A stretch of DNA of 64,000 bases. Origin: Vicingaceae bacterium. Its GTDB lineage: Bacteria > Bacteroidota > Bacteroidia > Flavobacteriales_E > Vicingaceae. How positions within the stretch are numbered: position 1 is the stretch's first letter; each line of letters opens with the position of its first letter. The stretch is from the NCBI GenBank assembly GCA_028245195.1, contig JAOKCF010000004.1:124001-188000 (forward strand), given 5' to 3'. Positions 1-64,000 of this stretch are shown one piece after another. The notes below the pieces were generated by a model. It was not told where the DNA came from, ran no database searches, and saw only the letters and a list, made by a program, of their open reading frames with translations. Made by a program: the position numbers and the translations under genes.

Positions 1-361
1 CTATTGGTAAAATAATAGTCGCAATTTCATAAGTGTTGCCTTCTCCAAGCACTTCATTTAAGTTATCAATGAAGAAATTAAAGTACTTGTAGTACATTAA
101 AAAATAGAGGTTAAACAAGATGGAAATCCACAACAAAACCAAGCGTTTTGTGGAACTAGACAGCACAATTAGATACACCAAATAGTAATCGATTATAATA
201 CTGCCAATAGCAATAGCAATAAAGTCTGGTGCTCCCCAGTAGTAAAATAGCAAGCTAGACAATAAAGCAAAGCCGTTTTTATAACGATCACCAACTAAAT
301 GGTAGCCAAGTAGAAAAAAGGGCAGGAAAATAAAAAGGAATACTAGACTACTAAATACCAA
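1..361 (-). CDS. MBOAT-family O-acyltransferase (AlgI/DltB-like), N-terminal part only
   Basis: This is the first 120 residues of a polytopic membrane protein that runs off the left edge of the window. The translation opens with VFSSLVFLFIFLPFF, then FYYWGAPDF, and later MYYKYFNFF and IILPI. These match in order the N-terminal signatures of AlgI-like membrane-bound O-acyltransferases, which move acyl groups onto exported polysaccharides. I place the start at a TTG (359-361) because an in-frame TAA lies directly before it and no ATG fits. The catalytic His would lie outside the window. The family call is fairly secure; the substrate is unknown. Confidence 0.75.
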   Translation of the reverse strand, partial: MVFSSLVFLFIFLPFFLLGYHLVGDRYKNGFALLSSLLFYYWGAPDFIAIAIGSIIIDYYLVYLIVLSSSTKRLVLLWISILFNLYFLMYYKYFNFFIDNLNEVLGEGNTYEIATIILPI

Positions 362-521
362 TTAATTATTTCTTAGTTGCTAAAATAAACCATTTTTATT
401 ACACTCCCTTTTTAAATATCAATTAGTTATAATTTATTGTGCTTTCAACAATCAATTTTTCCCAACTAAGTTACCCTGAAATAAATGCTTGATTTATAAT
501 GTTTTTAACTCTCTTCTTCTT
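362..521. other. AT-rich intergenic gap
   Basis: This gap lies between the MBOAT start and the end of the downstream pseudogene. It is very AT-rich and I see no ORF, RNA gene or clear terminator in it. Confidence 0.5.
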
Positions 522-2797
522 TTATTCATTTCCCACGACAACTCTCATATCTCTAATGTATACGGGGCCTTTAGACTTATTACAAACGTATGCTTTTAAT
601 GTAGCGCCCTCAGTAGGCAAATTCTCGGGCAAGTTAAAAATGAATCGTTTCGTCTCCCATTTTTCTCCTGTTCGAATTAGAGGGAATGACTCATAAAAAT
701 AAGTATCGTATTCATTGCTAACGCTTACCATCTTGCTCGCTCCAACATAATTATGCTTCAAATTAATGTTCAAGTCTATTTCAATAGAGCGATGATCTCC
801 TATGTCTTCTATGGGCATAGATAAGGTGGAACTGCATTGATGTGTAGAATCAACCAACTCATACCCTTTTTTCCCAACCATGGAGCGAGATCTCGACCAG
901 TTTCCCATTTTTAAGGTATAGTAATCGTTGTAGAAGGTTAGTGCTTCTTGTTCGGGAAGTGTGGAAGGGTCTATGACTTCTACGGAAAAATTATCAATTT
1001 GAACCGGATATTTTCCTTTCAAGACGGCATTTATCTCAATGCTATCGTTCTCGTTTCTCATAAACGGAGGGATAACAATTAAGTCTAATGTACTCCAGCT
1101 TCCTTTGTCAAACCAATTTATGCTTTCTACTCCTTTATACACTTTGCGGTAACTTTTGCCACTTTTGGCGTCTATCATGTTAAATTCTAAACCAAAGCGG
1201 TTTTCCTTCGCTTCAAAGTCCGATTTAAATCGAATTCTAGTGATAACATAACTGTAACTGGTGTCTGAAATATCTTTAAATGCAAATTTTAGTTTTTCGC
1301 TTTCCCTATTTGTTTTTGATAAAACCAAACTGCCCTCTTCCGGCACGCTAAACCCATTTATCGTTTTCACTTTTGAGCCCTCTCCACTATACGTTTCTCT
1401 GTAAATTAGTTTGTGCTTTTGTGGTTTTTCTTCTGGCAAATAGTTAACAGACCGATCGGGTTCTAATAATGTCTTATCTGCATGGTAAAAGTCTGTCTCG
1501 CCAATAATACTCCAGTAGTACTCTTTGGTCATTCTTTGAGAATGAATAATACCATTTTCAAATTGCCAAACTTGAAATATATTCAAGCCAACCATCGCTG
1601 CCAACAGAATAAAGATTGGGGTTTTAAGCCTTTTCATGGTAGAGTTTAACTCTTGAATAAAGTAACCAATTGGCAAAAGAAATATAGGATAAGACTGCAC
1701 AATAGAGCGCTGACTAAAACTATCCGCATACCACCAGCAATCCCAACTACTCAAAACCTAAATGTTCAATATCATGAATAAAAGTAATGGGATGCCTATT
1801 CCGCGATTTTTCTTAACAGTTACAAATAGGCCAATTAACCCAAACACTATTATTGGAGTGTACAGTAACCATCCTTTTTTGTAACTAAACAAATACTCTT
1901 TTAGGTAAGGACTTAACAGCTTAAAGTCTTCGTTGGTGTAACTATCAAAGATCCACTCTCCGGTGGTATAATGCCAATACAGAGGCTGCACCATTCCAAA
2001 CAGAACCATGGGAATACCCACAGCAAAAACGTGCTTTTTATTGTTCCAAAAAAACAGAACTTTCTGCTGATGGGTTTTAAACTGCCCCCCAAGCTAGAGG
2101 GCGGGAACCAACAAAAACAGCAGCTCATTGGGCCTGCTTAGAATCATAATGGCAGAAAACGGACCTATTAAAACCGAATAGTTGAGTTGAGGTTTTTTGT
2201 GCCACTGGTGTACTAAATAAAGTAAGGCTGCGTAAAATCCAAATAAATAAACGTGCGGAGAAGATATGTTAGCAGCAACAATTTGAAGATAATTGGTTCC
2301 AACACAAAGCAATAAAATAAGAAGGGTGGAAAGTTGATCTTTGAAATACGAAAGTGCAAGTTTTCGGAAGAAAAATAGACTAAGAAACACAATTAGAAAC
2401 AACTGTAATAAAACAGCAATTTGATACGGCTTAGAAAAGCCATCAGCCGGATATGAGGTCAGTTTTGCAATCTGGTGCACAACAAAAAAAGCAGGGCTGT
2501 ACAAAAAGCAATACCCGCGGTGTATTGGATAATATGGTTCCCGTTTTCTATTTTATGTGCTTGATAATAATTAGAAGATAAACTGTACTCCTGTTGTGCT
2601 TCTTTTACCCAAACATTGTCGGTTAGCTTTACATCATCATAAATAAAAATAGCTGGTAAATAGAGGTAATAGCCAAAATTATCCCAATCAATTACTCCAT
2701 AATTCCCTCGCTCGATTGATGAGGTTGTCTCTATTTTTAGGTAACAGAGGTGTACCGTTAAAATTGTGATTAATAAAAAGGAAAGTAGATTTTTCAT
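522..2797 (-). pseudogene. Decayed large membrane protein (glycosyltransferase-39-like architecture), frameshift plus two stops
   Basis: Four adjacent reading-frame pieces join into one gene of about 758 codons. The N-terminal piece has a signal/TM segment and a DWDNFGYYLYLPAIFIY motif. It should continue from QYTAGIAF into LYSPAFFVVH, but a 5-A run on the plus strand (2503-2507) seems one base short, giving a frameshift. The next two joints are in the same frame and broken only by TAG codons at 2094-2096 and 1758-1760. The second sits where the text reads MILNI-stop-VLSSWDCWWYADSF, where a Tyr would be natural. The C-terminal 300 residues look like an extracellular beta-rich domain. Multi-TM mid-section plus periplasmic tail fits polysaccharide or lipid-linked sugar handling, and the neighbouring GT2 gene agrees. 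The function is inferred; the breakage is seen directly. Confidence 0.85.
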
Positions 2798-3507
2798 TTA
2801 GCAAAAAGACCATACTTAAAAATGCAATAAATCGCCCTAAACCCGTCTTTCCAACCAATCTTTTTCCCTTCTTCGTAAGTTCTTCCGTAATATGAAATGC
2901 CTACTTCATAAATTCTAATCTTAGGCACTCTAGAAAGTTTAGCTGTGAGCTCGGGCTCAAATCCAAATCGTTTTTCTTGTAACCGTAAACTCTTTGCAAT
3001 TTTGCTATCCATCAACTTGTAACAGGTTTCCATATCTGTCAAATTCAGGTTGGTGAACATGTTACAAAGAAAAGTTAAAAACTTGTTGCCCAAGGAATGC
3101 CAAAAAAATAAAATTCGATGAGGATTACCACCTAAAAATCTTGAACCATAAACAACATCCGCAAAACCTTTTACTATCGGTTTTAACAAATCATTGTACT
3201 CTCTTGGATCATACTCTAAATCGGCATCCTGTACCACCAAATAATCTCCAGTTGCAAGTTCTATTGCTTTGTGAATTGCTGCTCCCTTTCCTTGGTTTTT
3301 CGATTGGCTGAAAAGTTGTATTCCCATTTCTGGATTCGCTAATGAGTACTTTTCGATTACTTCTACTGTTCCATCACTTGAACAATCATTAACTATAATG
3401 ATCTCCTTTTCAAATTGATTGACAAGGTTAACATCTCTTACCTTATCCAGAATAAGGTGAATGGTCCGCTCCTCATTGAAAGCGGGAATCATTATGGATA
3501 ATTTCAT
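2794..3507 (-). CDS. Family 2 glycosyltransferase (dolichyl-phosphate-mannose synthase-like)
   Basis: A 237-aa GT-A fold enzyme. It starts with [14 protein letters not shown] (residues 3-16), has the nucleotide-binding strand [12 protein letters not shown] (37-47), [11 protein letters not shown] (71-81) and the metal-binding DAD at 94-96 inside [11 protein letters not shown]. Length and motif order fit the soluble, DPM1-like branch of GT2, which transfers a sugar from a nucleotide donor to a polyprenyl phosphate; there is no C-terminal membrane segment. Its stop overlaps the start of the following membrane-protein pseudogene by 4 nt (ATGA), so the two were probably translated together. The partner is now broken, so the pathway may be inactive. 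Donor and acceptor cannot be told. Confidence 0.9.
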
Positions 3508-4161
3508 CTATAATTTCATTTCTGGAATTTCACCTGAGATTATTAACTCTCCTTCTGTCGCATTTTTAATTTCATCAACAGAAACACCAGGGGCGCGTTC
3601 CAATAGGTGAAAAGCTCCTCCTTTAACTTCTAATACCGCTAGGTTGGTCACAACCTTAGTAACACAATTCACTCCCGTAAGCGGAAGAGAACACTTCTTT
3701 AATATTTTACTTTCCCTGGCTTTATTAGTATGCATCATTGCAACAATGATGTTTTCTGCTGACGCAACCAAGTCCATCGCTCCGCCCATTCCTTTCACCA
3801 TTTTACCGGGTATTTTCCAATTGGCAATATCTCCATTTTGATCTACTTCCATAGCTCCTAAAACGGTCAACTGTACTTTTCCTGCTCGAATCATAGCAAA
3901 GCTGTCAGAAGAGTCGAAAAATACGGAGCCTGGCATGGTTGTAATGGTTTGCTTACCCGCGTTGATCAAGTCAGCGTCTATGTTTTCTTCAGTTGGAAAA
4001 GGTCCCATACCAAGTAGTCCGTTTTCAGATTGAAGCGTAACGTCTATTCCCTCTGGAATGTAGTTCGCAACCAAAGTTGGAATCCCAATTCCTAAATTCA
4101 CATACCAACCATCTTTTAGTTCTTCGGCAATTCTCTTAGCAATGTCTTCTTTTTTAAGCAT
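3508..4161 (-). CDS. scoB: 3-oxoacid CoA-transferase subunit B
   Basis: A 217-aa subunit of a heterodimeric CoA-transferase (succinyl-CoA:3-ketoacid or acetate/butyrate type) that moves CoA between acids in ketone-body or short-chain fatty-acid use. The catalytic Glu is visible at position 46 in SENGLLGMGP (45-54), with GIGIPTLV (24-31) before it. Full length for the family. It lies 33 nt downstream of the subunit A gene on the same strand, as is usual, and ends directly before the GT2 gene. The family call is secure; the substrate (succinate versus acetate) is not decided by sequence. Confidence 0.93.
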   Translation of the reverse strand: MLKKEDIAKRIAEELKDGWYVNLGIGIPTLVANYIPEGIDVTLQSENGLLGMGPFPTEENIDADLINAGKQTITTMPGSVFFDSSDSFAMIRAGKVQLTVLGAMEVDQNGDIANWKIPGKMVKGMGGAMDLVASAENIIVAMMHTNKARESKILKKCSLPLTGVNCVTKVVTNLAVLEVKGGAFHLLERAPGVSVDEIKNATEGELIISGEIPEMKL

Positions 4162-4194
4162 TTGTAATTCGTAAATAAAAAATTCGTAATTCTA

Positions 4195-4890
4195 TTAACT
4201 AATCGTTCTTTGCTCTATCCTTTTCTCGTAATCCTTTCCTTCAAAAATCCGATGAACAAATATTCCAGGTGTGTGAATTTCATTCGGATCTAACTCTCCA
4301 GGTTCTACTAAGCGCTCAACCTCAGCAATAGTTATTGTACCCGCCATTGCCATAGCTGGGTTAAAATTTCTTGCTGTTGCTTTAAAAACCAAGTTTCCTT
4401 TTGTGTCGCCTTTCCACGCTTTAACTATTGAGTAGTCAGAAACCAAACTCTCTTCCAAAATGTACATCTTCCCGTTGTACTCTCTTGTCTCCTTTCCTTC
4501 TGCTATCTCTGTTCCGTAACCAGCTGGCGTAAAAAAAGCTGGGATTCCTGCTCCACCGGCTCTGCACTTTTCTGCTAGCGTTCCTTGAGGCGTTAATTCT
4601 ACCTCCAACTCTCCACTTAGCATTTGCCTTTCAAATTCAGCGTTCTCGCCAACGTAAGAAGAAATCATTTTCTTGATTTGATGATTTTTAAGCAAGAATC
4701 CTAATCCAAAGTCATCAACCCCTGCGTTATTTGAAATACAAGTAAGGTTGGTTATTTCAGGTTTTTTCGATAACGCTTCAATGCATTTTTCAGGAATTCC
4801 ACATAAGCCAAAGCCTCCTAACATTAGGGTCATTCCCCTTTCAATTCCTTGAATTGCTTCTTCTGCGTTTTTTACAACTTTTTTCATCAT
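4195..4890 (-). CDS. scoA: 3-oxoacid CoA-transferase subunit A
   Basis: A 231-aa partner of the downstream subunit B. It shows the glycine-rich [10 protein letters not shown] (25-34), [25 protein letters not shown] and [16 protein letters not shown] blocks typical of subunit A, which forms the CoA-binding half of the enzyme. Two consecutive ATG codons open the frame and either may be used. The gene follows the PBP1A gene by only 5 nt, so it may be co-transcribed from the ricT-gldH-PBP1A unit, although the functions are unrelated. Confidence 0.93.
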
Positions 4891-4895
4891 CTAAT

Positions 4896-7331
4896 TTATT
4901 GTGCCCAATCAACCCCTCCTCTAGAACCAGTTCCAAAGTCGGTTGGTGTTCCATATTTTTTACAATCTAACTCAATAGAAATATGAGTCTCTGGCTTTTC
5001 AAAATCCCCTTTAGAAACCTGTAAAGTTGAGTCAGCGTATACTTTATTCATAAAATAACCCCACATCGGCAGTGCTGTATTTGCTCCTTGGCCAAGAGAT
5101 GTATAATCAAACCTTACGGAGCGATCTTCTGCGCCCACCCAAACACCCGTAACCAAATCGGGAGTGATGCCAATAAACCAACCGTCTGAGTTATTTTGAG
5201 TCGTCCCTGTTTTTCCTGCAACAGGATAAGGAATTCCGGCGTACGGTCTTTCTTCTGATTTGGAAAATCTCAAGCGGATTCCTGTTCCAGGTGTATTTTT
5301 TTTAAGGTCATTGTTGTAGTTGTAAGAAGTCACTCCTTCCATTAATTTTAGCATTACATAGGCGTTCTCTTCGCTCAATACTTCACGAGATTCTGGAATG
5401 TATTCTACAATAATTTCACCTTCCTTATTTTCTATTCGAGCTAAAAATTGTGGCTTGGTATACACTCCTTTGTTTGCAAAAGTTCCAAATGCTCCAACCA
5501 TTTCATAAACCGAAACATCTGAAACGCCTAAGGCAAGAGAAGGGACTGGAGGCAAATCAGAAGTAATCCCTAAATCTTGGGCCATCTTTACCGCAGCCTC
5601 CGGTCCAAATTGTTTCATCACCCACGATGTTATTGTATTCATAGAGGTAGCCAAACCATACCTCAACGTAACATTATAGCCATACTCTCCATCTGAATTT
5701 TCTGGTGCCCAGTCTTTTAACAAACCAAAGGTTCCTTTCTTGAAAATATAAGGCACATTAGGCACCTCGTAGCAAGGAGAAAACCCTGCCTCAATTGCTG
5801 TTGCATAAATAAATGGTTTAAATGTTGAGCCCACTTGTCTTTTCCCTTGGCGAACATGGTCATATGCAAAATTATCGTAATCGATTCCACCTACCCAAGT
5901 TCTTATGTAACCAGTTTGTGGCTCCATGCTCATTAATCCTGCTTGTAAAAAGCTTTTATAATATCTAATTGAATCCCTCGGACTGAGCATGGTATCTATG
6001 TCTCCTCTCCAAGAAAACACCTTCATCGAAACAGGTACATCAAAAGATTTCATTATTTCTTCTTCGCCATATCGCTTCGTTTGATGTTCACAATCCTCAG
6101 CATTGCAAACTGTCATCAACTCCCCATCCACTATTCCCTCCGTGAGTATTTTACCTCTTCTGCCACAATTGGCGCACTGCATGCCGCTCATAATTAGGAA
6201 ACGTTCACTTCTTTTTATCGCAGCATTCATAATTCGCTCTACCTCTGAAGAACTTAGATCTGAACTAAATGGGTTGTTTTTTTTCTTAGCCAGACCGCGA
6301 AAGAAATCGTCTTGTAACTGATAACTCAAATGCTCTTTAACCGCATACTCAGCATATTCTTGCATTTTGTAATTCAACGTTGTATATATCTTTAACCCAT
6401 CGCTGTATAAATCATATGCTTCTCCATTTGGTTTTCGAAGCACCGGTAAACCATCTTGGTCTTTTTCATTAAATATGTTTTTTAGCTCGGCCCGCAAAAC
6501 CTCCCTAAAGTACGGAGCAATCCCGTCTTTATAGTCGACTTTAGAATAGCTAATTGTTAGCGGAAGTAATCGTAAACTATCAAACTCCTGTTGAGAAATT
6601 TTTTCATTTTTAAGCATTTGCCCCAACACCACATTCCTTCTGTGCTTTACCGTATCGGGTCTTCTAAGCGGGTTAAACAACGAGGAGTTTTTCAACATTC
6701 CTACAAGCATAGCAGATTCTTCAATTTTTAACCTGTCTGGTACAATTCCAAAATAAACTTGTGCCGCAGACTTAATTCCAACTGCATTATTAACAAAATC
6801 ATAACGATTTAAATACATCGCAACAATTTCATCTTTCGTGTACAAGCGTTCTAGCTGAGCTGAAATAATCCACTCTTGTACTTTCTGCCCTAACCTACCC
6901 AAGGCAGATTTAGGAACTCCCGAAAAGAGCATTTTTGCTAATTGTTGGGTAATTGTACTTGCTCCTCCTTTCTTTCCTAAATAAAATATTGCTCTTGCTA
7001 GCCCTTCTAAATCAATTCCTGAATGATTGTAGTATCGTTCATCTTCGGTTGAAACCAGGGCTTCAATCATGAATGGAGAAATAGCATCATAATCTACATT
7101 TACTCTATTTTGATAGAAATACTTTCCCAATACTTCCCCGTCTGCAGTATAAACTTCTGTTGCCAAGTTGCTCTTTAGGTTCACCAAATCATCTACCACT
7201 GGCAAGGGCTCAAAACCAAACCATGAGTTGGCTGCTGAAAACATGAGCAACACAAACAAAGAAACAGGTATGATTATGCACACCCAAAAAAATGTTGCCA
7301 ATTTTAGATAACTCCGTTTTTCCTTTTCCAA
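4896..7331 (-). CDS. Class A penicillin-binding protein 1A (peptidoglycan glycosyltransferase/transpeptidase)
   Basis: An 811-aa bifunctional cell-wall enzyme. One TM anchor (residues 11-32) precedes a GT51 domain with catalytic Glu96 in EDERYYNHSG and GGASTITQQ (122-130). The transpeptidase domain has the SxxK motif S502-TFK505, SMN at 563-565 and KTGT at 707-710, so both activities look intact. An unusual segment lies between the domains at about 384-420: Cys386-x2-Cys389 then Cys409-x4-Cys414, which looks like a small zinc-ribbon-type insert. It follows gldH by 3 nt in the usual Bacteroidota order ricT-gldH-PBP1A. I leave the gene symbol empty because several Bacteroidota paralogues are called pbp1A, ponA or mrcA. 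Confidence 0.95.
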   Translation of the reverse strand: MEKEKRSYLKLATFFWVCIIIPVSLFVLLMFSAANSWFGFEPLPVVDDLVNLKSNLATEVYTADGEVLGKYFYQNRVNVDYDAISPFMIEALVSTEDERYYNHSGIDLEGLARAIFYLGKKGGASTITQQLAKMLFSGVPKSALGRLGQKVQEWIISAQLERLYTKDEIVAMYLNRYDFVNNAVGIKSAAQVYFGIVPDRLKIEESAMLVGMLKNSSLFNPLRRPDTVKHRRNVVLGQMLKNEKISQQEFDSLRLLPLTISYSKVDYKDGIAPYFREVLRAELKNIFNEKDQDGLPVLRKPNGEAYDLYSDGLKIYTTLNYKMQEYAEYAVKEHLSYQLQDDFFRGLAKKKNNPFSSDLSSSEVERIMNAAIKRSERFLIMSGMQCANCGRRGKILTEGIVDGELMTVCNAEDCEHQTKRYGEEEIMKSFDVPVSMKVFSWRGDIDTMLSPRDSIRYYKSFLQAGLMSMEPQTGYIRTWVGGIDYDNFAYDHVRQGKRQVGSTFKPFIYATAIEAGFSPCYEVPNVPYIFKKGTFGLLKDWAPENSDGEYGYNVTLRYGLATSMNTITSWVMKQFGPEAAVKMAQDLGITSDLPPVPSLALGVSDVSVYEMVGAFGTFANKGVYTKPQFLARIENKEGEIIVEYIPESREVLSEENAYVMLKLMEGVTSYNYNNDLKKNTPGTGIRLRFSKSEERPYAGIPYPVAGKTGTTQNNSDGWFIGITPDLVTGVWVGAEDRSVRFDYTSLGQGANTALPMWGYFMNKVYADSTLQVSKGDFEKPETHISIELDCKKYGTPTDFGTGSRGGVDWAQ

Positions 7332-7334
7332 AGC

Positions 7335-7808
7335 TTATTCTTGTACTTTTTTTACTGCAATTCCTATATCTGTTACATTATCCAAATTTTCTTCCCGCAT
7401 TGCTTGTTCTATTTCAAAATGGTATTCCCCATTTTCAGGGAATAAAGGCCCTTGTTTAAACCGAAATTGATAATCAAAAATATCCCCTATTCCTTTACCC
7501 ATCCAACGTCCCTTGTTGTTTGCTAAAATCATTTGAGCGGTATCTTTTGCAATTTTACCCGAAGGGCTTTTGCTTTCAATAAAAAGATATATATTCTGAT
7601 AAGCGTAATCTCCTCCGTGTCTAAAGTTCAAGTATAAATCATAAATGGCCGCAGTATCTTTTATTTCAACCTCAAAAAAGGCCTTTTCATTACGTTCCCA
7701 AGTAGCGTTTTTAATTCTCAAATTTTCCTCAAAAACCGTAGAATTATCGCATGCTATCAAAGTAGTCAACAACCAAAATACTATCGCTATGGATGTGATT
7801 CGATTCAT
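7335..7808 (-). CDS. gldH: Gliding motility lipoprotein GldH
   Basis: A 157-aa predicted lipoprotein with a short hydrophobic signal ending in a lipobox LIAC (Cys20). The mature part has the features of GldH: RIKNATWERNEKAFFEVEI near the start, DLYLNFRHGGDYAYQN, and FPENGEYHFEIEQAMRE near the end. GldH is needed for gliding motility in Flavobacterium and is tied to type IX secretion. Its place between ricT and PBP1A is the conserved Bacteroidota arrangement. It overlaps ricT by 4 nt (ATGA), which suggests translational coupling. Together with porZ in this window it implies that the organism has a type IX secretion system. Confidence 0.88.
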   Translation of the reverse strand: MNRITSIAIVFWLLTTLIACDNSTVFEENLRIKNATWERNEKAFFEVEIKDTAAIYDLYLNFRHGGDYAYQNIYLFIESKSPSGKIAKDTAQMILANNKGRWMGKGIGDIFDYQFRFKQGPLFPENGEYHFEIEQAMREENLDNVTDIGIAVKKVQE

Positions 7809-9130
7809 TCCGTCGGCTTATTGTTTGCTTCCTTATTAGGATTGTTTCTGTTGTTTGGCCGTCTGTTTTTAAACGACTTTTTCTTAGCTGCACCGTCTTT
7901 ACTTTCACCAGAATTCTGATTGTTAATACTTTGTGCAGGTCTGTTATTGTTAGCTTGTGCCTTATTTTCCCTTTTTGAGGCATTTGCTTGAGCAGGCTTA
8001 TTCCCAGACTTTTTCTTTGGGCGGCGCTTTTTTTGTTTCATCTGCTTGTCAAAACGAGTTAAATCGTCTTGCCCTACAACATTTTCATAGTCTGGTTTTG
8101 CCTCTACAAGAACAGTACTGAAGTCTTTTAAACTATCTACCTTTTCCTCTTTTTTGTTAATCGAAATTACCTCTTTTACTCTGTCCAAGGTCATTTCAAT
8201 AAACTCATAAGGCTCATCTTGATACGAATACCACATTTTATTCGCAAAAATGTCCATCTTCTGGAAAAAGGCATTCCCTTTTTTTGTCTTCAGTTTTAAC
8301 TTTGTGTCAGGAAATTTTTTCAGCTCATCAACATAAGTATCTAGCTCGAAGTTTAGGCAACACTTTAACTTTCCGCACTGCCCTGCTAATTTTGTAGGGT
8401 TTAATGAAAGTTGCTGGTAACGAGCTGCTGAAGTAGAAACAGACCTAAAATCTGTTAGCCAAGTGGAACAACACAACTCTCTTCCACAAGAACCTATTCC
8501 ACCCAACCTACCTGCTTCTTGCCGGGCTCCGATTTGTTTCATCTCAATCCTAACATTGAAAGTGTCTGCCAGTATTCGAATTAAGTCTCTAAAATCAACT
8601 CTTTCGTCAGCTGTGTAGTAAAACACCGCTTTAGATAAGTCGCCTTGATATTCAACATCAGAAATTTTCATTTTAAGACTTAACTCATTCGCAACAGCTC
8701 GAGCATTTAACATGGCTTCGTTTTCTTTAGCTCTACCTTCCAACCACTTGTCTACATCGTTTTCATTTGACTTTCGATGAACTTTTTTAAGATCGGCTTT
8801 TTGCAAAAAGATATTTTTCTTTTGCATTTGCAACCTTACCAATTCTCCGGTAAGGCAAACTACGCCAACATCGTAGCCTGTTGTAGCCTCAACTTTTACA
8901 ATATCGCCTTCATACAAACTAAATTGATCGGCGTTGATAAAAAATTCTTTCCTTCCATTTTTAAACCGAACCTCAACACAATTGAAAATTTCTGTATTAG
9001 CCGGCAGCGCCATGTTTGCAAGCCAGTTAAAGGTGGTTAATTTGGAGCATCCGCCATTGCCGCAACTTCCGTTGGATTTACAACCATTGGGGACGCCATC
9101 TATTTTATTTGAGCAAGTAGCACAGCCCAT
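7805..9130 (-). CDS. ricT: PSP1-domain protein RicT (YaaT homologue)
   Basis: A 441-aa protein with a Cys-rich N-terminus (GCATCSNK, then SNGSCGNGGC), a PSP1 domain over roughly residues 60-280 with GSCGRELCCSTWL and GQCGKLKCCLNFELD, and a basic, Asn/Lys-rich low-complexity tail. RicT-type proteins bind Fe-S clusters through such cysteines; in Bacillus they act with RicA/RicF in RNA processing. The tail is typical of the Bacteroidota forms. It heads the ricT-gldH-PBP1A cluster and follows the polymerase delta-prime gene, the usual neighbour of PSP1 proteins in many bacteria. The family is secure; the role in this phylum is inferred. Confidence 0.9.
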   Translation of the reverse strand: MGCATCSNKIDGVPNGCKSNGSCGNGGCSKLTTFNWLANMALPANTEIFNCVEVRFKNGRKEFFINADQFSLYEGDIVKVEATTGYDVGVVCLTGELVRLQMQKKNIFLQKADLKKVHRKSNENDVDKWLEGRAKENEAMLNARAVANELSLKMKISDVEYQGDLSKAVFYYTADERVDFRDLIRILADTFNVRIEMKQIGARQEAGRLGGIGSCGRELCCSTWLTDFRSVSTSAARYQQLSLNPTKLAGQCGKLKCCLNFELDTYVDELKKFPDTKLKLKTKKGNAFFQKMDIFANKMWYSYQDEPYEFIEMTLDRVKEVISINKKEEKVDSLKDFSTVLVEAKPDYENVVGQDDLTRFDKQMKQKKRRPKKKSGNKPAQANASKRENKAQANNNRPAQSINNQNSGESKDGAAKKKSFKNRRPNNRNNPNKEANNKPTE

Positions 9131-9194
9131 AGTATTTTATATATTCAATAGCACCTAAAGCGCTAGTCTCGTTAAACAATTTGGGTAAAAACCC

Positions 9195-10349
9195 TTAACT
9201 CACAAATGTACGTTTTTTGACTCGAAGCAAGTTTGCAAACTTCATGGACATGTCCATAAATAGTATTTTCGCATATGCATTTCTAGAAACATGATAATGA
9301 GCGTCATTTAAAATTTCCATAATCCCAAAAACATTATTTTCGTGCACGAAAGGAGCAAACTTTTTTAAGAAATTACCCTCCGGTCCATCGAACCGTTGCA
9401 ATGTTGATCCAGCATAATTTCGTATCATTCCTTCTCGCATAACCTCCAATGCATATTCAAGGAACTGTTTTTGCCGTTCTCTGCCAAACTTTCTTTCACT
9501 CACTTGCTCTACCCATGCGTGCATTTTTTCAACATTTGCTTCATAACAAGCCCGCATCCATGTCACGAATAAATTAAAGTACATTTCTGCATCTTCCGAC
9601 GAATGTAGCTTTTCTTCCGCTCGCAAAATATCTCCTTCGGCAAGTGCTGCAATTTGTTGCGCGCGTTCATCACCTATCGCTTCTTTCTCTGCTAAATATT
9701 TCTTTACTTCCGAAAGCTCAACCGGAGTAACACGGATCACTTGAGTTCTTGAGGTAATGGTCTTCAACAGAGCCTCTTCGTCTTCGGCAATCAAAATAAT
9801 AATCGTTTTCCCAATTGGCTCCTCAATTAATTTCAACAGCTTGTTGGAAGCTTGTACGTTTAAATTTTCTGGCTTCCAAATCAATAAAAACTTAAATTCA
9901 GATTCAAATGCCTTTAAGTTGAGCTTTTTTATAACCGCCTGACTTTCATGAACGCTAATTAAACTTTGCTTTTGTTCAATGCCGATTGCTTTGTGCCACT
10001 CTTCCAGGTCGAAATAAGGCTTCTTTAAATTTAATTCCCTCCAATCTTTTATAAAATCATCACTAACAGGTTTTGTTTTTATTCCTCCTGCTGTACTTAC
10101 CGGAAAGGAAAAATGCAAGTCAGGATGAACCAATTTGTTGAACTTGACGCACGAAGTGCAAGTTCCGCACGAATCCTTTTCTTGTTTGTTTTTACACGCG
10201 ATAAGCTGAACATATGCAATGGCCAATGGAAGAGCTCCAAATCCACTTTTGCCAACGAACAATTGGGCATGAGAAATTCGCCCCTCTTTAACGGTTTGAA
10301 TAAGTCGACTCTTTAATTGAGACTGCCCAACTATATCTTTAAAATGCAT
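9195..10349 (-). CDS. holB: DNA polymerase III subunit delta' (clamp loader)
   Basis: A 384-aa clamp-loader protein. The opening FKDIVGQSQLKSRL and HAQLFVGKSGFGALPLA are the delta-prime/gamma family N-terminus with a degenerate P-loop, as expected because delta-prime does not hydrolyse ATP. Four cysteines in the 17 residues from ACKNK to CTSC form the usual zinc module. The region reading KLLKLIEEP and the SRTQVIRV (sensor-1/SRC-like) block follow. The C-terminal collar domain is full length. It lies divergently from pgk with a 93-nt gap, and a TAccTTTG box lies just before its ATG. Confidence 0.93.
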   Translation of the reverse strand: MHFKDIVGQSQLKSRLIQTVKEGRISHAQLFVGKSGFGALPLAIAYVQLIACKNKQEKDSCGTCTSCVKFNKLVHPDLHFSFPVSTAGGIKTKPVSDDFIKDWRELNLKKPYFDLEEWHKAIGIEQKQSLISVHESQAVIKKLNLKAFESEFKFLLIWKPENLNVQASNKLLKLIEEPIGKTIIILIAEDEEALLKTITSRTQVIRVTPVELSEVKKYLAEKEAIGDERAQQIAALAEGDILRAEEKLHSSEDAEMYFNLFVTWMRACYEANVEKMHAWVEQVSERKFGRERQKQFLEYALEVMREGMIRNYAGSTLQRFDGPEGNFLKKFAPFVHENNVFGIMEILNDAHYHVSRNAYAKILFMDMSMKFANLLRVKKRTFVS

Positions 10350-10353
10350 GCAC

Positions 10354-10361
10354 CAAAGGTA
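10354..10361 (-). promoter_or_regulatory. Bacteroidota-type -7 box (TACCTTTG) for holB
   Basis: TACCTTTG on the minus strand matches the Bacteroidota TAnnTTTG -7 motif. It ends only 4 nt before the ATG at 10349, so transcription would begin at or next to the start codon. No clear -33 element is seen at the usual spacing. Confidence 0.45.
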
Positions 10362-10403
10362 AATCTTCTTTTGCTAGTCAAAATCATTTGTCAGAAGAAA
10401 TAT

Positions 10404-10411
10404 TAAGTTTG
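10404..10411 (+). promoter_or_regulatory. Bacteroidota-type -7 box (TAAGTTTG) for pgk
   Basis: TAAGTTTG matches TAnnTTTG. It lies 31 nt before the pgk ATG, giving a leader of about 28 nt. No convincing -33 element was found. Confidence 0.4.
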
Positions 10412-10442
10412 TATTTGAATACTTTTTGATGAGACACAAGCC

Positions 10443-11630
10443 ATGCAAAACATAGAAACATTTGATTTTCAAGATAAAAAAGCATTAATTAGAGTTGACT
10501 TTAACGTGCCTTTGAATACGAACTTTGAAGTTACAGATACGACACGAATAATTGCGGCAGTACCTACCATAAAAAAAGTGCTCGCGGGAGGAGGGTCGGT
10601 TATTCTAATGTCGCACCTAGGAAGACCAAAGGGAGAAAAGCAAAACAAATTCTCGTTGAAACACATTGTTGCAGCGGTTAGCGAAAAAATAGGCATTCCT
10701 GTAAAATTCGCTGAAGACTGCGCTGGCAGTGTTGCAGTAGAAGCGGCAAATAACATCAAGAATGGTGAGGTTTTATTATTAGAAAACCTGCGATTTCACG
10801 ACGAAGAAACGGAAGGAGATGCAGCATTTGCTAGAAAATTAGCTGATTTAGGAGACGTTTACATTAATGATGCTTTCGGGACGGCTCACAGGGCGCATGC
10901 CTCAACAGCAATTGTTGCCTCATTTTTCAAAGACAAAATGTTTGGTTACGTCATAGAAAACGAATTGGTCGCTGCCCAAAATGTGGTTGAGAAGGGTGAA
11001 CGCCCTTTCACTGCAATCATGGGTGGCGCCAAAATTTCTGACAAAATTTTATTAATAGAAAAGCTTCTCGACAAGGTGGATAATTTAATTATTGGAGGAG
11101 GCATGAGCTATACTTTCTTTAAAGCCTTGGGTGGTGAAGTGGGGGCCTCTTTAGTAGAAAGTGACAAATTAAAATTAGCCAGAACAATCTTGGAACTGGC
11201 AAAAGAAAAGAACGTTAACCTATGCCTGCCAACCGACTCTATTGTTGCTTCTGAATTCAGCAACGAAGCAAGCATTAGTAGTAGCGAAAACACTTCTATA
11301 CCAAAAGGATGGATGGGGTTAGATATTGGGGCAAAGGCAATTGAAGACTTTTTTGCTATCATTAAGAAGTCAAAAACTATTATGTGGAATGGTCCAATGG
11401 GAGTTTTTGAAATGAGCAACTTCGAAAATGGAACCAAATTGGTGGCACAAGCAATTGTTGAAGCAACAGAAAACGGCGCTTATTCTTTAATCGGCGGGGG
11501 AGACTCTGCCGCTGCAATCAATAAGTTCAATTATCAAGATAAGGTAAGTTACATTTCAACCGGCGGAGGCGCTTTGCTCGAGTATTTGGAAGGCAAAGAT
11601 TTGCCTGGATTAAAGGCGATTAGAAATTAA
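10443..11630 (+). CDS. pgk: Phosphoglycerate kinase
   Basis: A 395-aa glycolytic enzyme converting 1,3-bisphosphoglycerate and ADP to 3-phosphoglycerate and ATP in the cytosol. Visible signatures are [11 protein letters not shown] near the start, [47 protein letters not shown], and the C-terminal nucleotide loop [11 protein letters not shown] followed by [13 protein letters not shown]. Length is normal. It is a single-gene unit, convergent with cvpA 8 nt downstream and divergent from holB. No lesions are seen. Confidence 0.98.
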
Positions 11631-11638
11631 CTGGTTCA

Positions 11639-12196
11639 CTATATCCCCAACTCTTCCGCTTTATCCTCAACAGTGTTTTTCAACTCGTTTGCTTTCTCTT
11701 TTACTTTGCTGATCTCAAAATCCTCTAGAAGTTCCTTAAACGGAGCAGTGACTGCCTTGATGGGTTCGTATAAAATCGACTCTTCTGCAAAGTTATTTTC
11801 TACAAATTCAAACTTTCGATTCATGTTTTCGAAAAAATAGAGGGCGGTACTAATAATCAGCGCAAATTTTAGGGTTCCAAAAAGTAATCCTAAAACTCTA
11901 TTTACAAAACCAAGAGCGACCAGTTTCAGTGCTTTATTTAAAAGGCGAGCTGCCAAAAAAACGGCAAAAACAATCAACACAAAGGTGATTAAAAAACTAA
12001 TTAACCCAAGCCACTCTTGAGTAATCTCGACGTACTGTTTTAATTTTTCAGCCGTATAGTCGGAAATTTTAATCGCTCCGTAAATACCCAAAACTAGACC
12101 AACTAAAGATGCTAACTCAAGTACCAAGCCTTTTTTAAAGCCCACTACCGCGCCCCAAAGAAGAGGAATTATAAATATAATATCTATCTGACTCAT
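11639..12196 (-). CDS. CvpA family membrane protein
   Basis: A 185-aa protein with four hydrophobic segments in the first 120 residues. It starts IDIIFIIPLLWGAVVGFKKGL, the usual CvpA beginning (a region that pairs with GxxxG-type helices), and ends in a charged amphipathic tail rich in Lys/Glu. CvpA proteins are needed for colicin V production in E. coli and are linked to envelope stress tolerance elsewhere; the biochemical role is open. It is divergent from the 117-aa gene at 12236 with only about 40 nt between the two starts. Confidence 0.85.
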   Translation of the reverse strand: MSQIDIIFIIPLLWGAVVGFKKGLVLELASLVGLVLGIYGAIKISDYTAEKLKQYVEITQEWLGLISFLITFVLIVFAVFLAARLLNKALKLVALGFVNRVLGLLFGTLKFALIISTALYFFENMNRKFEFVENNFAEESILYEPIKAVTAPFKELLEDFEISKVKEKANELKNTVEDKAEELGI

Positions 12197-12235
12197 GTGT
12201 TTTCAGCTGCTAAACTATCACTAATTTTACTTTTT

Positions 12236-12589
12236 ATGGAAATCGAATTTCAAAAAAAGTGGGATAAGCTTGTAATGCAAATCAACAAGCGGTTTAATGA
12301 CGAGTTAGACGTCGAGTCTATCCTTTTTGTCATTGGGATGCAAGAGTTGGGTCAAGTCGTAGATAAATTTTCTAAAGACCAAAAATTAGAAGTAATTCAC
12401 GTTGCCGTCTGCGCCATTTTAGAACCTTTTGGGTTTTATGAATATGAAGGAAGAGACAAAGATGCATGGCCGCACTGGAAAGTGGTAAAAGACCTCCCTC
12501 GACTGAGTAATGACGAGCAAGAACAACTCATTAAAGAAGGGGTGTTAGAATATTTTGAGAGCTCCCCGTTTATGGATCAAGTTACCTAA
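12236..12589 (+). CDS. Conserved hypothetical cytosolic protein, 117 aa
   Basis: A 117-aa acidic, soluble-looking protein that I do not recognise. It contains DELDVESILFVIGMQELGQ, a stretch KLEVIHVAVCAILEPFGFYEYEG and an aromatic DAWPHWKVV. No signal peptide or membrane segment is seen. The frame also allows a GTG at 12197, but the ATG at 12236 gives a cleaner N-terminus (MEIEFQKKW) and leaves room for a promoter in the divergent gap with cvpA. Its end overlaps the convergent lipoprotein gene by 8 nt. Codon use and the clean frame suggest it is real. Confidence 0.75.
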   Translation: MEIEFQKKWDKLVMQINKRFNDELDVESILFVIGMQELGQVVDKFSKDQKLEVIHVAVCAILEPFGFYEYEGRDKDAWPHWKVVKDLPRLSNDEQEQLIKEGVLEYFESSPFMDQVT

Positions 12590-12956
12590 AAACTAGTTTT
12601 CTCTCAGTTATATTGTCACTTCTTTGTGCCTTCCGCTTTACTTCCAATAATGCAGTCGCAGAATCAATAAGAACAGTATCGTTTGGCTGTCGAAGTAATG
12701 CGATATCAATCAAGATAGTGTTTTCATAAGAAAAGTATGCCTTTCCGAAGCCATCTGTTTGTGCCGCATCAAGCACATCTGCTCTTAGAATTCCTGAAAC
12801 TGCATCAGGCGCAGATGTTCTTACCCAAGCACCTCGCACAGGACTGTTATCGTTTCGAACAACTGTTACTTCTAAATCTGGAGATATCTCTTTTTTACAT
12901 GAAAAAGAGAATGCTACTGCAAGTATTACAAGGAAAGTTGGGTATATTTTTTTCAT
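12582..12956 (-). CDS. Small lipoprotein, 124 aa, carboxypeptidase-regulatory-like beta domain
   Basis: A 124-aa predicted outer-membrane or periplasmic lipoprotein: a hydrophobic signal ends at FSFSC (Cys20) followed by KKE. The mature part (LEVTVVRNDNSPVRGAWVRTS, then TDGFGKAYFSYENTILIDIAL) reads like a single immunoglobulin-like or CarboxypepD_reg-type beta-sandwich, where a strand is followed by a P-V-x-G-A/V turn. No function is known to me. It is divergent from the PPIase gene and overlaps the 117-aa gene by 8 nt at its 3' end. Confidence 0.75.
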   Translation of the reverse strand: MKKIYPTFLVILAVAFSFSCKKEISPDLEVTVVRNDNSPVRGAWVRTSAPDAVSGILRADVLDAAQTDGFGKAYFSYENTILIDIALLRQPNDTVLIDSATALLEVKRKAQRSDNITERKLVFR

Positions 12957-12963
12957 ACTTTTG
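12956..12963 (+). promoter_or_regulatory. Bacteroidota-type -7 box (TACTTTTG) for the PPIase-pheS unit
   Basis: TACTTTTG matches TAnnTTTG and lies 43 nt before the TTG start at 13006. It overlaps the start codon of the divergent lipoprotein gene. Confidence 0.45.
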
Positions 12964-13005
12964 TCGAAATATCTAGATTACTTCTAGTACAAATTTAATA
13001 CAATT

Positions 13006-13656
13006 TTGAACAAGCTAATTATAAGCCTTCTTTTTTGCCTTTTCATTGCTTTTTCTTGTCAAAGTCAAACTTTGATTTCAATGGAGACAAGTGCAGGCAA
13101 TATTATCATAAAACTATACGATGACACCCCTCTACATAAAGCAAATTTTTTAAAATTAGTTGAGAAGGACTTTTACGATAGCTTGCTTTTCCATAGAGTT
13201 ATAAAAGATTTTATGATGCAGGGAGGAGATCCGAACTCCAAAAATGCTTCTCGCTATAAAAAATTAGGTACGGGAGGTCCAGGTTATTCCATCGATGCTG
13301 AACTTGAACCTCAACACATTCATAAGAGAGGAGCTTTGGCTGCTGCTAGAAATCCAGATAACATTAATCCAAATAAAAAAAGCGCCGGCTCACAATTTTA
13401 CATTGTGACTGGCAGAAAATATCCAAGAAAGTACATTCCCCGTTTCGAAGAGAGTCGGGGGAAAAAGTATTCTGAAAAAGAAATTATTGCATATGAAACC
13501 CTGGGGGGTGCGCCGCATTTAGATGGACTATATACTGTTTTTGGTGAAGTAATGAGAGGATTAGATGTAGTGGCTGCGGTTTGTAACGCTCCTGTAAATG
13601 GAGCAAACCGACCATTAAAAGATGTCTATATTTTAAAAATAAAGGTGATTCAATAA
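13006..13656 (+). CDS. Lipoprotein peptidyl-prolyl cis-trans isomerase (cyclophilin type)
   Basis: A 216-aa protein with a lipoprotein signal ending in AFSC (Cys18), followed by a cyclophilin domain: GNIIIKLYDDTPLHKANF, FHRVIKDFMMQGGDPNS (the catalytic FHR plus QGGD), and GSQFYIVTGRKYP. It would help fold proteins at proline bonds in the periplasm. The start is a TTG (13006), since no ATG precedes the signal peptide. The domain carries a Lys/Arg-rich insertion after YIVTG that is common in Bacteroidota cyclophilins. Its stop overlaps the pheS ATG by one base (TAATG), so the two genes are coupled. Confidence 0.92.
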   Translation: MNKLIISLLFCLFIAFSCQSQTLISMETSAGNIIIKLYDDTPLHKANFLKLVEKDFYDSLLFHRVIKDFMMQGGDPNSKNASRYKKLGTGGPGYSIDAELEPQHIHKRGALAAARNPDNINPNKKSAGSQFYIVTGRKYPRKYIPRFEESRGKKYSEKEIIAYETLGGAPHLDGLYTVFGEVMRGLDVVAAVCNAPVNGANRPLKDVYILKIKVIQ

Positions 13657-14681
13657 TGTTAAGTAAGGCTAAAGAACTATTACAAGAAACGAAGGAATTC
13701 AAAGCAAAAAGCTTAGAAGAGTTGGAGGCGTTCAGAATTAAAATGCTTGGAAACAAAGGCGACCTGAAAAAACTGTTTGCCGAATTTAGAAATGTAGCGG
13801 CAGAAGATAAAAAGGAATTTGGAGCCATACTGAATCAGTTAAAAGAGAAAGCTCAAGAAAAGGTTGATTTGATAAAGGCAGAACTATCCAGCTCAGGGTC
13901 ACCCGAAGATTTTAGCAACTTCGACTTTAGCCGTCCTACTACCTTAAATCAAATTGGCTCTCGACACCCCATTTCGATTATAAAAAATGAAATCATTGAA
14001 ATCTTTAACCGCATTGGCTTTCAAGTTTCTGAAGGACCAGAAATTGAAGATGACTGGCACAATTTTTCGGCGCTAAACTTTCCACCAGAACATCCCGCAA
14101 GAGACATGCAGGATACCTTTTTCGTTGAAAAAGACCCAGACATTGCATTGAGAACACATACAAGTTCCGTACAAGTTAGAGTAATGGAAAACTCCACTCC
14201 CCCCATACGAACTATTTCTCCAGGGCGTGTTTATCGGAATGAAGCTATTTCTGCTAGAGCGCATTGCTTTTTTCACCAAGTAGAAGGTTTGTACATTGAT
14301 AAGAATGTATCTTTTGCTGACTTAAGGCAAACTTTGTTATACTTTGCTCAGGAAATGTTTGGTAAGGAAACAGAAATTAGGTTAAGACCTTCTTACTTCC
14401 CTTTCACTGAGCCAAGCGCTGAAATGGACGTTTCTTGCACCATTTGCAGCGGCAAAGGTTGTAATGTATGCAAGTACACGGGTTACTTAGAGATTTTAGG
14501 TTGTGGAATGGTTGACCCTAATGTGTTAGAAAACTGTGGAATTGATTCTACAATTTATTCCGGCTTTGCCTTCGGAATGGGTGTTGAGCGAATTGCTCAA
14601 TTAAAATACAATGTAAACGATTTGCGTTTGTATTCCGAAAATGACAAAGGATTTTTAGATCAATTTAAGTCTGTTTTATAG
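13656..14681 (+). CDS. pheS: Phenylalanine--tRNA ligase alpha subunit
   Basis: A 341-aa class II synthetase subunit that charges tRNA-Phe with the beta subunit (pheT not in the window). An N-terminal coiled coil (about 1-80) precedes the catalytic core with HPISIIKNEIIEIF, GFQVSEGPEIEDDWHNFSALN, motif 2 around CFFHQVEGLYID, FRPSYFP-like LRPSYFPFTEPSAE, and motif 3 GFAFGMGVERIAQL near the C-terminus. Length is typical. pheS without adjacent pheT is common in Bacteroidota. The start ATG overlaps the PPIase stop. Confidence 0.97.
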   Translation: MLSKAKELLQETKEFKAKSLEELEAFRIKMLGNKGDLKKLFAEFRNVAAEDKKEFGAILNQLKEKAQEKVDLIKAELSSSGSPEDFSNFDFSRPTTLNQIGSRHPISIIKNEIIEIFNRIGFQVSEGPEIEDDWHNFSALNFPPEHPARDMQDTFFVEKDPDIALRTHTSSVQVRVMENSTPPIRTISPGRVYRNEAISARAHCFFHQVEGLYIDKNVSFADLRQTLLYFAQEMFGKETEIRLRPSYFPFTEPSAEMDVSCTICSGKGCNVCKYTGYLEILGCGMVDPNVLENCGIDSTIYSGFAFGMGVERIAQLKYNVNDLRLYSENDKGFLDQFKSVL

Positions 14682-14844
14682 GTTTTTAGCACAGACCGGA
14701 CCCAAGCCTGTAATAGAGAACATATTCTGAACAGTTGAGTTACTCTAACCGACAGAAGCTGGTTCATTCGCAACCAAGAGAAGTAGTTCTAAAGTCTCCA
14801 ACCCTTTGGTTTTTAGGACACAATTACTTAGTTTTATTCCTAAT
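14682..14844. other. Intergenic gap without recognised features
   Basis: I see no ORF, hairpin terminator or RNA gene here. A minus-strand frame over 14824-15027 is a shadow of the plus-strand pseudogene. Confidence 0.4.
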
Positions 14845-15737
14845 ATGAATTTTTTTCCACACCTCTTTCTCGCCTTTTTCGCTATTTACGAGATTGATAC
14901 CAAAGTAGAGCCCCCTAAGCCAACAATGGGTGATTGTTTTGACTATAAAGCGTAAACTCCAAAGCAATTTAAAAATTATGTTATTCTTGGTCATATTTAT
15001 CAAGACGAAACCAAAGTTAATCATCAAATAGGACGATTAAACTTTTATCAATTTGATCAAATTTGGCTAGGAGGATACCTATTGATTAAGGCTACTAAAT
15101 CTAGATCAAATCTTGACTATTTAGACTGCCTCTTTGATTTATCTGATCCCAGAACCAAGTGGGCTTTAGGTAATCACGATGTAAGAAGTGAGAATGTTAA
15201 ATGGATAACAGAAAAAGAGCTTCATTTTATACCAGCCATTCAGACTGCATAACTTATTTTTTACTAAACACCAATGGCCATGAAAGACATAAATTAGATA
15301 AATCATTTGCTAAGTCTCAATATAAATTACTTAAAGCTGTTTATGACACAATAGCTAATTCTTCTCATTTTATAATTTTATCTCATCATTCGCTGTGGCA
15401 AAAAGTAGATGTTTGTGGCAAAACAGGTTCGCATTTAGATACTTCCAATTATGCATTTAAAGTTGGTCTTGTTAAAGATTTCTATAAAGGAGTTTATAAA
15501 CCATTATTTAAAAAGGTTCAAAAAAGAGGTGTAGAGGTTATTTTTTTTTATGGAGATTTTGGACAATATAAAAACGGTTATGATTACAAAAGTCGCTCTG
15601 GGGTGAGGTTCCTGGGTTCGGGAATTATTCCAGAAAAAGACGACCCTAAAAATGATTGCAATAAGCGATTTTTTAGATATAACCTTCCGGACTCAATATT
15701 AGTATTTGAACATGATATCGTTAATCGAAAATTATAA
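14845..15737 (+). pseudogene. Decayed calcineurin-like metallophosphoesterase
   Basis: An ATG at 14845 opens a signal-like piece that is stopped by TAA at 14953-14955. The same frame then continues with VILGHIYQDE, DQIWLGGYL and WALGNHDVRS, which are metallophosphoesterase blocks (D-x-H, GGD, GNHD). Near 15210 a run of five A appears one base long; the frame shifts and the rest is readable to 15737 (SFYTSHSDCITYFLLNT, ILSHHSLW, FYGDFGQ, RFLGSG). The GGD aspartate reads Tyr (GGYL) and the first motif reads GHIYQ, so metal ligands are lost too. With a stop, a frameshift and substituted ligands, this is a dead gene. Confidence 0.85.
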
Positions 15738-15766
15738 TGGGAATTTAGATTAATAGATGACTATTA

Positions 15767-16816
15767 TTAAAACTTCCAATCGTATTGGTCCAAGTTCAAC
15801 AAACACTTTTCTAGCAAATCAATAGAAGCAATAATATCTTCTTTGTTTGCCATTTCGATGGTTTGGTGCAAATGTCGAGTCGGTATAGAAACTGCTCCAG
15901 AAATAGAGCCTCCGTCATTCATTCGTTGAATACCTGCAGTATCAGTTCCTCCTACAGGTAAAATTTCCGGCTGCCATTTAATTTTATTATCGTTGGCAAC
16001 TTTTTTCATATATGCCACCATGCGGTAATCGCAAATGGTTTGAGAATCCATTATTTTTATAGCTGTTCCTTCGCCCAACGATGTTATTTTTTCGTGCGCC
16101 GAAGCCCCTGGTAAATCATATGCAATGGTAGTATCTAATCCGAAACCAAAATCTGGTTGAATGTCCATTGCAGAGACGTTTGCTCCTCTAATTCCCACCT
16201 CTTCTTGAACAGTAAAGACTCCGTAAATGTCATAGGGCGCCTCTTTGTCTTTTAGCAAGCGCAAGGTTTCAATTAAAATGTAAACTGAAATTCTATTGTC
16301 GATTGACTTACAGTTAACGCATTCTCCCATCTCCATTAATTCGCTGTAACGAGTAATTGGATTACCTACCTCAACCAACTTCTCTACTTCCGCTTTCTTC
16401 ATTCCCAAGTCAATGAAGTATTCTTTTGTTTTTGCTGGCTTATTCCGCTCCTCCGGGCTCATAACGTGAATGGGCTTTGCTCCCATTACGCCCATAACGT
16501 CTTTCTTTCCATGAATAATCACTCGCTGAGAAGTTAATGTTTTGGGGTCAAAGCCCCCTAAAGTATGAAACCGTACAAAACCGTTTTCATCAATGTGAGT
16601 CACAATAAAACCAATTTCGTCCATGTGCGCTCCAACCATTACCCGCTTACTTTCCTTTCCCTTTTTAATAGCGTAAACATTCCCCATGTTATTCACCTTT
16701 ATTTCGTCTACAAGGGGTGTAACTTCTTTAATTACATACTCTCTGATACGTTTTTCATACCCTGGAGCACCAGCAATTTCACAAATATCTTTTAGTAAGG
16801 GAATGTTAATCTTCAT
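15767..16816 (-). CDS. M42 family metallopeptidase (glutamyl aminopeptidase/endoglucanase-like)
   Basis: A 349-aa di-zinc aminopeptidase of the TET type. It begins LLKDICEIAGAPGYEKRIREY and carries His64/Asp66 in VGAHMDEIGF, then CKSIDNRIS, TVQEEVGIRGA (the catalytic Glu-Glu), GLDTTIAYD and the last His in PTRHLHQTIEM. Such enzymes form large cytosolic dodecamers that trim peptides; some older annotations call them cellulases, which is unlikely. It lies 22 nt downstream of pyk and is probably in one operon with pyk and the IPExxxVDY gene. Confidence 0.93.
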   Translation of the reverse strand: MKINIPLLKDICEIAGAPGYEKRIREYVIKEVTPLVDEIKVNNMGNVYAIKKGKESKRVMVGAHMDEIGFIVTHIDENGFVRFHTLGGFDPKTLTSQRVIIHGKKDVMGVMGAKPIHVMSPEERNKPAKTKEYFIDLGMKKAEVEKLVEVGNPITRYSELMEMGECVNCKSIDNRISVYILIETLRLLKDKEAPYDIYGVFTVQEEVGIRGANVSAMDIQPDFGFGLDTTIAYDLPGASAHEKITSLGEGTAIKIMDSQTICDYRMVAYMKKVANDNKIKWQPEILPVGGTDTAGIQRMNDGGSISGAVSIPTRHLHQTIEMANKEDIIASIDLLEKCLLNLDQYDWKF

Positions 16817-16838
16817 CTTGTTAATTTAAAATTTCAAT

Positions 16839-18266
16839 CTACTCTACGTAGCTCAGTTTTACCATATTCGACTGCCCTTTTTCGTTAATTGGCATGCTTG
16901 CAATGTTAATAATCAAATCCTTTTCTTGAACGTAGTCCGCTTTCTTCAACAAATACTTAATGTCTGCAATGGTGTGGTCTGTACTTACAAACTTATCATA
17001 GTAAAACCCTTGCACACCCCAAACTAAACTAAGCTTATTGAGCAAGCTGTGGTTTCCAGTAAAAGCAAAAATGCCTGCTTTTGGTCGGAAACTTGAAATT
17101 TTAGCAGCAGTATAACCAGAATGTGTCATGGTTACAATTGCTTTAGAATCTACTCTTTGGGATAATCGGCAAGCGTTGTAGCAAACTGAATCTGAAATAA
17201 AACGATCTTCATTTACTTCGGCAGGAGGAAACTCTAGGTAATAAATAGAATCTGACAATTCAATTTGTTCAATGATTTTTGTCATCGATTTAATAACCTC
17301 AATTGGATAAGCTCCAACAGAAGTTTCTGCGCTTAACATCACAGCGTCTGCTCCATCTAAAACAGCATTCGCAACATCGTTCACTTCTGCCCTAGTTGGA
17401 GAGATGCTTTCAATCATACTCTCCATCATCTGAGTTGCAATAATAACCGGCTTGGCAGCTCTTAAACACTTTTTTACCAGGTCTTTTTGAATCAAGGGAA
17501 CTTGCTCCATTGGTACTTCTACACCCAGGTCTCCTCTGGCAACCATAATTGCATCAGACTTTTCAATGATATCGTCAATATCATCCAGCGCTTCAGGTTT
17601 TTCAATTTTTGCAATTACTCGAGCAACGTTGCCCTCGTTTTTAATTAAATGTTTCAACTCTATAATGTCTCTTGCAGACCGAACAAACGAGAGTCCAATC
17701 CACTCCATATTGTGCTCCAATGCAAAAGCCAAATCTTCTTTGTCTTTTGGAGTTAAACTAGGCATAGAAATTTTTGTTTTCGGCAGGTTTACTCCTTTGT
17801 TAGATGAAAACCTCCCTCCGTTTAAAAATTTAGCTTTAACGGTCGTTTTTCTATCTGTATCAATAATTTCTAGTGCTAATTTTCCATCGTTGATTAGAAT
17901 TTTTTCTCCTTTTTGAACATCTTTAGGAAAGGTTTTATAGCTGATATACGCCCTTGTCCCATCTCCTTCAATTTCTTCGTTGGTAAACTCAATTACATCT
18001 CCAGTCTTTACCTCGGTGCCTTCTTTTATTTTTCCAACCCTAATTTTTGGCCCCTGTAAGTCCCCCAATAATGCAGTATGTATTTGCTGCTCTTTGTTTA
18101 TTTGGCGAACCCTTTTAATTACGTCAACATGATTGCTATGCTCTCCATGAGAAAAATTAATTCGAATCACATTAACCCCTTCTGCAATAATCGCTTCTAA
18201 CATTTTTTTAGAAGAGGTTGCTGGTCCTACAGTAGCGACAATTTTAGTTTTTTTGGTTGTTTTCAT
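16839..18266 (-). CDS. pyk: Pyruvate kinase
   Basis: A 475-aa glycolytic enzyme making pyruvate and ATP from phosphoenolpyruvate and ADP. Visible blocks include TKIVATVGPATSS, INFSHGEHSNH, LLGDLQGPKIRVG, VIAKIEKPEALDDID with the catalytic Lys, MVARGDLGVEVP and TQMMESMI, then the C-terminal domain with MTHSGYTAAKISSFRP. Full length and intact. It follows the IPExxxVDY gene by 17 nt, an arrangement often seen in Bacteroidota, and precedes the M42 peptidase. Confidence 0.98.
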   Translation of the reverse strand: MKTTKKTKIVATVGPATSSKKMLEAIIAEGVNVIRINFSHGEHSNHVDVIKRVRQINKEQQIHTALLGDLQGPKIRVGKIKEGTEVKTGDVIEFTNEEIEGDGTRAYISYKTFPKDVQKGEKILINDGKLALEIIDTDRKTTVKAKFLNGGRFSSNKGVNLPKTKISMPSLTPKDKEDLAFALEHNMEWIGLSFVRSARDIIELKHLIKNEGNVARVIAKIEKPEALDDIDDIIEKSDAIMVARGDLGVEVPMEQVPLIQKDLVKKCLRAAKPVIIATQMMESMIESISPTRAEVNDVANAVLDGADAVMLSAETSVGAYPIEVIKSMTKIIEQIELSDSIYYLEFPPAEVNEDRFISDSVCYNACRLSQRVDSKAIVTMTHSGYTAAKISSFRPKAGIFAFTGNHSLLNKLSLVWGVQGFYYDKFVSTDHTIADIKYLLKKADYVQEKDLIINIASMPINEKGQSNMVKLSYVE

Positions 18267-18283
18267 TTTTTCTTTTTTTCTTT

Positions 18284-18697
18284 TTAAAACAATAAATTGC
18301 TTTTTGACTTTAATTCACCTACTTCAACCTCATAAGTGGTTAGTACGTTTTTAATTTCTCCTATCATGTTTATTAACTCTTCTTTTTGTCCCCCCCTTAA
18401 TACCCCTCGAATTAATAAAAAATAATCTGCTTTTTTCTCTTCTGGAATTAAAACCCCCTTTGAACAGCGGTTGTTAATCAAATAATACTCTACAAGGTTT
18501 TCATCGTCTATAAAACTAAAGAATGAATAGCTTTGATTGTCACCCTTAGTGTTGATTTCATAATTTTCTTCTTTCTCCAAGTCAAACCCCAACGCCTTAT
18601 TCATCTCCCAGCTTAAGCGGTAATCTTTAGCATGACTACAAATACCTACTAGTTCAAAACCATACTCTTCTTCTACCTCTAAGATTAACTTTGCCAT
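18284..18697 (-). CDS. IPExxxVDY family protein
   Basis: A 137-aa protein with the family's naming signature, here IPEEKKADYFLLIRG (Ala in place of Val). The N-terminus VEEEYGFELVGICSHAKDYRLSWEMN matches the common pattern, with a YRLxWxxN helix. The family is restricted mainly to Bacteroidota, is almost always next to pyk, and has no known function. A -7 box (TAAATTTG) lies about 39 nt upstream, so this gene probably heads the pyk-M42 unit. Confidence 0.85.
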   Translation of the reverse strand: MAKLILEVEEEYGFELVGICSHAKDYRLSWEMNKALGFDLEKEENYEINTKGDNQSYSFFSFIDDENLVEYYLINNRCSKGVLIPEEKKADYFLLIRGVLRGGQKEELINMIGEIKNVLTTYEVEVGELKSKSNLLF

Positions 18698-18735
18698 AAA
18701 GAATTACAACATCAATTTTTTTTTGAGATTGCACA

Positions 18736-18743
18736 CAAATTTA
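18736..18743 (-). promoter_or_regulatory. Bacteroidota-type -7 box (TAAATTTG) for the IPExxxVDY-pyk-M42 unit
   Basis: TAAATTTG on the minus strand matches TAnnTTTG and lies 38 nt before the ATG at 18697. Confidence 0.45.
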
Positions 18744-18832
18744 CATCTTTAAAAGGGGACTTTAGGTGGTGTACGCTTTTCAATACTTCACAAACGATAA
18801 GACATTACAATGCTTTGTTTAACTTTAACAGT

Positions 18833-19947
18833 ATGAATTTGCTTCGCAAAATAATCTTCGCCACACTACTTCTTCTCTTCGCTGCAGTTTTGGGGCATTA
18901 TTTCAGCGGAAACATGCACTTACCAAAAGTGATAAGAAGCACCTATTTAGTAGGTAAAACTGGTCTAACTATTGATGATTGTCATAAGTTTATTAACAGA
19001 ACAATTGAAGCGAAACAACCGCGACCCTTAACTATTCATGTTGATTCGCCCGTGGTTTATCTAAATACTGAAGAAGAAATCTCTTCAAAAAATGGGAAAC
19101 AAGCGCCTTTGTTCTTTTAAAAGGCGGGGAGGTGTTTTTTGAAAACTACTAGGAAGGTTACTCTGACGAAAGTTTAACCAACAGTTTTTCTATGGCAAAA
19201 AGCATTACAAGTTTGTGCGTTGGTGCAGCGATCAAAGAGGGAAAAATTAAATCTACCAATCAACTTATTAGCGACTTTTTATCAGAATACAAAGGGAGTG
19301 ATATTCAGATAAAACACTTACTTCAAATGAGCGGTGGCATAGACTTTGGCGAAAACTATAGAGCCCCTTTTGGTTTTATGGCCAAGGCTTATTGCGGCAC
19401 AGACGTCTATGACCTAACGCTCTCTAAAAAGAGCGCGAAACCTGCCGGTGTTGAGTGGAAATATCAAGGGGGGAACGCTTTGTTACTGTCTTTCATTGTT
19501 CAAAAAGCCACCGGAAAATCACTTTCAAACTATTTTGCAGAAAGGTTTTGGCAGCCAATTGGTGCGGAAAAAGATGCCCTTTGGACTTTGGATATGAAAG
19601 AAGGTAAAAAGCGTTCGTATTGTTGTTTTTACAGTAACGCAATTGATTTTGCTGAAGTTGGACAGCTTATTTTAGATAGTGGCAAAGTGAAAGGCAATGA
19701 GCTAATCGGATTGGATTATTTTAAGGCATCCTTTTCTCCTGTGCTCCTTCCTGACGAATTTGGAAATACAGTACAGCATTAAAGATACCAATGGTGGTTG
19801 GGAAATTACAATGGAGTTTCATTCCATTATGCAAGAGGAATTTTAGGGCAGTATATAGTAGCTGTACCCCAATGGAACTTAGTTTTTGTGCGCTTAGGTA
19901 AAAAAGAGACCCAATTAGAAATGCGATTATTCCGAGTGATCTATTAG
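18833..19947 (+). pseudogene. Decayed serine hydrolase (beta-lactamase/DD-peptidase class C fold)
   Basis: From ATG 18833 the frame gives an N-terminal TM segment (LLRKIIFATLLLLFAAVLG) and about 90 residues, then shifts frame near 19105, where FVLLKGGEVFFENY continues in another frame. A TAG at 19150-19152 and a TAA at 19780-19782 then interrupt the body. The body carries the catalytic SMAK (SxxK) at FSMAKSITSLCVG, HLLQMSGGIDFGENY and WKYQGGNALLLSFI, and after the TAA the same frame reads RYQWWLGNYNG and YARGILGQY, the usual C-terminus of this family. Three separate lesions show the gene is dead although the active-site serine is kept. Confidence 0.85.
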
Positions 19948-19985
19948 AATATTTTCAAATAGTATAGCGGATGAATGACTTGTTT

Positions 19986-19993
19986 TAGCTTTG
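19986..19993 (+). promoter_or_regulatory. Bacteroidota-type -7 box (TAGCTTTG) for the TonB-dependent receptor
   Basis: TAGCTTTG matches TAnnTTTG and lies about 98 nt before the chosen ATG at 20091. If used, it would give a leader of about 90 nt, which supports the ATG at 20091 rather than the upstream in-frame ATG at 20016. Confidence 0.4.
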
Positions 19994-20090
19994 TACTTTT
20001 CATTGTTGTAGTTAGATGGTTCTTAACCCACCCCTATTCGAATGGAACAATTTTTGCTGTAACGGCAGCTGTAAATTAAATAAGCTATTG

Positions 20091-22493
20091 ATGCGTTTCG
20101 TCCTTCTTTTTTTTTCATTTTTCTTTGTGTTAAATGCTTATTCTCAAAAAGTTATGGTTATAGATTCTGAATCTAAAAAACCATTAGAGTTTGTAAGTGT
20201 GGTGGCTTACCCTAGTCAGCAATCCATAACTACAAACGCTAAAGGTGTTGCGGATGTACATTTATTGAAGGGGGATGATTATTTACTTTTTCAAATTATG
20301 GGCTATGAACGGTCAAAAATAAAATTAACTAGTTTAGATTCAGTAGTTAACTTTATTTTTCTTCAAAAGTCTTATTTCGATGTTGGCGAAGTTGTGGTAT
20401 TTGCAACAAGATGGAAACAACAAAGAAGAGATGTACCACAGAAAATCTCCAGTATTTCTACAGAAGGTTTTCGTTTGTTGAACCCGCAAACTGCAGCGGA
20501 CCTGCTATCTACTTCAGGTGATGTGTATATTCAAAAAAGTCAACAAGGTGGAGGAAGCCCAATGATTAGAGGTTTTTCAACTAATCGTTTATTGTATGCG
20601 GTGGATGGGGTTCGCATGAACAATGCAATTTTTAGAAGCGGCAACCTACATAATGTTATTTCATTAGACGCTTTTGCTATGGAAGATATAGAGGTGCTTT
20701 TTGGTCCAAGAGCAATTATTTACGGTAGCGATGCAATTGGAGGAGTCATGAGTTTTAATACCAAAACGCCGACATTAGGCCTCGATAGTTCTATTTTGTT
20801 TACGGGTAACGCGGGTCTCCGAGGAGCTACCGCAAATGAAGAAAAAAGTTTTCATATCGACCTTTCTGTTGCCGGAAAAAAATGGGGGCTGTTAAGCAGT
20901 TTTACTAGGAGTGATTACAATGACTTAAAGGTGGGTAAAAGTGGACCAAAAGATTATTTAAGAGACTCTTTAATTGTAACACAAAACGGACAAGACTTTA
21001 TTGCCAAAAACAGTGATAATTTAGTACAACGGCCGAGTGCTTTTAGTCAGGTAAACTTGATGCAAAAAATTCTTTTTAACCCGAATAAAAAGTGGTTGTT
21101 TAAGTATGGTTTTCATTTTTCTGAAACTTCAGAATACGGGAGGTATGATCGGTTAACGCAGAAAAAAAACGGAACCTTGCTATTTGCAGAATGGAATTAT
21201 GGCCCACAAAAGTGGCAAATGCACCATGTTGAAGTTGAGTTAAACAGCAAAACAACATTTTACGATCGAGTTAAGCTTAATCTTGCTTTTCAAATATTTA
21301 AAGAAAGTCGAATTGATAGAAGTCGTAAAAGCTCTACTAGAAGAACGAGAACAGAAAACGTGAACGCCTACTCGGCGAACTTAGATTTTATCAAAAAAAT
21401 AGGTGTTGCCCACGAATTTTTTTATGGAGTTGAAAGTGTTATAAATCAAGTTAATTCAGAGGGTTTTTCAACCGACATAATAACCTTGCAGGAGCAAAAC
21501 ATTCAAACAAGGTATCCTGACGCGCTATGGCTTTCTAATGCGATTTACCTCACTGATCATATTCAAATTTACGAAAAATTAAGTGTGGATGCTGGAATTC
21601 GGTTTAGTCAGTTCGCCATGAATGCAGAGTTTGATCAACGTTTTATCCAACTTCCTTTTCAAAAAATAAACTTGAATAAGGCTGCGTTAAACGGGAGTTT
21701 GGGAGTGCTATATAGGCCGATAGACTCGTGGGTGTTAAGTGCCCGCTTATCCACCGGGTTTAGAGCTCCAAATGTTGATGATGTGGGAAAAATATTCAAT
21801 TCTGAAGATTTTGCCGTTGTGGTGCCCAACGACAAATTAACGGCTGAATACGCGTACAATGCAGAACTTTCCACTTCAAAAACGTTTGGTAGTGTCTGGG
21901 AGCTTGACATTACCGGTTTTTACACCTACCTGAATAACGCTCTTGTTCGGAGAAATTCGAGTTTAAATGGCAATGATAGCTTGTTTTTTGATGGAGGATT
22001 AAAAAGAATTCAAACCGTTCAAAACGCCGCTTTTGTTGAGGTATTTGGACTTCAAATGGGTCTTGAGGTTCTAATTACAAAACGAATAAAATTCGAAAGT
22101 AAGCTAAACATTCAACGCGGAACAGAGGAATTAGATGATGGAAGTACTAGTCCTTCGAGACATGTTGCTCCGCTTTTTACTCTTGCCAGGTTGAGTTATA
22201 AAAGAGAAAAACTACAAGTACAAGCTTCTTTTATTTACAACCACCAGGTTGATTACGAAGAGTTAAATGTTGGCGAACAAGAAAAACCCTATTTATATGC
22301 CGCCGACAAAAACGGACTTCCCTACTCCCCTGCCTGGTATACTTTTAATGTAAACGCTCAATATAAAGTCAATAAAATCATTTTTTTTAACTTGGGAATG
22401 GAAAACATCACAGATCAACTTTATCGTCCTTATAGCTCTGGAATAAGTGGGGCCGGGAGAAACCTTACGGGGTCTATTGTCGCTAACTTTTAA
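20091..22493 (+). CDS. TonB-dependent outer-membrane receptor
   Basis: An 800-aa outer-membrane transporter. A signal peptide (FFFVLNAYSQ) is followed by a carboxypeptidase-regulatory-like beta domain (about 20-100), a plug with GGGSPMIRGFSTNRLLYAVDGVRMNNAIF and GPRAIIYGSDAIGGVM, and a long barrel ending in a terminal Phe (VANF). The plug resembles heme/iron receptors of the hemoglobin-receptor type, but the substrate is not certain. I chose ATG 20091 because it begins directly before the signal peptide; the frame is open upstream to 20016. It stands alone without a SusD partner, which argues against a polysaccharide system. Confidence 0.93.
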   Translation: MRFVLLFFSFFFVLNAYSQKVMVIDSESKKPLEFVSVVAYPSQQSITTNAKGVADVHLLKGDDYLLFQIMGYERSKIKLTSLDSVVNFIFLQKSYFDVGEVVVFATRWKQQRRDVPQKISSISTEGFRLLNPQTAADLLSTSGDVYIQKSQQGGGSPMIRGFSTNRLLYAVDGVRMNNAIFRSGNLHNVISLDAFAMEDIEVLFGPRAIIYGSDAIGGVMSFNTKTPTLGLDSSILFTGNAGLRGATANEEKSFHIDLSVAGKKWGLLSSFTRSDYNDLKVGKSGPKDYLRDSLIVTQNGQDFIAKNSDNLVQRPSAFSQVNLMQKILFNPNKKWLFKYGFHFSETSEYGRYDRLTQKKNGTLLFAEWNYGPQKWQMHHVEVELNSKTTFYDRVKLNLAFQIFKESRIDRSRKSSTRRTRTENVNAYSANLDFIKKIGVAHEFFYGVESVINQVNSEGFSTDIITLQEQNIQTRYPDALWLSNAIYLTDHIQIYEKLSVDAGIRFSQFAMNAEFDQRFIQLPFQKINLNKAALNGSLGVLYRPIDSWVLSARLSTGFRAPNVDDVGKIFNSEDFAVVVPNDKLTAEYAYNAELSTSKTFGSVWELDITGFYTYLNNALVRRNSSLNGNDSLFFDGGLKRIQTVQNAAFVEVFGLQMGLEVLITKRIKFESKLNIQRGTEELDDGSTSPSRHVAPLFTLARLSYKREKLQVQASFIYNHQVDYEELNVGEQEKPYLYAADKNGLPYSPAWYTFNVNAQYKVNKIIFFNLGMENITDQLYRPYSSGISGAGRNLTGSIVANF

Positions 22494-22549
22494 TCACAAA
22501 TATTGAAGAAATAAGGGAGCGATGTATTTATAAAAAAGGGGTTATATAA

Positions 22550-22825
22550 TCCTTTCTATTTGATGAGTAGGTTCTTGTTTTTAAGGTGATGAACAAAGTG
22601 TTTGCTTTAACCAATATTGTAAGCTGTGAAAGCGTGAACTTAAAATGCGACCCAGAAAAAGCAATTGAACTTAGATAAAACTAAATGGGTGTTTTGGAAG
22701 GATATCACATGAGCAAGAAACACTGGAATACGGTTCTGCTAGAGTCCGACGTAAGACGTTCGCATTTATTTGAACTGATTGAAGATAGTTATAATTTGAT
22801 TGTAAGCAAACTAACCAAAAAATAA
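22550..22825 (+). pseudogene. Decayed MmcQ/YjbR-family protein (5'-truncated)
   Basis: Fragments of a YjbR-type DNA-binding-like protein remain. One frame reads FDE-stop-VLVFKVMNKVFALTN and NLKCDPEKAIELR, ending at TAA 22676-22678; a second frame, one shift away, reads GYHMSKKHWNTVLLES and ELIEDSYNLIVSKL to TAA at 22823-22825. CDPE and HMSKKHWNTV are diagnostic for the family. The first 30-40 codons are gone. There are at least two in-frame stops and one frameshift. No other feature is seen in the 398-nt gap between the receptor and the DUF502 gene, apart from a short GG-TTATATAA-type hairpin around 22540. Confidence 0.8.
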
Positions 22826-22891
22826 AAATTGGCAAGCTTTTAAAAAGCTTAGTCTAATATATTTCTCTAATTTGGTGAAACAGCGAAGAAC

Positions 22892-23524
22892 ATGGAAAAA
22901 ACATTTAAAGACAGGCGTTTTATCAAATCTCTATTGAAATATTTTCTGCAAGGACTGTTTTATGTTGTTCCAATAGGCGTGACAATTTACCTGATTGTTT
23001 GGTTAGTAGTGAGAATTGATGGTATTATAATTTTAGACTTCCCAGGGCTGGGTTTAATTGCCATTTTAGTCGGCATAACAATAGTTGGCTTTTTAGGTCA
23101 CTTTTTTGTGTCTTATCTGCGCCCATTGGACAGGGCTATGGAAAAAACACCCTTAATTAAGTTGGTGTACACCTCTATGAAAGACATGATGAGTGCTTTT
23201 GTAGGAAAGAAAAAGCAATTCAAAACTCCAGTTTTGGTAAAAATGGGAGAGGGTTTAGAAATAGAGCGAATGGGTTTTATAACTCAAGAAGATTTAAGCG
23301 AGATAGGAATAGGTAATGATAAAGCTGCGGTATACTTTCCCTTCTCTTACGGGATTAATGGTCAGGTAATGATTGTTCCCAAAAAAAATATAACTCAAAT
23401 TCATGCCTCCTCTTCCGACGTAATGAAATTCATCGTTTCTGGTGGGGTCACCAATGTGGAATCAACAGAAAAACAAAAACTATTATTAAAAAAGACAAAT
23501 GATGAAAAGGATCTTTTCAAGTAG
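22892..23524 (+). CDS. DUF502 family membrane protein
   Basis: A 210-aa protein with two TM segments in the first 85 residues (YVVPIGVTIYLIVWLVV and LIAILVGITIVGFLGHFFV) and a soluble domain with PLIKLVYTSMKDMMSAF, then FPFSYGINGQVMIVPKKN. This is the DUF502 layout; function unknown, though plant relatives (LCV-like) are implicated in membrane-linked processes. It overlaps the next gene, a TlpA-like lipoprotein, by 26 nt, so the two are likely co-translated. Confidence 0.87.
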   Translation: MEKTFKDRRFIKSLLKYFLQGLFYVVPIGVTIYLIVWLVVRIDGIIILDFPGLGLIAILVGITIVGFLGHFFVSYLRPLDRAMEKTPLIKLVYTSMKDMMSAFVGKKKQFKTPVLVKMGEGLEIERMGFITQEDLSEIGIGNDKAAVYFPFSYGINGQVMIVPKKNITQIHASSSDVMKFIVSGGVTNVESTEKQKLLLKKTNDEKDLFK

Positions 23525-24755
23525 TATGGTTATTGCCTTGTTTTTTACCGCTTGCCAGCATTCTTCAGCGCCAGAAGAGGTAAAAAGTTTTTCGCAAGTT
23601 AAAACAGGACAATGGCAAATGAAAATGGAATTAGAAGAGGGCAAATTCCTTCCTTTTGACTTTGATTTACAAGACAGCAACGGACTTTTTAAAATGCGAA
23701 TATTTAATTCGGATGAAATAATTGAGGTAAATGAAATTCAACAACGGAACGATTCTCTTTTTATCCAATTACCCATTTTTGAATCCCTTTTTGAATTATG
23801 CATAAAAAATGATTCTACCCTATCTGGGCGGTGGATTAATTATTACCAAAGTAGCAACTACTTTATTCCTGTTGTTGCCAGGTTCAATCAAGGGTCGCGT
23901 TTCTCTCAATTAAGCGAAGTGTTTTTAAAGGGTTTTGAAGGAAAATATGAAGTTTTTTTTAGTCCCGAATCAGAAGCGCCAACAAAAGCCATTGGTATTT
24001 TTGAACAAGATGAAAATATGATCTCTGGAACTTTTGCTACAGAAACAGGGGATTATCGACATTTAGCGGGAAACGCTTCTGACTCGAGCATGCTGCTTTC
24101 TACCTTTGACGGTTCCCACGCCTTCTTGTTTGAAGCAAAACAAACAGATACTGGATTAGTTGGAACGTTCTATTCAGGAACGCACTGGAAAGAAAGCTGG
24201 GTAGCACAAAAAAACGACTCCGTAAAACTTCGAAATCCGAACGAATTAACCTTCTTAAAAAAGGGTTATGACGAATTGTCTTTTAGCTTTCCAAACGCTA
24301 AAGGCGATAGTGTTTCTCTTCACGATAAGCAATATGAAAACAAGCCAGTTATTGTTCAAATAATGGGTTCTTGGTGTCCAAACTGCTTAGATGAAACCAA
24401 CTACCTCTCCTCTTTATACAACAAATACAACCAGAAAGGGTTAGAGGTAATTGCCATAGCTTTTGAACGCACCAGAACAAGAGAAAAGGCGTTTGAAAAT
24501 ATAGCTCGTTTACAAAAACGAACTGGAGCTAAGTATTCCTTTTTGCTCGGTGGAGCAACAAGGGAAGATAAAGCCCCTGAAAAGCTTCCAATGCTAAACC
24601 ACATTATGAGTTATCCAACGGCAGTATTTATCGACAAAAACAAAAAGGTTCGAAGAATTCATACAGGTTTTTATGGACCAAGAACAGGTAAGTTTTATGA
24701 TAATTTTGTAAAAGAAACTGAAGCCCTTGTTGAAGACATGTTGAATGAACAATAA
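23499..24755 (+). CDS. TlpA-like thioredoxin-fold lipoprotein
   Basis: A 418-aa predicted lipoprotein: signal with lipobox FFTAC (Cys19), a beta-rich domain of about 250 residues, and a C-terminal thioredoxin domain with the CxxC active site in GSWCPNC around residue 290. Such proteins are periplasmic thiol-disulfide reductants in Bacteroidota. It starts with two ATG codons inside the end of the DUF502 gene (26-nt overlap) and overlaps the 67-aa membrane-protein gene by 11 nt. The role of the large N-terminal domain is not known to me. Confidence 0.88.
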   Translation: MMKRIFSSSMVIALFFTACQHSSAPEEVKSFSQVKTGQWQMKMELEEGKFLPFDFDLQDSNGLFKMRIFNSDEIIEVNEIQQRNDSLFIQLPIFESLFELCIKNDSTLSGRWINYYQSSNYFIPVVARFNQGSRFSQLSEVFLKGFEGKYEVFFSPESEAPTKAIGIFEQDENMISGTFATETGDYRHLAGNASDSSMLLSTFDGSHAFLFEAKQTDTGLVGTFYSGTHWKESWVAQKNDSVKLRNPNELTFLKKGYDELSFSFPNAKGDSVSLHDKQYENKPVIVQIMGSWCPNCLDETNYLSSLYNKYNQKGLEVIAIAFERTRTREKAFENIARLQKRTGAKYSFLLGGATREDKAPEKLPMLNHIMSYPTAVFIDKNKKVRRIHTGFYGPRTGKFYDNFVKETEALVEDMLNEQ

Positions 24756-24948
24756 GAAGCAATTAATTATAAGGAGTTTGGTAGGGGGCTTTGTTTACGC
24801 CGCCATTATGGCTGGGTGGGATTATCATGACAACCTGCCTTTTAGTCTGTGGAAATTTATTTTTTACCTTCTCTTCTTTGGTGGTTCTTTAGGAATTTGG
24901 GAGTATTGGCGGTGGAGAAGAAAAACAAACGTTAATAAAGAAAATTAA
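24745..24948 (+). CDS. Small membrane protein, 67 aa
   Basis: A 67-aa protein with two hydrophobic segments (SLVGGFVYAAIMAG and LWKFIFYLLFFGGSLGIWEYW) and a charged tail. No function is recognised. It begins inside the 3' end of the TlpA-like gene (11-nt overlap), which supports it as a real, co-translated gene. Confidence 0.6.
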   Translation: MNNKKQLIIRSLVGGFVYAAIMAGWDYHDNLPFSLWKFIFYLLFFGGSLGIWEYWRWRRKTNVNKEN

Positions 24949-25160
24949 CAAAGTCTACTTTAATTCGAGGTTTATTATTTGCTACTGGAATGGTAGATTT
25001 TTAGTGCTTCGATGGCGGGGTGTTTAGTATTTTTAAATTACCTTTTTAGCTTTTTTTTGTTGTATTTAAGGGTGTAAAATATTCTTCTAAAGAGTAGAGA
25101 AAGAGACGTAAAGAAAACAAAAAGACATATAAAATAATATATAAACAAACCCTTAACGAA

Positions 25161-25613
25161 ATGAAAAATACCTTTAATTTAAAAAAAATAATGCCCGTTG
25201 CTCTTGGCGTCGTAGTTTTTGCCATTGCCTTTTTTGCTACTCAATATTTTCTTTCTTCTTCAAAAGAAGACAAAGTATTAACTGATGCGGCGTTGGTTGA
25301 AAAAGCAGCAGAAATAAGTAAAAACTACCCGTTAATGTTAGATGCTGACACGAGGTTAGAAAATGCGACGTACTCTTTAGAAAACAATATATATCAATAC
25401 AACCACACTTTGTTAAATATTACTTTAACAGAGGTTACAGAAAATTTAGATGCCATGAAGGAAACTCTTACGGCTAAACTTATAACCAATCTTAAAAGCA
25501 ACCCTGAAACGGAGCTCTTTAGAGAAAATGAAACATCTATGGTTTATTATTTCAATGATCGAGATGGAAACGCTATTCTAGAAATAACCATTACTCCAAA
25601 ATTGTACCAATAA
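25161..25613 (+). CDS. Hypothetical membrane-anchored protein, 150 aa
   Basis: A 150-aa protein with one N-terminal TM anchor (MPVALGVVVFAIAFFATQYFL) and a periplasmic-looking mixed domain (DAALVEKAAEISKNYPLML, ending in GNAILEITITPKLYQ). I do not recognise it. It is a single gene preceded by a 200-nt AT-rich gap and followed at once by a strong bidirectional terminator. The frame is clean and looks real. Confidence 0.7.
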   Translation: MKNTFNLKKIMPVALGVVVFAIAFFATQYFLSSSKEDKVLTDAALVEKAAEISKNYPLMLDADTRLENATYSLENNIYQYNHTLLNITLTEVTENLDAMKETLTAKLITNLKSNPETELFRENETSMVYYFNDRDGNAILEITITPKLYQ

Positions 25614-25638
25614 AAAAGGGGCAATATTCCCCTTTTTT
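25612..25638. terminator. Bidirectional intrinsic terminator between 25161 gene and M28 peptidase
   Basis: A perfect 10-bp stem (AAAAAAGGGG / CCCCTTTTTT) with a 7-nt loop lies exactly between the two convergent stops. It can act on both strands. Confidence 0.9.
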
Positions 25639-25641
25639 AAT

Positions 25642-27141
25642 TTAATCTAGTTTTATTCTACCCTCACGATTCGCTAATTCCCAGGCGGTTAAAAAAACCA
25701 ACCGTGCTACTCTAGCTGTTTTCTCGTAATCAATCTTTTCTACCGTATCGGTTTCTTTGTGGTAATCTTCATGCACTCCGCTAAAGTAAAAAATTACTGG
25801 TACATTATTCTTTGCAAAATTATAATGGTCTGACCTATAATAAAATCGATTGGGGTCGTTCTCGTCATTAAAGGTGTAGTCTAATTCAATCTTTGTATAC
25901 AGTTCGTTCACTTTTTTACTTACATCATGTAACTCAGAACTTAACTTATCAGAGCCTATTAAATAAATATAATTATCTTCTTCAGAATGATTTTCGTCAT
26001 ATCTTCCTATCATATCTACATTCAAATTAGCAACTGTGTTTTCTAATGGAAAAATTGGGTGATTACTGTAATACTTAGACCCCAATAAGCCTTTTTCCTC
26101 TCCAGATACAGGCATAATTAAAATGCTTCGTTTAGGGCCTATGCTATCTACCACGGCTTGTTGAAATGCTTGGGCTATTTCTAGCATTGTAACCGTACCT
26201 GTTCCATCATCGTCTGCTCCATTAAAAACAACATCTCCCTCTTTTCCAATGTGGTCATAATGCGCTGTTAATATTATAAGTTCGTCCGGTTTTTCCGTGC
26301 CTGGAATGAATGCCAATATATTCTCGCTTGTTAAATATTCAGTAGGCTTATCAATGCTTAAGGTGAATTTTAACGTTTGTCCACCCTTCTCTTTCATCCC
26401 TTTTACAACCTTTTTCCACTTCATTCCTGCCTGTTTAGCCATTTCTTCAGTCAACACTGTTGTTGTAGCGAGCACAATTATTTCATTTTTATCAATATCA
26501 TCTTTTAATACCTGTTTGGGTTTGCTATAATAGTGCTCGTGCTTTATTAGATTGTCTTTTAATTTGGAACTATTGTACATTACCAAAATGGCTCCTTTCT
26601 CCTTGGCTAGCTCAATTCTTTTTTTCACAGACCATTCGCCAACAATTTTTCTCTTCTTCGGCACTCCTTCCATTATAAAAACAGCTTTCCCTTTTACATT
26701 TAATCCGGTGTAGTTATTATACCCTTCTTCTTCTATTCCATAGCCAACGAAAACAATTTCATTCTCTAATTCTTGTTTCACAATAATGCTAGGAGAAATA
26801 GAAAAATCCTTGAGAACAGTATACTTTTTATTGCCTATTGCGAGGGTTACATTCTTTGTTGTTTGTTCCACAAGGTTAAATGTTTGAGTAAACTCTTGAT
26901 TTTCTAGAGGTTTTATTCCATATGATTTGAAATTTTGAATAAGGTAATCCATAGCCATTTTTTGACCCTTTTTACCTGTTTCTCTTCCTTCAAACTTATC
27001 AGATGCTATTATGTACAAGTGCTCTTTTAACTCTCCTGCGGTAATTGTTTTTGAATATTTTTCGGCGTTCTTGTCGTATTTTTGTGCGACACCATTTGAA
27101 CCTATTGCAACTATACCGATGATTAAAATTATTTTTTTCAT
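25642..27141 (-). CDS. M28 family zinc metallopeptidase
   Basis: A 499-aa secreted peptidase. A signal peptide (IIGIVAIGSNGVAQK) precedes a PA-type domain and a catalytic M28 domain with LTAHYDHIGKEG (zinc His and Asp), NGADDDGTGT (bridging Asp), VSGEEKGLLGS (catalytic Glu), LNVDMIGRYD and FSGVHEDYH (last His). The full ligand set is present. It probably trims peptides in the periplasm or outside the cell. It lies 5 nt downstream of rpiB on the same strand. Confidence 0.93.
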   Translation of the reverse strand: MKKIILIIGIVAIGSNGVAQKYDKNAEKYSKTITAGELKEHLYIIASDKFEGRETGKKGQKMAMDYLIQNFKSYGIKPLENQEFTQTFNLVEQTTKNVTLAIGNKKYTVLKDFSISPSIIVKQELENEIVFVGYGIEEEGYNNYTGLNVKGKAVFIMEGVPKKRKIVGEWSVKKRIELAKEKGAILVMYNSSKLKDNLIKHEHYYSKPKQVLKDDIDKNEIIVLATTTVLTEEMAKQAGMKWKKVVKGMKEKGGQTLKFTLSIDKPTEYLTSENILAFIPGTEKPDELIILTAHYDHIGKEGDVVFNGADDDGTGTVTMLEIAQAFQQAVVDSIGPKRSILIMPVSGEEKGLLGSKYYSNHPIFPLENTVANLNVDMIGRYDENHSEEDNYIYLIGSDKLSSELHDVSKKVNELYTKIELDYTFNDENDPNRFYYRSDHYNFAKNNVPVIFYFSGVHEDYHKETDTVEKIDYEKTARVARLVFLTAWELANREGRIKLD

Positions 27142-27146
27142 ACTCT

Positions 27147-27575
27147 TTACTGTTTAATTTTGTTCACTCTTCTTTCGTGTCTTCCCCCTTCAAACTCTTC
27201 GTTCACAAAAGCCTCAGCACATTTTTTTGCTAGTTCTAAAGAAATGAACCGAGAAGGTAGTGCTAATACGTTAGCATTATTATGTTGTCTTGCTAGGCGT
27301 GCTAACTCCACTTCCCAGCAAAGAGCAGATCGTATATCTTGGTGCTTATTTAAAGTCATATTAATTCCATTCCCGCTCCCGCAAACACCTATTCCCAACT
27401 CATTTTTTTTTGACTCCACTGACATTGCTAATGGATGGGCAATGTCTGGATAATCACAGCTTTCGTCTGAAAAAGGACCAAAGTCTTCAACAATATGTCC
27501 CAATCCTTCTAGTAAGTTTTTTATGGCTTGCTTATACTCAAACCCTGCATGGTCACCACCGATAGCTATTTTCAT
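27147..27575 (-). CDS. rpiB: Ribose-5-phosphate isomerase B
   Basis: A 142-aa RpiB/LacAB enzyme interconverting ribose-5-phosphate and ribulose-5-phosphate. Visible are IAIGGDHAGFEYK at the start, EDFGPFSDESCDYPDIAHPLA, and GIGVCGSGNGINMTLNK with the catalytic Cys. The frame is open nine codons further to 27602, but ATG 27575 matches the usual start of the family. It is followed by the M28 peptidase gene 5 nt away. Confidence 0.95.
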   Translation of the reverse strand: MKIAIGGDHAGFEYKQAIKNLLEGLGHIVEDFGPFSDESCDYPDIAHPLAMSVESKKNELGIGVCGSGNGINMTLNKHQDIRSALCWEVELARLARQHNNANVLALPSRFISLELAKKCAEAFVNEEFEGGRHERRVNKIKQ

Positions 27576-28023
27576 AATATTTACATTTAAATTATAGTGC
27601 AAGTTTATTCAATGTTAACAAAGTGTTCACTTCTGTTGTTAATTACTTTCCAACAAAGCTCACAACTTTTGATATCTATAGTTGTGTATTCCATAAAAAA
27701 ATCCAGATGTATATATAATTGAATAAACGCTTGAAGTTAACAGAAGTTTGTCAGCTATTTATGAACACTCTTTGAACTATTTATTTAGTTCTTTTATAAT
27801 TTACTTATAAGTATCGACGTTATTAGATAATTGTTAATAGCTTTGATTTTATTCATTTGTTCAATAACTTAAGTAGTTAACCTTTGTTCATAGAGTGTTA
27901 TTTTATATTAATAAGTAATTAAAGCAATCAAATAACGAAATTTGTTTAAACAGTATTAACGCACTAGTAGTAATAATAGATTCTTTTAATTTTTTTAAAT
28001 AAATTCTATTATTAATTTATATC
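27576..28023. other. AT-rich intergenic region
   Basis: This 448-nt stretch between divergent rpiB and the MORN-like gene is extremely AT-rich (many TTATTTA/AATTAAT runs) and has no ORF or RNA gene that I can see. Such DNA may hold promoters for both sides, but no exact TAnnTTTG box is clear. Confidence 0.5.
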
Positions 28024-29541
28024 ATGTTAAAAAGTATTTTTTTCCCTCTTTTTGGTATTCCATTTCTAGCGTTGGCACAGTTAGTAGATTCTACCCAAGA
28101 AAACTACAAAGCTTATTATTATGAAGATGGTAAAATTTATAGTGAAGGAAGTTTGATAAATGGTAAACCTGATGATTATTGGATTACTTATTTTCCAAAT
28201 GGTTTGATAAAATCAGAAGGAAATAGAAAGAACTTTTTATTGGACAGCATTTGGAAGTTTTATAAAGAAAATGGAAATATACAGTACGAAATCAATTATT
28301 TAGAAAATAAAAAGAATGGAGTTTATCAACATTTTAATGAAAACTGTTTATTAATTAAACAAGAGTATTTTAAAGATGATGTAATCAGTGGTGTAACAAA
28401 AACATTTTATCCAGATAGTTTTAACATGTTGGTGAAAAAAACTATTCCTCATGAAAATGGAAGGCGTGAAGGTGTAGGTTACGAATATGGAATAGATGGT
28501 CGAATTACTGCTATTATTATGTACAGTAAAAACTTTATTGTAAGTAACGAGCAAATTAATAGGACAGATAAGAATAGTTTAAAACAAGGTGTTTGGAAGG
28601 AATATTTTTCAAATCATCGATTACAAACTGAAATGAGGTATAAAAATGATCAGTTGAACGGTTATGTAAAACAATATAATAGACAAGGTAAACTAGAAAG
28701 TGCGATGCTCTACTTAAATGGTGAGGAACAAAGCGATGAGAATAACATTGCTGATTTTGATATTAATACAATTTACTACTCTGATGGAACACTGAAATCT
28801 ACATCGGTTTATAATAAAGGTGGGAAAAGAGATGGTGTTTCAATGTTTTACAATGAAGATGGAACTGTTTCTACCACTGAAATATATAAAAATGGATATT
28901 TATTGAAAAAAGGTATAATTGATGCAAATGGTTTTTATCAAGGCGATTGGGAGGAATATTATTTAAATGGTAAAATAAAATCAAAAGGAACATATAAGGC
29001 TGGAAAAAAATATGGAAAGTGGGAATATTATTTTACTACAGGAAAGATAGAACAGAAAGGATCTTACGATGGTTATGGCATGTTTACTGATGAGTGGAAT
29101 TGGTATTATGAAAATGGAAATTTACTGCGTAGAGAGGAATTTAGAAAAGGAGTTGAAGATGGTGAATTGGAAGAATACACTTTAGAAGGCACATTAATTA
29201 CAAAAGGAGAATATTTTGATGGAGAAAAAGAGGGTGAATGGTATTATCAATTAAATGACCATCAAGAGAAGGGGAAATATAGATATGGAGAACGAAACGG
29301 ATATTGGGAACATCGATTTCCAGGGGAAAAAGTTTCTTTTGAAGGAAGTTACATAGATGGAGCTCCGCATGGAAAGCATAAATATTATAATGAAAAAGGC
29401 TATTTATTAAAAGAGGAAAATTATAGTTACGGCCAAAAAGAGGGAAAATGGAAATGGTTCGATGCTTTTGCTAATGAAACTACTACCATTACTTACAAAG
29501 ATGATGAAGAAATTAGAATAGATGGTCAAAAAATAAAGTGA
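28024..29541 (+). CDS. MORN-like repeat protein (YwqK-type repeats), secreted
   Basis: A 505-aa protein with a signal peptide (FGIPFLALAQ) and about 16 copies of a 20-24-residue repeat built on the pattern YxxGKxxxExxYxNGxxxG, for example WEEYYLNGKIKSKGTY, WEYYFTTGKIEQKGSY and WNWYYENGNLLRREEF. This is the MORN_2/YwqK type repeat. Databases often label such proteins toxin-antitoxin YwqK antitoxin, but no toxin lies nearby and here it is more likely a cell-surface or secreted beta-solenoid. Its function is unknown. Both flanks are AT-rich, with no operon partners. Confidence 0.85.
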   Translation: MLKSIFFPLFGIPFLALAQLVDSTQENYKAYYYEDGKIYSEGSLINGKPDDYWITYFPNGLIKSEGNRKNFLLDSIWKFYKENGNIQYEINYLENKKNGVYQHFNENCLLIKQEYFKDDVISGVTKTFYPDSFNMLVKKTIPHENGRREGVGYEYGIDGRITAIIMYSKNFIVSNEQINRTDKNSLKQGVWKEYFSNHRLQTEMRYKNDQLNGYVKQYNRQGKLESAMLYLNGEEQSDENNIADFDINTIYYSDGTLKSTSVYNKGGKRDGVSMFYNEDGTVSTTEIYKNGYLLKKGIIDANGFYQGDWEEYYLNGKIKSKGTYKAGKKYGKWEYYFTTGKIEQKGSYDGYGMFTDEWNWYYENGNLLRREEFRKGVEDGELEEYTLEGTLITKGEYFDGEKEGEWYYQLNDHQEKGKYRYGERNGYWEHRFPGEKVSFEGSYIDGAPHGKHKYYNEKGYLLKEENYSYGQKEGKWKWFDAFANETTTITYKDDEEIRIDGQKIK

Positions 29542-29617
29542 GAAAAAAATATTTTTTTCATTAAAAATGTATCACCACATTTACTTGATGTCAAAAGCTT
29601 TATCATCAATTTATAAT

Positions 29618-29660
29618 CTTTTTATACTCATCAATCTTTTTATACTCATCAATCTTTTTA
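29618..29660. repeat. 18-bp direct tandem repeat, about 2.4 copies
   Basis: The 18-bp unit CTTTTTATACTCATCAAT occurs at 29618-29635 and 29636-29653, with a partial third copy (CTTTTTA). It lies in AT-rich non-coding DNA downstream of the MORN-like gene. The small hydrophobic frame across it (29567-29803) is not a convincing gene. Confidence 0.8.
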
Positions 29661-29925
29661 GATTAGAGATTTTTTTGCTGCTTTCTTTTATTTTTTTCTT
29701 ATTTATAGAAAGTTTAAGTAAATTGGAGTTTACCTTGCTCTATGGAATTATATTTTTTAGGTTATTATTATTAGAAATTTTTTCATTTCACCCACCTTTA
29801 TAAAAAAATGTTAGAAACGTATCTAATATAGCTTATTTACTTGGCTTTACACCAATTTTCTATTAAGTGTATGTTAATAAATTCTATATTGAAGTTCTTT
29901 ATATTCCATTTACAAATACCGGTTT

Positions 29926-30201
29926 GTGCATATATTTTCTTATCCTCTGTCTAGCATTAAAACCAGTATTAGATTTAATATAGTTCTTTGGTTATTAACT
30001 TTTACAGTTTTTTTACTTGACTTTGAAACAGAAGCACCTATAGTTTTTATTTGTTTTTCATATGTTATTTTAGGTTTAGGAGGTTTTGCTATAGCAAAAT
30101 CAAGAAGCAATTTCAAGAAAATAAATAGAAAAAGTACTCAGTACTTAAGCGTATTTTTTAATAATACTTCAAATGCCCAATTGTTAATAGAAGGAGAATA
30201 A
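29926..30201 (+). CDS. Possible small membrane protein, 91 aa (uncertain)
   Basis: A GTG-started frame of 91 codons with two hydrophobic segments (FNIVLWLLTFTVFLLDF and IVFICFSYVILGLGGFAIA) and a polar tail. No function is recognised and no ATG start exists. It lies just upstream of a histidine-kinase pseudogene and may be a remnant of that gene's membrane part rather than a gene of its own. Confidence 0.3.
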   Translation: MHIFSYPLSSIKTSIRFNIVLWLLTFTVFLLDFETEAPIVFICFSYVILGLGGFAIAKSRSNFKKINRKSTQYLSVFFNNTSNAQLLIEGE

Positions 30202-30260
30202 TTATACTTTATAAATGTAAATCAAAAAGCATATAATTTCTTTCCGATATCCGTTTCTAG

Positions 30261-30665
30261 AGTTATGTGAGAAATTTGGTTGAAAGTTTGGTAAAAACAT
30301 ATGAGTTGCTTGATATGTCTGTTGAATTGGTTTTTTCTTTAGATGAAGTATTCTTATCTTTGAATAAAGTAATCCCGTGCGGACTAATTTTAAATGAGCT
30401 TATTTCTAAATCGTTGAAACATGCATTTAAAAGAAAGGAAAACGGAAAAATAGAGATTACTTAGATTGGTAAATTGTAGAAAATTTTACCTTCTTTGGCA
30501 GACGATGGGGTAGAAATTCATAAAGATATAAACGTTGAAAATACAGACATTTTAAATCTTCAATTAGTCTCAACTTTGGTTGAAAAAAAGGAAGGAACTC
30601 TAGTCTTATTGCGTCAGAGCGGAACAAAATTTATAATCTGCTTTGATACAAAAACCGAAGTATGA
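30261..30665 (+). pseudogene. Decayed sensor histidine kinase, ATP-binding domain remnant
   Basis: One frame from 30261 to the TGA at 30663-30665 holds the ATPase half of a HisKA_2-type kinase: YVRNLVESLVKTYELL, then the N-box PCGLILNELISKSLKHAF, then DDGVEI and LNLQLVSTLVEKKEG. It is broken by in-frame TAG codons at 30462-30464 and 30477-30479, and the dimerisation/phosphoacceptor part is missing upstream. Its TGA overlaps the ATG of the response regulator (ATGA), so the two were once a coupled two-component operon. The Pro-Leu usually before GLI reads Pro-Cys. Confidence 0.8.
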
Positions 30666-31408
30666 AAACAAAAATATTAATTGTAGAAGACGAAACGATT
30701 GTAGCAAAAGACATATCTGTATGCCTTGAGAAAATGGGTTACGAAGTGGTAGCTTCCTTTTCAAAAGGGGAAAAGGCTCTTTCCTTTTTAGAAGGAAATA
30801 AACCAGATTTGGTTTTAATGGATATTATATTGGCGGGGAATATTTCAGGAATTGATGCTTCAGCTAGAATTAAAAGCGATTGCGAAATACCGGTAGTTTT
30901 TTTAACGGCATGCGCAGACGAAAAAACGATAGAAAGAGCAAAAATAACAGAACCTTATGGTTACGTAATAAAACCTTTTAAGGAAATTGACCTCAGAACG
31001 TCAATTGAAATGGCGTTATACAAGTTTAAAAAGGAGAAAGAAAAACTTACCAGAGTTGATTCGTCTGGATTAAAACCTGCTCCCTTATCGTCAGATTATA
31101 TCTACGTTAAATCCAATTCAAAGTTAGTCAAGGTTCAAAACGCAAACATTCTATTTATTGAAGCATTAAAAGACTACGTAATCATTCACACAGATAAAGA
31201 ACGATTTACCATTCATTCTACAATGAAAGACATTGAGAAGAAGTTGCCGGACGTGATGTTTATGAGAATCCACCGATCCTTTATTTTAAACTTGAACAAA
31301 ATCAACTCTATCGATAGCACTATTGTAAATATTGAAAACTCTGACAAGAAAATACCGATTGGAGGATCATATAGAGAAGGCTTATTTAAGCGTTTAAATT
31401 TAGCTTAA
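30662..31408 (+). CDS. LytTR-family response regulator
   Basis: A 248-aa transcription regulator. Residues 1-120 are a receiver domain with the acidic pocket at Glu9-Asp10, phosphoacceptor Asp54 in LVLMDIIL, Thr/Ser and Lys in VVFLTAC and GYVIKPF. Residues about 145-248 are a LytTR DNA-binding domain (DYIYVKSNSKLVKVQ, IEALKDYVIIHT, FMRIHRSFILNLNKI). Both domains look intact, although the kinase gene directly upstream is dead, so this is now an orphan regulator, or is served by a kinase elsewhere. It converges on the FAD oxidoreductase gene with a 9-nt overlap. Confidence 0.93.
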   Translation: MKTKILIVEDETIVAKDISVCLEKMGYEVVASFSKGEKALSFLEGNKPDLVLMDIILAGNISGIDASARIKSDCEIPVVFLTACADEKTIERAKITEPYGYVIKPFKEIDLRTSIEMALYKFKKEKEKLTRVDSSGLKPAPLSSDYIYVKSNSKLVKVQNANILFIEALKDYVIIHTDKERFTIHSTMKDIEKKLPDVMFMRIHRSFILNLNKINSIDSTIVNIENSDKKIPIGGSYREGLFKRLNLA

Positions 31409-32467
31409 CCGTACAAAACGATTAACGTTTACATCGCTGTGTAAATCAGTGCCATTCTCGCAGTAACTGACAAACTCTTCAACTAGTAAAGGAGCCATAA
31501 AGCAACCCCTTGTTCCCATACCATTAAACATATAAACATCTTTTTTGTTTGGGTGCCCCCCTATTAAGGGTCGCCTGTCTTTTATAGAAGGGCGAATTCC
31601 AGTTTCTATAGCAACCACTTCATAGCTAGAAGTAGTAACCTCCTCCAAATGAGATTTTAATAGCTCTGTTTTCTCCGGTTCTATTTCATGTGCTGTTTCT
31701 TCAGAGCTGTTATCCCATTTCCAAGAATAAGTGGCTCCAACTTTAAAATGATTTTTAGAAGTAGGCAGAATAAAGACTTTCTTTTTTAATAAGCTATCTG
31801 ATGGTAGTAGGGTGTTTTTAATAGTAATAAGCTGTCCTTTATTTAGGCTAAACGGTAAGTTTTTAAATAGGGGATTGTTTTTTCCTCGCGCACCTTCACA
31901 GAAAACAATTCGTCCAAACTTGATGTCTTTATATTGATTAGGATGAAGTTCGGAAAAATTGAACTCTTCTTCTAGTAGCGCGTTTTCTAACTGAAGCTTT
32001 TCTCTAAAATCTACTAGCAAGTCGCTAATATTTAACCAAGAAGACCGCTTTACCCGTCCAACCTTAAATTTTTCTGAGGGGAATAAGTTTTCTGTAACAT
32101 CTGTTAACCCTTTATAAATATAGTCGCTTATATCGTCCTTATCGTAACGGGTTTCCCAAAAGGCTATCTCATCTTTAGATGAAATTAATTTTTTTAGAGG
32201 AAGATTAAAGTGGTATTGCTTGCCAAGATATTCGTCTAGCCTTTCGTAAAATAAGGGGTTGTAATTTAAAAACTCTTTCGCTCTCCAGGTCACTGTATAC
32301 CTTCTAAGAACAACCGGATTAATTACTCCTGCTGCAACTCTGGAAGAAGAATATTTTAATCCTTTGTCTAAAACAATTACAGACTTCCCCTTTTGCATTA
32401 ATTGGAAAGCTAAAAACGTACCCGCTAAGCCTTGTCCAACAATAAGGTAATCTACTTTTTTATTCAC
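31400..32467 (-). CDS. FAD-dependent oxidoreductase (DAO family)
   Basis: A 355-aa flavoprotein with the N-terminal FAD fingerprint VDYLIVGQGLAGTFLAFQL, followed by VLDKGLKYSSSRVAAGVINPV, GRIVFCEGARG, and near the C-terminus IETGIRPSIKDRRPLIGGHP and MFNGMGTRGCFMAPLLVEEF. This is the D-amino-acid-oxidase/glycine-oxidase fold; the family in Bacteroidota is widespread and the substrate is unclear. No partner gene is near; it converges on the response regulator and is divergent from tatA. Confidence 0.88.
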   Translation of the reverse strand: MNKKVDYLIVGQGLAGTFLAFQLMQKGKSVIVLDKGLKYSSSRVAAGVINPVVLRRYTVTWRAKEFLNYNPLFYERLDEYLGKQYHFNLPLKKLISSKDEIAFWETRYDKDDISDYIYKGLTDVTENLFPSEKFKVGRVKRSSWLNISDLLVDFREKLQLENALLEEEFNFSELHPNQYKDIKFGRIVFCEGARGKNNPLFKNLPFSLNKGQLITIKNTLLPSDSLLKKKVFILPTSKNHFKVGATYSWKWDNSSEETAHEIEPEKTELLKSHLEEVTTSSYEVVAIETGIRPSIKDRRPLIGGHPNKKDVYMFNGMGTRGCFMAPLLVEEFVSYCENGTDLHSDVNVNRFVRLS

Positions 32468-32524
32468 TTGTCAAAAGTATTAAAATGAGAAGCAACTCTA
32501 AGAAATAGGATCTTTTAATTTGAT

Positions 32525-32532
32525 TAACTTTG
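32525..32532 (+). promoter_or_regulatory. Bacteroidota-type -7 box (TAACTTTG) for tatA
   Basis: TAACTTTG matches TAnnTTTG. It overlaps an upstream TTG at 32530 that would extend the tatA frame, and therefore supports the ATG at 32548 as the real start. Confidence 0.5.
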
Positions 32533-32547
32533 GATCAAATTTTAAAC

Positions 32548-32733
32548 ATGGAAACTACCGTATTTGAAGCAGGGATGTTTGGCCCGACACAAATTATACT
32601 TATTGTTGTTGCTGTTATTTTACTGTTTGGAGCAAAGAAAATTCCCGAATTAATGAAAGGAGTTGGTAAAGGCATAAAAGAGTTTAAAGACGCTACCAAC
32701 GAAGAAGACAAGGACAAAACTCCAACAAAATAA
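32548..32733 (+). CDS. tatA: Sec-independent protein translocase TatA/E
   Basis: A 61-aa Tat component: a short periplasmic N-terminus, one TM helix ([21 protein letters not shown]), the FGxxKIPEL hinge, and an amphipathic helix ([13 protein letters not shown]) with an acidic tail. TatA multimers form the pore through which folded proteins leave the cytosol. tatB/tatC are not in the window. The frame extends to a TTG at 32530, but the promoter box overlapping that codon favours ATG 32548. gatA follows after 14 nt, a common Bacteroidota arrangement. Confidence 0.93.
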
Positions 32734-32747
32734 AAATTTCGCATCTA

Positions 32748-34202
32748 TTGAAAGGTTTTACTTCACTGAAAAATGTTCAGCAAGAGTTAGCTAATGCAAA
32801 AATTTCTTGCGTTCAGCTAGTTGATTATTATTTAAATAAAATCGAAACAAAGAGCGACTTAAATGCATTTATAGAGACATTCGACAGTTCGGCAAAAGCT
32901 CAAGCAGAGCATGTTGATCAGAAAATTAAAGAAGGGAAGTCTGGAAAATTAGCCGGTTTAATTATTTCAATAAAGGACAATATTTGCTACAAAGGGCACA
33001 AACTTTCGGCTTCTTCAAAAATGTTAGAAGAATTTGAATCATTGTACTCGGCAACAGTTGTTGAACGACTGTTAAAAGAGGATGCAATAATTATTGGCAG
33101 AACAAATTGTGATGAGTTTGCAATGGGTTCTTCCAACGAAACCTCCTATTTTGGTCCAGTTAAAAACCCGCTGAATAAAAATAAAGTGGCAGGAGGTTCT
33201 AGCGGCGGCGCAGCAGCTTCTGTGGCGGCAGGCTTGTGCATGGCAGCTCTTGGTTCAGATACAGGAGGCTCTATCCGTCAGCCAGCTTCTTTTACGGGCA
33301 CGGTTGGATTTAAACCGACCTATGGCAGAGTTTCTAGAAACGGATTGATTGCGTTTGGATCTTCGTTTGATCAAATAGGAACTTTCACTACAAATGTTCA
33401 AGACGCAGCATTGGTTTCCGAAGTAATTGCAGGTAAGGATGATTTTGATAGCACAGTAAGCAAAAAAGATGTTCCTTCTTATGCAGATTCAATTGATAGC
33501 TTACAAGGAAAAAAAATAAAAATCGCATATTTCGATTGTTATGTTAATCACGAAGGAATAAATTCTGAAGTGAAGGAAAGAATAATCGAAATTATAGAAA
33601 GCTTAAAAGCAGATGGTCATGAAGTAGACGAGATTAAATTTGATTATATAGATCAAATTGTTCCAACCTATTATGTGTTAACTACCGCTGAAGCGTCATC
33701 TAATTTAGCGCGTTACGATGGAATTCATTTTGGCTATCGCAGTCCAAACGCAACAGACCTGGAGTCAACTTATGTAAAGTCTAGAAGTGAGGGATTTGGC
33801 AGAGAAGTTAAAAGGAGAATAATGCTAGGGACTTATGTTTTGAGTGCAGGATACTACGACGCTTACTACACGAAAGCACAAAAAGTACGACGCTTAGTTA
33901 AAGAAAGTACACAAAAAGTTTTTGAGCAATACGACTTCATTATTTCACCTACTTCTCCACATACAGCCTTTGACATAAATGCGCAAAAGGATGATCAAAT
34001 TAAAATGTATTTAGAAGATATTTATACCGTTCAATCTAACCTCGCTGGGGTTCCTGCTATTTCCTTGCCTTTAGGACAAAATAAGGAGCAAATGCCTTTT
34101 GGCATTCAATTGATGGCTGGTGAGTTCAACGAAGAAAAGTTGTTCGCATTTTCAAACGAGCTCGTTAACAAATTTGAGTTAATAAAATCACAGAAAAAAT
34201 AG
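32748..34202 (+). CDS. gatA: Aspartyl/glutamyl-tRNA amidotransferase subunit A
   Basis: A 484-aa amidase-signature enzyme that converts Glu-tRNA(Gln) or Asp-tRNA(Asn) to the amidated form with GatB and GatC. The Ser-Ser-Lys triad is visible: Lys in IISIKDNICYKGH (about 78), Ser in GGSSGGAAASVAAG, and Ser in GSDTGGSIRQPAS. Length is normal. The start is a TTG 14 nt downstream of tatA; no ATG fits. gatB and gatC lie elsewhere. gltX in the window is consistent with a glutamate-charging route to Gln-tRNA, but whether the organism uses it cannot be told from this window. Confidence 0.96.
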   Translation: MKGFTSLKNVQQELANAKISCVQLVDYYLNKIETKSDLNAFIETFDSSAKAQAEHVDQKIKEGKSGKLAGLIISIKDNICYKGHKLSASSKMLEEFESLYSATVVERLLKEDAIIIGRTNCDEFAMGSSNETSYFGPVKNPLNKNKVAGGSSGGAAASVAAGLCMAALGSDTGGSIRQPASFTGTVGFKPTYGRVSRNGLIAFGSSFDQIGTFTTNVQDAALVSEVIAGKDDFDSTVSKKDVPSYADSIDSLQGKKIKIAYFDCYVNHEGINSEVKERIIEIIESLKADGHEVDEIKFDYIDQIVPTYYVLTTAEASSNLARYDGIHFGYRSPNATDLESTYVKSRSEGFGREVKRRIMLGTYVLSAGYYDAYYTKAQKVRRLVKESTQKVFEQYDFIISPTSPHTAFDINAQKDDQIKMYLEDIYTVQSNLAGVPAISLPLGQNKEQMPFGIQLMAGEFNEEKLFAFSNELVNKFELIKSQKK

Positions 34203-34250
34203 CGAAAGGACAAGGTAATTGGTCAATTTCGTATGGATGCACGAAAACTT

Positions 34251-34258
34251 TATTTTTG
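34251..34258 (+). promoter_or_regulatory. Bacteroidota-type -7 box (TATTTTTG) for the lytic transglycosylase gene
   Basis: TATTTTTG matches TAnnTTTG and lies 15 nt before the ATG at 34274. It would give a very short leader. Confidence 0.4.
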
Positions 34259-34273
34259 CGTTTTCAATGAAAG

Positions 34274-35755
34274 ATGTCTATGAATAAAATACTTTTTTTA
34301 ACGTTCGTTTTTTTTAACATTTCTAGTTTTGCAACAGTTCTTGAAGTAAAAGAAACAGATTCTATTAAATTAAACATTGCACCCGACGATGCTGTTTTGA
34401 AAATGATTGACAGTTTAATGTCGGATAAATTTTACAACTGTTTTCGGTATTGTCTAGGAACAGATGATACTACTCTAGTAGATGACACACAAGAATTACC
34501 TGACTCTTTATTGATTGAAAGGCTAAGCATACTAAACAAAGCAACTCCTTTTGATTTGGCTTATAACCAACACACTAAGGCGTTTATAAACTTATATGTG
34601 AACAAAAGAAGGCGTCTAAGTCGTTCGGTTCTTGGTTTAGCTCCATTATACTTCCCAATGATTGAGCAAATTTTTGATCAATATGGAATTCCACTAGAGT
34701 TAAAATATCTTGCGGTGGTTGAATCTGCATTAAGTCCTTCGGCAAAATCAAGAGTTGGCGCTCAAGGGTTGTGGCAATTCATGTATCCAACAGGAAAAAT
34801 GTATGGCTTGAATGTAACGTCGTACACTGATGATAGAATGAACCCCTATAAGGCGACAGTTGCAGCGGCTAGGTATATGAAAGACTTATTTAAAATGTAC
34901 GGAGACTGGAATCTTGTTTTGGCAGCATACAATAGTGGACCAGGTAACGTAAACAAAGCTATACGCCGATCAGGAGGGTATAAAGACTATTGGAAAATTA
35001 GGCCCTTTTTACCACGGGAAACAAGGGGATATATTCCTGCATTTATTGCTGTAAATTACATGATGAGTCACGGAGGCGACCACGATTTGTATGCAAGTAA
35101 TACGCTCCTATATGATGTTGGTGTGGATACAATAGAAATAAACAAATCGTTTTCATTCAAACAACTAGCGGATTACTTAAAAATGTCGGAAGACGAAATT
35201 GCTTTCTATAACCCGATGTATAAATTAAGTTATATTCCCAAGGCAGAAAATAAAACACAAACTCTCTGTTTACCTACAGATAAAATTGGGTTGTTTTTGA
35301 CAAATGAAAAAACGATTTATGCCGGCATAAGAAGAAAGGAAATGGCAGATAGTATTGCCGGAAGAGAAAGCAAAATTATTGCTGAACCCGAAATGTTTGT
35401 TCATCGAGTTAAAAGCGGTGAATTTTTAGGTTATATAGCAGAAAAGCATGGAGTTACGGTTAGGCAACTAGTGGCATGGAACAATTTAAGGTCATCGCGT
35501 TTAAAACCTGGAGATAGACTTACCATTTATTCAAAAAGGCGTCCAGCTCCTGTCAAAACTCTGGTACAAAACTCTCCCGCTCCAGTAAAAAATGGCAACT
35601 ACCAAGTTCATGTTGTAAAGTCTGGCGATACGTTGTGGGACATTGCCAAAAAATACGAAGGAACCTCAGTAGAGGATTTAAAAAAGCTTAATAGCGATCT
35701 GAATTTTAAGCGCTTAAAACCAGGCATGAAAGTAAAAGTTAAAAACATTGGATAA
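34274..35755 (+). CDS. LysM-containing lytic murein transglycosylase (MltD-like)
   Basis: A 493-aa secreted enzyme that cleaves peptidoglycan glycan chains. Signal peptide (LFLTFVFFNISSFA), then an SLT domain with catalytic Glu in LAVVESALSPSAKS, VGAQGLWQFM and LAAYNSGPGNVNKAI, and two C-terminal LysM repeats (FVHRVKSGEFLGYIAEKHGV and YQVHVVKSGDTLWDIAKKYEG) for peptidoglycan binding. The layout matches MltD. It overlaps the next gene by 8 nt. ATG 34274 and ATG 34280 are both possible. Confidence 0.95.
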   Translation: MSMNKILFLTFVFFNISSFATVLEVKETDSIKLNIAPDDAVLKMIDSLMSDKFYNCFRYCLGTDDTTLVDDTQELPDSLLIERLSILNKATPFDLAYNQHTKAFINLYVNKRRRLSRSVLGLAPLYFPMIEQIFDQYGIPLELKYLAVVESALSPSAKSRVGAQGLWQFMYPTGKMYGLNVTSYTDDRMNPYKATVAAARYMKDLFKMYGDWNLVLAAYNSGPGNVNKAIRRSGGYKDYWKIRPFLPRETRGYIPAFIAVNYMMSHGGDHDLYASNTLLYDVGVDTIEINKSFSFKQLADYLKMSEDEIAFYNPMYKLSYIPKAENKTQTLCLPTDKIGLFLTNEKTIYAGIRRKEMADSIAGRESKIIAEPEMFVHRVKSGEFLGYIAEKHGVTVRQLVAWNNLRSSRLKPGDRLTIYSKRRPAPVKTLVQNSPAPVKNGNYQVHVVKSGDTLWDIAKKYEGTSVEDLKKLNSDLNFKRLKPGMKVKVKNIG

Positions 35756-36755
35756 AACAATAAAATTAGCTCTAGGGTTTATCATTGTTAGCATTGGAGT
35801 GGCTTGTGGAAATTCTTTGCCTCAAGATGATAAAAGTTCGTTGCCAAGTAGTTCGGGAAAGTATGGAGAGGTGCTTATTGTTGTAGATACTTTTTATGAA
35901 AACCGTCAAACAGGGGTGGTATTGGATAAAATATTTTCTGAGCCTCTTGTTGGCATGCCTCAAACAGAAGGACAGTTCAGGGCGTCTACAGTCCCCGTAA
36001 AGGCCTTTAAATCCATATTAAAAAGAAGTAGAAACGTTTTAAAACTTAGCATAGGGAAAGGAAAAAAAACGGCGATAAATATTGAAGAAGACGTTTGGGC
36101 AAAGAATCAGTTTATGATTCAAATAACCGCTGCAAGCGATACTGACGCAGCAAGAATTTTATCAAAAAACGTTCAGACAATAAGAGATTACTATAATGAA
36201 AAGGAGCTCGTAAGATTAAAAAAGCAATTTAAAGGCAAGCCTTTAAAAGATATTATGGATTCAATTGCTAAGCAATACCAGGTAGAAATGGTAATTCCTC
36301 CTGGATTTGTGCAAATGGCTAAAAACAAAAACGGCTTCTGGCTGAAAAAAGAAAAATCAATAGGGCAGCATCAAATTATGCAAGGAATTTGTGTTTTTAT
36401 AAGACCTTACGTTTCGGACTCGGTATTTTCTAATGAAAGCATGATTCTAAACAGAAATGCTTTTACCAGCGAAATGATTCAAGGAACACCCGATAGCTCC
36501 TACATGGTTGTATATGAAGAGTATCGTCCTGAGACGAAAGAAGTGAACTTGAATGGCGTTTACGCATTAGAATATAGAGGCCTTTGGAACATGGTGAAAG
36601 ACTTTATGGGGGGGCCTTTTCTTCATTACACATTGGTGGACGAAAAGAACAACAGGGTTGTTGAGCTCGACGCCTTTGTGTTCGCTCCTAAGTTTAACAA
36701 AAGAGAATACTTGAGAGAATTGGAAGCGGTTTTAAATACAGTTAAAGTTAATTAG
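35748..36755 (+). CDS. DUF4837 family lipoprotein
   Basis: A 335-aa predicted lipoprotein: signal ending at IGVAC (Cys20), then GKYGEVLIVVDTFYE, NQFMIQITAASDTDAARILS, FGLKKEKS-like FWLKKEKS and a C-terminal LNGVYALEYRGLWNMVKDFMGGPF block. These are DUF4837 features; the family is limited to Bacteroidota, commonly follows a LysM lytic transglycosylase, and has no known function. The start is a TTG overlapping the stop of the preceding gene by 8 nt. It converges on an MFS pseudogene with an 8-nt overlap. Confidence 0.85.
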   Translation: MDKTIKLALGFIIVSIGVACGNSLPQDDKSSLPSSSGKYGEVLIVVDTFYENRQTGVVLDKIFSEPLVGMPQTEGQFRASTVPVKAFKSILKRSRNVLKLSIGKGKKTAINIEEDVWAKNQFMIQITAASDTDAARILSKNVQTIRDYYNEKELVRLKKQFKGKPLKDIMDSIAKQYQVEMVIPPGFVQMAKNKNGFWLKKEKSIGQHQIMQGICVFIRPYVSDSVFSNESMILNRNAFTSEMIQGTPDSSYMVVYEEYRPETKEVNLNGVYALEYRGLWNMVKDFMGGPFLHYTLVDEKNNRVVELDAFVFAPKFNKREYLRELEAVLNTVKVN

Positions 36756-37941
36756 CAAAGTTAGAATTATCTGCTACCGTTATTTTTATGCTAACAAAAA
36801 TAGACACAATTCCCATCGCAATCGCAAAATACCCTACAGGGTTGTAGTTGTGATATAGTCCATCTTCTCCAATCGTAATAACTTATCCTGCAAAAAAGGC
36901 AGCAAAACCGTTTGTTAGCTACCGAAACGAGGCGTTGAGGCCTATAAAGCTTCCTCGGTTTAGAGGTTTTATAAAAGAGGTCACCATTGCTGTTGAAGGA
37001 ACCATCCGACCTTTACCAAACACGAAGAAAAGCGTGGTAACAACTAGTACTAAACCATTTGGTGTTTCCCTTATTTGGGTAAGAAAAAAGATGGGAACAG
37101 ATGCAGTAAGAACTGTAAATGTGAAAACCCTTGATCGACCATATTTGTCTGCCATTCGAACTATAAACAGAGAAAAGCATACTGTTAGTGTGCCACCAAC
37201 AAGGTATATGTATTTAATCTGAGAGTAACTAAAGCCTACATTGGTAGTAAGGTACGGGCTAATAAACGGGACAATAGAAAAGTAGCTAAACATGATGACA
37301 CTTCCAAACAAAAGGGCTAGTATTTGATTTTTGTTGCTTGTAATGTTGCGTATTATTTGCATTGGAGATGGCTTCTGCTCGTTCGAGATGATGTGGCCGG
37401 TCATGTTTGGTATGTAAATAAGCGTTAAAAAAACAAGTGCGCCTAGAACCATAAAAGGCATATACCAGCCAGAAAGGTCGGCTAAAAATAGACCTGCGGG
37501 CACACCGATTACAGAAGCAACAAAGAACGTTGCCATCACCATGCCTATTGCGTTTCCTCTTCGTTCATTAGGAATAGCATCTCCAACAACAGATAGAATT
37601 AAAGCACCCGCAACACCACCTAATAACCCGGTAATTGATCTCGTAAATAATAAAGAATAATATGTTTGCGCAAAACCACACGCAAACGCGCCCATTGCAA
37701 ATTCAGTAGCCATCGTCAGAATAGCTTTTTTACGGTCAAACCTATCAATAAAGAACGCACCAACAAAACCAGAAGTTCCTGCAGAAAAGGTGTATGTTGA
37801 CACCAATAAGGCGAATTGACTCGGCAATATGTTAAAAGTGTTCATTAATTGAGGCCCCAAAGGCATCAAAATCATAAAGTCTGTAATGTGTGAGAACCCC
37901 ATAACAACAAGCGTTAAAAGCAGAATATTCTCTTAGGTCAT
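36748..37941 (-). pseudogene. Decayed MFS transporter (DHA1-like)
   Basis: All of a 397-codon MFS transporter can be read in one frame: an ATG at 37939-37941 followed at once by a TAA (third codon), then about 327 clean codons with the signature FFIDRFDRKKAILTM loop between TM2 and TM3 and ADKYGRSRVF between TM8 and TM9, then TAG after LNASFR, and a second TAA after AAFFAG, before the tail NPVGYFAIAMGIVSIFVSI. Three stops break it. The middle part could still be translated from an internal ATG at 37902 but would lack the first and last TM segments. Confidence 0.8.
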
Positions 37942-37963
37942 ATGTTAATTTGAGAGGTTAAAA

Positions 37964-38674
37964 TTACCCAAATACAACTTCTAACACCGCTTTAGACTTT
38001 AAGTTTGCAAGCCCACCAAGCTGAGTGTTGTAGTAGTTTATAATTATGTTAAGCAACCGACTTCTTTCTATCTTTAATAGTTTCTCTGGGGTGTCTTGAC
38101 CTGTTTTATACAATTGCACTTCGTCCTGAGTGAAAAAATTGGGATGATTTGGTTTTGTAGCGCACCCCTCTCCCTGCTCTAAGTCAAAATATGTGTGTTC
38201 ATGTGTAATAAGTGGCTGAATGCCCAACATATCCATAAGCCCCATTAAAAAGGTGATGTGAAATGAAGAAGAGGGGGCGCTTTCTGTGTTGAGGTGGCGA
38301 AGTTTTTCCTCGACGTATTTGTATAAATGAAAGTTTTGCTCTTCTTCTTTGATGACCTTCGAAAGAACTTCAGCTAGAAAAAAGCGTATTGCGTTGACCG
38401 ACACATTGTCTGGCGAGGAGCCAATTGAGTTGTTATATGTGAGTTCTTTTACCCTGTGAATGTTTGATTTTGAGGAGAGGTAGCAAACGAATTCAATTGC
38501 TGACAATGGTTGAAAGAAATTACCTTGTTTGTTTTTTTTTCTTTTTGTCTTATTTGAAAGTAGAGAAATTAGGCCCTTTTCTTCCGAAAGAACCCTGCTG
38601 ATGAGAGAGTTTTCGCCATATTTAAATGACTGTAGAACTACGCCTTTACTTTGGAGTAACATGTTATTTGACAA
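37964..38674 (-). CDS. recO: DNA repair protein RecO
   Basis: A 236-aa recombination mediator of the RecFOR pathway. The N-terminal OB-fold is seen in KGVVLQSFKYGENSLISRVLSEE-type sequence (KGLISLLSNKTKRKKN, FFQPLSAIEFVCY), then a helical domain. Bacteroidota RecO lacks the full zinc motif, as here. Its start overlaps the end of porZ by 11 nt; recO-porZ adjacency is conserved in the phylum. Confidence 0.92.
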   Translation of the reverse strand: MSNNMLLQSKGVVLQSFKYGENSLISRVLSEEKGLISLLSNKTKRKKNKQGNFFQPLSAIEFVCYLSSKSNIHRVKELTYNNSIGSSPDNVSVNAIRFFLAEVLSKVIKEEEQNFHLYKYVEEKLRHLNTESAPSSSFHITFLMGLMDMLGIQPLITHEHTYFDLEQGEGCATKPNHPNFFTQDEVQLYKTGQDTPEKLLKIERSRLLNIIINYYNTQLGGLANLKSKAVLEVVFG

Positions 38675-41009
38675 ACAATATTTTTCCTACTTCTGTTTGC
38701 AGCTTTTGGGTTTCGTCTTCACCGCTCATAAAGACAAGGTAAACACCCGTTGAAGCCCGGCGCCCACCAAAGTTATTTCCATCCCATAGCACTTGACCTC
38801 CCTGTGATTTTATTTCATTAATCAACGTACCGCTAATGTCTGTAATTTTTACCGTGGTGTTATCTAATAGACCGCTAATTGCAACTTTTCCATTGTAGTC
38901 TGGTCGCACAAGGTTTGGATAGATATGGACATTATTAAGACTTTCGGCTCCGTTTATAGCCTCCCCCCTGTAAGAAACTAAACCTTTTGAGGTTGCGATA
39001 TAAACCTCCCCCGTTTCGTCGTCTATGTTTATAGCGCTTATAGAGTTAGATAGTAAAGGGCTGTTGTCAACGTTAAACTCCAAAATAGTTTCTTTACCAT
39101 CTTCAGATAATAAAATAACCCCGGAGTTTTCTGTCCCTATCCATTTTCTATTAAAGCCATCTATTGCTATTTCCGTAATAATCGAGTTTTGTAAAACGAC
39201 CTCGTTATTTTCACCGTCAAAGAAAATGACTCTATCAAAATCCACATCTCCGTTAAAAATACCAGATGGGTTAAAGTGTACTGCAACTCCATCGGAAGTA
39301 CCTATCCATATCAAACCATCTTTATCTTTTTCAATTTTTATGCCTCGCGCCCCTGGTATATTACCAAAACCTTCTGTTCTGGTTAATCTTATTGACCTAT
39401 CATCAGAGATATCTTTTATCGTTCCACGATCATCGTAAACAATGATATCGTTGTCTTTAGCCATGGCAATCCACTTACAACCATTGTCGTCAATTTCTAT
39501 GTCATACATAGCCGTTTCGTCTGATGAATAAAGTGCGCCCAGGTTATAACTAAACCAGCTTCCATCAGTTAAACGAACGGTTAATCCATTTTTTTGGTAG
39601 GTGTTAGTAACCCAAAGGTTACCATCTGCGTCAAAGACACTTTCTCCCGTTCCAATCCATAATGAGGGCTTCCAAGCTTCTCTTCGTTGTATTGCTGAAG
39701 TTATTTGCCCAAAATTGTTGGTGTAAACCGTGTTGGTGTCTTGGTATATTTTAAAAGGAGTTGTTTTGTTAAACTCAGCCAACCCTCTTCCCCAAGACCC
39801 GAAGTAAACCTGATTAGGGTTCTCTGGATTGATGGTAACGGATACAATGTCAAAAATGTCATTTAACCCAAGGTTTGCTCCGTGTTGGTAGGGCTCCCAA
39901 GTTGTACCATCATAGTGTGATACTTTCGCAAGGTTAAATTGATTATTATATGTTCCGTTAATAGCACCATTTGTGACCCATAGATTTCCTCCTGACGCAT
40001 CCATGTCAAATATTGCTGCTGTTAATGGGCCATTTGGTTTGATTCCGGTAATAGTTGCACCGTTGGTTGTAGAAAGTTCAACTAACGGAGTGAATCCGTT
40101 AATTTCAAAAAGACGATCATTAGCTATTGCGGAACCGATAGTGTTAGACCCACCTCTAGTTAATGTGTATTGAATATTTGATTGGCTATCGAATAGGACG
40201 GTGTTGGTTCTGGTGGTTAGGACGAATTGGTTCGATACCGTTTCGGAAAGGTTAATGAAGTCAAAATTCGCTACAACCTGATTGGTGCTAAATTGGTTGC
40301 CGTCGTAGTTTAGTATGCTGTCTTTAGCTTGCCCTTCACGAAACACGAAATTTAACGACCCGTCGTTTTCCCAGATTGAAGAAATGACAGAAGTGTTTTT
40401 AGTTGGTAGTTTTGTCCAGGCATTAAAGTCAAGGAGATTACTTGAAAGACTAGCGGTTAATATTCCACTATTAGTTGCTGCATAAAGGTGACCTGCAAAC
40501 TTGTCAACGGAATTTATGTTTATTGGTGCGCCGTTAGGACCAAATTTGTACGTGTCTACAATTTCTTGGCGCTCTAGATCAACTACTGTTATGCCATATG
40601 CCATGCATAAATAAGCTAAGTTGTCAGTTATTTTAATCTCGTTAATTACTTTTTCTTCATTACTTAGTTTGATAAACGGTATGTTAGTAATTGCATCGCC
40701 TTTAATTAAATCAATATTTGCATTGTCATACACTATAATGAGAGTCCTGTTGGTTGTGGAGTATGCTAGCTTAGAAATAGATACGTCGTTTAGGAGGTTT
40801 ACCTTAGTGTATTTTTCTAAAGAGTTGTCATCCGTGTTGTATGTAAATATTCCAGTTTCTGTTCCCGCATATATCAGATTTCCATCAGAGGCGATTGAGG
40901 TACCGCTGTTAAGAGGTAAATGGTCTGTCCAGCCTCCGATAGGTTTAAGTTGTGCTTGTGCAACAAAAGTCATGACAAACACAAGAATAAGGAGTAGGTT
41001 CTTTTTCAT
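38664..41009 (-). CDS. porZ: Type IX secretion system accessory protein PorZ
   Basis: A 781-aa secreted protein: signal peptide (LLLILVFVMTFVAQA), two beta-propeller-like regions with repeated two-component-regulator propeller motifs (GIFTYNTDD, VWIAMAKDN-like KWIAMAKDND, LIWIGTSDGVAVHF, RKWIGTENSG), and a C-terminal type A sorting domain (GLVSYRGE, VHIYPNLV, DISGTLI, WDGNNFGGRRASTGVYLV). This matches PorZ, the surface protein that works with PorU in the attachment complex of the T9SS and helps move A-LPS onto cargo. The neighbour recO supports it. Frame is open to 41096, but ATG 41009 starts the signal peptide. Confidence 0.9.
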   Translation of the reverse strand: MKKNLLLILVFVMTFVAQAQLKPIGGWTDHLPLNSGTSIASDGNLIYAGTETGIFTYNTDDNSLEKYTKVNLLNDVSISKLAYSTTNRTLIIVYDNANIDLIKGDAITNIPFIKLSNEEKVINEIKITDNLAYLCMAYGITVVDLERQEIVDTYKFGPNGAPININSVDKFAGHLYAATNSGILTASLSSNLLDFNAWTKLPTKNTSVISSIWENDGSLNFVFREGQAKDSILNYDGNQFSTNQVVANFDFINLSETVSNQFVLTTRTNTVLFDSQSNIQYTLTRGGSNTIGSAIANDRLFEINGFTPLVELSTTNGATITGIKPNGPLTAAIFDMDASGGNLWVTNGAINGTYNNQFNLAKVSHYDGTTWEPYQHGANLGLNDIFDIVSVTINPENPNQVYFGSWGRGLAEFNKTTPFKIYQDTNTVYTNNFGQITSAIQRREAWKPSLWIGTGESVFDADGNLWVTNTYQKNGLTVRLTDGSWFSYNLGALYSSDETAMYDIEIDDNGCKWIAMAKDNDIIVYDDRGTIKDISDDRSIRLTRTEGFGNIPGARGIKIEKDKDGLIWIGTSDGVAVHFNPSGIFNGDVDFDRVIFFDGENNEVVLQNSIITEIAIDGFNRKWIGTENSGVILLSEDGKETILEFNVDNSPLLSNSISAINIDDETGEVYIATSKGLVSYRGEAINGAESLNNVHIYPNLVRPDYNGKVAISGLLDNTTVKITDISGTLINEIKSQGGQVLWDGNNFGGRRASTGVYLVFMSGEDETQKLQTEVGKILFVK

Positions 41010-41047
41010 AGTTAACGGAAATAAAACAAAGATAGACGTAAAATATT

Positions 41048-41075
41048 GTATGCAAATACTACTATATTTGCATAC
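41048..41075. promoter_or_regulatory. Perfect 11-bp inverted repeat between porZ and tRNA-Arg
   Basis: GTATGCAAATA (41048-41058) and TATTTGCATAC (41065-41075) are exact inverted copies around a 6-nt spacer. The right arm contains part of a TATATTTG -7 box (41063-41070) that would start transcription at about 41077, just before the tRNA. It may be an operator or simply part of the tRNA promoter. Confidence 0.6.
41063..41070 (+). promoter_or_regulatory. Bacteroidota-type -7 box (TATATTTG) for tRNA-Arg
   Basis: TATATTTG matches TAnnTTTG and lies 12 nt before the first base of the tRNA, which fits a transcript with a short 5' leader. Confidence 0.5.
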
Positions 41076-41081
41076 GTTTTT

Positions 41082-41155
41082 GGCCCCGTAGTTCAACTGA
41101 ATAGAATATCAGATTTCGGCTCTGACGGTTACAGGTTTGAATCCTGTCGGGGTCA
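41082..41155 (+). tRNA. tRNA-Arg (anticodon TCG)
   Basis: A 74-nt cloverleaf: acceptor GGCCCCG/CGGGGTC with one G-T pair, D stem GTTC/GAAT, anticodon stem TCAGA/TCTGA with loop TTTCGGC (anticodon TCG, reads CGN), and T arm ACAGG-TTTGAAT-CCTGT. The discriminator is A and CCA is not encoded. A terminator follows at once. It marks the left edge of an accessory region, and its 3' end is partly repeated further right. Confidence 0.93.
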
Positions 41156-41157
41156 CG

Positions 41158-41191
41158 AAAAAAGCTCAACACATAGTGTTGGGCTTTTTTA
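41158..41191 (+). terminator. Intrinsic terminator after tRNA-Arg
   Basis: AAAAAAGCTCAACAC pairs with GTGTTGGGCTTTTTT around a short ATA loop, with one G-T pair. It begins 2 nt after the tRNA. Confidence 0.88.
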
Positions 41192-41320
41192 TTTTAGAGC
41201 AAATATGAGCTATGCTCATGTGAAGTGATAAAAGAAAAAAGCCAGTACATGCGGATGCATGTGAGCTTTATGCTCGAGCATAACAACCATTTCGAAAAGG
41301 ATCATTAGCGCTAGCGAGAT

Positions 41321-41338
41321 AATCCTGTGGAGGTCACT
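41321..41338 (+). repeat. Imperfect direct repeat of the tRNA-Arg 3' end
   Basis: AATCCTGTGGAGGTCACT resembles the tRNA-Arg 3' end at 41140-41157 (AATCCTGTCGGGGTCACG), with 15 of the first 17 bases the same, and like it is followed at once by a terminator hairpin. A weaker match (ATCCT then GAGGTCAC) lies at 47385-47402. Such copies are what integration into a tRNA gene leaves, but no integrase is present here. Confidence 0.5.
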
Positions 41339-41340
41339 CT

Positions 41341-41386
41341 AGCGGAGAATTGGTTAAAATTAACTGGTTCTCCGCTTTTTATTTTT
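41341..41386 (+). terminator. Strong intrinsic terminator
   Basis: A 17-bp stem (AGCGGAGAATTGGTTAA with TTAACTGGTTCTCCGCT, including three G-T pairs) with an AA loop is followed by TTTTATTTTT. It ends plus-strand transcription; no plus-strand protein gene precedes it. Confidence 0.88.
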
Positions 41387-41487
41387 CATATTAACTCTGT
41401 TTTTCTATACACAAAAAACAAACCCTAAAACGACGTGGAATGCCGTCAAACGCTTTTGCACTGAGAGGACCGTATTCATTAGCAAGT

Positions 41488-42738
41488 TTATTTAAAATAG
41501 TCGAGTAAAAATTCTTCTGAAAAATACGGATAGTTCAGTTGTTTAGTCAGTTTGGTGTATTGCTTTTTGATTTGATATTTTTTATTGGCGGTTATGGCCG
41601 TTCCAAATAAATAAACTTGATGAATAATGGTGATAAATTCCTCATAGCTATATGCACAGTGAGTATAATTAAAAAGACGAGCGTATTTTTTCTGTTCAGG
41701 ATCTTTTTTACTGTGTTTAAAATAAAACATACACATTAAGTAAAAAGAGTTTAGATGGTGTTTTTGATAGTAGCATTCAATGCTAGTATCCAGATGAATT
41801 TTCTCTATTAGATAATTCATGAGCATAAAATCTTTAGTTAATATAGCTGTGTAAAACAATTCGTAAGAATAATCGATCATAAGAGATTTTTTTGAATGCA
41901 CTTCGAAATAATTGTCTAAAATTTCAGTAGAATTATCTCTGTCATCAGCTATTAGTTCTAATGCCAATAATCGACTGCACAAAATTGGATTTAATTGCTT
42001 GGAGTAAATTGAATCACCATTGATTTTTTTTTTTGGCTTTTGATTTAAAAAATCCCTAAACTCAAGTATTGCAGAGTTGAATAGAGTAATTTCTTTATCA
42101 AGTTCATTGCGTTTAATTATTTCTGTTTGTTCTCCATAGTATCCATTCAAACTAGAATAGTCCACAAAGGTTAAATACACACACTCAATATAATTAATAT
42201 TGCTAAGCAGTAGGGAATTGGTTGTAGGTTTTTTTCGAAGCAAAAAACCGATGGAGTTGCCCAATTTTAAGGCTTCCGAATATGTAAAGCTGTTGAAGTT
42301 GAGCGCATCTAATTTAAATATACGATCCATTAACGGATAGTTTTTATCATGCAATAATTCTCTTATTAGGAAGACAATAAAACCGATAAAATGTTCAGGT
42401 CTTTTTTTGGCTGTAATAACCAAATTTATGATTGCATGATGATCATCTTTAGCAAGCGCTTTATAGATTGTTTGATACAAATCAATATTGTCTTTATTTG
42501 GATAGTTTAAGATAAAATGTTGGTAGTTTTTGTAGCCAACAAATTGAGATAGAATATTTAGTGTGTTTTTGTTCGGTTTTGTACTTGGAGATAAACCATA
42601 AAATCGTTTGATTGTGCTGTAGCTGATATCTTTATCCAATATTTCTGTAATAGCATTAGAAATTAGCTCACAATCTCCTCTAGCTCGCACTGGTCTTGCA
42701 ATTTTAGCTTCAATTAAATTCTTCAGAGTGTTAATCAT
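41488..42738 (-). CDS. Putative regulator with Bacteroidota N-terminal DNA-binding-like domain, 416 aa
   Basis: The first 80 residues hold a pattern I know from many Bacteroidota proteins: CELISNAITEILDKDISYSTIKRFYGL, then SPSTKPNKNTLNILSQFVGYKNYQHF. The helix around SYSTIKRFYG resembles a recognition helix. The remaining 330 residues are all-helical and may form tetratricopeptide-like hairpins, with many Tyr and Leu. No enzyme motif is seen. It is divergent from the five-gene operon with an 87-nt gap that carries an 11-bp tandem repeat right next to its own start, so autoregulation and control of the operon are plausible. The GC content is low compared with core genes. I do not know its function. 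Confidence 0.75.
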   Translation of the reverse strand: MINTLKNLIEAKIARPVRARGDCELISNAITEILDKDISYSTIKRFYGLSPSTKPNKNTLNILSQFVGYKNYQHFILNYPNKDNIDLYQTIYKALAKDDHHAIINLVITAKKRPEHFIGFIVFLIRELLHDKNYPLMDRIFKLDALNFNSFTYSEALKLGNSIGFLLRKKPTTNSLLLSNINYIECVYLTFVDYSSLNGYYGEQTEIIKRNELDKEITLFNSAILEFRDFLNQKPKKKINGDSIYSKQLNPILCSRLLALELIADDRDNSTEILDNYFEVHSKKSLMIDYSYELFYTAILTKDFMLMNYLIEKIHLDTSIECYYQKHHLNSFYLMCMFYFKHSKKDPEQKKYARLFNYTHCAYSYEEFITIIHQVYLFGTAITANKKYQIKKQYTKLTKQLNYPYFSEEFLLDYFK

Positions 42739-42744
42739 ACGTCG

Positions 42745-42774
42745 TCAATTATGAATCAATTATGAATCAATTAT
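42745..42774. promoter_or_regulatory. Tandem 11-bp repeats in divergent promoter (operator candidate)
   Basis: TCAATTATGAA occurs at 42745-42755 and 42756-42766, with a third partial copy TCAATTAT at 42767-42774. The array starts 7 nt from the regulator's ATG and lies upstream of the TACATTTG box of the opposite operon. One full helical turn per repeat would place several protein copies on the same face of the DNA. Confidence 0.6.
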
Positions 42775-42789
42775 ACGTAAACTAAAGTG

Positions 42790-42797
42790 TACATTTG
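42790..42797 (+). promoter_or_regulatory. Bacteroidota-type -7 box (TACATTTG) for the five-gene operon
   Basis: TACATTTG matches TAnnTTTG and lies 28 nt before the ATG at 42826. It is directly downstream of the 11-bp repeats. Confidence 0.5.
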
Positions 42798-42825
42798 AAT
42801 TTTAATGTTTAATTATTAATAATAC

Positions 42826-43314
42826 ATGCCAAGATATATTAAACCTAGATTACGAGAGGAGTTATCTAGTGCATCTGAACAATTAGTTTCGGATTTATTC
42901 TTATCAATATTAGGGCAGATTAGAGTTTTTGAAGGCAAGAGTAATGGACCCGGAGCTATTTATGCAATTTCCCAATGTTTAAGGATGCTGCATGAACACT
43001 TTGAGGCAGGATATACCCAAGAAGCAAAAAAACATATTACTGATTTGGGTTTCCATACAGAACCAAGAACAATAAGAGAGATCTATAATCTAAGTAGTAA
43101 GATCGACAAGAGCGAACGAAAACTCTATGTTGAGCACACTGATGGTGGTATTAAAAAACTAGCGACTGATTTATTGAGCCTATATGAAGAATTAAAAGGC
43201 AATAAGCAAGATGTCGAAATGGTAAGCACTTTCATTAAAAACAATACCTACTTCATCACAAAACACAAAGACAAGAATAAAGATATAGATGAGAATTTTT
43301 CAATAAAAAATTAA
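42826..43314 (+). CDS. Accessory protein of unknown function, 162 aa (operon gene 1)
   Basis: A 162-aa soluble, mostly helical protein. Visible stretches are KPRLREELSSASEQLVSDLFLSIL, GPGAIYAISQCLRMLHEHFEAGYTQEAKKHITDLGF and SEHTDGG-like VEHTDGGIKKLATDLLSLYEEL. The tail is Lys/Asp-rich. No signal peptide, membrane segment, or known catalytic motif is seen, and I do not recognise a family. It heads the operon; the next gene starts 11 nt on, so its product probably works with the others. Confidence 0.75.
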   Translation: MPRYIKPRLREELSSASEQLVSDLFLSILGQIRVFEGKSNGPGAIYAISQCLRMLHEHFEAGYTQEAKKHITDLGFHTEPRTIREIYNLSSKIDKSERKLYVEHTDGGIKKLATDLLSLYEELKGNKQDVEMVSTFIKNNTYFITKHKDKNKDIDENFSIKN

Positions 43315-43325
43315 TAAAAAATAAA

Positions 43326-44417
43326 ATGGCAAGAGATTATACAAAATACACAGCAGAAGGTTTAGGAGAAAACCTTAACAAAAGAAAATTAGTTTTTACA
43401 ATCGTAAAAGACTGGGCAGAGAAAAATAATCCGTCCTTAGAAGAAATACAAACCGCATTTCCAGACGAAGTGCAAGGTGGTAAAGGCTTTATTGTAAAAG
43501 AAAGTGAAGTAAAAGACGCTAAGCGTTTTAACATGAAAGAACCATTGAGTATTAAAAATGGCTTGCACATAGTGATGTCTAATCAATGGGGAGAGAATAT
43601 TGCAGACTTTATTACTGGAGCTGAAAAGTTGGGCTACACTATCCTTAAAAACACTTCAAACAATCCGCAAGATCAACAAAATTCAGTGGATGTTAACACC
43701 AGCACATCATTAGAAGAAATAGATCAAATTATTGAAGAAATTATTCACGGTGATTTAACAACACAAGAAAATTTTAGAAAAAACACAATCAACTTTATTA
43801 ATGAAAATAATCAATACTACTGGTTTTTATTAGCCATAAATAACGCTTTACAAGTTTGGGAAAATAAAATAGATGATGAAGGATTAGATTTAAGTGTTGA
43901 TGGATTACATCTTAAAGGTAGAGAATTGAACTTTAACCCTTATGAAGAGTATAGACTATTTTATAATTGGAGAGAAGAAAAATTTGGTATTGAAGAAGAT
44001 GATGATGAACCAACTTCTTTCTTTAAGGCATTAATAGATTCATTCTATGACTTTGATTCGCACAGCGATTTGATATCGCTAGGTGAAAATGATTTAAACA
44101 AGTTTATAAATTTGTCTAAAACGGTTCTGTTATGCACAGTTTGTAAAGAATGTGAAAATGATACAGATACGGACGATCTCACTAATCTTTTATTGGGAAT
44201 AAATTTTGAAGACTTACCAGAAATTAATGATAAACTAAACGGAGGTGATATATCGAATGAAATATTAGAAGATGTTTTGGAAACCCTTGATGTTTCTGTT
44301 GAAGACTATAAGAATGAAGAAGAATTATGGAAAGATTTATACCTTCTTAATTATGAAGATGTAGCTCGAGATATTTTAGATAATGACGTGTTTGATAAAG
44401 ACTATATACGTTCGTAA
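43326..44417 (+). CDS. Acidic accessory protein of unknown function, 363 aa (operon gene 2)
   Basis: A 363-aa protein in two parts. The first 105 residues form a compact module: MARDYTKYTAEGLGENLNK, RKLVFTIVKDWAEKN, SLEEIQTAFPDEVQGGKGF and, closing it, VMSNQWGENIADFITGAEKLGY. I have an impression of similar modules at the N-termini of other uncharacterised accessory proteins but cannot name a family. From residue 125 on the protein is very acidic (runs such as EEDDDEPTSFF, DTDTDDLTNLL, EDVLETLDVSVEDYKNEEE), and looks helical. An acidic surface like this might mimic DNA or bind a basic partner. Gap to the preceding gene is 11 nt, to the next 15 nt. Confidence 0.75.
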   Translation: MARDYTKYTAEGLGENLNKRKLVFTIVKDWAEKNNPSLEEIQTAFPDEVQGGKGFIVKESEVKDAKRFNMKEPLSIKNGLHIVMSNQWGENIADFITGAEKLGYTILKNTSNNPQDQQNSVDVNTSTSLEEIDQIIEEIIHGDLTTQENFRKNTINFINENNQYYWFLLAINNALQVWENKIDDEGLDLSVDGLHLKGRELNFNPYEEYRLFYNWREEKFGIEEDDDEPTSFFKALIDSFYDFDSHSDLISLGENDLNKFINLSKTVLLCTVCKECENDTDTDDLTNLLLGINFEDLPEINDKLNGGDISNEILEDVLETLDVSVEDYKNEEELWKDLYLLNYEDVARDILDNDVFDKDYIRS

Positions 44418-44432
44418 CAACTACAATAATTT

Positions 44433-44876
44433 ATGAAGATTCTTAATATTGATTTAGATGGTGTTGTTGCAGATTTTGTTTCTGCAATGAATGCTCATCC
44501 CTTAAGAAACGAACTACCTTTTGATAAAGATCCGGATACTATTCCGGGTCTTTTTAGGAATTTGAAGCCCATAGAATCTGCGATTAGTTCAGTAGAAAAA
44601 TTACTTCATTCAGAGAAATATGAAGTGTATTTCCTTAGCACAGCACCCTGGGATAACCCTTCTGCATGGACAGATAAGCGTTTGTGGTTAGCAGAACAAT
44701 TTGGTGATAAAATAAACAGAAGGCTTATCTTAACCCACCGTAAAGATTTGGTTAAAGGCGATATTTTAATTGACGACAGACCAAATAATGGAGCAAAGGA
44801 TTTTGATGGGGAGTGGATTCATTTTGCTTCTAAAAAGTTCCCTAACTGGGATTCGGTATTAAATTATTTATTATGA
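44433..44876 (+). CDS. HAD-superfamily 5'(3')-deoxyribonucleotidase-like phosphatase (operon gene 3)
   Basis: A 147-aa HAD enzyme of the NT5C type. Motif I is NIDLDGVVADF (Asp7 nucleophile, Asp9 acid/base), followed by the small cap region, PWDNPSAWTDKRLWL with motif II-like FLSTAPW, and motif IV GDILIDDRPNNGAKDF. This is the full set for a phosphatase acting on (deoxy)nucleoside monophosphates. Similar genes occur in phages and in many genomes. Inside this operon it could deplete or balance nucleotides, but it might also be a housekeeping passenger. Spacing of 15 nt from gene 2 argues for shared transcription. Confidence 0.85.
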   Translation: MKILNIDLDGVVADFVSAMNAHPLRNELPFDKDPDTIPGLFRNLKPIESAISSVEKLLHSEKYEVYFLSTAPWDNPSAWTDKRLWLAEQFGDKINRRLILTHRKDLVKGDILIDDRPNNGAKDFDGEWIHFASKKFPNWDSVLNYLL

Positions 44877-44945
44877 AATACCTAACAATAATTTAGAAAC
44901 CAACTGAAGCTCTATATTTAGAAAATTTCTCTTCATATTTTATAA

Positions 44946-46913
44946 ATGAAAGCACTATCAAAATCACGATTTAAACAAGGACTAGAATGTCCTAATAAAC
45001 TCTATTTTTCAAATAGTCCAAATGTTTATCATAATGTTAAAAACGAAGATCCGTTTTTGCAAGCACTCGCTAGTGGTGGTTTTCAAATAGAAGAGTATGC
45101 ACGCTTACAATATCCGGGTGGAATTTTAGTAGACGCACCTTATGAGGGTAATTATTATCAAGATTTAGCAGATCAAACTACTGAACTCTTAAAGCAAGAA
45201 AAGATAATTATTTATGAAGCTGCTTTTTATGTGAAAGATCTATTTATCAGAACGGATGTTCTGGTAAAAAAAGGTAAAAAAATTGAACTTATTGAAGTAA
45301 AAGCAAAATCCATTGACCCAAATAATGACCATAATTTTATTGGGAAAAAAGGTGGTTTGGTAGGTGCCTGGAAGCCTTATTTATTTGATTTGGCTTTTCA
45401 AAGTTATGTAGCCCAACTTTGTTTACCCACTTATGAAATCAATCCTTACTTATGTCTAGTTAACAAAACGAAAGCAGCTACTGTAGAAGGCTTAAATCAA
45501 CAATTTAGAGTCAAACAAAATTCTGATAAACGAACTGGTGTAGATGTTTTGGTAGATGATGTAAGACAGCTAGGAGATAATCTGCTGCATTTGGAAGATT
45601 TGACAGAGGTGGTTGATAAAATACATAAAAACTACTTTAAATATTACGATAATCTAAATTTTAATGAAGCCATAAAGTTATTGCGCAAAATTAGAATTAA
45701 GGATTATTATCCCAATTGGCCAACACAGTTTGGAGCTTGTAAAAAGTGTGAATTTAAGAAAGGCGAAAGTGAAAAAGGTCAATTAAAGCAATCTGGTTTT
45801 GAATATTGTTTGAAAACACAACATCAATGGACTGATTTAGACTTTGCTAAACCTAACATTTTTAATGTTTGGGATTTAAAAGATCCAAAAATAATGGAGC
45901 AGGGGCTACTTTTTAAATCTCAACTGACCCCAGAGCATATCAAATACAAAGAGACTGCCGGAAAACTACATCGTACCGAACGGCAGTGGCTGCAAATTGA
46001 AAAAGAACGAGATGGTGATTTTACAGAGTTTATTGATAAAGCCGGTTTAAGGGCTGAAATGGACACTTGGCTATTCCCGCTTCACTTCATAGATTTTGAA
46101 ACATCAACAGTGCCGCTACCCTTCCATTTAGGACGCAAGCCTTATGAGCAAATAGCCTTTCAGTTTTCACATCATATTTATTATGAAGATGGCCGCATTG
46201 AACATGCTAATGAATATATCAATACCAATCCTGGGGAATTCCCGAATTTCAAATTCATTGAGCATTTAAAAAAGGCTTTATCGAACGATGACGGCACAAT
46301 TTTTAGATATTCAACGCATGAAAATACGATCCTTAATTCGATTAGAGATCAATTGAAATCTAGTCAATACCAAAAAAAAGAGTCTCTTATTGCATTCATA
46401 GAATCGATTTGCCATTCAAAAAGTGAACATCCTGACCCTTGGTTACAACCTAAAAGAGATATGGTTGACCTATGTGATATGGTAAAAAAGTACTATTACA
46501 ATCCACATACCAAAGGATCTAATTCTATTAAAAAAGTACTCCCTGCGGTATTAAAATCAAGCACGATCGTAAAAGAAAAGTATGGTCAACCTATTGGTGA
46601 AATTGCCGTTTCAAGTCAAAATTTTGATACAACTCATATTTGGTTAAAAAAAGAAGATGCTGAAATTATCAGTCCTTACAAAATGTTGCCAGAGGTATTT
46701 GAAGGTATAAGTTCTGATGAAATTGAAGCAAATGTATCTGATATTGAGAATGTTGAAGATGGTGGTGCAGCTTTAACAGCTTATGGCAAGATTCAATATA
46801 CAGATATGTCTGATAAGGAGCGAAAAGAAATTGCAGATGCACTTAAGCGTTATTGTGAGTTAGATACTTTAGCTATGGTAATGATTTATGAGCATTTAAA
46901 ATCAATTATTTAA
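44946..46913 (+). CDS. DUF2779 protein: Cas4/RecB-like Fe-S nuclease half plus DEDD-exonuclease-like half (operon gene 4)
   Basis: A 655-aa protein. The N-terminal half begins LSKSRFKQGLECPNKLYFS, carries a PD-(D/E)xK-like stretch (IRTDVLV and LIEVKAKS), and ends with three cysteines, CKKCEF and FEYC, which with the first Cys fit the 4Fe-4S arrangement of Cas4 and AddB-type nucleases. The C-terminal half is the DUF2779 region: FIDFETSTVPLPFHLGRKPYEQIAFQFSHH has the D-x-E of DEDD 3'-5' exonucleases; FRYSTHENTIL, RDMVDLCDMVKKYYY and YCELDTLAMVMIYEHL supply later Asp positions. Both activities are inferred from motifs. It starts 69 nt after gene 3, and gene 5 follows after 10 nt. Confidence 0.85.
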   Translation: MKALSKSRFKQGLECPNKLYFSNSPNVYHNVKNEDPFLQALASGGFQIEEYARLQYPGGILVDAPYEGNYYQDLADQTTELLKQEKIIIYEAAFYVKDLFIRTDVLVKKGKKIELIEVKAKSIDPNNDHNFIGKKGGLVGAWKPYLFDLAFQSYVAQLCLPTYEINPYLCLVNKTKAATVEGLNQQFRVKQNSDKRTGVDVLVDDVRQLGDNLLHLEDLTEVVDKIHKNYFKYYDNLNFNEAIKLLRKIRIKDYYPNWPTQFGACKKCEFKKGESEKGQLKQSGFEYCLKTQHQWTDLDFAKPNIFNVWDLKDPKIMEQGLLFKSQLTPEHIKYKETAGKLHRTERQWLQIEKERDGDFTEFIDKAGLRAEMDTWLFPLHFIDFETSTVPLPFHLGRKPYEQIAFQFSHHIYYEDGRIEHANEYINTNPGEFPNFKFIEHLKKALSNDDGTIFRYSTHENTILNSIRDQLKSSQYQKKESLIAFIESICHSKSEHPDPWLQPKRDMVDLCDMVKKYYYNPHTKGSNSIKKVLPAVLKSSTIVKEKYGQPIGEIAVSSQNFDTTHIWLKKEDAEIISPYKMLPEVFEGISSDEIEANVSDIENVEDGGAALTAYGKIQYTDMSDKERKEIADALKRYCELDTLAMVMIYEHLKSII

Positions 46914-46923
46914 TGGACTTTCT

Positions 46924-47268
46924 ATGCAAAACCCTAACTTTTTAACGGAACTGATGCAAATCTGGCTCGCACAATATGCTAATAATCAAGGAAATTCACT
47001 TACAACTATGGGTTTGTTTCATTGGGAATTCCGCCCCAACAAACATAAACCTGAAAAGCTCAGAAGAATTCCAAGAATAGACATGTCTATGGAAATAAAA
47101 AATTCGAGTTTTAAGCATGCGGTTTATTTTTTAGAAATAGATGCTGAAACGCTGCACGTATTTGAATCTTCAGGCATTGCCTTAGGAGGATCAAATATTG
47201 CACATGAATATGCTTTAAAAGAAGAGGTGTTTATTAAAGGAAAAGTTTTAATGAAATCAATTCGTTAA
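46924..47268 (+). CDS. Accessory protein of unknown function, 114 aa (operon gene 5)
   Basis: A 114-aa small soluble protein: helical start (FLTELMQIWLAQYANNQ), a middle with basic residues (PNKHKPEKLRRIPRIDMSMEI) and a strand-rich end (FLEIDAETLHVFESSGIAL). No motif I can name. It starts 10 nt after the nuclease gene and closes the operon. The G-S-N-I-A-H-E-Y-A stretch near the end may form a loop-helix. Real by spacing and codon pattern, function unknown. Confidence 0.65.
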   Translation: MQNPNFLTELMQIWLAQYANNQGNSLTTMGLFHWEFRPNKHKPEKLRRIPRIDMSMEIKNSSFKHAVYFLEIDAETLHVFESSGIALGGSNIAHEYALKEEVFIKGKVLMKSIR

Positions 47269-47408
47269 CTATTAAAATTGATGTAAACAAAAGGACTAAA
47301 GCTTGCATTGTATCGTGGTCATTTCAACCCTACATGTTTCAGTCACCAGAGAAGATTCTTTAAATCCTCTAAAAAGTTTGAACTATCCTCACTTGAGGTC
47401 ACAATAAA

Positions 47409-47443
47409 AGAAGGCAATTAGCAGTTTAAACGCTAGTTGTCTT
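47409..47443 (+). terminator. Probable terminator for the five-gene operon
   Basis: AAGGCAATTAGC pairs with GCTAGTTGTCTT (12 bp with two G-T pairs) around a short loop; T-rich DNA follows. It lies about 140 nt after the last operon gene. Confidence 0.5.
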
Positions 47444-47640
47444 TATTGTTTCCCCATATCTTCCCCACCACAGAGCTTTTTAGAATTATTTGCAGTAAAA
47501 GAGGTTTGACAAAACTCACAATGCTTTACTAGACCAATCTACCCTGTTTAGCTACCACCCCCAATAGAAAATAATTTATAATCTCCCGACTCAATATCGC
47601 AAAGTTGACAGCTACCAAATTTTCTTCTCACCTCACAGGT
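47443..47640 (-). pseudogene. Remnant of a small zinc-ribbon-like protein
   Basis: In one minus-strand frame ending at TAA 47443-47445 the text reads FGSCQLCDIESGDYKLFSIGGGS, stop, TG, stop, IGLVKHCEFCQTSFTAN and KLCGGEDMGK. Two CxxC pairs suggest a zinc ribbon, and the two in-frame stops (TAA and TAG) suggest that it is dead. I cannot name a family. Confidence 0.35.
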
Positions 47641-48199
47641 AAAAACCTGCTCTTAAAAGAACACAGCACTGCCTTTATTTTATAAAAAACATCTAAGCCG
47701 AAAACATTTCTCCTTTATTTCTAAACTGGCCTATAAAGAGATAGATACACATTTAAAATTAAAAAGAATTATCTAGAACTGCAAGATTAATGTAAATTAA
47801 TAGCAGAAACTAAATGTTAAATGGCTCGAATAAATGAAGAATCTTTAAAACAACAGAGTGGTTTCGAAAACTTGTTATAATTATGTATTTTAGATTCAAG
47901 ATGAACATTAACCCTGCCAGTTTTTATACTGACGGATTATAAACGCGCACTGTCCACTCGGCAGGCTTCTATGAGACACAACTTTTAGTGGCATCGGAGT
48001 GTCGAGACCATACAGGTATGAATGACATACAACAAAAGAAGTTTACTATCTGCCTAACAGGCGATTGCTTTTTTGTTGATAGATTAGGATTCCTTTTTTC
48101 ATAAGGAACTAACAAGAGCCAAATAGTTCTGTTTTTAGATTGATTATTGACTTTTTAATAGAGTTGTGTGTTTTAATCGCATTTAGTGTTCACAGAGGC

Positions 48200-49084
48200 T
48201 TAATTTGCCGATTTCAACACATAAATTTGAGATGAGTACCCGCCATTAGAGGTCGCTTTGCTATTAGACTTTAACCCGGTAAGGAAGGCGGATAATAAAT
48301 TTTGATTTCCATTCTTGTATTTCTCGCTTAGCATACTTACATAAAAAGAGTCAAACTTCATTGGCAAAGTTTTTTCAACAACTAAGCCGTGTTTAGCTGC
48401 TAGCGCTTTTACATCAAGTTCTGAGAAATGATATAAATGTCGAGGAACATCGTAAGCAGCCCAATGTTCTTTATATTTTTGAGCATCATAGGACTTAAGG
48501 TTTGGAACAGCAATTAGTATATGACCATCTTTTTTAATTAGACGCTTCAGCTCAGCAATTCTTTCATTTAAATGATAAACATGTTCTAGAACATGCCACA
48601 TGGTAATGAAATCAAAGCTTTCCGAATCTAAAGTTTGAAGGTGTTTCTCCCCTTTCACAGACAGGTGAAAGTTCTCGATTGCTTGACGCTTTGCGCTTTC
48701 TGATGGCTCTATACCTTGCACGTTATATCCGCGTTGCTTTGACCTTCCTAAAAACTCTCCGGTTCCGCAACCAATATCAAGAACGTCTCTACCATTGCTT
48801 AAACTTTTTAATAGGTTCACTTTTTTATCTAACGTATAGTTTCTCACTTTTTGGTACAAAACGTTAATCAATCCTTCAGATGTATTGCTGTGAGATATGT
48901 AATCATCTGATTCGTAATATCCTCCTACTTCCGATTCGAGAGGAGCTGGATTTGTAAATGCGAAGTTGCAATTTGCGCACTTCACTATATTAAACGTTTG
49001 GTCGCTGCCAGTATTATCATTACAGGTTAGAAAGTGGGTAAAGCTTGTTGCATTGCAAACTGGGCAATTGGTGTAAGTTTTCAT
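48200..49084 (-). CDS. Class I SAM-dependent methyltransferase with N-terminal zinc finger
   Basis: A 294-aa protein. The N-terminus has two CxxC pairs (CPVCNATSF and CANCNFAFTNPAP), as in zinc-binding methyltransferases, then a Rossmann methylase core with DVLDIGCGTGEFLGRSK (motif I), GIEPSESAKR (acidic loop) and DFITMWHVLEHVYH. The target is unknown; related proteins modify sugars, small molecules or lipids. It lies 28 nt downstream of mnmG on the same strand and a parS-like site fills the gap. The mnmG-methyltransferase order occurs in other Bacteroidota. Confidence 0.88.
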   Translation of the reverse strand: MKTYTNCPVCNATSFTHFLTCNDNTGSDQTFNIVKCANCNFAFTNPAPLESEVGGYYESDDYISHSNTSEGLINVLYQKVRNYTLDKKVNLLKSLSNGRDVLDIGCGTGEFLGRSKQRGYNVQGIEPSESAKRQAIENFHLSVKGEKHLQTLDSESFDFITMWHVLEHVYHLNERIAELKRLIKKDGHILIAVPNLKSYDAQKYKEHWAAYDVPRHLYHFSELDVKALAAKHGLVVEKTLPMKFDSFYVSMLSEKYKNGNQNLLSAFLTGLKSNSKATSNGGYSSQIYVLKSAN

Positions 49085-49090
49085 ATATAG

Positions 49091-49106
49091 TGTTTCACGT
49101 GGAACG
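49091..49106. promoter_or_regulatory. parS-like ParB-binding site 1
   Basis: TGTTTCACGTGGAACG; its reverse complement CGTTCCACGTGAAACA agrees with the common bacterial parS consensus TGTTNCACGTGAAACA in 15 of 16 positions. It lies in the gap between mnmG and the methyltransferase gene. Confidence 0.75.
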
Positions 49107-49112
49107 CTTGTT

Positions 49113-50975
49113 TTATCTGCCGAAATGAATCAGTAAAACCGATATGTCTGAAGGGGAAACCCCGCTAATTCGAGAGGCTTGACCTATAGTTTTGGGTTGA
49201 ATTTTTGATAGTTTTTCTCTAGCCTCGGATGAGATTGAGGAAAGTTTGTGGTAGTTAAAGTCATCTTTGATAACGACATCTTCGAGACGATTTAGTTTAT
49301 CGGCCATGTCTCTTTCTCTTCCAATATAGCCGTTGTATTTAATTTTAATTTCGGCTTGCTCTATGCAGTCTTGCGGGAAGTTTGCTAATGCTCTTCCTTC
49401 GGCGGGAAGGCCCTTGATAACGGAATCTAAAGTAACTTGAGGTCGTGATATTATAGATGATAGCTTCACTCTTTGTTTAATCTCGCTTGTTCCCGATTCT
49501 CGCAGAAAGTTATTCACTTCCTTGGGGTCAATGCTTGTTTTGTTCAAGTGTTTTAGAATATCTTCAGTTGTTTTTTCTTTGTGTTCTAACGCGTGTAATC
49601 TTCCTTTAGACGCTAAGCCAATTTCGTGTGAGAGTTTGGTAAGTCGGGAATCAGCATTGTCTTGACGAAGTAATATTCTGTACTCTGCTCGAGAAGTAAA
49701 CATTCGATATGGTTCCTCAGTGCCTTTAGTTATTAGGTCGTCAATTAATACGCCGATGTAAGCTTGATCTCGACGAAGAATTAACGGATCTCTTTGTTGC
49801 ACTTTAAGGCTGGCATTAATTCCTGCCATTAATCCTTGACCACCCGCCTCCTCATAACCTGTGGTTCCATTAATTTGTCCTGCAAAATACAAGTTATCGA
49901 TTAACTTAGTTTCTAGTGTATGTTTTAATTGTGTAGGTGGAAAGTAGTCGTATTCTATAGCATAGCCAGGCCTAAACAAGCGGGCATTCTCAAATCCTTC
50001 AATATGTCTTATAGCTTCAAATTGCACATCCATCGGTAGCGAGGTGCTAAATCCATTAACGTAAATCTCAACCGTATTCCAGCCCTCAGGCTCTACGAAT
50101 ATTTGGTGTCTTTCTCTTTCAGCAAAGCGTACAATTTTATCTTCTATGGAAGGGCAGTATCTGGGGCCTGTTCCCTCAATCGCCCCACTAAACATCGGAG
50201 ATCTATTTAATCCACTTTCTAAAATCTCGTGAACTTTTTTGTTGGTATAAGTTATGTGGCAGCTTCTTTGTTCAGCAAGTGGTTTTGTATCAGTAAATGA
50301 AAATTTGGAAGGAAAATCATCTCCTCTTTGCTCTGCCATTTTGGAATAATTTAGTGATCTACCATCAACGCGGGGAGGGGTTCCAGTTTTCATTCTGCCA
50401 TGGTCAAAACCAAAATTTTTCATTTGTTCAGTTATTCCAGTTGAATTTCGCTCAGCAGCGCGCCCTCCTCCAAAGTTTTTCTGTCCTACATGAATAAGGC
50501 CGTTTAAAAAGGTTCCGTTCGTTAAAACAACGGATTTGGCTTTGATTATCATTCCTAATGAGGTCTCTACACCGGTAACTTTGGCACCGTTGGAAGTTAT
50601 GCCGACAACTGTATCTTGCCAGAAGTCAACATTGGAGGTCTGTTCTAGCATTAATCGCCATTCTTGAGCAAATAACCATCTGTCACTTTGAACTCGTGGA
50701 CTCCACATAGCTGGACCCTTGGAAAGATTGAGCATTCTGAATTGCACCGCTGTTCGGTCTGATATAATACCAGAATATCCTCCCATCGCGTCTATTTCTC
50801 GAATAATTTGCCCCTTGGCAACACCGCCCATGGCAGGGTTGCATGACATTTGTGCAATAGTTGACATGTTCATGGTAATCAACAGAACTGAAGAGCCCAA
50901 GTTGGCGGCTGCAGCTGCAGCTTCACAACCTGCATGGCCTCCTCCTACAACAATAACATCATATTTCTTTAACAT
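49113..50975 (-). CDS. mnmG: tRNA uridine-34 5-carboxymethylaminomethyl modification enzyme MnmG
   Basis: A 620-aa FAD protein that with MnmE modifies U34 of several tRNAs. It begins YDVIVVGGGHAGCEAAAAAANLG (FAD-binding), has CNPAMGGVAKGQIIREIDAMGG, RVQSDRWLFAQEWR, LTNGTFLNGLIHVG and GQINGTTGYEEAGGQGLMAG, and a C-terminal helical domain with GQASRISGVSPSDISVLL. Full length and intact. It lies between two parS-like sites, 44 nt downstream of ybeY. In many bacteria mnmG (gidA) lies near oriC, and the parS sites support this here. Confidence 0.97.
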   Translation of the reverse strand: MLKKYDVIVVGGGHAGCEAAAAAANLGSSVLLITMNMSTIAQMSCNPAMGGVAKGQIIREIDAMGGYSGIISDRTAVQFRMLNLSKGPAMWSPRVQSDRWLFAQEWRLMLEQTSNVDFWQDTVVGITSNGAKVTGVETSLGMIIKAKSVVLTNGTFLNGLIHVGQKNFGGGRAAERNSTGITEQMKNFGFDHGRMKTGTPPRVDGRSLNYSKMAEQRGDDFPSKFSFTDTKPLAEQRSCHITYTNKKVHEILESGLNRSPMFSGAIEGTGPRYCPSIEDKIVRFAERERHQIFVEPEGWNTVEIYVNGFSTSLPMDVQFEAIRHIEGFENARLFRPGYAIEYDYFPPTQLKHTLETKLIDNLYFAGQINGTTGYEEAGGQGLMAGINASLKVQQRDPLILRRDQAYIGVLIDDLITKGTEEPYRMFTSRAEYRILLRQDNADSRLTKLSHEIGLASKGRLHALEHKEKTTEDILKHLNKTSIDPKEVNNFLRESGTSEIKQRVKLSSIISRPQVTLDSVIKGLPAEGRALANFPQDCIEQAEIKIKYNGYIGRERDMADKLNRLEDVVIKDDFNYHKLSSISSEAREKLSKIQPKTIGQASRISGVSPSDISVLLIHFGR

Positions 50976-50987
50976 ACCTGGTGATTT

Positions 50988-51003
50988 TGTTTCACGTGAA
51001 ACG
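50988..51003. promoter_or_regulatory. parS-like ParB-binding site 2
   Basis: TGTTTCACGTGAAACG agrees with TGTTNCACGTGAAACA in 15 of 16 positions. It lies 13 nt upstream of the mnmG ATG, in the gap to ybeY, and a half-site-like TTTCGTGAAA follows at 51004-51013. Confidence 0.78.
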
Positions 51004-51019
51004 TTTCGTGAAATTATTT

Positions 51020-51448
51020 TTAATCAGCGTACAAAGTTAGATAAAAATCCTCTTTAGCCCTTATTTCTTCAACTTCTTCGGGAGTTTTGTCATTGTACCC
51101 TAGCAAGTGCAAAATACCATGAATTATCACCCGTCTTAGCTCTTGCAGAAAGTCAATTTTATAAGAAGCTGCATTCTCTTTTACTCTATCGATACTGATA
51201 AACAAGTCTCCTGCGATTATGTCGTTTTCAACATAATTGAAAGTCACAATGTCAGTAAAGGTATCGTGATTAAGGTATGTTTTATTGATTTCTAACAGAT
51301 ACTCATCAGTACAAAGAATGCAATTAACATCGCCTAAGTCTTTGCCTTCTGCAATAACAGAATTGTGCATCCAAATAGCAATTCTCTCTTTTCTTAAATT
51401 TGGTACAGCAACCTCTTCAAGGTGGAAAATGACAGAACCATCCGGCAT
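51020..51448 (-). CDS. ybeY: Endoribonuclease YbeY (rRNA maturation factor)
   Basis: A 142-aa zinc enzyme for 16S rRNA 3' end maturation and ribosome quality control. Typical blocks are INKTYLNHDTFTDIVTFNYVE, DLFISIDRVKENA and the zinc motif RRVIIHGILHLLGYNDKT, in which the third ligand is Asp rather than His, as is usual in Bacteroidota. It follows the HATPase gene by 3 nt and precedes mnmG. Intact. Confidence 0.93.
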   Translation of the reverse strand: MPDGSVIFHLEEVAVPNLRKERIAIWMHNSVIAEGKDLGDVNCILCTDEYLLEINKTYLNHDTFTDIVTFNYVENDIIAGDLFISIDRVKENAASYKIDFLQELRRVIIHGILHLLGYNDKTPEEVEEIRAKEDFYLTLYAD

Positions 51449-51451
51449 GGA

Positions 51452-51865
51452 TTAAACAATATTAAAAGTTAAGACAACCTTTGAGCCATCTAGCTCATAA
51501 GCTATTTTGTCTGCTAAACTTTCCATTATAAAGATTCCTCTTCCGTCAATTTTTTCGATATTATCAGGGTGAGTAGGGTCGGGAACATTCTCAAAATCAA
51601 AGCCGGAACCTTTATTCATAATCGTAAACTGGTACTCTTCTGCCCCCAACTCGAATGAGAATTCTACTGATTTATTAGCATTAAGTTTATTGCCATGCTT
51701 GATGGCATTATTCATCCCTTCAGAAATAGAAACAAGAATATTTCCAAAGATCTCTTCAGAAATACCAAACTCTTCTTTAAGTGACTCAATAATTTGTTCC
51801 ACTTTAGCTAGAGACTCAATAGTTGAATCTAATGTATAGTGTTTTATAGTAGAGCTTGTCATCAT
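51452..51865 (-). CDS. RsbW-like anti-sigma/HATPase protein
   Basis: A 137-aa single-domain GHKL ATPase of the RsbW/SpoIIAB type. The N-box is SEGMNNAIKHGNKL, the G1-like box DGRGIFIMESLAD. There is no histidine phosphoacceptor, so it is a serine-kinase or anti-sigma-like regulator rather than a sensor kinase. No sigma or anti-anti-sigma factor lies in the window. It overlaps the DUF4175 gene by 4 nt and precedes ybeY by 3 nt, so it is co-transcribed with them; the order DUF4175-HATPase-ybeY-mnmG is common in the phylum. Confidence 0.85.
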   Translation of the reverse strand: MMTSSTIKHYTLDSTIESLAKVEQIIESLKEEFGISEEIFGNILVSISEGMNNAIKHGNKLNANKSVEFSFELGAEEYQFTIMNKGSGFDFENVPDPTHPDNIEKIDGRGIFIMESLADKIAYELDGSKVVLTFNIV

Positions 51866-54800
51866 TTTTCAATCTGGTTAAAGTACTCTGAAACTTTTAA
51901 TTTGTAATAAGAATTAAAGGCTGGAGGAAGTGTTCTCATCAATTCCATTTCCTGATCTTTTCGCTTATTATACTCAAAAAAGGTATTTGGGTTACGAGAA
52001 AGTTGCTCCACAGCTTCTGTGGCTTCCCTTTTTTCATCTTTTTCTCTCTCGTTTTCAGCCCTTTCTGATTCAAGCAAACGTGTCAAAATTTCTTCTTGTC
52101 GCAGCAGTGTTTCACTGGTAATCTGTTTATTAACGAGGTCCGTTTCGGTTTGCTCCATTAAGTCGCCTAATTTTTTCATGTTTCCACCACCCTGCCCATT
52201 ACTCTCTCCTATTTCTTCTTGTAATTTTTCTACCAATTTTCTTATAGCAGACTGTTTAGCAGACATTAGTGCTAATTCCTTACTCATTCCACCATTACCT
52301 TGTCCCGGTTTTCCTTGTCCGGGTTTTTGACCTTTCTTTCTTTCTCCTGGCTTACTTCCCTCTTCCATCGCTTTCTTCAGGGCTTCCATTTGTTTGTTTA
52401 ACTGTTGTTGAAGCGACTTTATATTTGATGGATTACTCCCCTTACCTGGCTTCGGCTTTCCGTTTCCGGGTTTTTTACATTTGCCATTACTTTGCATCAT
52501 AAATTGCTGCATTTGCTGAACAGAATTGTCAAGTAACAGAGCCAAGTTGTTTAAGGAGGTCATGGCTAATTGTTGCCGCTTTGAAGCCTGTGGTGTTCTT
52601 CTTTCTTGCAACTCCTCTATTGCCTTTTCCATGTTGAAGTTAACAGCGGTCATTTCTTGATTAATAGTCCGCGCAGCTTCAAGTTTTTGAATTCTTTTAC
52701 TCAAAGTAAACAACGAGTCCTCAACAATCTTAGAGTCGTCTTTAAGTTTTTTCTGTTGCTGCGCTAACTCCACATATCTTGGGTCGTTTCTACTCGTGTT
52801 GATGATCTTTTCCATCACCTCTTCTTGGTCGAAAGAAAGTTGAATTATGTTCTCTAAGAGAGCTCGTAGATCTTCCAAGTTTTCAGCATTGCTTTCAGAA
52901 GACATTTGCTGTTGCATTTCGCTGAGCTTTTGAGACAACTTATTCATTTTTTCGCCCGCATTTTGTTGTTCTTCACCAGCTTTTTTCTTGTTCTTTTTGC
53001 CCAATTCTTCAGAGCTTTCTTTCATGTCACCTTTAATGTCCTCCTCTAATTTTTTTGTATCTTCTAAATCGTTTGGGCGTTCCAATTCTTTGTTCTTTTT
53101 CTTGACATCCTCTAATTCTTTAGAAACCTCCTCCATCTTCTTATTTAGCTCATCTTGTTTTTTCTTATTTTCTTTAGCGTCAGTTTTTTTGTCTTCTGTT
53201 TCTTTTTTTAATTCTGCTTGCTCTTTCCTTAATTCATCAAGTTTTTCTTTTGCTTCTGCGAGCTGCTTTTCAACCTCTAATTGTTTGAAAAGTTCAAGAT
53301 TTCTATCCAGTTCTTTTTCTAATTCTTCATTGTTCAATTCCATTTGTTCTAGAGATTTTTGAACGTCGTCCTTCTTCATTTTCTCCATTATCTCCTCCAT
53401 TTCTCGCATCATTGCCTTCATTTCTTCGGTCATGACTTTTTCAAACATTTCTTGAAGTTGTCTTTGCTTTTCAAGCAGCGCTTCGTCTTGTTTCGAAAAC
53501 TTCTCTTGCATTTGATTATTATCCTTGTTTTGGCGTTGCAACTTTTCCATCGATTGCTGCACCTTCTTTTGTTTTTCAATTAGCGCTTGAACTTGCTTTT
53601 TCTCTTGGAAGCCAAGTTCTTTTTTATTCAATAGTTTTTCTTTTAAGGCGTCCAGGTCCTCCTTGATTTCTTTGGTGAGTTTGATGTTTTCTTCTAACTG
53701 CTTTTTAACCAATTCGTCTGTTTCTTTATTTTTTTTCGACAATTCTTCTTTTGTAGGAGCCTTATATTTAAATGTTTGTGTTCTTGTCGACTTGCTTCCA
53801 TTCACCCTATCGTTGTCCCAAATTTCAAAATAATACTCCACTTCATCTCCAGCCGCTAGCTGGTAATCTTCTAAATTTAAGGAATGGTAAAAATCTGTTG
53901 CGGGAAGCGCCAGGTTGATAGGAATGGGTTGTTTTTCAAACGTTCCAACGGAGTCGTCTTTACTCACGAATCTTCTGTAAAAATTTAATTGACTAAAGCC
54001 ATAATCATCTTTAACCAGCCCTTTGAAATATCTAATTTGCTGATTTGCTGAATCAATCTTAGTATCCACCTCTATGCTAGGGCGGGCGTCTGGGATTACA
54101 CTTATATTGTAAAAAACAGTATCTAAAAACTGCAAGTAATTGTTGGCAACACTTAGTCCATACTTTGCACTTCGCAAAAAGCGCTGCTCAAAAGCAAACT
54201 CGTCCTCGGCGCTTTTTACAAGAAGGCTAATTGTGTCAGCTCCAATGAAAGCGACATCATCTGTGTTTTCCGTGCTAAAGAACCATCTCACTTTTGTGCC
54301 CTGCGGAACGGTTATGTCACCTGTGTTTTCTAGTTCTCTCGGTTGTTTTTTTAGGTATTCAGGAAATTCAAAAGCTACTTTGAAATTAAGCAATTGAGGT
54401 TTTTCTAACGTGTTTATGTTATATAGTTTAGACTCAAACTCTCCATCGAATAGACTGAAGGCCATATCTTTTTGAAGGTTTTTAAACTCGTATTCGAAGT
54501 TATTTTTGCCTTTTTTACTCAGCAAAAACCTTTTTCCTTGGTAGATGACATTCAGTTGGTTTGGAATCTCTTCGCCAGTCAAGCTTATTTTTAACCTAAA
54601 GTCCTCGTTTTTAAAAGCGGTTAGGTTCTCGTTTTCTACGACGACTTGGTAAGGTGCTTTTTTGACAAACTCCTCATTGTAAGAAATAATCCGCTGTGTG
54701 CTATCTTTTATTACTTTAGGCTGAAAGGCGGCCAAACCTATTATTACCAATAACGGCACAAGTAAAAATTTCAAATACTTTTTATTCTCTTGGAAATTAA

Positions 54801-55254
54801 CTGCTGCTGCAAATGGAACAGGGTCGAGTTGCTCAATTTTTTGATTGATACTTGCAATTAGTAGGTCCGAAGAGCCATTTTCCGAAAGTTGTTGTAATTG
54901 GAGCGCATTACTTAGCTTATCGCTGACGTTTGAAAAGTGCAAACCAATAATAGAAGAAGCTTTTTCATGACTAATTCTTTTGCCGATCGAAATAATTTTT
55001 AACAAAGGAATAGCAATTAAAATACTGAAGACAGCCAGCAACATCATGGCGAACCCGAAAAACAAACCAGTTCGTACAGCAGAACCAAACTCTCCAAAAT
55101 ACTCCAAAATAACGATGCTTAAAAACAGAATAAAACTTAAACTTAAAAACAAAATTACTCCTCTAATTATTTGATTAACATAGAATTTACGAATAAACTC
55201 ATCCAGTTTTTGTAGTAAAGAATTAAAATTATTATCAGCCATATTTTGGTTCAT
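51862..55254 (-). CDS. DUF4175 family membrane-anchored coiled-coil protein
   Basis: An 1130-aa protein with two or three TM helices in the first 180 residues (RGVILFLSLSFILFLSIVILEYFG; RTGLFFGFAMMLLAVFSILIAIPLL; LLVPLLVIIGLAAFQP), a periplasmic beta-rich middle, then about 500 residues of Glu/Lys/Gln coiled coil and a Gly/Lys/Pro-rich stretch (KPGNGKPKPGKGSN; KGQKPGQGKPGQGNGG). This matches DUF4175, of unknown function. Length is typical. Start either ATG 55254 or ATG 55242. It opens the unit that runs to mnmG. The plus-strand frames in this region are composition artefacts of the coiled coil. Confidence 0.87.
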   Translation of the reverse strand: MNQNMADNNFNSLLQKLDEFIRKFYVNQIIRGVILFLSLSFILFLSIVILEYFGEFGSAVRTGLFFGFAMMLLAVFSILIAIPLLKIISIGKRISHEKASSIIGLHFSNVSDKLSNALQLQQLSENGSSDLLIASINQKIEQLDPVPFAAAVNFQENKKYLKFLLVPLLVIIGLAAFQPKVIKDSTQRIISYNEEFVKKAPYQVVVENENLTAFKNEDFRLKISLTGEEIPNQLNVIYQGKRFLLSKKGKNNFEYEFKNLQKDMAFSLFDGEFESKLYNINTLEKPQLLNFKVAFEFPEYLKKQPRELENTGDITVPQGTKVRWFFSTENTDDVAFIGADTISLLVKSAEDEFAFEQRFLRSAKYGLSVANNYLQFLDTVFYNISVIPDARPSIEVDTKIDSANQQIRYFKGLVKDDYGFSQLNFYRRFVSKDDSVGTFEKQPIPINLALPATDFYHSLNLEDYQLAAGDEVEYYFEIWDNDRVNGSKSTRTQTFKYKAPTKEELSKKNKETDELVKKQLEENIKLTKEIKEDLDALKEKLLNKKELGFQEKKQVQALIEKQKKVQQSMEKLQRQNKDNNQMQEKFSKQDEALLEKQRQLQEMFEKVMTEEMKAMMREMEEIMEKMKKDDVQKSLEQMELNNEELEKELDRNLELFKQLEVEKQLAEAKEKLDELRKEQAELKKETEDKKTDAKENKKKQDELNKKMEEVSKELEDVKKKNKELERPNDLEDTKKLEEDIKGDMKESSEELGKKNKKKAGEEQQNAGEKMNKLSQKLSEMQQQMSSESNAENLEDLRALLENIIQLSFDQEEVMEKIINTSRNDPRYVELAQQQKKLKDDSKIVEDSLFTLSKRIQKLEAARTINQEMTAVNFNMEKAIEELQERRTPQASKRQQLAMTSLNNLALLLDNSVQQMQQFMMQSNGKCKKPGNGKPKPGKGSNPSNIKSLQQQLNKQMEALKKAMEEGSKPGERKKGQKPGQGKPGQGNGGMSKELALMSAKQSAIRKLVEKLQEEIGESNGQGGGNMKKLGDLMEQTETDLVNKQITSETLLRQEEILTRLLESERAENEREKDEKREATEAVEQLSRNPNTFFEYNKRKDQEMELMRTLPPAFNSYYKLKVSEYFNQIEK

Positions 55255-55316
55255 TCAAGAATAAAAACGAAGACTTTATTTTACATTGAAATGAATATAT
55301 GAAGTTAAGCAAAAGT

Positions 55317-56222
55317 TTATTTCGAAAAACGCACTAAATTTCCCAAACCTAACTGCTGCCCTGAAGCTGATTTCAGACCCAAAGTTGTGCTATCATATTT
55401 AGTTGGAAAGCCCTCTATTTTGCGGAGTAAGTTTTGCAATTTCTGCATGGGTAACTTGGGAGAGTAAGTATTGAGAATAAAGAAATGTCTTTTTGGGTGA
55501 AGTAGCTGAACCGCGTCTTGCAAGAGCTCTTGCAGATCGTTTTCAATTTTCCAACGTTCGTTTTTGCTACCCAAACCAAAAGCCGGAGGATCCATAATAA
55601 TTCCTTGATATTTGTCGCCTCTACGAATTGCTTTTTTCACAAACTTTCTGGCATCTTCTAAAATCCAACGTATGTTTTCTACATTGTTTTTTTCTGCATT
55701 TTCTCTTCCCCAGTTTAACACCTGCTTTACCGAATCCACATTGGTAACATGAGCGCCGGACGCCGCTGCAACTATGCTGGCAGCTCCTGTGTAAGCGAAC
55801 AAATTTAATACCTTCACTTCACCTTTTAGTTTTATGAACTCCCGTTGCATAAACTTCCAATTCTCAGCTTGCTCTTGGAAGATTCCAATGTGTTTAAATG
55901 CAGTGATTTTTAAATTGAAACGCAGCTTAACGTCGTGGTATTCGTATTCTATTTCCCAACTTTCAGGAGCATTCGTTTTATTGGTCCAAGTTCCTTTCTT
56001 CCCTTTTTCTTCGTAAAAGTGCCAATCTGCCTTCTCCCATTCTCTTTTCGGAATGCGAATTGGCCACCCTGCTTCAGATTCTGGACGATCCACCACTAGC
56101 TTACCGAAACGCTCTAGTTTTCGTCTTCCACCACAGTCAAGCAATTCATAGTCAATTGCTGAGGATAGGGGAAGTATTTTAATTTCTTCCTTCTTTAGGG
56201 GGGATTTTTGTTGTGGGCGCAT
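55317..56222 (-). CDS. Class I SAM-dependent rRNA methyltransferase (RlmI/RlmK-like)
   Basis: A 301-aa methylase. The first 110 residues form the N-terminal domain (DYELLDCGGRRKLERFGKLVVDRPE). The catalytic Rossmann domain has VLNLFAYTGAASIVAAASGA (motif I), NVDSVKQVLNWGRENAEKN and the motif IV DPPAFGLGSKNERW, as in RlmI/RlmL-type m5C and m2G rRNA methyltransferases. It lacks the PUA domain of E. coli RlmI and is typical for Bacteroidota. It is divergent from gltX. The methylated base is not certain. Confidence 0.85.
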   Translation of the reverse strand: MRPQQKSPLKKEEIKILPLSSAIDYELLDCGGRRKLERFGKLVVDRPESEAGWPIRIPKREWEKADWHFYEEKGKKGTWTNKTNAPESWEIEYEYHDVKLRFNLKITAFKHIGIFQEQAENWKFMQREFIKLKGEVKVLNLFAYTGAASIVAAASGAHVTNVDSVKQVLNWGRENAEKNNVENIRWILEDARKFVKKAIRRGDKYQGIIMDPPAFGLGSKNERWKIENDLQELLQDAVQLLHPKRHFFILNTYSPKLPMQKLQNLLRKIEGFPTKYDSTTLGLKSASGQQLGLGNLVRFSK

Positions 56223-56260
56223 TTCCTTGCAAACATAATCAATATGCCCGCTTACTTTTT

Positions 56261-56268
56261 TACCTTTG
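56261..56268 (+). promoter_or_regulatory. Bacteroidota-type -7 box (TACCTTTG) for gltX
   Basis: TACCTTTG matches TAnnTTTG and lies 24 nt before the gltX ATG. No -33 element is clear. Confidence 0.5.
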
Positions 56269-56292
56269 CGCCCTTAAAATAAAAGCATAAGA

Positions 56293-57831
56293 ATGGAGAG
56301 AAAAGTAAGAGTTCGTTTTGCACCAAGCCCGACAGGACCGCTGCACATGGGTGGCGTTAGAACAGCCTTGTATAACTATCTTTTTGCGAAAAAGCACAAT
56401 GGCGATTTTTTATTGAGGATTGAAGACACGGATCAAACGAGATATGTGCCTGGAGCTGAAGAGTACATTCAAGAGTCATTGAAGTGGTGTGGATTTCTAC
56501 CAAACGAAGGCTTCGGAGTAGGAGGAGATGTAGGACCTTACAAGCAATCTGAAAGAAAAAAGTCTGGGTTATACAAAAAATATGCGCAACAATTATTAGA
56601 AGCTGATAAAGCGTATTATGCTTTTGATACTCCCGAAGAGTTAGACCAAATGCGAGAGGATTTGAAAAAAGCGGGAGTTGCTGCACCTCAATACAATGCC
56701 ATTTCAAGAATGCGCATGAAAAACTCTATTTCTCTTTCGGCTGAAGAGGTTGAAAAAAGAATGGCAAATGGAGATCCTTATGTAATTAGAATAAAGATTC
56801 CACGAAATGAAGAAATTAAATTTAAAGATTTGATTCGTGGGTGGGTATCGGTTCAAACGTCCCACTTAGACGATAAGGTATTGTACAAATCTGACGGTAT
56901 GCCAACCTACCATTTGGCAAACATAGTAGATGACCATTTAATGAATATTTCTCATGTAATTCGTGGAGAAGAATGGTTGCCATCGGCACCACTTCACATT
57001 TATTTATACGAGGCTTTTGGTTGGTCAGATTCGATGCCAGAATTTGCGCACTTGCCTTTATTGTTGAAACCTGATGGAAATGGAAAGTTGAGCAAAAGAG
57101 ATGGAGATCGTTTAGGTTTTCCTGTTTTTCCACTAGAATGGAAAGATCCTGCATCCGGAGAGACTTCTTCAGGATACCGAGAGAAGGGATATTTCCCTGA
57201 GGCATTCATAAATATTTTAGCCTTTTTAGGATGGAATCCTGGAACAAGTAAGGAGTTATTTTCATTAGAAGAGTTAGCCGAAGCGTTTTCTTTGGAAAGA
57301 GTTGGAAAAGCAGGATCGAAATTTGACCCTGATAAAGCGAGCTGGTTTCAGCAGCAGTATTTGAGAGGGAAGGATGATGCTGTCTTAGCCAAACTATTGA
57401 AACAAGGTTACAGTGACCTCGATGTTGTTAAACCTGCCGATGAAAATTTTTTAACTGGCGTATGTGGAATGATGAAGGAAAGAGCAACTTTCTTAGCAGA
57501 TATTCCTGTGGAAGGGGCTTATTTTTTTGCTGCTCCAACGGAGTTTGATGAAAAAACCACTCGAAAAAAGTGGAAAGACGGAAGTAGGGAATTGATGACA
57601 GAATGGATTGCGGAATTTGCTAAAATTGAAGAGTACACCACCGAAACAATTGAGCATACTTTTAAGAGCTTTCTAGAAGTTAAGGAAAAAGGCATTGGAG
57701 CAGTTTTGCCGTTATTTAGGTTGTTGGTTACTGGAAAAGGAATGGGTCCATCTATGTTTTCAATTGCAGAATTATTAGGCAAAGAAGAAACCTTGGCCAG
57801 AATGGAAGCAGGAATTAAAACGTTGGGCTAA
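56293..57831 (+). CDS. gltX: Glutamate--tRNA ligase
   Basis: A 512-aa class I synthetase charging tRNA-Glu. It starts VRVRFAPSPTGPLHMGGVRTALYNYL with the HIGH-type motif (HMGG), has DTDQTRYVPGAEEYI, LPLLLKPDGNGKLSKRDGD (KMSKS variant KLSKR) and an all-helical anticodon-binding C-terminus. Full length. folB starts on its stop codon (TAATG, 1-nt overlap), so the two are coupled. Confidence 0.97.
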   Translation: MERKVRVRFAPSPTGPLHMGGVRTALYNYLFAKKHNGDFLLRIEDTDQTRYVPGAEEYIQESLKWCGFLPNEGFGVGGDVGPYKQSERKKSGLYKKYAQQLLEADKAYYAFDTPEELDQMREDLKKAGVAAPQYNAISRMRMKNSISLSAEEVEKRMANGDPYVIRIKIPRNEEIKFKDLIRGWVSVQTSHLDDKVLYKSDGMPTYHLANIVDDHLMNISHVIRGEEWLPSAPLHIYLYEAFGWSDSMPEFAHLPLLLKPDGNGKLSKRDGDRLGFPVFPLEWKDPASGETSSGYREKGYFPEAFINILAFLGWNPGTSKELFSLEELAEAFSLERVGKAGSKFDPDKASWFQQQYLRGKDDAVLAKLLKQGYSDLDVVKPADENFLTGVCGMMKERATFLADIPVEGAYFFAAPTEFDEKTTRKKWKDGSRELMTEWIAEFAKIEEYTTETIEHTFKSFLEVKEKGIGAVLPLFRLLVTGKGMGPSMFSIAELLGKEETLARMEAGIKTLG

Positions 57832-58181
57832 TGCATAAGGTATTAATTGAAAATGCAATTTTTCATGCTTATCATGGTGTTTTTGAAGAAGAAACCATTG
57901 TTGGAGGAAAGTTTGAGGTGAACATTGAAATGGAAACAGACTTTAGCAAGAGTGCTAAAACTGATGAGCTAAATGGAACGATTGATTATTCAGCAGTGTA
58001 TCGATTGGTAGAACAAGAAATGAAGATCCCTTCCAAGTTGATTGAGCATGTTGGTCAGAGAATTGTGAATGCGTTGTATGAAAACTTCAGTACTATACAG
58101 TTTATTAGGCTTAAAATCAGCAAACTTAACCCACCCATTAAAGCCACTATAGAAAAGGTGAGCATTGTAATAGAGGAATAA
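57831..58181 (+). CDS. folB: Dihydroneopterin aldolase
   Basis: A 116-aa folate-pathway enzyme that splits dihydroneopterin to hydroxymethyl-dihydropterin and glycolaldehyde. Blocks include IENAIFHAYHGVFEEETIVGGKF (with the catalytic Tyr/His region), DELNGTIDYSAVYRLVEQEM, LIEHVGQRIVNALYE and the C-terminal RLKISKLNPPIKATIE. Normal length. It overlaps gltX by one base and precedes tRNA-Cys. Confidence 0.95.
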   Translation: MHKVLIENAIFHAYHGVFEEETIVGGKFEVNIEMETDFSKSAKTDELNGTIDYSAVYRLVEQEMKIPSKLIEHVGQRIVNALYENFSTIQFIRLKISKLNPPIKATIEKVSIVIEE

Positions 58182-58237
58182 GAGTAAAACTAGAATTAAG
58201 CAGTTCAAATTGTTTAATTTTGGATATCCTATAAAAA

Positions 58238-58308
58238 GGTCTCGTGGCCGAGTGGCTAGGCAGTGGTCTGCAAAACCATCTACAGCGGTTCGAATCCGCT
58301 CGAGACCT
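58238..58308 (+). tRNA. tRNA-Cys (anticodon GCA)
   Basis: A 71-nt cloverleaf: acceptor GGTCTCG/CGAGACC (perfect), anticodon loop TCTGCAAAA with anticodon GCA, T arm with TTCGAAT, discriminator T as expected for Cys. CCA is not encoded. A terminator follows. Confidence 0.95.
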
Positions 58309-58314
58309 CAAAAT

Positions 58315-58354
58315 TAAACCCTAAGCAACTAATTTCAAGTTGCTTAGGGTTTTT
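58315..58354 (+). terminator. Intrinsic terminator after tRNA-Cys
   Basis: AAACCCTAAGCAACT pairs with AGTTGCTTAGGGTTT around a 7-nt AATTTCA loop and is followed by T-rich DNA. Confidence 0.9.
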
Positions 58355-58546
58355 CGTTTAAGAAACTACACCACACTATACACCACCTTTTAACGATTGC
58401 CCATATTCTTGTATTTAATTCGTTCTTTTTAGTGTGCGAAAAACAATTGAATCATTACTAACTTAGCAAAAGAGTTAAAAATATGGATGGTAATATGTCA
58501 TCAACAGTAATAGACGAAGAAGTACTCTTCGAAAATTAGATTAGAC
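58355..58546. other. Intergenic gap without recognised features
   Basis: I see no ORF or RNA gene in this short stretch. Confidence 0.4.
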
Positions 58547-58723
58547 TTAGCTATCTAATTTAGTCAAATCTATTTCATCAAGATACGGCTGTAAGGGTTC
58601 AATACTTTTAAAGGTTTTTATTTTCTCTATTTGGTTGGTATCGTTCTTTAAATGAACCTCAGCATAAAAATCAAATAATTTGTAAAGGGATAAACCAAAA
58701 TTTTGTTCTATTCTATTGGTCAA
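58547..58723 (-). CDS. Possible small ORF or C-terminal remnant, 58 aa
   Basis: From a TTG at 58723 the minus strand gives 58 codons to TAA at 58547: LTNRIEQNFGLSLYKLFDFYAEV, then HLKNDTNQIEKIKTF and a tidy end QPYLDEIDLTKLDS. The sequence looks coding (balanced polar/hydrophobic pattern) and is AT-rich, but there is no ATG and nothing I can recognise. It may be a truncated 3' end of a lost gene. Its start overlaps the beginning of the plus-strand membrane protein gene. Confidence 0.3.
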   Translation of the reverse strand: MTNRIEQNFGLSLYKLFDFYAEVHLKNDTNQIEKIKTFKSIEPLQPYLDEIDLTKLDS

Positions 58724-58951
58724 AAAAACGGCATCACTGAAAACAATGCCTTTTATCAGTATTCGATAGCCAAAAACATGTTTCGATTAATCAACTTGGC
58801 CATTGCAATTACCTTTTCTTATTTGAGTAGCAAATCGGTTAATAATGCGTTGAATGGTAAAACAGATTTAGATGCTTGGATGACACCCGTTATTCTTGTT
58901 GTTATTTTCGCCCCACTTGCTTATTATCTGTTTAAATTAGCCAAGAAATAG
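58703..58951 (+). CDS. Small membrane protein, 82 aa (may start at 58778)
   Basis: The frame opens at a TTG (58703) and gives 82 residues; the internal ATG 58778 would give 57 (FRLINLAIAITFSYLSSKS, then PVILVVIFAPLAYYLFKLAKK). Two TM helices and a short loop make a small integral membrane protein. No family is recognised. It lies 8 nt before the pabA gene and may be co-transcribed with it. Confidence 0.5.
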   Translation: MFYSIGQKNGITENNAFYQYSIAKNMFRLINLAIAITFSYLSSKSVNNALNGKTDLDAWMTPVILVVIFAPLAYYLFKLAKK

Positions 58952-58959
58952 CTACTTGA

Positions 58960-59535
58960 ATGAAAATTTTATTAATAGATAATTATGACTCATTTACCTA
59001 CAATCTTTTTCATTTTTTAGATGAGTTGAATGAGGGTGGAGTTGAGGTAGTTCGAAACGATGAGTTGGACTTAGACAAGGTTCAAAATTTCGGCCGAGTT
59101 GTTCTTTCTCCGGGACCAGGGTTGCCGAAAGATGCTGGCAAACTGATGGGGTTTTTGAAACACTACGCTACCGATATCCCTATTTTAGGTGTTTGTTTAG
59201 GGCAGCAAGCCATAGCGGAGCACTTTGGAATGAAGTTAAAAAACTTGTCGGAAGTAGTGCACGGTCAGTCGCGAAAGATTAACGTTCTAGAAGCCAACAG
59301 TGGGTTATTTAAAAACCTTCCATCAGAAATGATGGTGGGCCGTTATCATTCTTGGGTAATTGAACCCGAAACAATTTCTGAACATTTTCAAGTCACCTCA
59401 ACTGATGAGGACGGAAACATTATGTCTATTCAACATAAGAATCTGCCAATATATGCTGTCCAATTTCATCCAGAAAGCGTCTTGACGCCTCAAGGGAAAG
59501 AAATAGTAAAAAATTGGTTAGACGCAAAAGCTTAA
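58960..59535 (+). CDS. pabA: Aminodeoxychorismate/anthranilate synthase glutamine amidotransferase subunit
   Basis: A 191-aa class I glutamine amidotransferase giving ammonia to the chorismate-using subunit for p-aminobenzoate or anthranilate. Visible: LLIDNYDSFTYNLFHFL at the start, VLSPGPGLPKD, the nucleophile Cys in ILGVCLGQQAIAEHFG, and the His-Glu pair in AVQFHPESVLTPQG. Whether it is trpG or pabA cannot be decided from sequence; folB (folate) nearby slightly favours the pabA role, though the genes are not in one operon. No pabB/trpE is in the window. Confidence 0.93.
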   Translation: MKILLIDNYDSFTYNLFHFLDELNEGGVEVVRNDELDLDKVQNFGRVVLSPGPGLPKDAGKLMGFLKHYATDIPILGVCLGQQAIAEHFGMKLKNLSEVVHGQSRKINVLEANSGLFKNLPSEMMVGRYHSWVIEPETISEHFQVTSTDEDGNIMSIQHKNLPIYAVQFHPESVLTPQGKEIVKNWLDAKA

Positions 59536-59659
59536 CATCTAAGCATTTCGCAAAATGAGACAATTTGTTTGGTGTCAAATCATGAGTTGACACCAACTAA
59601 ACATGATTTGCTACTTCTGAGTTTCTTTAATCGGGTTCTTTTGCTGAGAACATAAAAAC
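59536..59659. other. Intergenic gap without recognised features
   Basis: No ORF or RNA gene is visible. An inverted repeat, GGTGTCAA...TTGACACC (about 59571-59594), is present and may be a terminator-like structure of pabA. Confidence 0.4.
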
Positions 59660-60253
59660 ATAAAAATTTACGACGCTTGCATTTATAGTTACCTTATTGT
59701 TAAGCGCCTGCTCAAATTATCAAATGTGAATTCAAATTCCTTCAAAAGAAAGAATCGTTTTAGACTACCCCAACTATGACGTTTAAATGGCAGGACTTCA
59801 AAATTGTTCCCTTACGACTTTAGATATAAAGGTAGTTTCTAATAAGGGCGACGAGAAAGTGCGAAGCTTTGGCTTAGGAGCAACGGCTAAGGAAAGGGTA
59901 ATGGTAGAAAAAAACCATTTGTTGTTGTCGAACAATGGAAGTCAAACCATAAAACTGAGTGTAAGTATTGTGGAGGCTGAAAGACGTAAACAACCTAAAA
60001 AACCCCTGTATAAATTTTTCACTTTAGAAAACAAAAGTGCGAAAAGTATTTCCCTAATTAGGCCTAATGTTATGAATCCTAACTTATCACCTTTTCAAAG
60101 AGCGCAGTAGACTTAAAGATGGGACAAGAAATTTTATTTCGCGCTGGATTTAAGAAATATGTTTTATTAACGGTAGACGAATCGATTAACAATGGCGACT
60201 TGTTGAATGTTGGCGAAATCTTGTCACAACGAAAGGAGGAATTAGGCTCGTAG
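59660..60253 (+). pseudogene. Decayed lipoprotein gene of unknown function
   Basis: One frame gives a lipoprotein signal (FTTLAFIVTLLLSAC, lipobox LSAC) whose ATG has been lost (the codon before KFTT reads TAA). TGA follows after NYQM and TAA at YPNYDV-stop; then a long run (MAGLQNCSLTTLDIKVV, RSFGLGATAKERVMVEKN, ISLIRPNVMNPNLSPF) ends where a T-run near 60098 seems one base short. In the next frame the protein ends as SKSAVDLKMGQEILF, YVLLTVDESI and LNVGEILSQRKEELGS. The pieces fit one lipoprotein of about 190 aa. The family is unknown to me. Confidence 0.7.
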
Positions 60254-60343
60254 AAAATAATTATTTCAATCAGTTAAGCGATTTGGTGAAGTTTGCACAA
60301 GCATATTTTCATTAAATTGCTTTCTTTCATAGGCGCAAACTTT

Positions 60344-61446
60344 ATGACAATTTAGACAACTCCGCTTCAGTTTGGTTATTTCTTCTCTTTAGCAATGGCT
60401 CTTTTATTTTGGTGGAGATCTGCTCGCGAAGAACGTTTATCTGATCGTTTTTTGAGGTGGGGAATGTTTTTTATTGCCATACAACTACAAGACTACACTT
60501 TTGGAGGAATTAATTTGCTTTGGACAGAGCTACATGGTTTTCCTCGTGGAGGCGATTTACTTTTTGGGCCGGCTGTTCATCTTTACTTAAAAAGTCAAAC
60601 GAACAGCAGTTTCAAGTTGAGTAAAGTTCATCTTATTCATTTGGTTCCATGAGCCGTCTATTTTTTGGTTGAATTTTCTGTTTTTGCGGCTGGGAATGAA
60701 TCGGTATTGAAGTTTCAAAACTCAACTCTTAGCGATGTTTTAGAAGTAATTCACTACGTTGTCCGAATTATTTTATTGACCTATTATTTATGGTCCAGTT
60801 TAAAGATTTACAAAAGCTACAAAGCTTGGAGTCTTGATCAATTTTCTAATATTGAGACTATTTCCTTTCGTTGGTTCCGAAATTTTATATACTTCATGAT
60901 TTCATGGCTTGTTTGCCTAGAAATTTTGTTTGTATTAGATGAGATATTAGAACTGTCATTCTATCAAGATTGGTGGTGGAATTTACCGCTAGTTTTAACT
61001 GCGTTTTATGTTGGTCTTCAGGGTTATTCTCAACCTCAGCCGAAGCGCATTTTATTTAGCCTCAATTTGGCCAAAACCAAAGCGCTGCCAGCATTAGAAA
61101 CCGGTAAGGTGTTGGTTTAAAAAGAATGGAACCGAAAGATAGATGAGAACAACTACTACCTTCAACCAGAATTAACGTTGAACGATCTTGTTCGTCAATT
61201 GCATGAAAACCTTAGGGAATTATCAAATGCGATAAAACAAGAATATGGCGTGAACTTTAATGATTTTATAAATCAAAAAAGAGTTGTAGCATTTGAACAA
61301 AGAATTGCAGTAAATGACCAACAGCAATTTACGTTACTATCGTTGGCGTATGAGTCAGGCTTCAATTCTAAAGCAACGTTTCATCGGGCATTTAAAAAAA
61401 CACAAAAGGGTTACCCCAAAAGAGTTTTTTGAGAAATTCAAGTAAA
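60344..61446 (+). pseudogene. Decayed AraC-family regulator with N-terminal membrane domain
   Basis: From ATG 60344 the frame reads MTI then TAG, then a multi-TM sensor domain (LQFGYFFSLAMALLFWW, FVFRWFRNFIYF-like SFRWFRNFIYFMISWLVC), broken by TGA after IHLVP where a Trp is expected, and by TAA after GKVLV. The AraC DNA-binding domain follows: LTLNDLVRQLHENLRELSNAIK, FNDFINQKRV and SLAYESGFNSKATFHRAFKK. The last 10 codons (VTPKEFFEKFK) are one frame off. Four lesions in one gene; the layout is that of 7TM-type AraC regulators known in Bacteroidota. Dead. Confidence 0.8.
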
Positions 61447-61529
61447 GGAAGTGTAACATTTGGTCATAAAAAACGCATGCCCACTTTGCTTCATCGAGCA
61501 TAGTGTGACAAGGTTATTTTTTTATATTC

Positions 61530-63056
61530 CTACAATTCAAACTTGATTCCCTGCGCTAGCGGTAAACTAGTTCCGTAATTAATGGTGTTTGTCTGTCTTC
61601 GCATGTAAACTTTCCAAGCATCAGATCCAGATTCACGACCACCGCCGGTTTCTTTTTCTCCACCAAAAGCACCGCCAATTTCAGCACCAGAAGTTCCAAT
61701 GTTTACGTTAGCAATTCCGCAGTCAGAACCTTCAGCAGAAAGGAATTTTTCCATTTCACGCATGTTGGTGGTCATCATTGCAGAAGATAGTCCTTGAACA
61801 ACCCCATTTTGCATTGCAATGGCTTCATCTAAATCACTGTATTTCATGATATATAAAATAGGAGAAAACGTTTCATGTTGAACAATTTCCCAATCGTTTT
61901 GAACCTCAGCAATGGCAGGTTTTACATAACAACCAGACTCATGTCCTTCGCCTTCTAGAACGCCTCCTTCAACTAAAATATTTCCTCCAGCAGCTTTTAC
62001 TTTTTCTAAAGCTTCGCTGTAAGTTTTTGCGGCATCTTTATCAATTAAGGGTCCAACGTGGTTGTTTTCATCCAACGGGTCACCAATTCTTATTTGTTTG
62101 TAAGCAGAAACCAAATTGTTTTTAACGGTATTATAAATACTTTCATGAATAATTAACCTTCTTGTTGAAGTACAACGCTGACCGCATGTTCCAACCGCTC
62201 CAAAAACCAATGCTGGAACACTCATTTTTAAGTCAGTAGATTCTGTTAAAATTACCGCATTGTTTCCCCCAAGTTCAAGTAATGATTTACCCAATCTGGC
62301 AGCCACTGTTTGTGCAACAATTTTTCCCATTCGAATAGAACCTGTAGCCGAAATTAATGGAACTCTCTTATCTGCAGTCATAATTTCGCCAATCTTGTAA
62401 TCGCCATTAATTAAGCAGCTAATACCTTCAGGTAAGTCGTTTTCTTTTAGAACTTCAGCAAAAATCTTTTGACAAGCTACACCACACATTGGCACTTTTT
62501 CAGATGGCTTCCAAACACAAACATCACCACAAATCCAAGCTAACGCTGTGTTCCAACACCAAACCGCAACCGGAAAGTTAAAGGCCGAAATAATTCCTAC
62601 AATTCCCAGTGGGTGATATTGCTCATACATTCTATGTAAAGGTCTCTCAGAGTGCATGGTTAAACCGTGTAATTGACGAGATAAACCAACTGCAAAATCA
62701 CAGATATCGATCATTTCTTGCACTTCTCCTAAGCCTTCTTGATAAGATTTACCCATTTCGTATGAAACCAACATTCCTAAATCTTCCTTTTGCGCTCTTA
62801 ATTTTTCTCCAAATTGTCGCACGATTTCTCCTCTAAGGGGTGCTGGCTTTTTTCTCCATTCTTTTTGAGCAGTAAGAGCAGTTTTTATTACTTGCTCGTA
62901 TTCAGCAGGAGATGTTGAACTAACATTTCCTATTAATTCTCCATCCACAGGTGAATGCGATGCAATATCGAAACCTGAAGCATCGAAAGATTTTTGCCCT
63001 GTTGATGTGCCTTTATTGTTTTCTGTTAAATCTAAGTTCTTTAAGAAGTTTCTCAT
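61530..63056 (-). CDS. ALDH7-type aldehyde dehydrogenase (alpha-aminoadipic semialdehyde dehydrogenase-like)
   Basis: A 508-aa NAD-dependent dehydrogenase. Visible motifs: AFNFPVAVWCWNTALAWICGD, VWKPSEKVPMCG, GSIRMGKIV (nucleotide loop), LLELGGNNAVIL (general base Glu), VGTCGQRCTSTRRLI (nucleophile Cys), and NVNIGTSGAEIGGAFGGEKETGGGRESGSDAWKVYMRRQTNT near the C-terminus. This end and the GxGRESGS stretch point to the antiquitin/ALDH7 group, which oxidises alpha-aminoadipate semialdehyde (lysine degradation). Single gene, intact, with a 373-nt non-coding stretch upstream. The exact substrate is inferred. Confidence 0.9.
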   Translation of the reverse strand: MRNFLKNLDLTENNKGTSTGQKSFDASGFDIASHSPVDGELIGNVSSTSPAEYEQVIKTALTAQKEWRKKPAPLRGEIVRQFGEKLRAQKEDLGMLVSYEMGKSYQEGLGEVQEMIDICDFAVGLSRQLHGLTMHSERPLHRMYEQYHPLGIVGIISAFNFPVAVWCWNTALAWICGDVCVWKPSEKVPMCGVACQKIFAEVLKENDLPEGISCLINGDYKIGEIMTADKRVPLISATGSIRMGKIVAQTVAARLGKSLLELGGNNAVILTESTDLKMSVPALVFGAVGTCGQRCTSTRRLIIHESIYNTVKNNLVSAYKQIRIGDPLDENNHVGPLIDKDAAKTYSEALEKVKAAGGNILVEGGVLEGEGHESGCYVKPAIAEVQNDWEIVQHETFSPILYIMKYSDLDEAIAMQNGVVQGLSSAMMTTNMREMEKFLSAEGSDCGIANVNIGTSGAEIGGAFGGEKETGGGRESGSDAWKVYMRRQTNTINYGTSLPLAQGIKFEL

Positions 63057-63430
63057 GAGTATTTTTTTAGTCTCACAAAAGTAGGTTTAAGGAAATAAAC
63101 CTCAATGACTTTTTGGAGCTAAATGTTATTGATATTCTGATAATTTAACGAAAAGAGGATGCTTATATACTGAACAAAACAAGTCTTTGAGACTAATATA
63201 GAGCAAATAATCGGAGTTAAAAAACGGCTTTCAATTTTACGCTTAGATATCTTAACTTTAAGAAGTTAGAAAGGTTGAGTTCCTGCCCGTTAAATTAATA
63301 TAAAGTGCTAGTAATAGACAACCGATTAGTGAAAACCATCGTAAACGCTACAACATGACCTTCAAATTATCTTAATGTAGCATGTCGTTAACACCTGTTA
63401 ATAAACAATTTGATTAACTGTATATCAATT
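63057..63430. other. AT-rich intergenic region
   Basis: No ORF, RNA gene or clear repeat is visible. It separates the ALDH gene from a LamG pseudogene. Confidence 0.45.
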
Positions 63431-63678
63431 ATGAAAAGTGCATTTTACTTTCTCTTTATTTTATTCGACCGTTTTGTCTGCTCAGTTTGTAACGGGGTTT
63501 GCAAACACAACCTATCGTGATAGACCTGGCTCGGGGCACACCTTGAATTTTGATGGAGTAAATGATTATGTTTCAATTTTAGATGATGATGATTTGAGCT
63601 TTGGAGATGGGACTAATGACCGTGTGTCTGCACTGACTGAGTGCGTGGGTTAAGCTTAATAGTACTCTAACTAAGTAG
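63431..63678 (+). pseudogene. Decayed secreted LamG-domain protein, 5' fragment
   Basis: ATG 63431 starts a signal peptide (MKSAFYFLFILF) that continues in a second frame as STVLSAQFVTGF, then HTLNFDGVNDYVSILDDDDLSFGDGTND. This last part is the start of a LamG/concanavalin-like carbohydrate-binding domain (LNFDGVNDYV). It shifts again before SAWVKLNSTLTK and stops at TAG 63676-63678. Two frameshifts, and the rest of the gene is missing. Confidence 0.8.
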
Positions 63679-63680
63679 AT

Positions 63681-64000
63681 TTATTTGTTTAGAAAACTCT
63701 TTTCGTAAAGTCCGATCCAATCGGAGACATTCATTTTCTGAATCAGTTCGGCTATTAAGTCAAATGGTATATCATCCATGCGTTTAAAGCGGACGCAACT
63801 TTTGCCCATATCTAACTTGTATTTACAATGTTTAGAATACTCAGAAACAAACCAGTCGTGCAGTTCTTCCTGTGCATACAAACCCATGTGATACAGTGCG
63901 ATAAAACCTTTCTGGTTTGCTAAGTTTAAAAAGGGAAGAGGGGACTTTGGTTTGCAATGGTATCCGTTTGGATAAATGGAATATGGAACAACCCAACCAG
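63681..64000 (-). CDS. DUF1801 domain-containing protein (start outside window)
   Basis: The frame is open to the right edge and ends at TAA 63681. The readable 105 residues include WVVPYSIYPNGYHC, LPFLNLANQKGFIALYHMGLYAQ, KLDMGKSCVRFKRMDDIPFDLIAEL and WIGLYEKSF. This is the YdhG/DUF1801-type fold (frataxin-like). Function unknown; iron binding was suggested for relatives. It runs beyond the window, so the length is not known. Confidence 0.82.
   Translation of the reverse strand, partial: GWVVPYSIYPNGYHCKPKSPLPFLNLANQKGFIALYHMGLYAQEELHDWFVSEYSKHCKYKLDMGKSCVRFKRMDDIPFDLIAELIQKMNVSDWIGLYEKSFLNK

Follow-up and report, generated by a model that had tools for sequence, protein, structure and literature searches.

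A tRNA-Arg-associated accessory cassette pairing a DUF2779 nuclease with a predicted deoxyribonucleotidase in a Vicingaceae genome, a candidate undescribed defence system

TM0106-type nucleases, which combine a solo Cas4-like domain with an RNase H-like domain, share this two-domain layout with an enzyme encoded on the 64,000-nucleotide stretch of a Vicingaceae bacterium genome analysed here (hereafter the window; GCA_028245195.1, contig JAOKCF010000004.1, positions 124,001 to 188,000). The layout is also that of DUF2779/UU173-type nucleases, but the window enzyme differs from the UU173/TM0106 type in representing a long subfamily of ~650 aa with fixed partners, namely the small protein p114 and an NT5C enzyme. 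DUF2779 proteins are presumed 3'-5' exonucleases carrying a DUF83 (PD-(D/E)XK-like) domain (PMC3985635), and the extracts of the DUF2779 literature that we found contain nothing on defence. The NT5C enzyme of the window has the HAD motifs and the likeness to PDB 2jao of known NT5C enzymes (mammalian cytosolic and mitochondrial ones, phage homologues), yet, unlike them, it is encoded in a mobile nuclease cassette. That a HAD phosphatase could serve immunity by acting on nucleotides has a parallel in Chp, a CARF-HAD phosphatase effector of type III-A CRISPR (PMC12715507). Chp is, however, a membrane protein with a CARF fusion whose substrates are dATP/ATP/IMP, and its other parts are absent from the cassette. 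A further likeness is to PDC-S57, an uncharacterised candidate defence family of PADLOC-DB 2.0.0 for which our literature search found no paper: the C-terminal half of its ~245-aa model corresponds to a domain, N-dom, also present in relatives of the cassette protein p363. In the cassette, by contrast, N-dom is N-terminal, multi-copy and followed by other tails, and it shares an operon with the nucleotidase and the DUF2779 gene, unlike PDC-S57. Neither PADLOC nor the literature that we searched yielded a comparable system, and the six proteins of the locus match none of the PADLOC 2.0.0 families at E values up to 1, in agreement with a previous sequence-only reading that knew of no named system with this gene set.

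That reading described a five-gene operon with a divergent regulator after a tRNA-Arg, and all six open reading frames are present as it had placed them. The plus strand encodes p162 (42826-43314), p363 (43326-44417), a predicted 147-aa HAD 5'(3')-deoxyribonucleotidase of the NT5C family (44433-44876), the 655-aa two-headed DUF2779 nuclease (44946-46913) and, adjoining it, its small partner p114 (46924-47268), at the reported spacings of 11, 15, 69 and 10 nt. The regulator-like protein reg416 (416 aa, 41488-42738, minus strand) faces them, as proposed, over an 87-nt intergenic region (42739-42825), a candidate operator. The three proteins considered unknown, p162, p363 and p114, indeed lack Pfam matches, whereas both enzyme assignments were borne out in family and motifs. 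The nuclease matches DUF2779 (PF11074, E 6.8e-26, 91.4 bits for a cut-off of 23.3), and its DEDD 3'-5' exonuclease residues (D383, E385, D508, Y636, D640), its Cas4-like PD-(D/E)XK residues (D104, E117, K119, Q152) and four cysteines (C15/C265/C268/C288) are invariant in 10 relatives; the enzyme thus shows the Cas4-like PD-(D/E)XK pattern at the sequence level and is predicted to hold an Fe-S cluster. Inspection of the list of open reading frames between 39 and 50 kb revealed no obvious cas genes. The nucleotidase matches NT5C (E 7.6e-17, 62.2 bits for a cut-off of 24.8) and resembles PDB 2jao (E 4.5e-11), with HAD motifs I-IV (DxD, S/T, K, DD) intact (IDLDGV at 6, STAPW at 69, THRKDL at 101, IDDRP at 113).

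No acceptable Pfam match was obtained for reg416, which shares 33% identity over its full length with the divergent 411-aa protein of another cassette (L096) and 28% across 72 aa with a 404-aa protein of a third locus (L095). The regulator is a replaceable member of the cassette. Tandem repeats had been noticed in the 87-nt gap and are present there: approximately three copies of the 11-bp unit TCAATTATGAA lie at about 42745-42776, and their self-match run of 19 nt was reached in none of 2000 dinucleotide shuffles. Repeats in the divergent promoter of L096 were no better than chance (438 of 2000 shuffles). The divergent regulator would repress the operon via the tandem repeats.

The cassette lies downstream of a tRNA-Arg(tcg) gene (41082-41156, plus strand, found with ARAGORN), the integration target; on the left, the inserted DNA starts at its 3' end. 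Three genomes of the same genus (G032, G034, G035) lack the cassette and display an empty site, in which the tRNA-Arg is directly followed by a methyltransferase gene; the locus is therefore not a cluster of core genes common to relatives at this place, and the proposal of an accessory cassette beside a tRNA holds. The att-like sites escaped a general repeat search and were found by targeted comparison. A copy of the tRNA-Arg 3' end, CCTGTGGAGGTCAC, occurs at 41324-41337 on the plus strand (12 of 14 positions matching); it is the best match in the searched span, was equalled in none of 1000 dinucleotide shuffles, and compares with a best match of 11 in the other 53 kb. This copy is, as read from the sequence, the left boundary of the island. 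The right boundary is probably GAGGTCAC at 47395-47402 (plus strand), a weak 8-nt match to 41330-41337 that has three copies on the plus strand of the 64 kb, two of them flanking the cassette. No integrase-like open reading frame is listed between 41157 and 48199; at the same place, another genome (G033) carries a tyrosine integrase and a tRNA-Arg 3' fragment.

The neighbourhood recurs in other genomes, and its genes are thus not scattered over unrelated contexts. In a genome from another bacterial family (G095), the order N-dom, nucleotidase, DUF2779, p114 is found at the 3' end of a tRNA-Met, with an end copy that none of 1000 shuffles of the flank matched as well. Partial cassettes are found in G417, at a tRNA-Met 3' end and 170 bp past the tRNA, and in L021. 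Since there is one complete second copy and the others are partial, the case for linking all the parts draws on few loci. The core is conserved, with identities of 76-83% for DUF2779 and 85-89% for the nucleotidase, which is 65-89% identical over the range of other cassettes, while the C-termini of the N-dom proteins vary. From these comparisons, the conserved part of the cassette consists of the N-dom protein, the nucleotidase, DUF2779 and p114. The latter lies directly 3' of DUF2779 in L056 (66% identity) and, as a distant relative, in G415 (two-sequence blastp, E 8e-8). By contrast, p162, helical throughout, is an optional and rare member with relatives only in L021 (66%), L022 (55%), L023/G205 (52%) and, weakly, G208; its AF2 model (pLDDT 52) was too poor for structure search. 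The earlier idea of a single cassette therefore stands as a recurring accessory neighbourhood beside a tRNA, but not as one fixed unit of five genes: it is accessory and tRNA-targeted, with catalytic residues present and a conserved core joined by shuffled N-dom partners.

This shuffling is seen in p363, confirmed as the strongly acidic protein (pI 4.2), which consists of N-dom (residues 1 to ~106-110) and a variable acidic C-terminal part (pI 4.05). Its N-dom is 82% identical in L021 and 69% in L056, where the C-termini differ. A profile search recovered N-dom in 19 of 395 genomes of the class, and elsewhere the domain is fused to a KAP NTPase, an HSDR_N restriction nuclease or TerB-like parts. 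N-dom genes also adjoin PDDEXK_4 nuclease genes, including one in Dulem virus 37, beyond which nothing was found for p162 and p363 in plasmid and phage collections; scans of IMG/VR with p162, N-dom and p114 returned no match. Ten N-dom relatives from different loci match the C-terminal half of PDC-S57 (E 1e-14 to 3e-5), whereas the window p363 itself has no match to that model.

We propose, with a probability of roughly 0.55, that the locus is a small integrative island at the tRNA-Arg 3' end carrying as cargo a modular cassette for conflict with parasites (phages or mobile elements). This reading is one of association, since it draws on the PDC-S57 domain in N-dom relatives and on defence-island neighbours; the possible defence role suggested previously is upheld to this extent, but no cassette gene matches a defence family directly. 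The empty sites and att-like copies, the conserved core with variable N-dom tails, the catalytic residues, the N-dom fusions to KAP NTPase and HSDR_N and the PDDEXK_4 neighbours of N-dom count in its favour; the weak right boundary and the absence of an integrase from the island count against it. Relatives of DUF2779 adjoin CBASS Cyclase-E2-NucC, AbiEi/AbiEii, SspA/SspC/SspD, PDC-M62 and type I RM genes, which we regard as anecdotal evidence. In such a cassette, the N-dom proteins and p162 would either detect infection or identify or mark foreign DNA; p114 would be a partner or control subunit of the DUF2779 enzyme, which would open such DNA and degrade it to 5'-dNMPs using its PD-(D/E)XK and 3'-5' exonuclease domains; and the nucleotidase would dephosphorylate these to deoxynucleosides, denying phages their recycling. 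The substrates and the order of action are guesses. If true, this would be an undescribed mobile, modular defence system coupling DNA degradation to the removal of the released nucleotides, and would offer a lead to the function of the DUF2779 nucleases, a family that is widespread yet uncharacterised, and of the PDC-S57 domain, a module common to several fusion proteins.

What N-dom itself might do is a more speculative matter. The AF2 model of p363 is usable for this domain only, and its top structural match is the DNA-binding domain of SeqA (3fmt), at a weak Z of 4.2 (90 residues, rmsd 3.6); Foldseek gave no match at E < 0.2 (BFVD) or < 0.7 (PDB), and the N-dom profile none among PDB sequences. 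The SeqA Pfam profile PF03925 has no match in genome G000 and detected the E. coli control. In HMM-HMM comparison, SeqA and N-dom score 18.6, above 100 shuffles (maximum 17.2) and below one of 116 real-protein decoys, a link that is suggestive and not significant. N-dom may conceivably, though we think it doubtful, be a SeqA-fold reader of DNA state (e.g., methylation) whose invariant NQWG loop occupies the position of SeqA's recognition loop, and a mobile targeting module whose swapped tails steer the shared nuclease and nucleotidase to different foreign DNAs; modular immunity of this kind, sensing DNA state and carried on tRNA islands, would form a new class.

The strongest rival to the defence reading, though unlikely, is that the cassette serves the island itself, processing DNA for excision, transfer or integration, or excluding rivals at the tRNA site, with host defence a side effect or absent. 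In three genomes the cassette is closely tied to the 3' end of a tRNA, which speaks for this rival, as does the use of the same site by other elements such as that of the G033 integrase, and with no integrase inside, some cassette gene might matter for mobility. Yet DUF2779 relatives are not confined to tRNAs and also occur in defence islands of several systems and beside AbiE pairs, the N-dom fusions suit conflict better, and it is hard to see what a nucleotidase would contribute to transfer. Somewhat less likely still is a scavenging or repair operon that degrades damaged or imported DNA and salvages deoxynucleosides: the pairing of a nuclease with a 5'(3')-deoxyribonucleotidase is chemically consistent with it, but housekeeping salvage would be kept in relatives, whereas the distribution is patchy, N-dom, p162 and p114 are rare, and the genes lie on an island with multi-copy N-dom proteins of changing tails. 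A toxin-antitoxin-like or stress module, in which p114 or p363 restrains a self-toxic nuclease, is very unlikely, as a multi-gene N-dom set is unlike such a pair and p114 is recognised beside few of the DUF2779 genes seen, even though AbiEi/AbiEii precede DUF2779 in two genomes and p114 lies directly 3' of it in three.

DUF2779 and NT5C proteins occur also apart, which speaks against the defence reading. The NT5C relatives on plasmids have no common neighbourhood in the four loci examined. In favour of the defence reading, a second and different HAD-fold phosphatase (NIF) adjoins DUF2779 in one genome (G002).

The genes beside tRNA-Arg form an undescribed, modular cassette carried on a mobile island; its most likely role is defence or conflict. 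The six open reading frames described in the sequence-only reading were reproduced on the window sequence with the same spacing, as were the tRNA, the divergent regulator, the tandem repeats of the 87-nt gap (11-bp units, above all 2000 shuffles) and the acidity of the 363-aa protein p363 (pI 4.2). Among the six cassette proteins, only the nucleotidase (NT5C, 7.6e-17) and the DUF2779 protein (6.8e-26) have Pfam matches, and a PADLOC search with all six returned none.

The cassette had rightly been called accessory: it is absent from three genomes of the same genus (G032, G034, G035), where tRNA-Arg(tcg) lies ~150-180 bp from the methyltransferase gene found 3' of the operon in the window. In G033, also of this genus, the cassette is replaced by a tyrosine integrase (Pfam Phage_int_SAM_5 and Phage_integrase; locus L100, G033:C22:1-3600, 618-1874) and a tRNA-Arg 3' fragment (~2062-2084), showing that the site, an integration hotspot, is used by integrating elements. 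The 3' end of the window tRNA-Arg (CCTGTCGGGGTCAC) has a copy (CCTGTGGAGGTCAC) at 41324-41337, a 12/14 match that was reached in 0/1000 shuffles (best elsewhere in the window, over 53 kb: 11). GAGGTCAC is found again at 47395-47402, 3' of p114 (the small gene following DUF2779), and we infer that this short repeat marks the right end of the island, whose G+C content is 32% versus 38% in the flanks. No integrase was found inside the window island. The ~800 bp between its right end and the methyltransferase gene (47403-48199) are gene-free and may be decayed remnants of earlier insertions, since the tRNA-methyltransferase gap of the relatives is only ~150-180 bp.

Scanning with p114 led to G095, from a different family of the same class. 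Its cassette (L056) follows an ORF bearing a PDDEXK_4 domain and encodes an N-dom/TerB-like protein (283 aa; N-dom being the N-terminal domain of p363), a 175-aa protein, an N-dom protein (333 aa), the nucleotidase, DUF2779 and p114. Identity to the window reaches 89% for the nucleotidase, 83% for DUF2779, 66% for p114 and 69% for N-dom. This cassette is located 3' of a tRNA-Met, a copy of whose 3' end (11/12; 0/1000 flank shuffles) sits just past the opposite cassette edge. G417 carries two cassettes. In L095, which starts 170 bp after another tRNA-Met, three tandem N-dom proteins are followed by the nucleotidase, where the contig stops. In L096, the stretch read encodes a divergent regulator (33% identity to the window regulator), an N-dom/TerB-like protein, small proteins of bPH type, a broken N-dom protein and a nucleotidase, with no DUF2779. 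A Formosa MAG contig (L021) holds p162, an N-dom protein, small-gene remnants behind near-identical leaders, the nucleotidase and the start of DUF2779, and L022 holds two N-dom proteins followed by p162. From the gene content of these five loci, the fixed part of the cassette is the N-dom protein, nucleotidase, DUF2779 and p114, whereas p162 is optional. The L021 leaders (1700-2750; two of ~80 bp, one before each small gene) look as if the small genes had been added together with their own upstream sequence. Repeat-like proteins of ~100 aa (KKQFxxxF...IRIYNG) occur in one genome beside p162 (L023:2214-3749) and in a second beside a KAP NTPase carrying N-dom (L109:6054-6359).

Across cassettes, residues 1-106 of p363 are conserved (82%, 69%, 41-49% identity) and the tails differ. 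An N-dom profile detected the domain in 19/395 genomes of the class, including a weak match in G309, within an alpha/beta-hydrolase-like ORF, that may be false. N-dom, which often appears to be preceded by a winged-helix-like segment, is also found C-terminally in the KAP NTPase of L109 and in an HSDR_N nuclease encoded at L110. In the phage Dulem virus 37 (PP511443.1; L039, 7060-8318) it stands alone, overlapping a PDDEXK_4 nuclease gene, with terminase/portal genes on either side. Ten N-dom proteins from different loci, the viral one included, match the PADLOC candidate family PDC-S57 in the N-dom region. PDC labels a family put forward, on the basis of genome context, as a candidate for defence; a literature search for PDC-S57 found no paper. 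The AF2 model of p363 has a pLDDT of about 67-86 over N-dom and a tail without confidence. The best whole-domain structural match of N-dom is DNA-bound SeqA (Z 4.2, 90 residues), and a non-significant HMM comparison aligns RYF...DG and the NQWG loop of N-dom with RVYF...NG and ITNTNTG of SeqA; kinship with SeqA is treated here as a lead. In L038 (G002:C10, 8917-15020), an unrelated protein of 700 aa carries a 40-aa N-dom remnant; SPFH/GYF and TerB/zinc-ribbon genes lie beside it, and a DUF2779 gene is about 17 kb away.

Ten DUF2779 proteins share invariant PD-(D/E)XK residues (D104, E117, K119, Q152), DEDD residues (D383, E385, D508, D640, with Y636) and cysteines (C15, C265, C268, C288); their catalytic roles are assigned from what is known about Cas4 and DEDD nucleases. 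PMC3985635 groups DUF2779 with presumed 3'-5' exonucleases bearing a PD-(D/E)XK-like DUF83 domain. The window nucleotidase, similar to mammalian 5'(3')-deoxyribonucleotidase, has every HAD motif intact. Directly 3' of DUF2779 in G415 lies a distant p114 relative (two-sequence blastp E 8e-8, hhalign E 1e-4), and immediately 5' of DUF2779 in G002 a different HAD-fold phosphatase (NIF, 3e-22). The cassette is tRNA-targeted and accessory; its nuclease and nucleotidase keep their signatures, and its partner domain is shuffled. In the proposed mechanism, the regulator would control the operon, and the partner proteins would direct or trigger the nuclease, which would yield dNMPs for the nucleotidase to remove. 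CARF-HAD effectors offer a precedent for phosphatase-based nucleotide removal in immunity, sharing the idea but not the architecture (PMC12715507). The parts are of known kinds (Cas4/DEDD nuclease, NT5C, PDC-S57 domain); as far as our searches show, their combination and mobile, modular form are new.

Among the long DUF2779 relatives from the window's family, the one in L026 has type I RM-like genes with a PDC-M62 pair on one side and a CBASS Cyclase-E2-NucC operon on the other; those in L029 and L030 come after AbiEi/AbiEii, and Ssp/Dnd-type or LmuB/Orf5-type genes are close by. Other DUF2779 genes lie near SspC (L138) and near a type I RM system with PrrC (L041). These individual loci, rather than a measured enrichment, give a consistent picture of association with defence genes, and the defence reading proposed earlier is reasonable, though unproven. 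DUF2779 also follows an ADP-ribosylglycohydrolase gene in G420 (L136), and in L137 (G175:C14, 6039-16400) two DUF2779 genes enclose a 1702-aa protein and a GIY-YIG protein.
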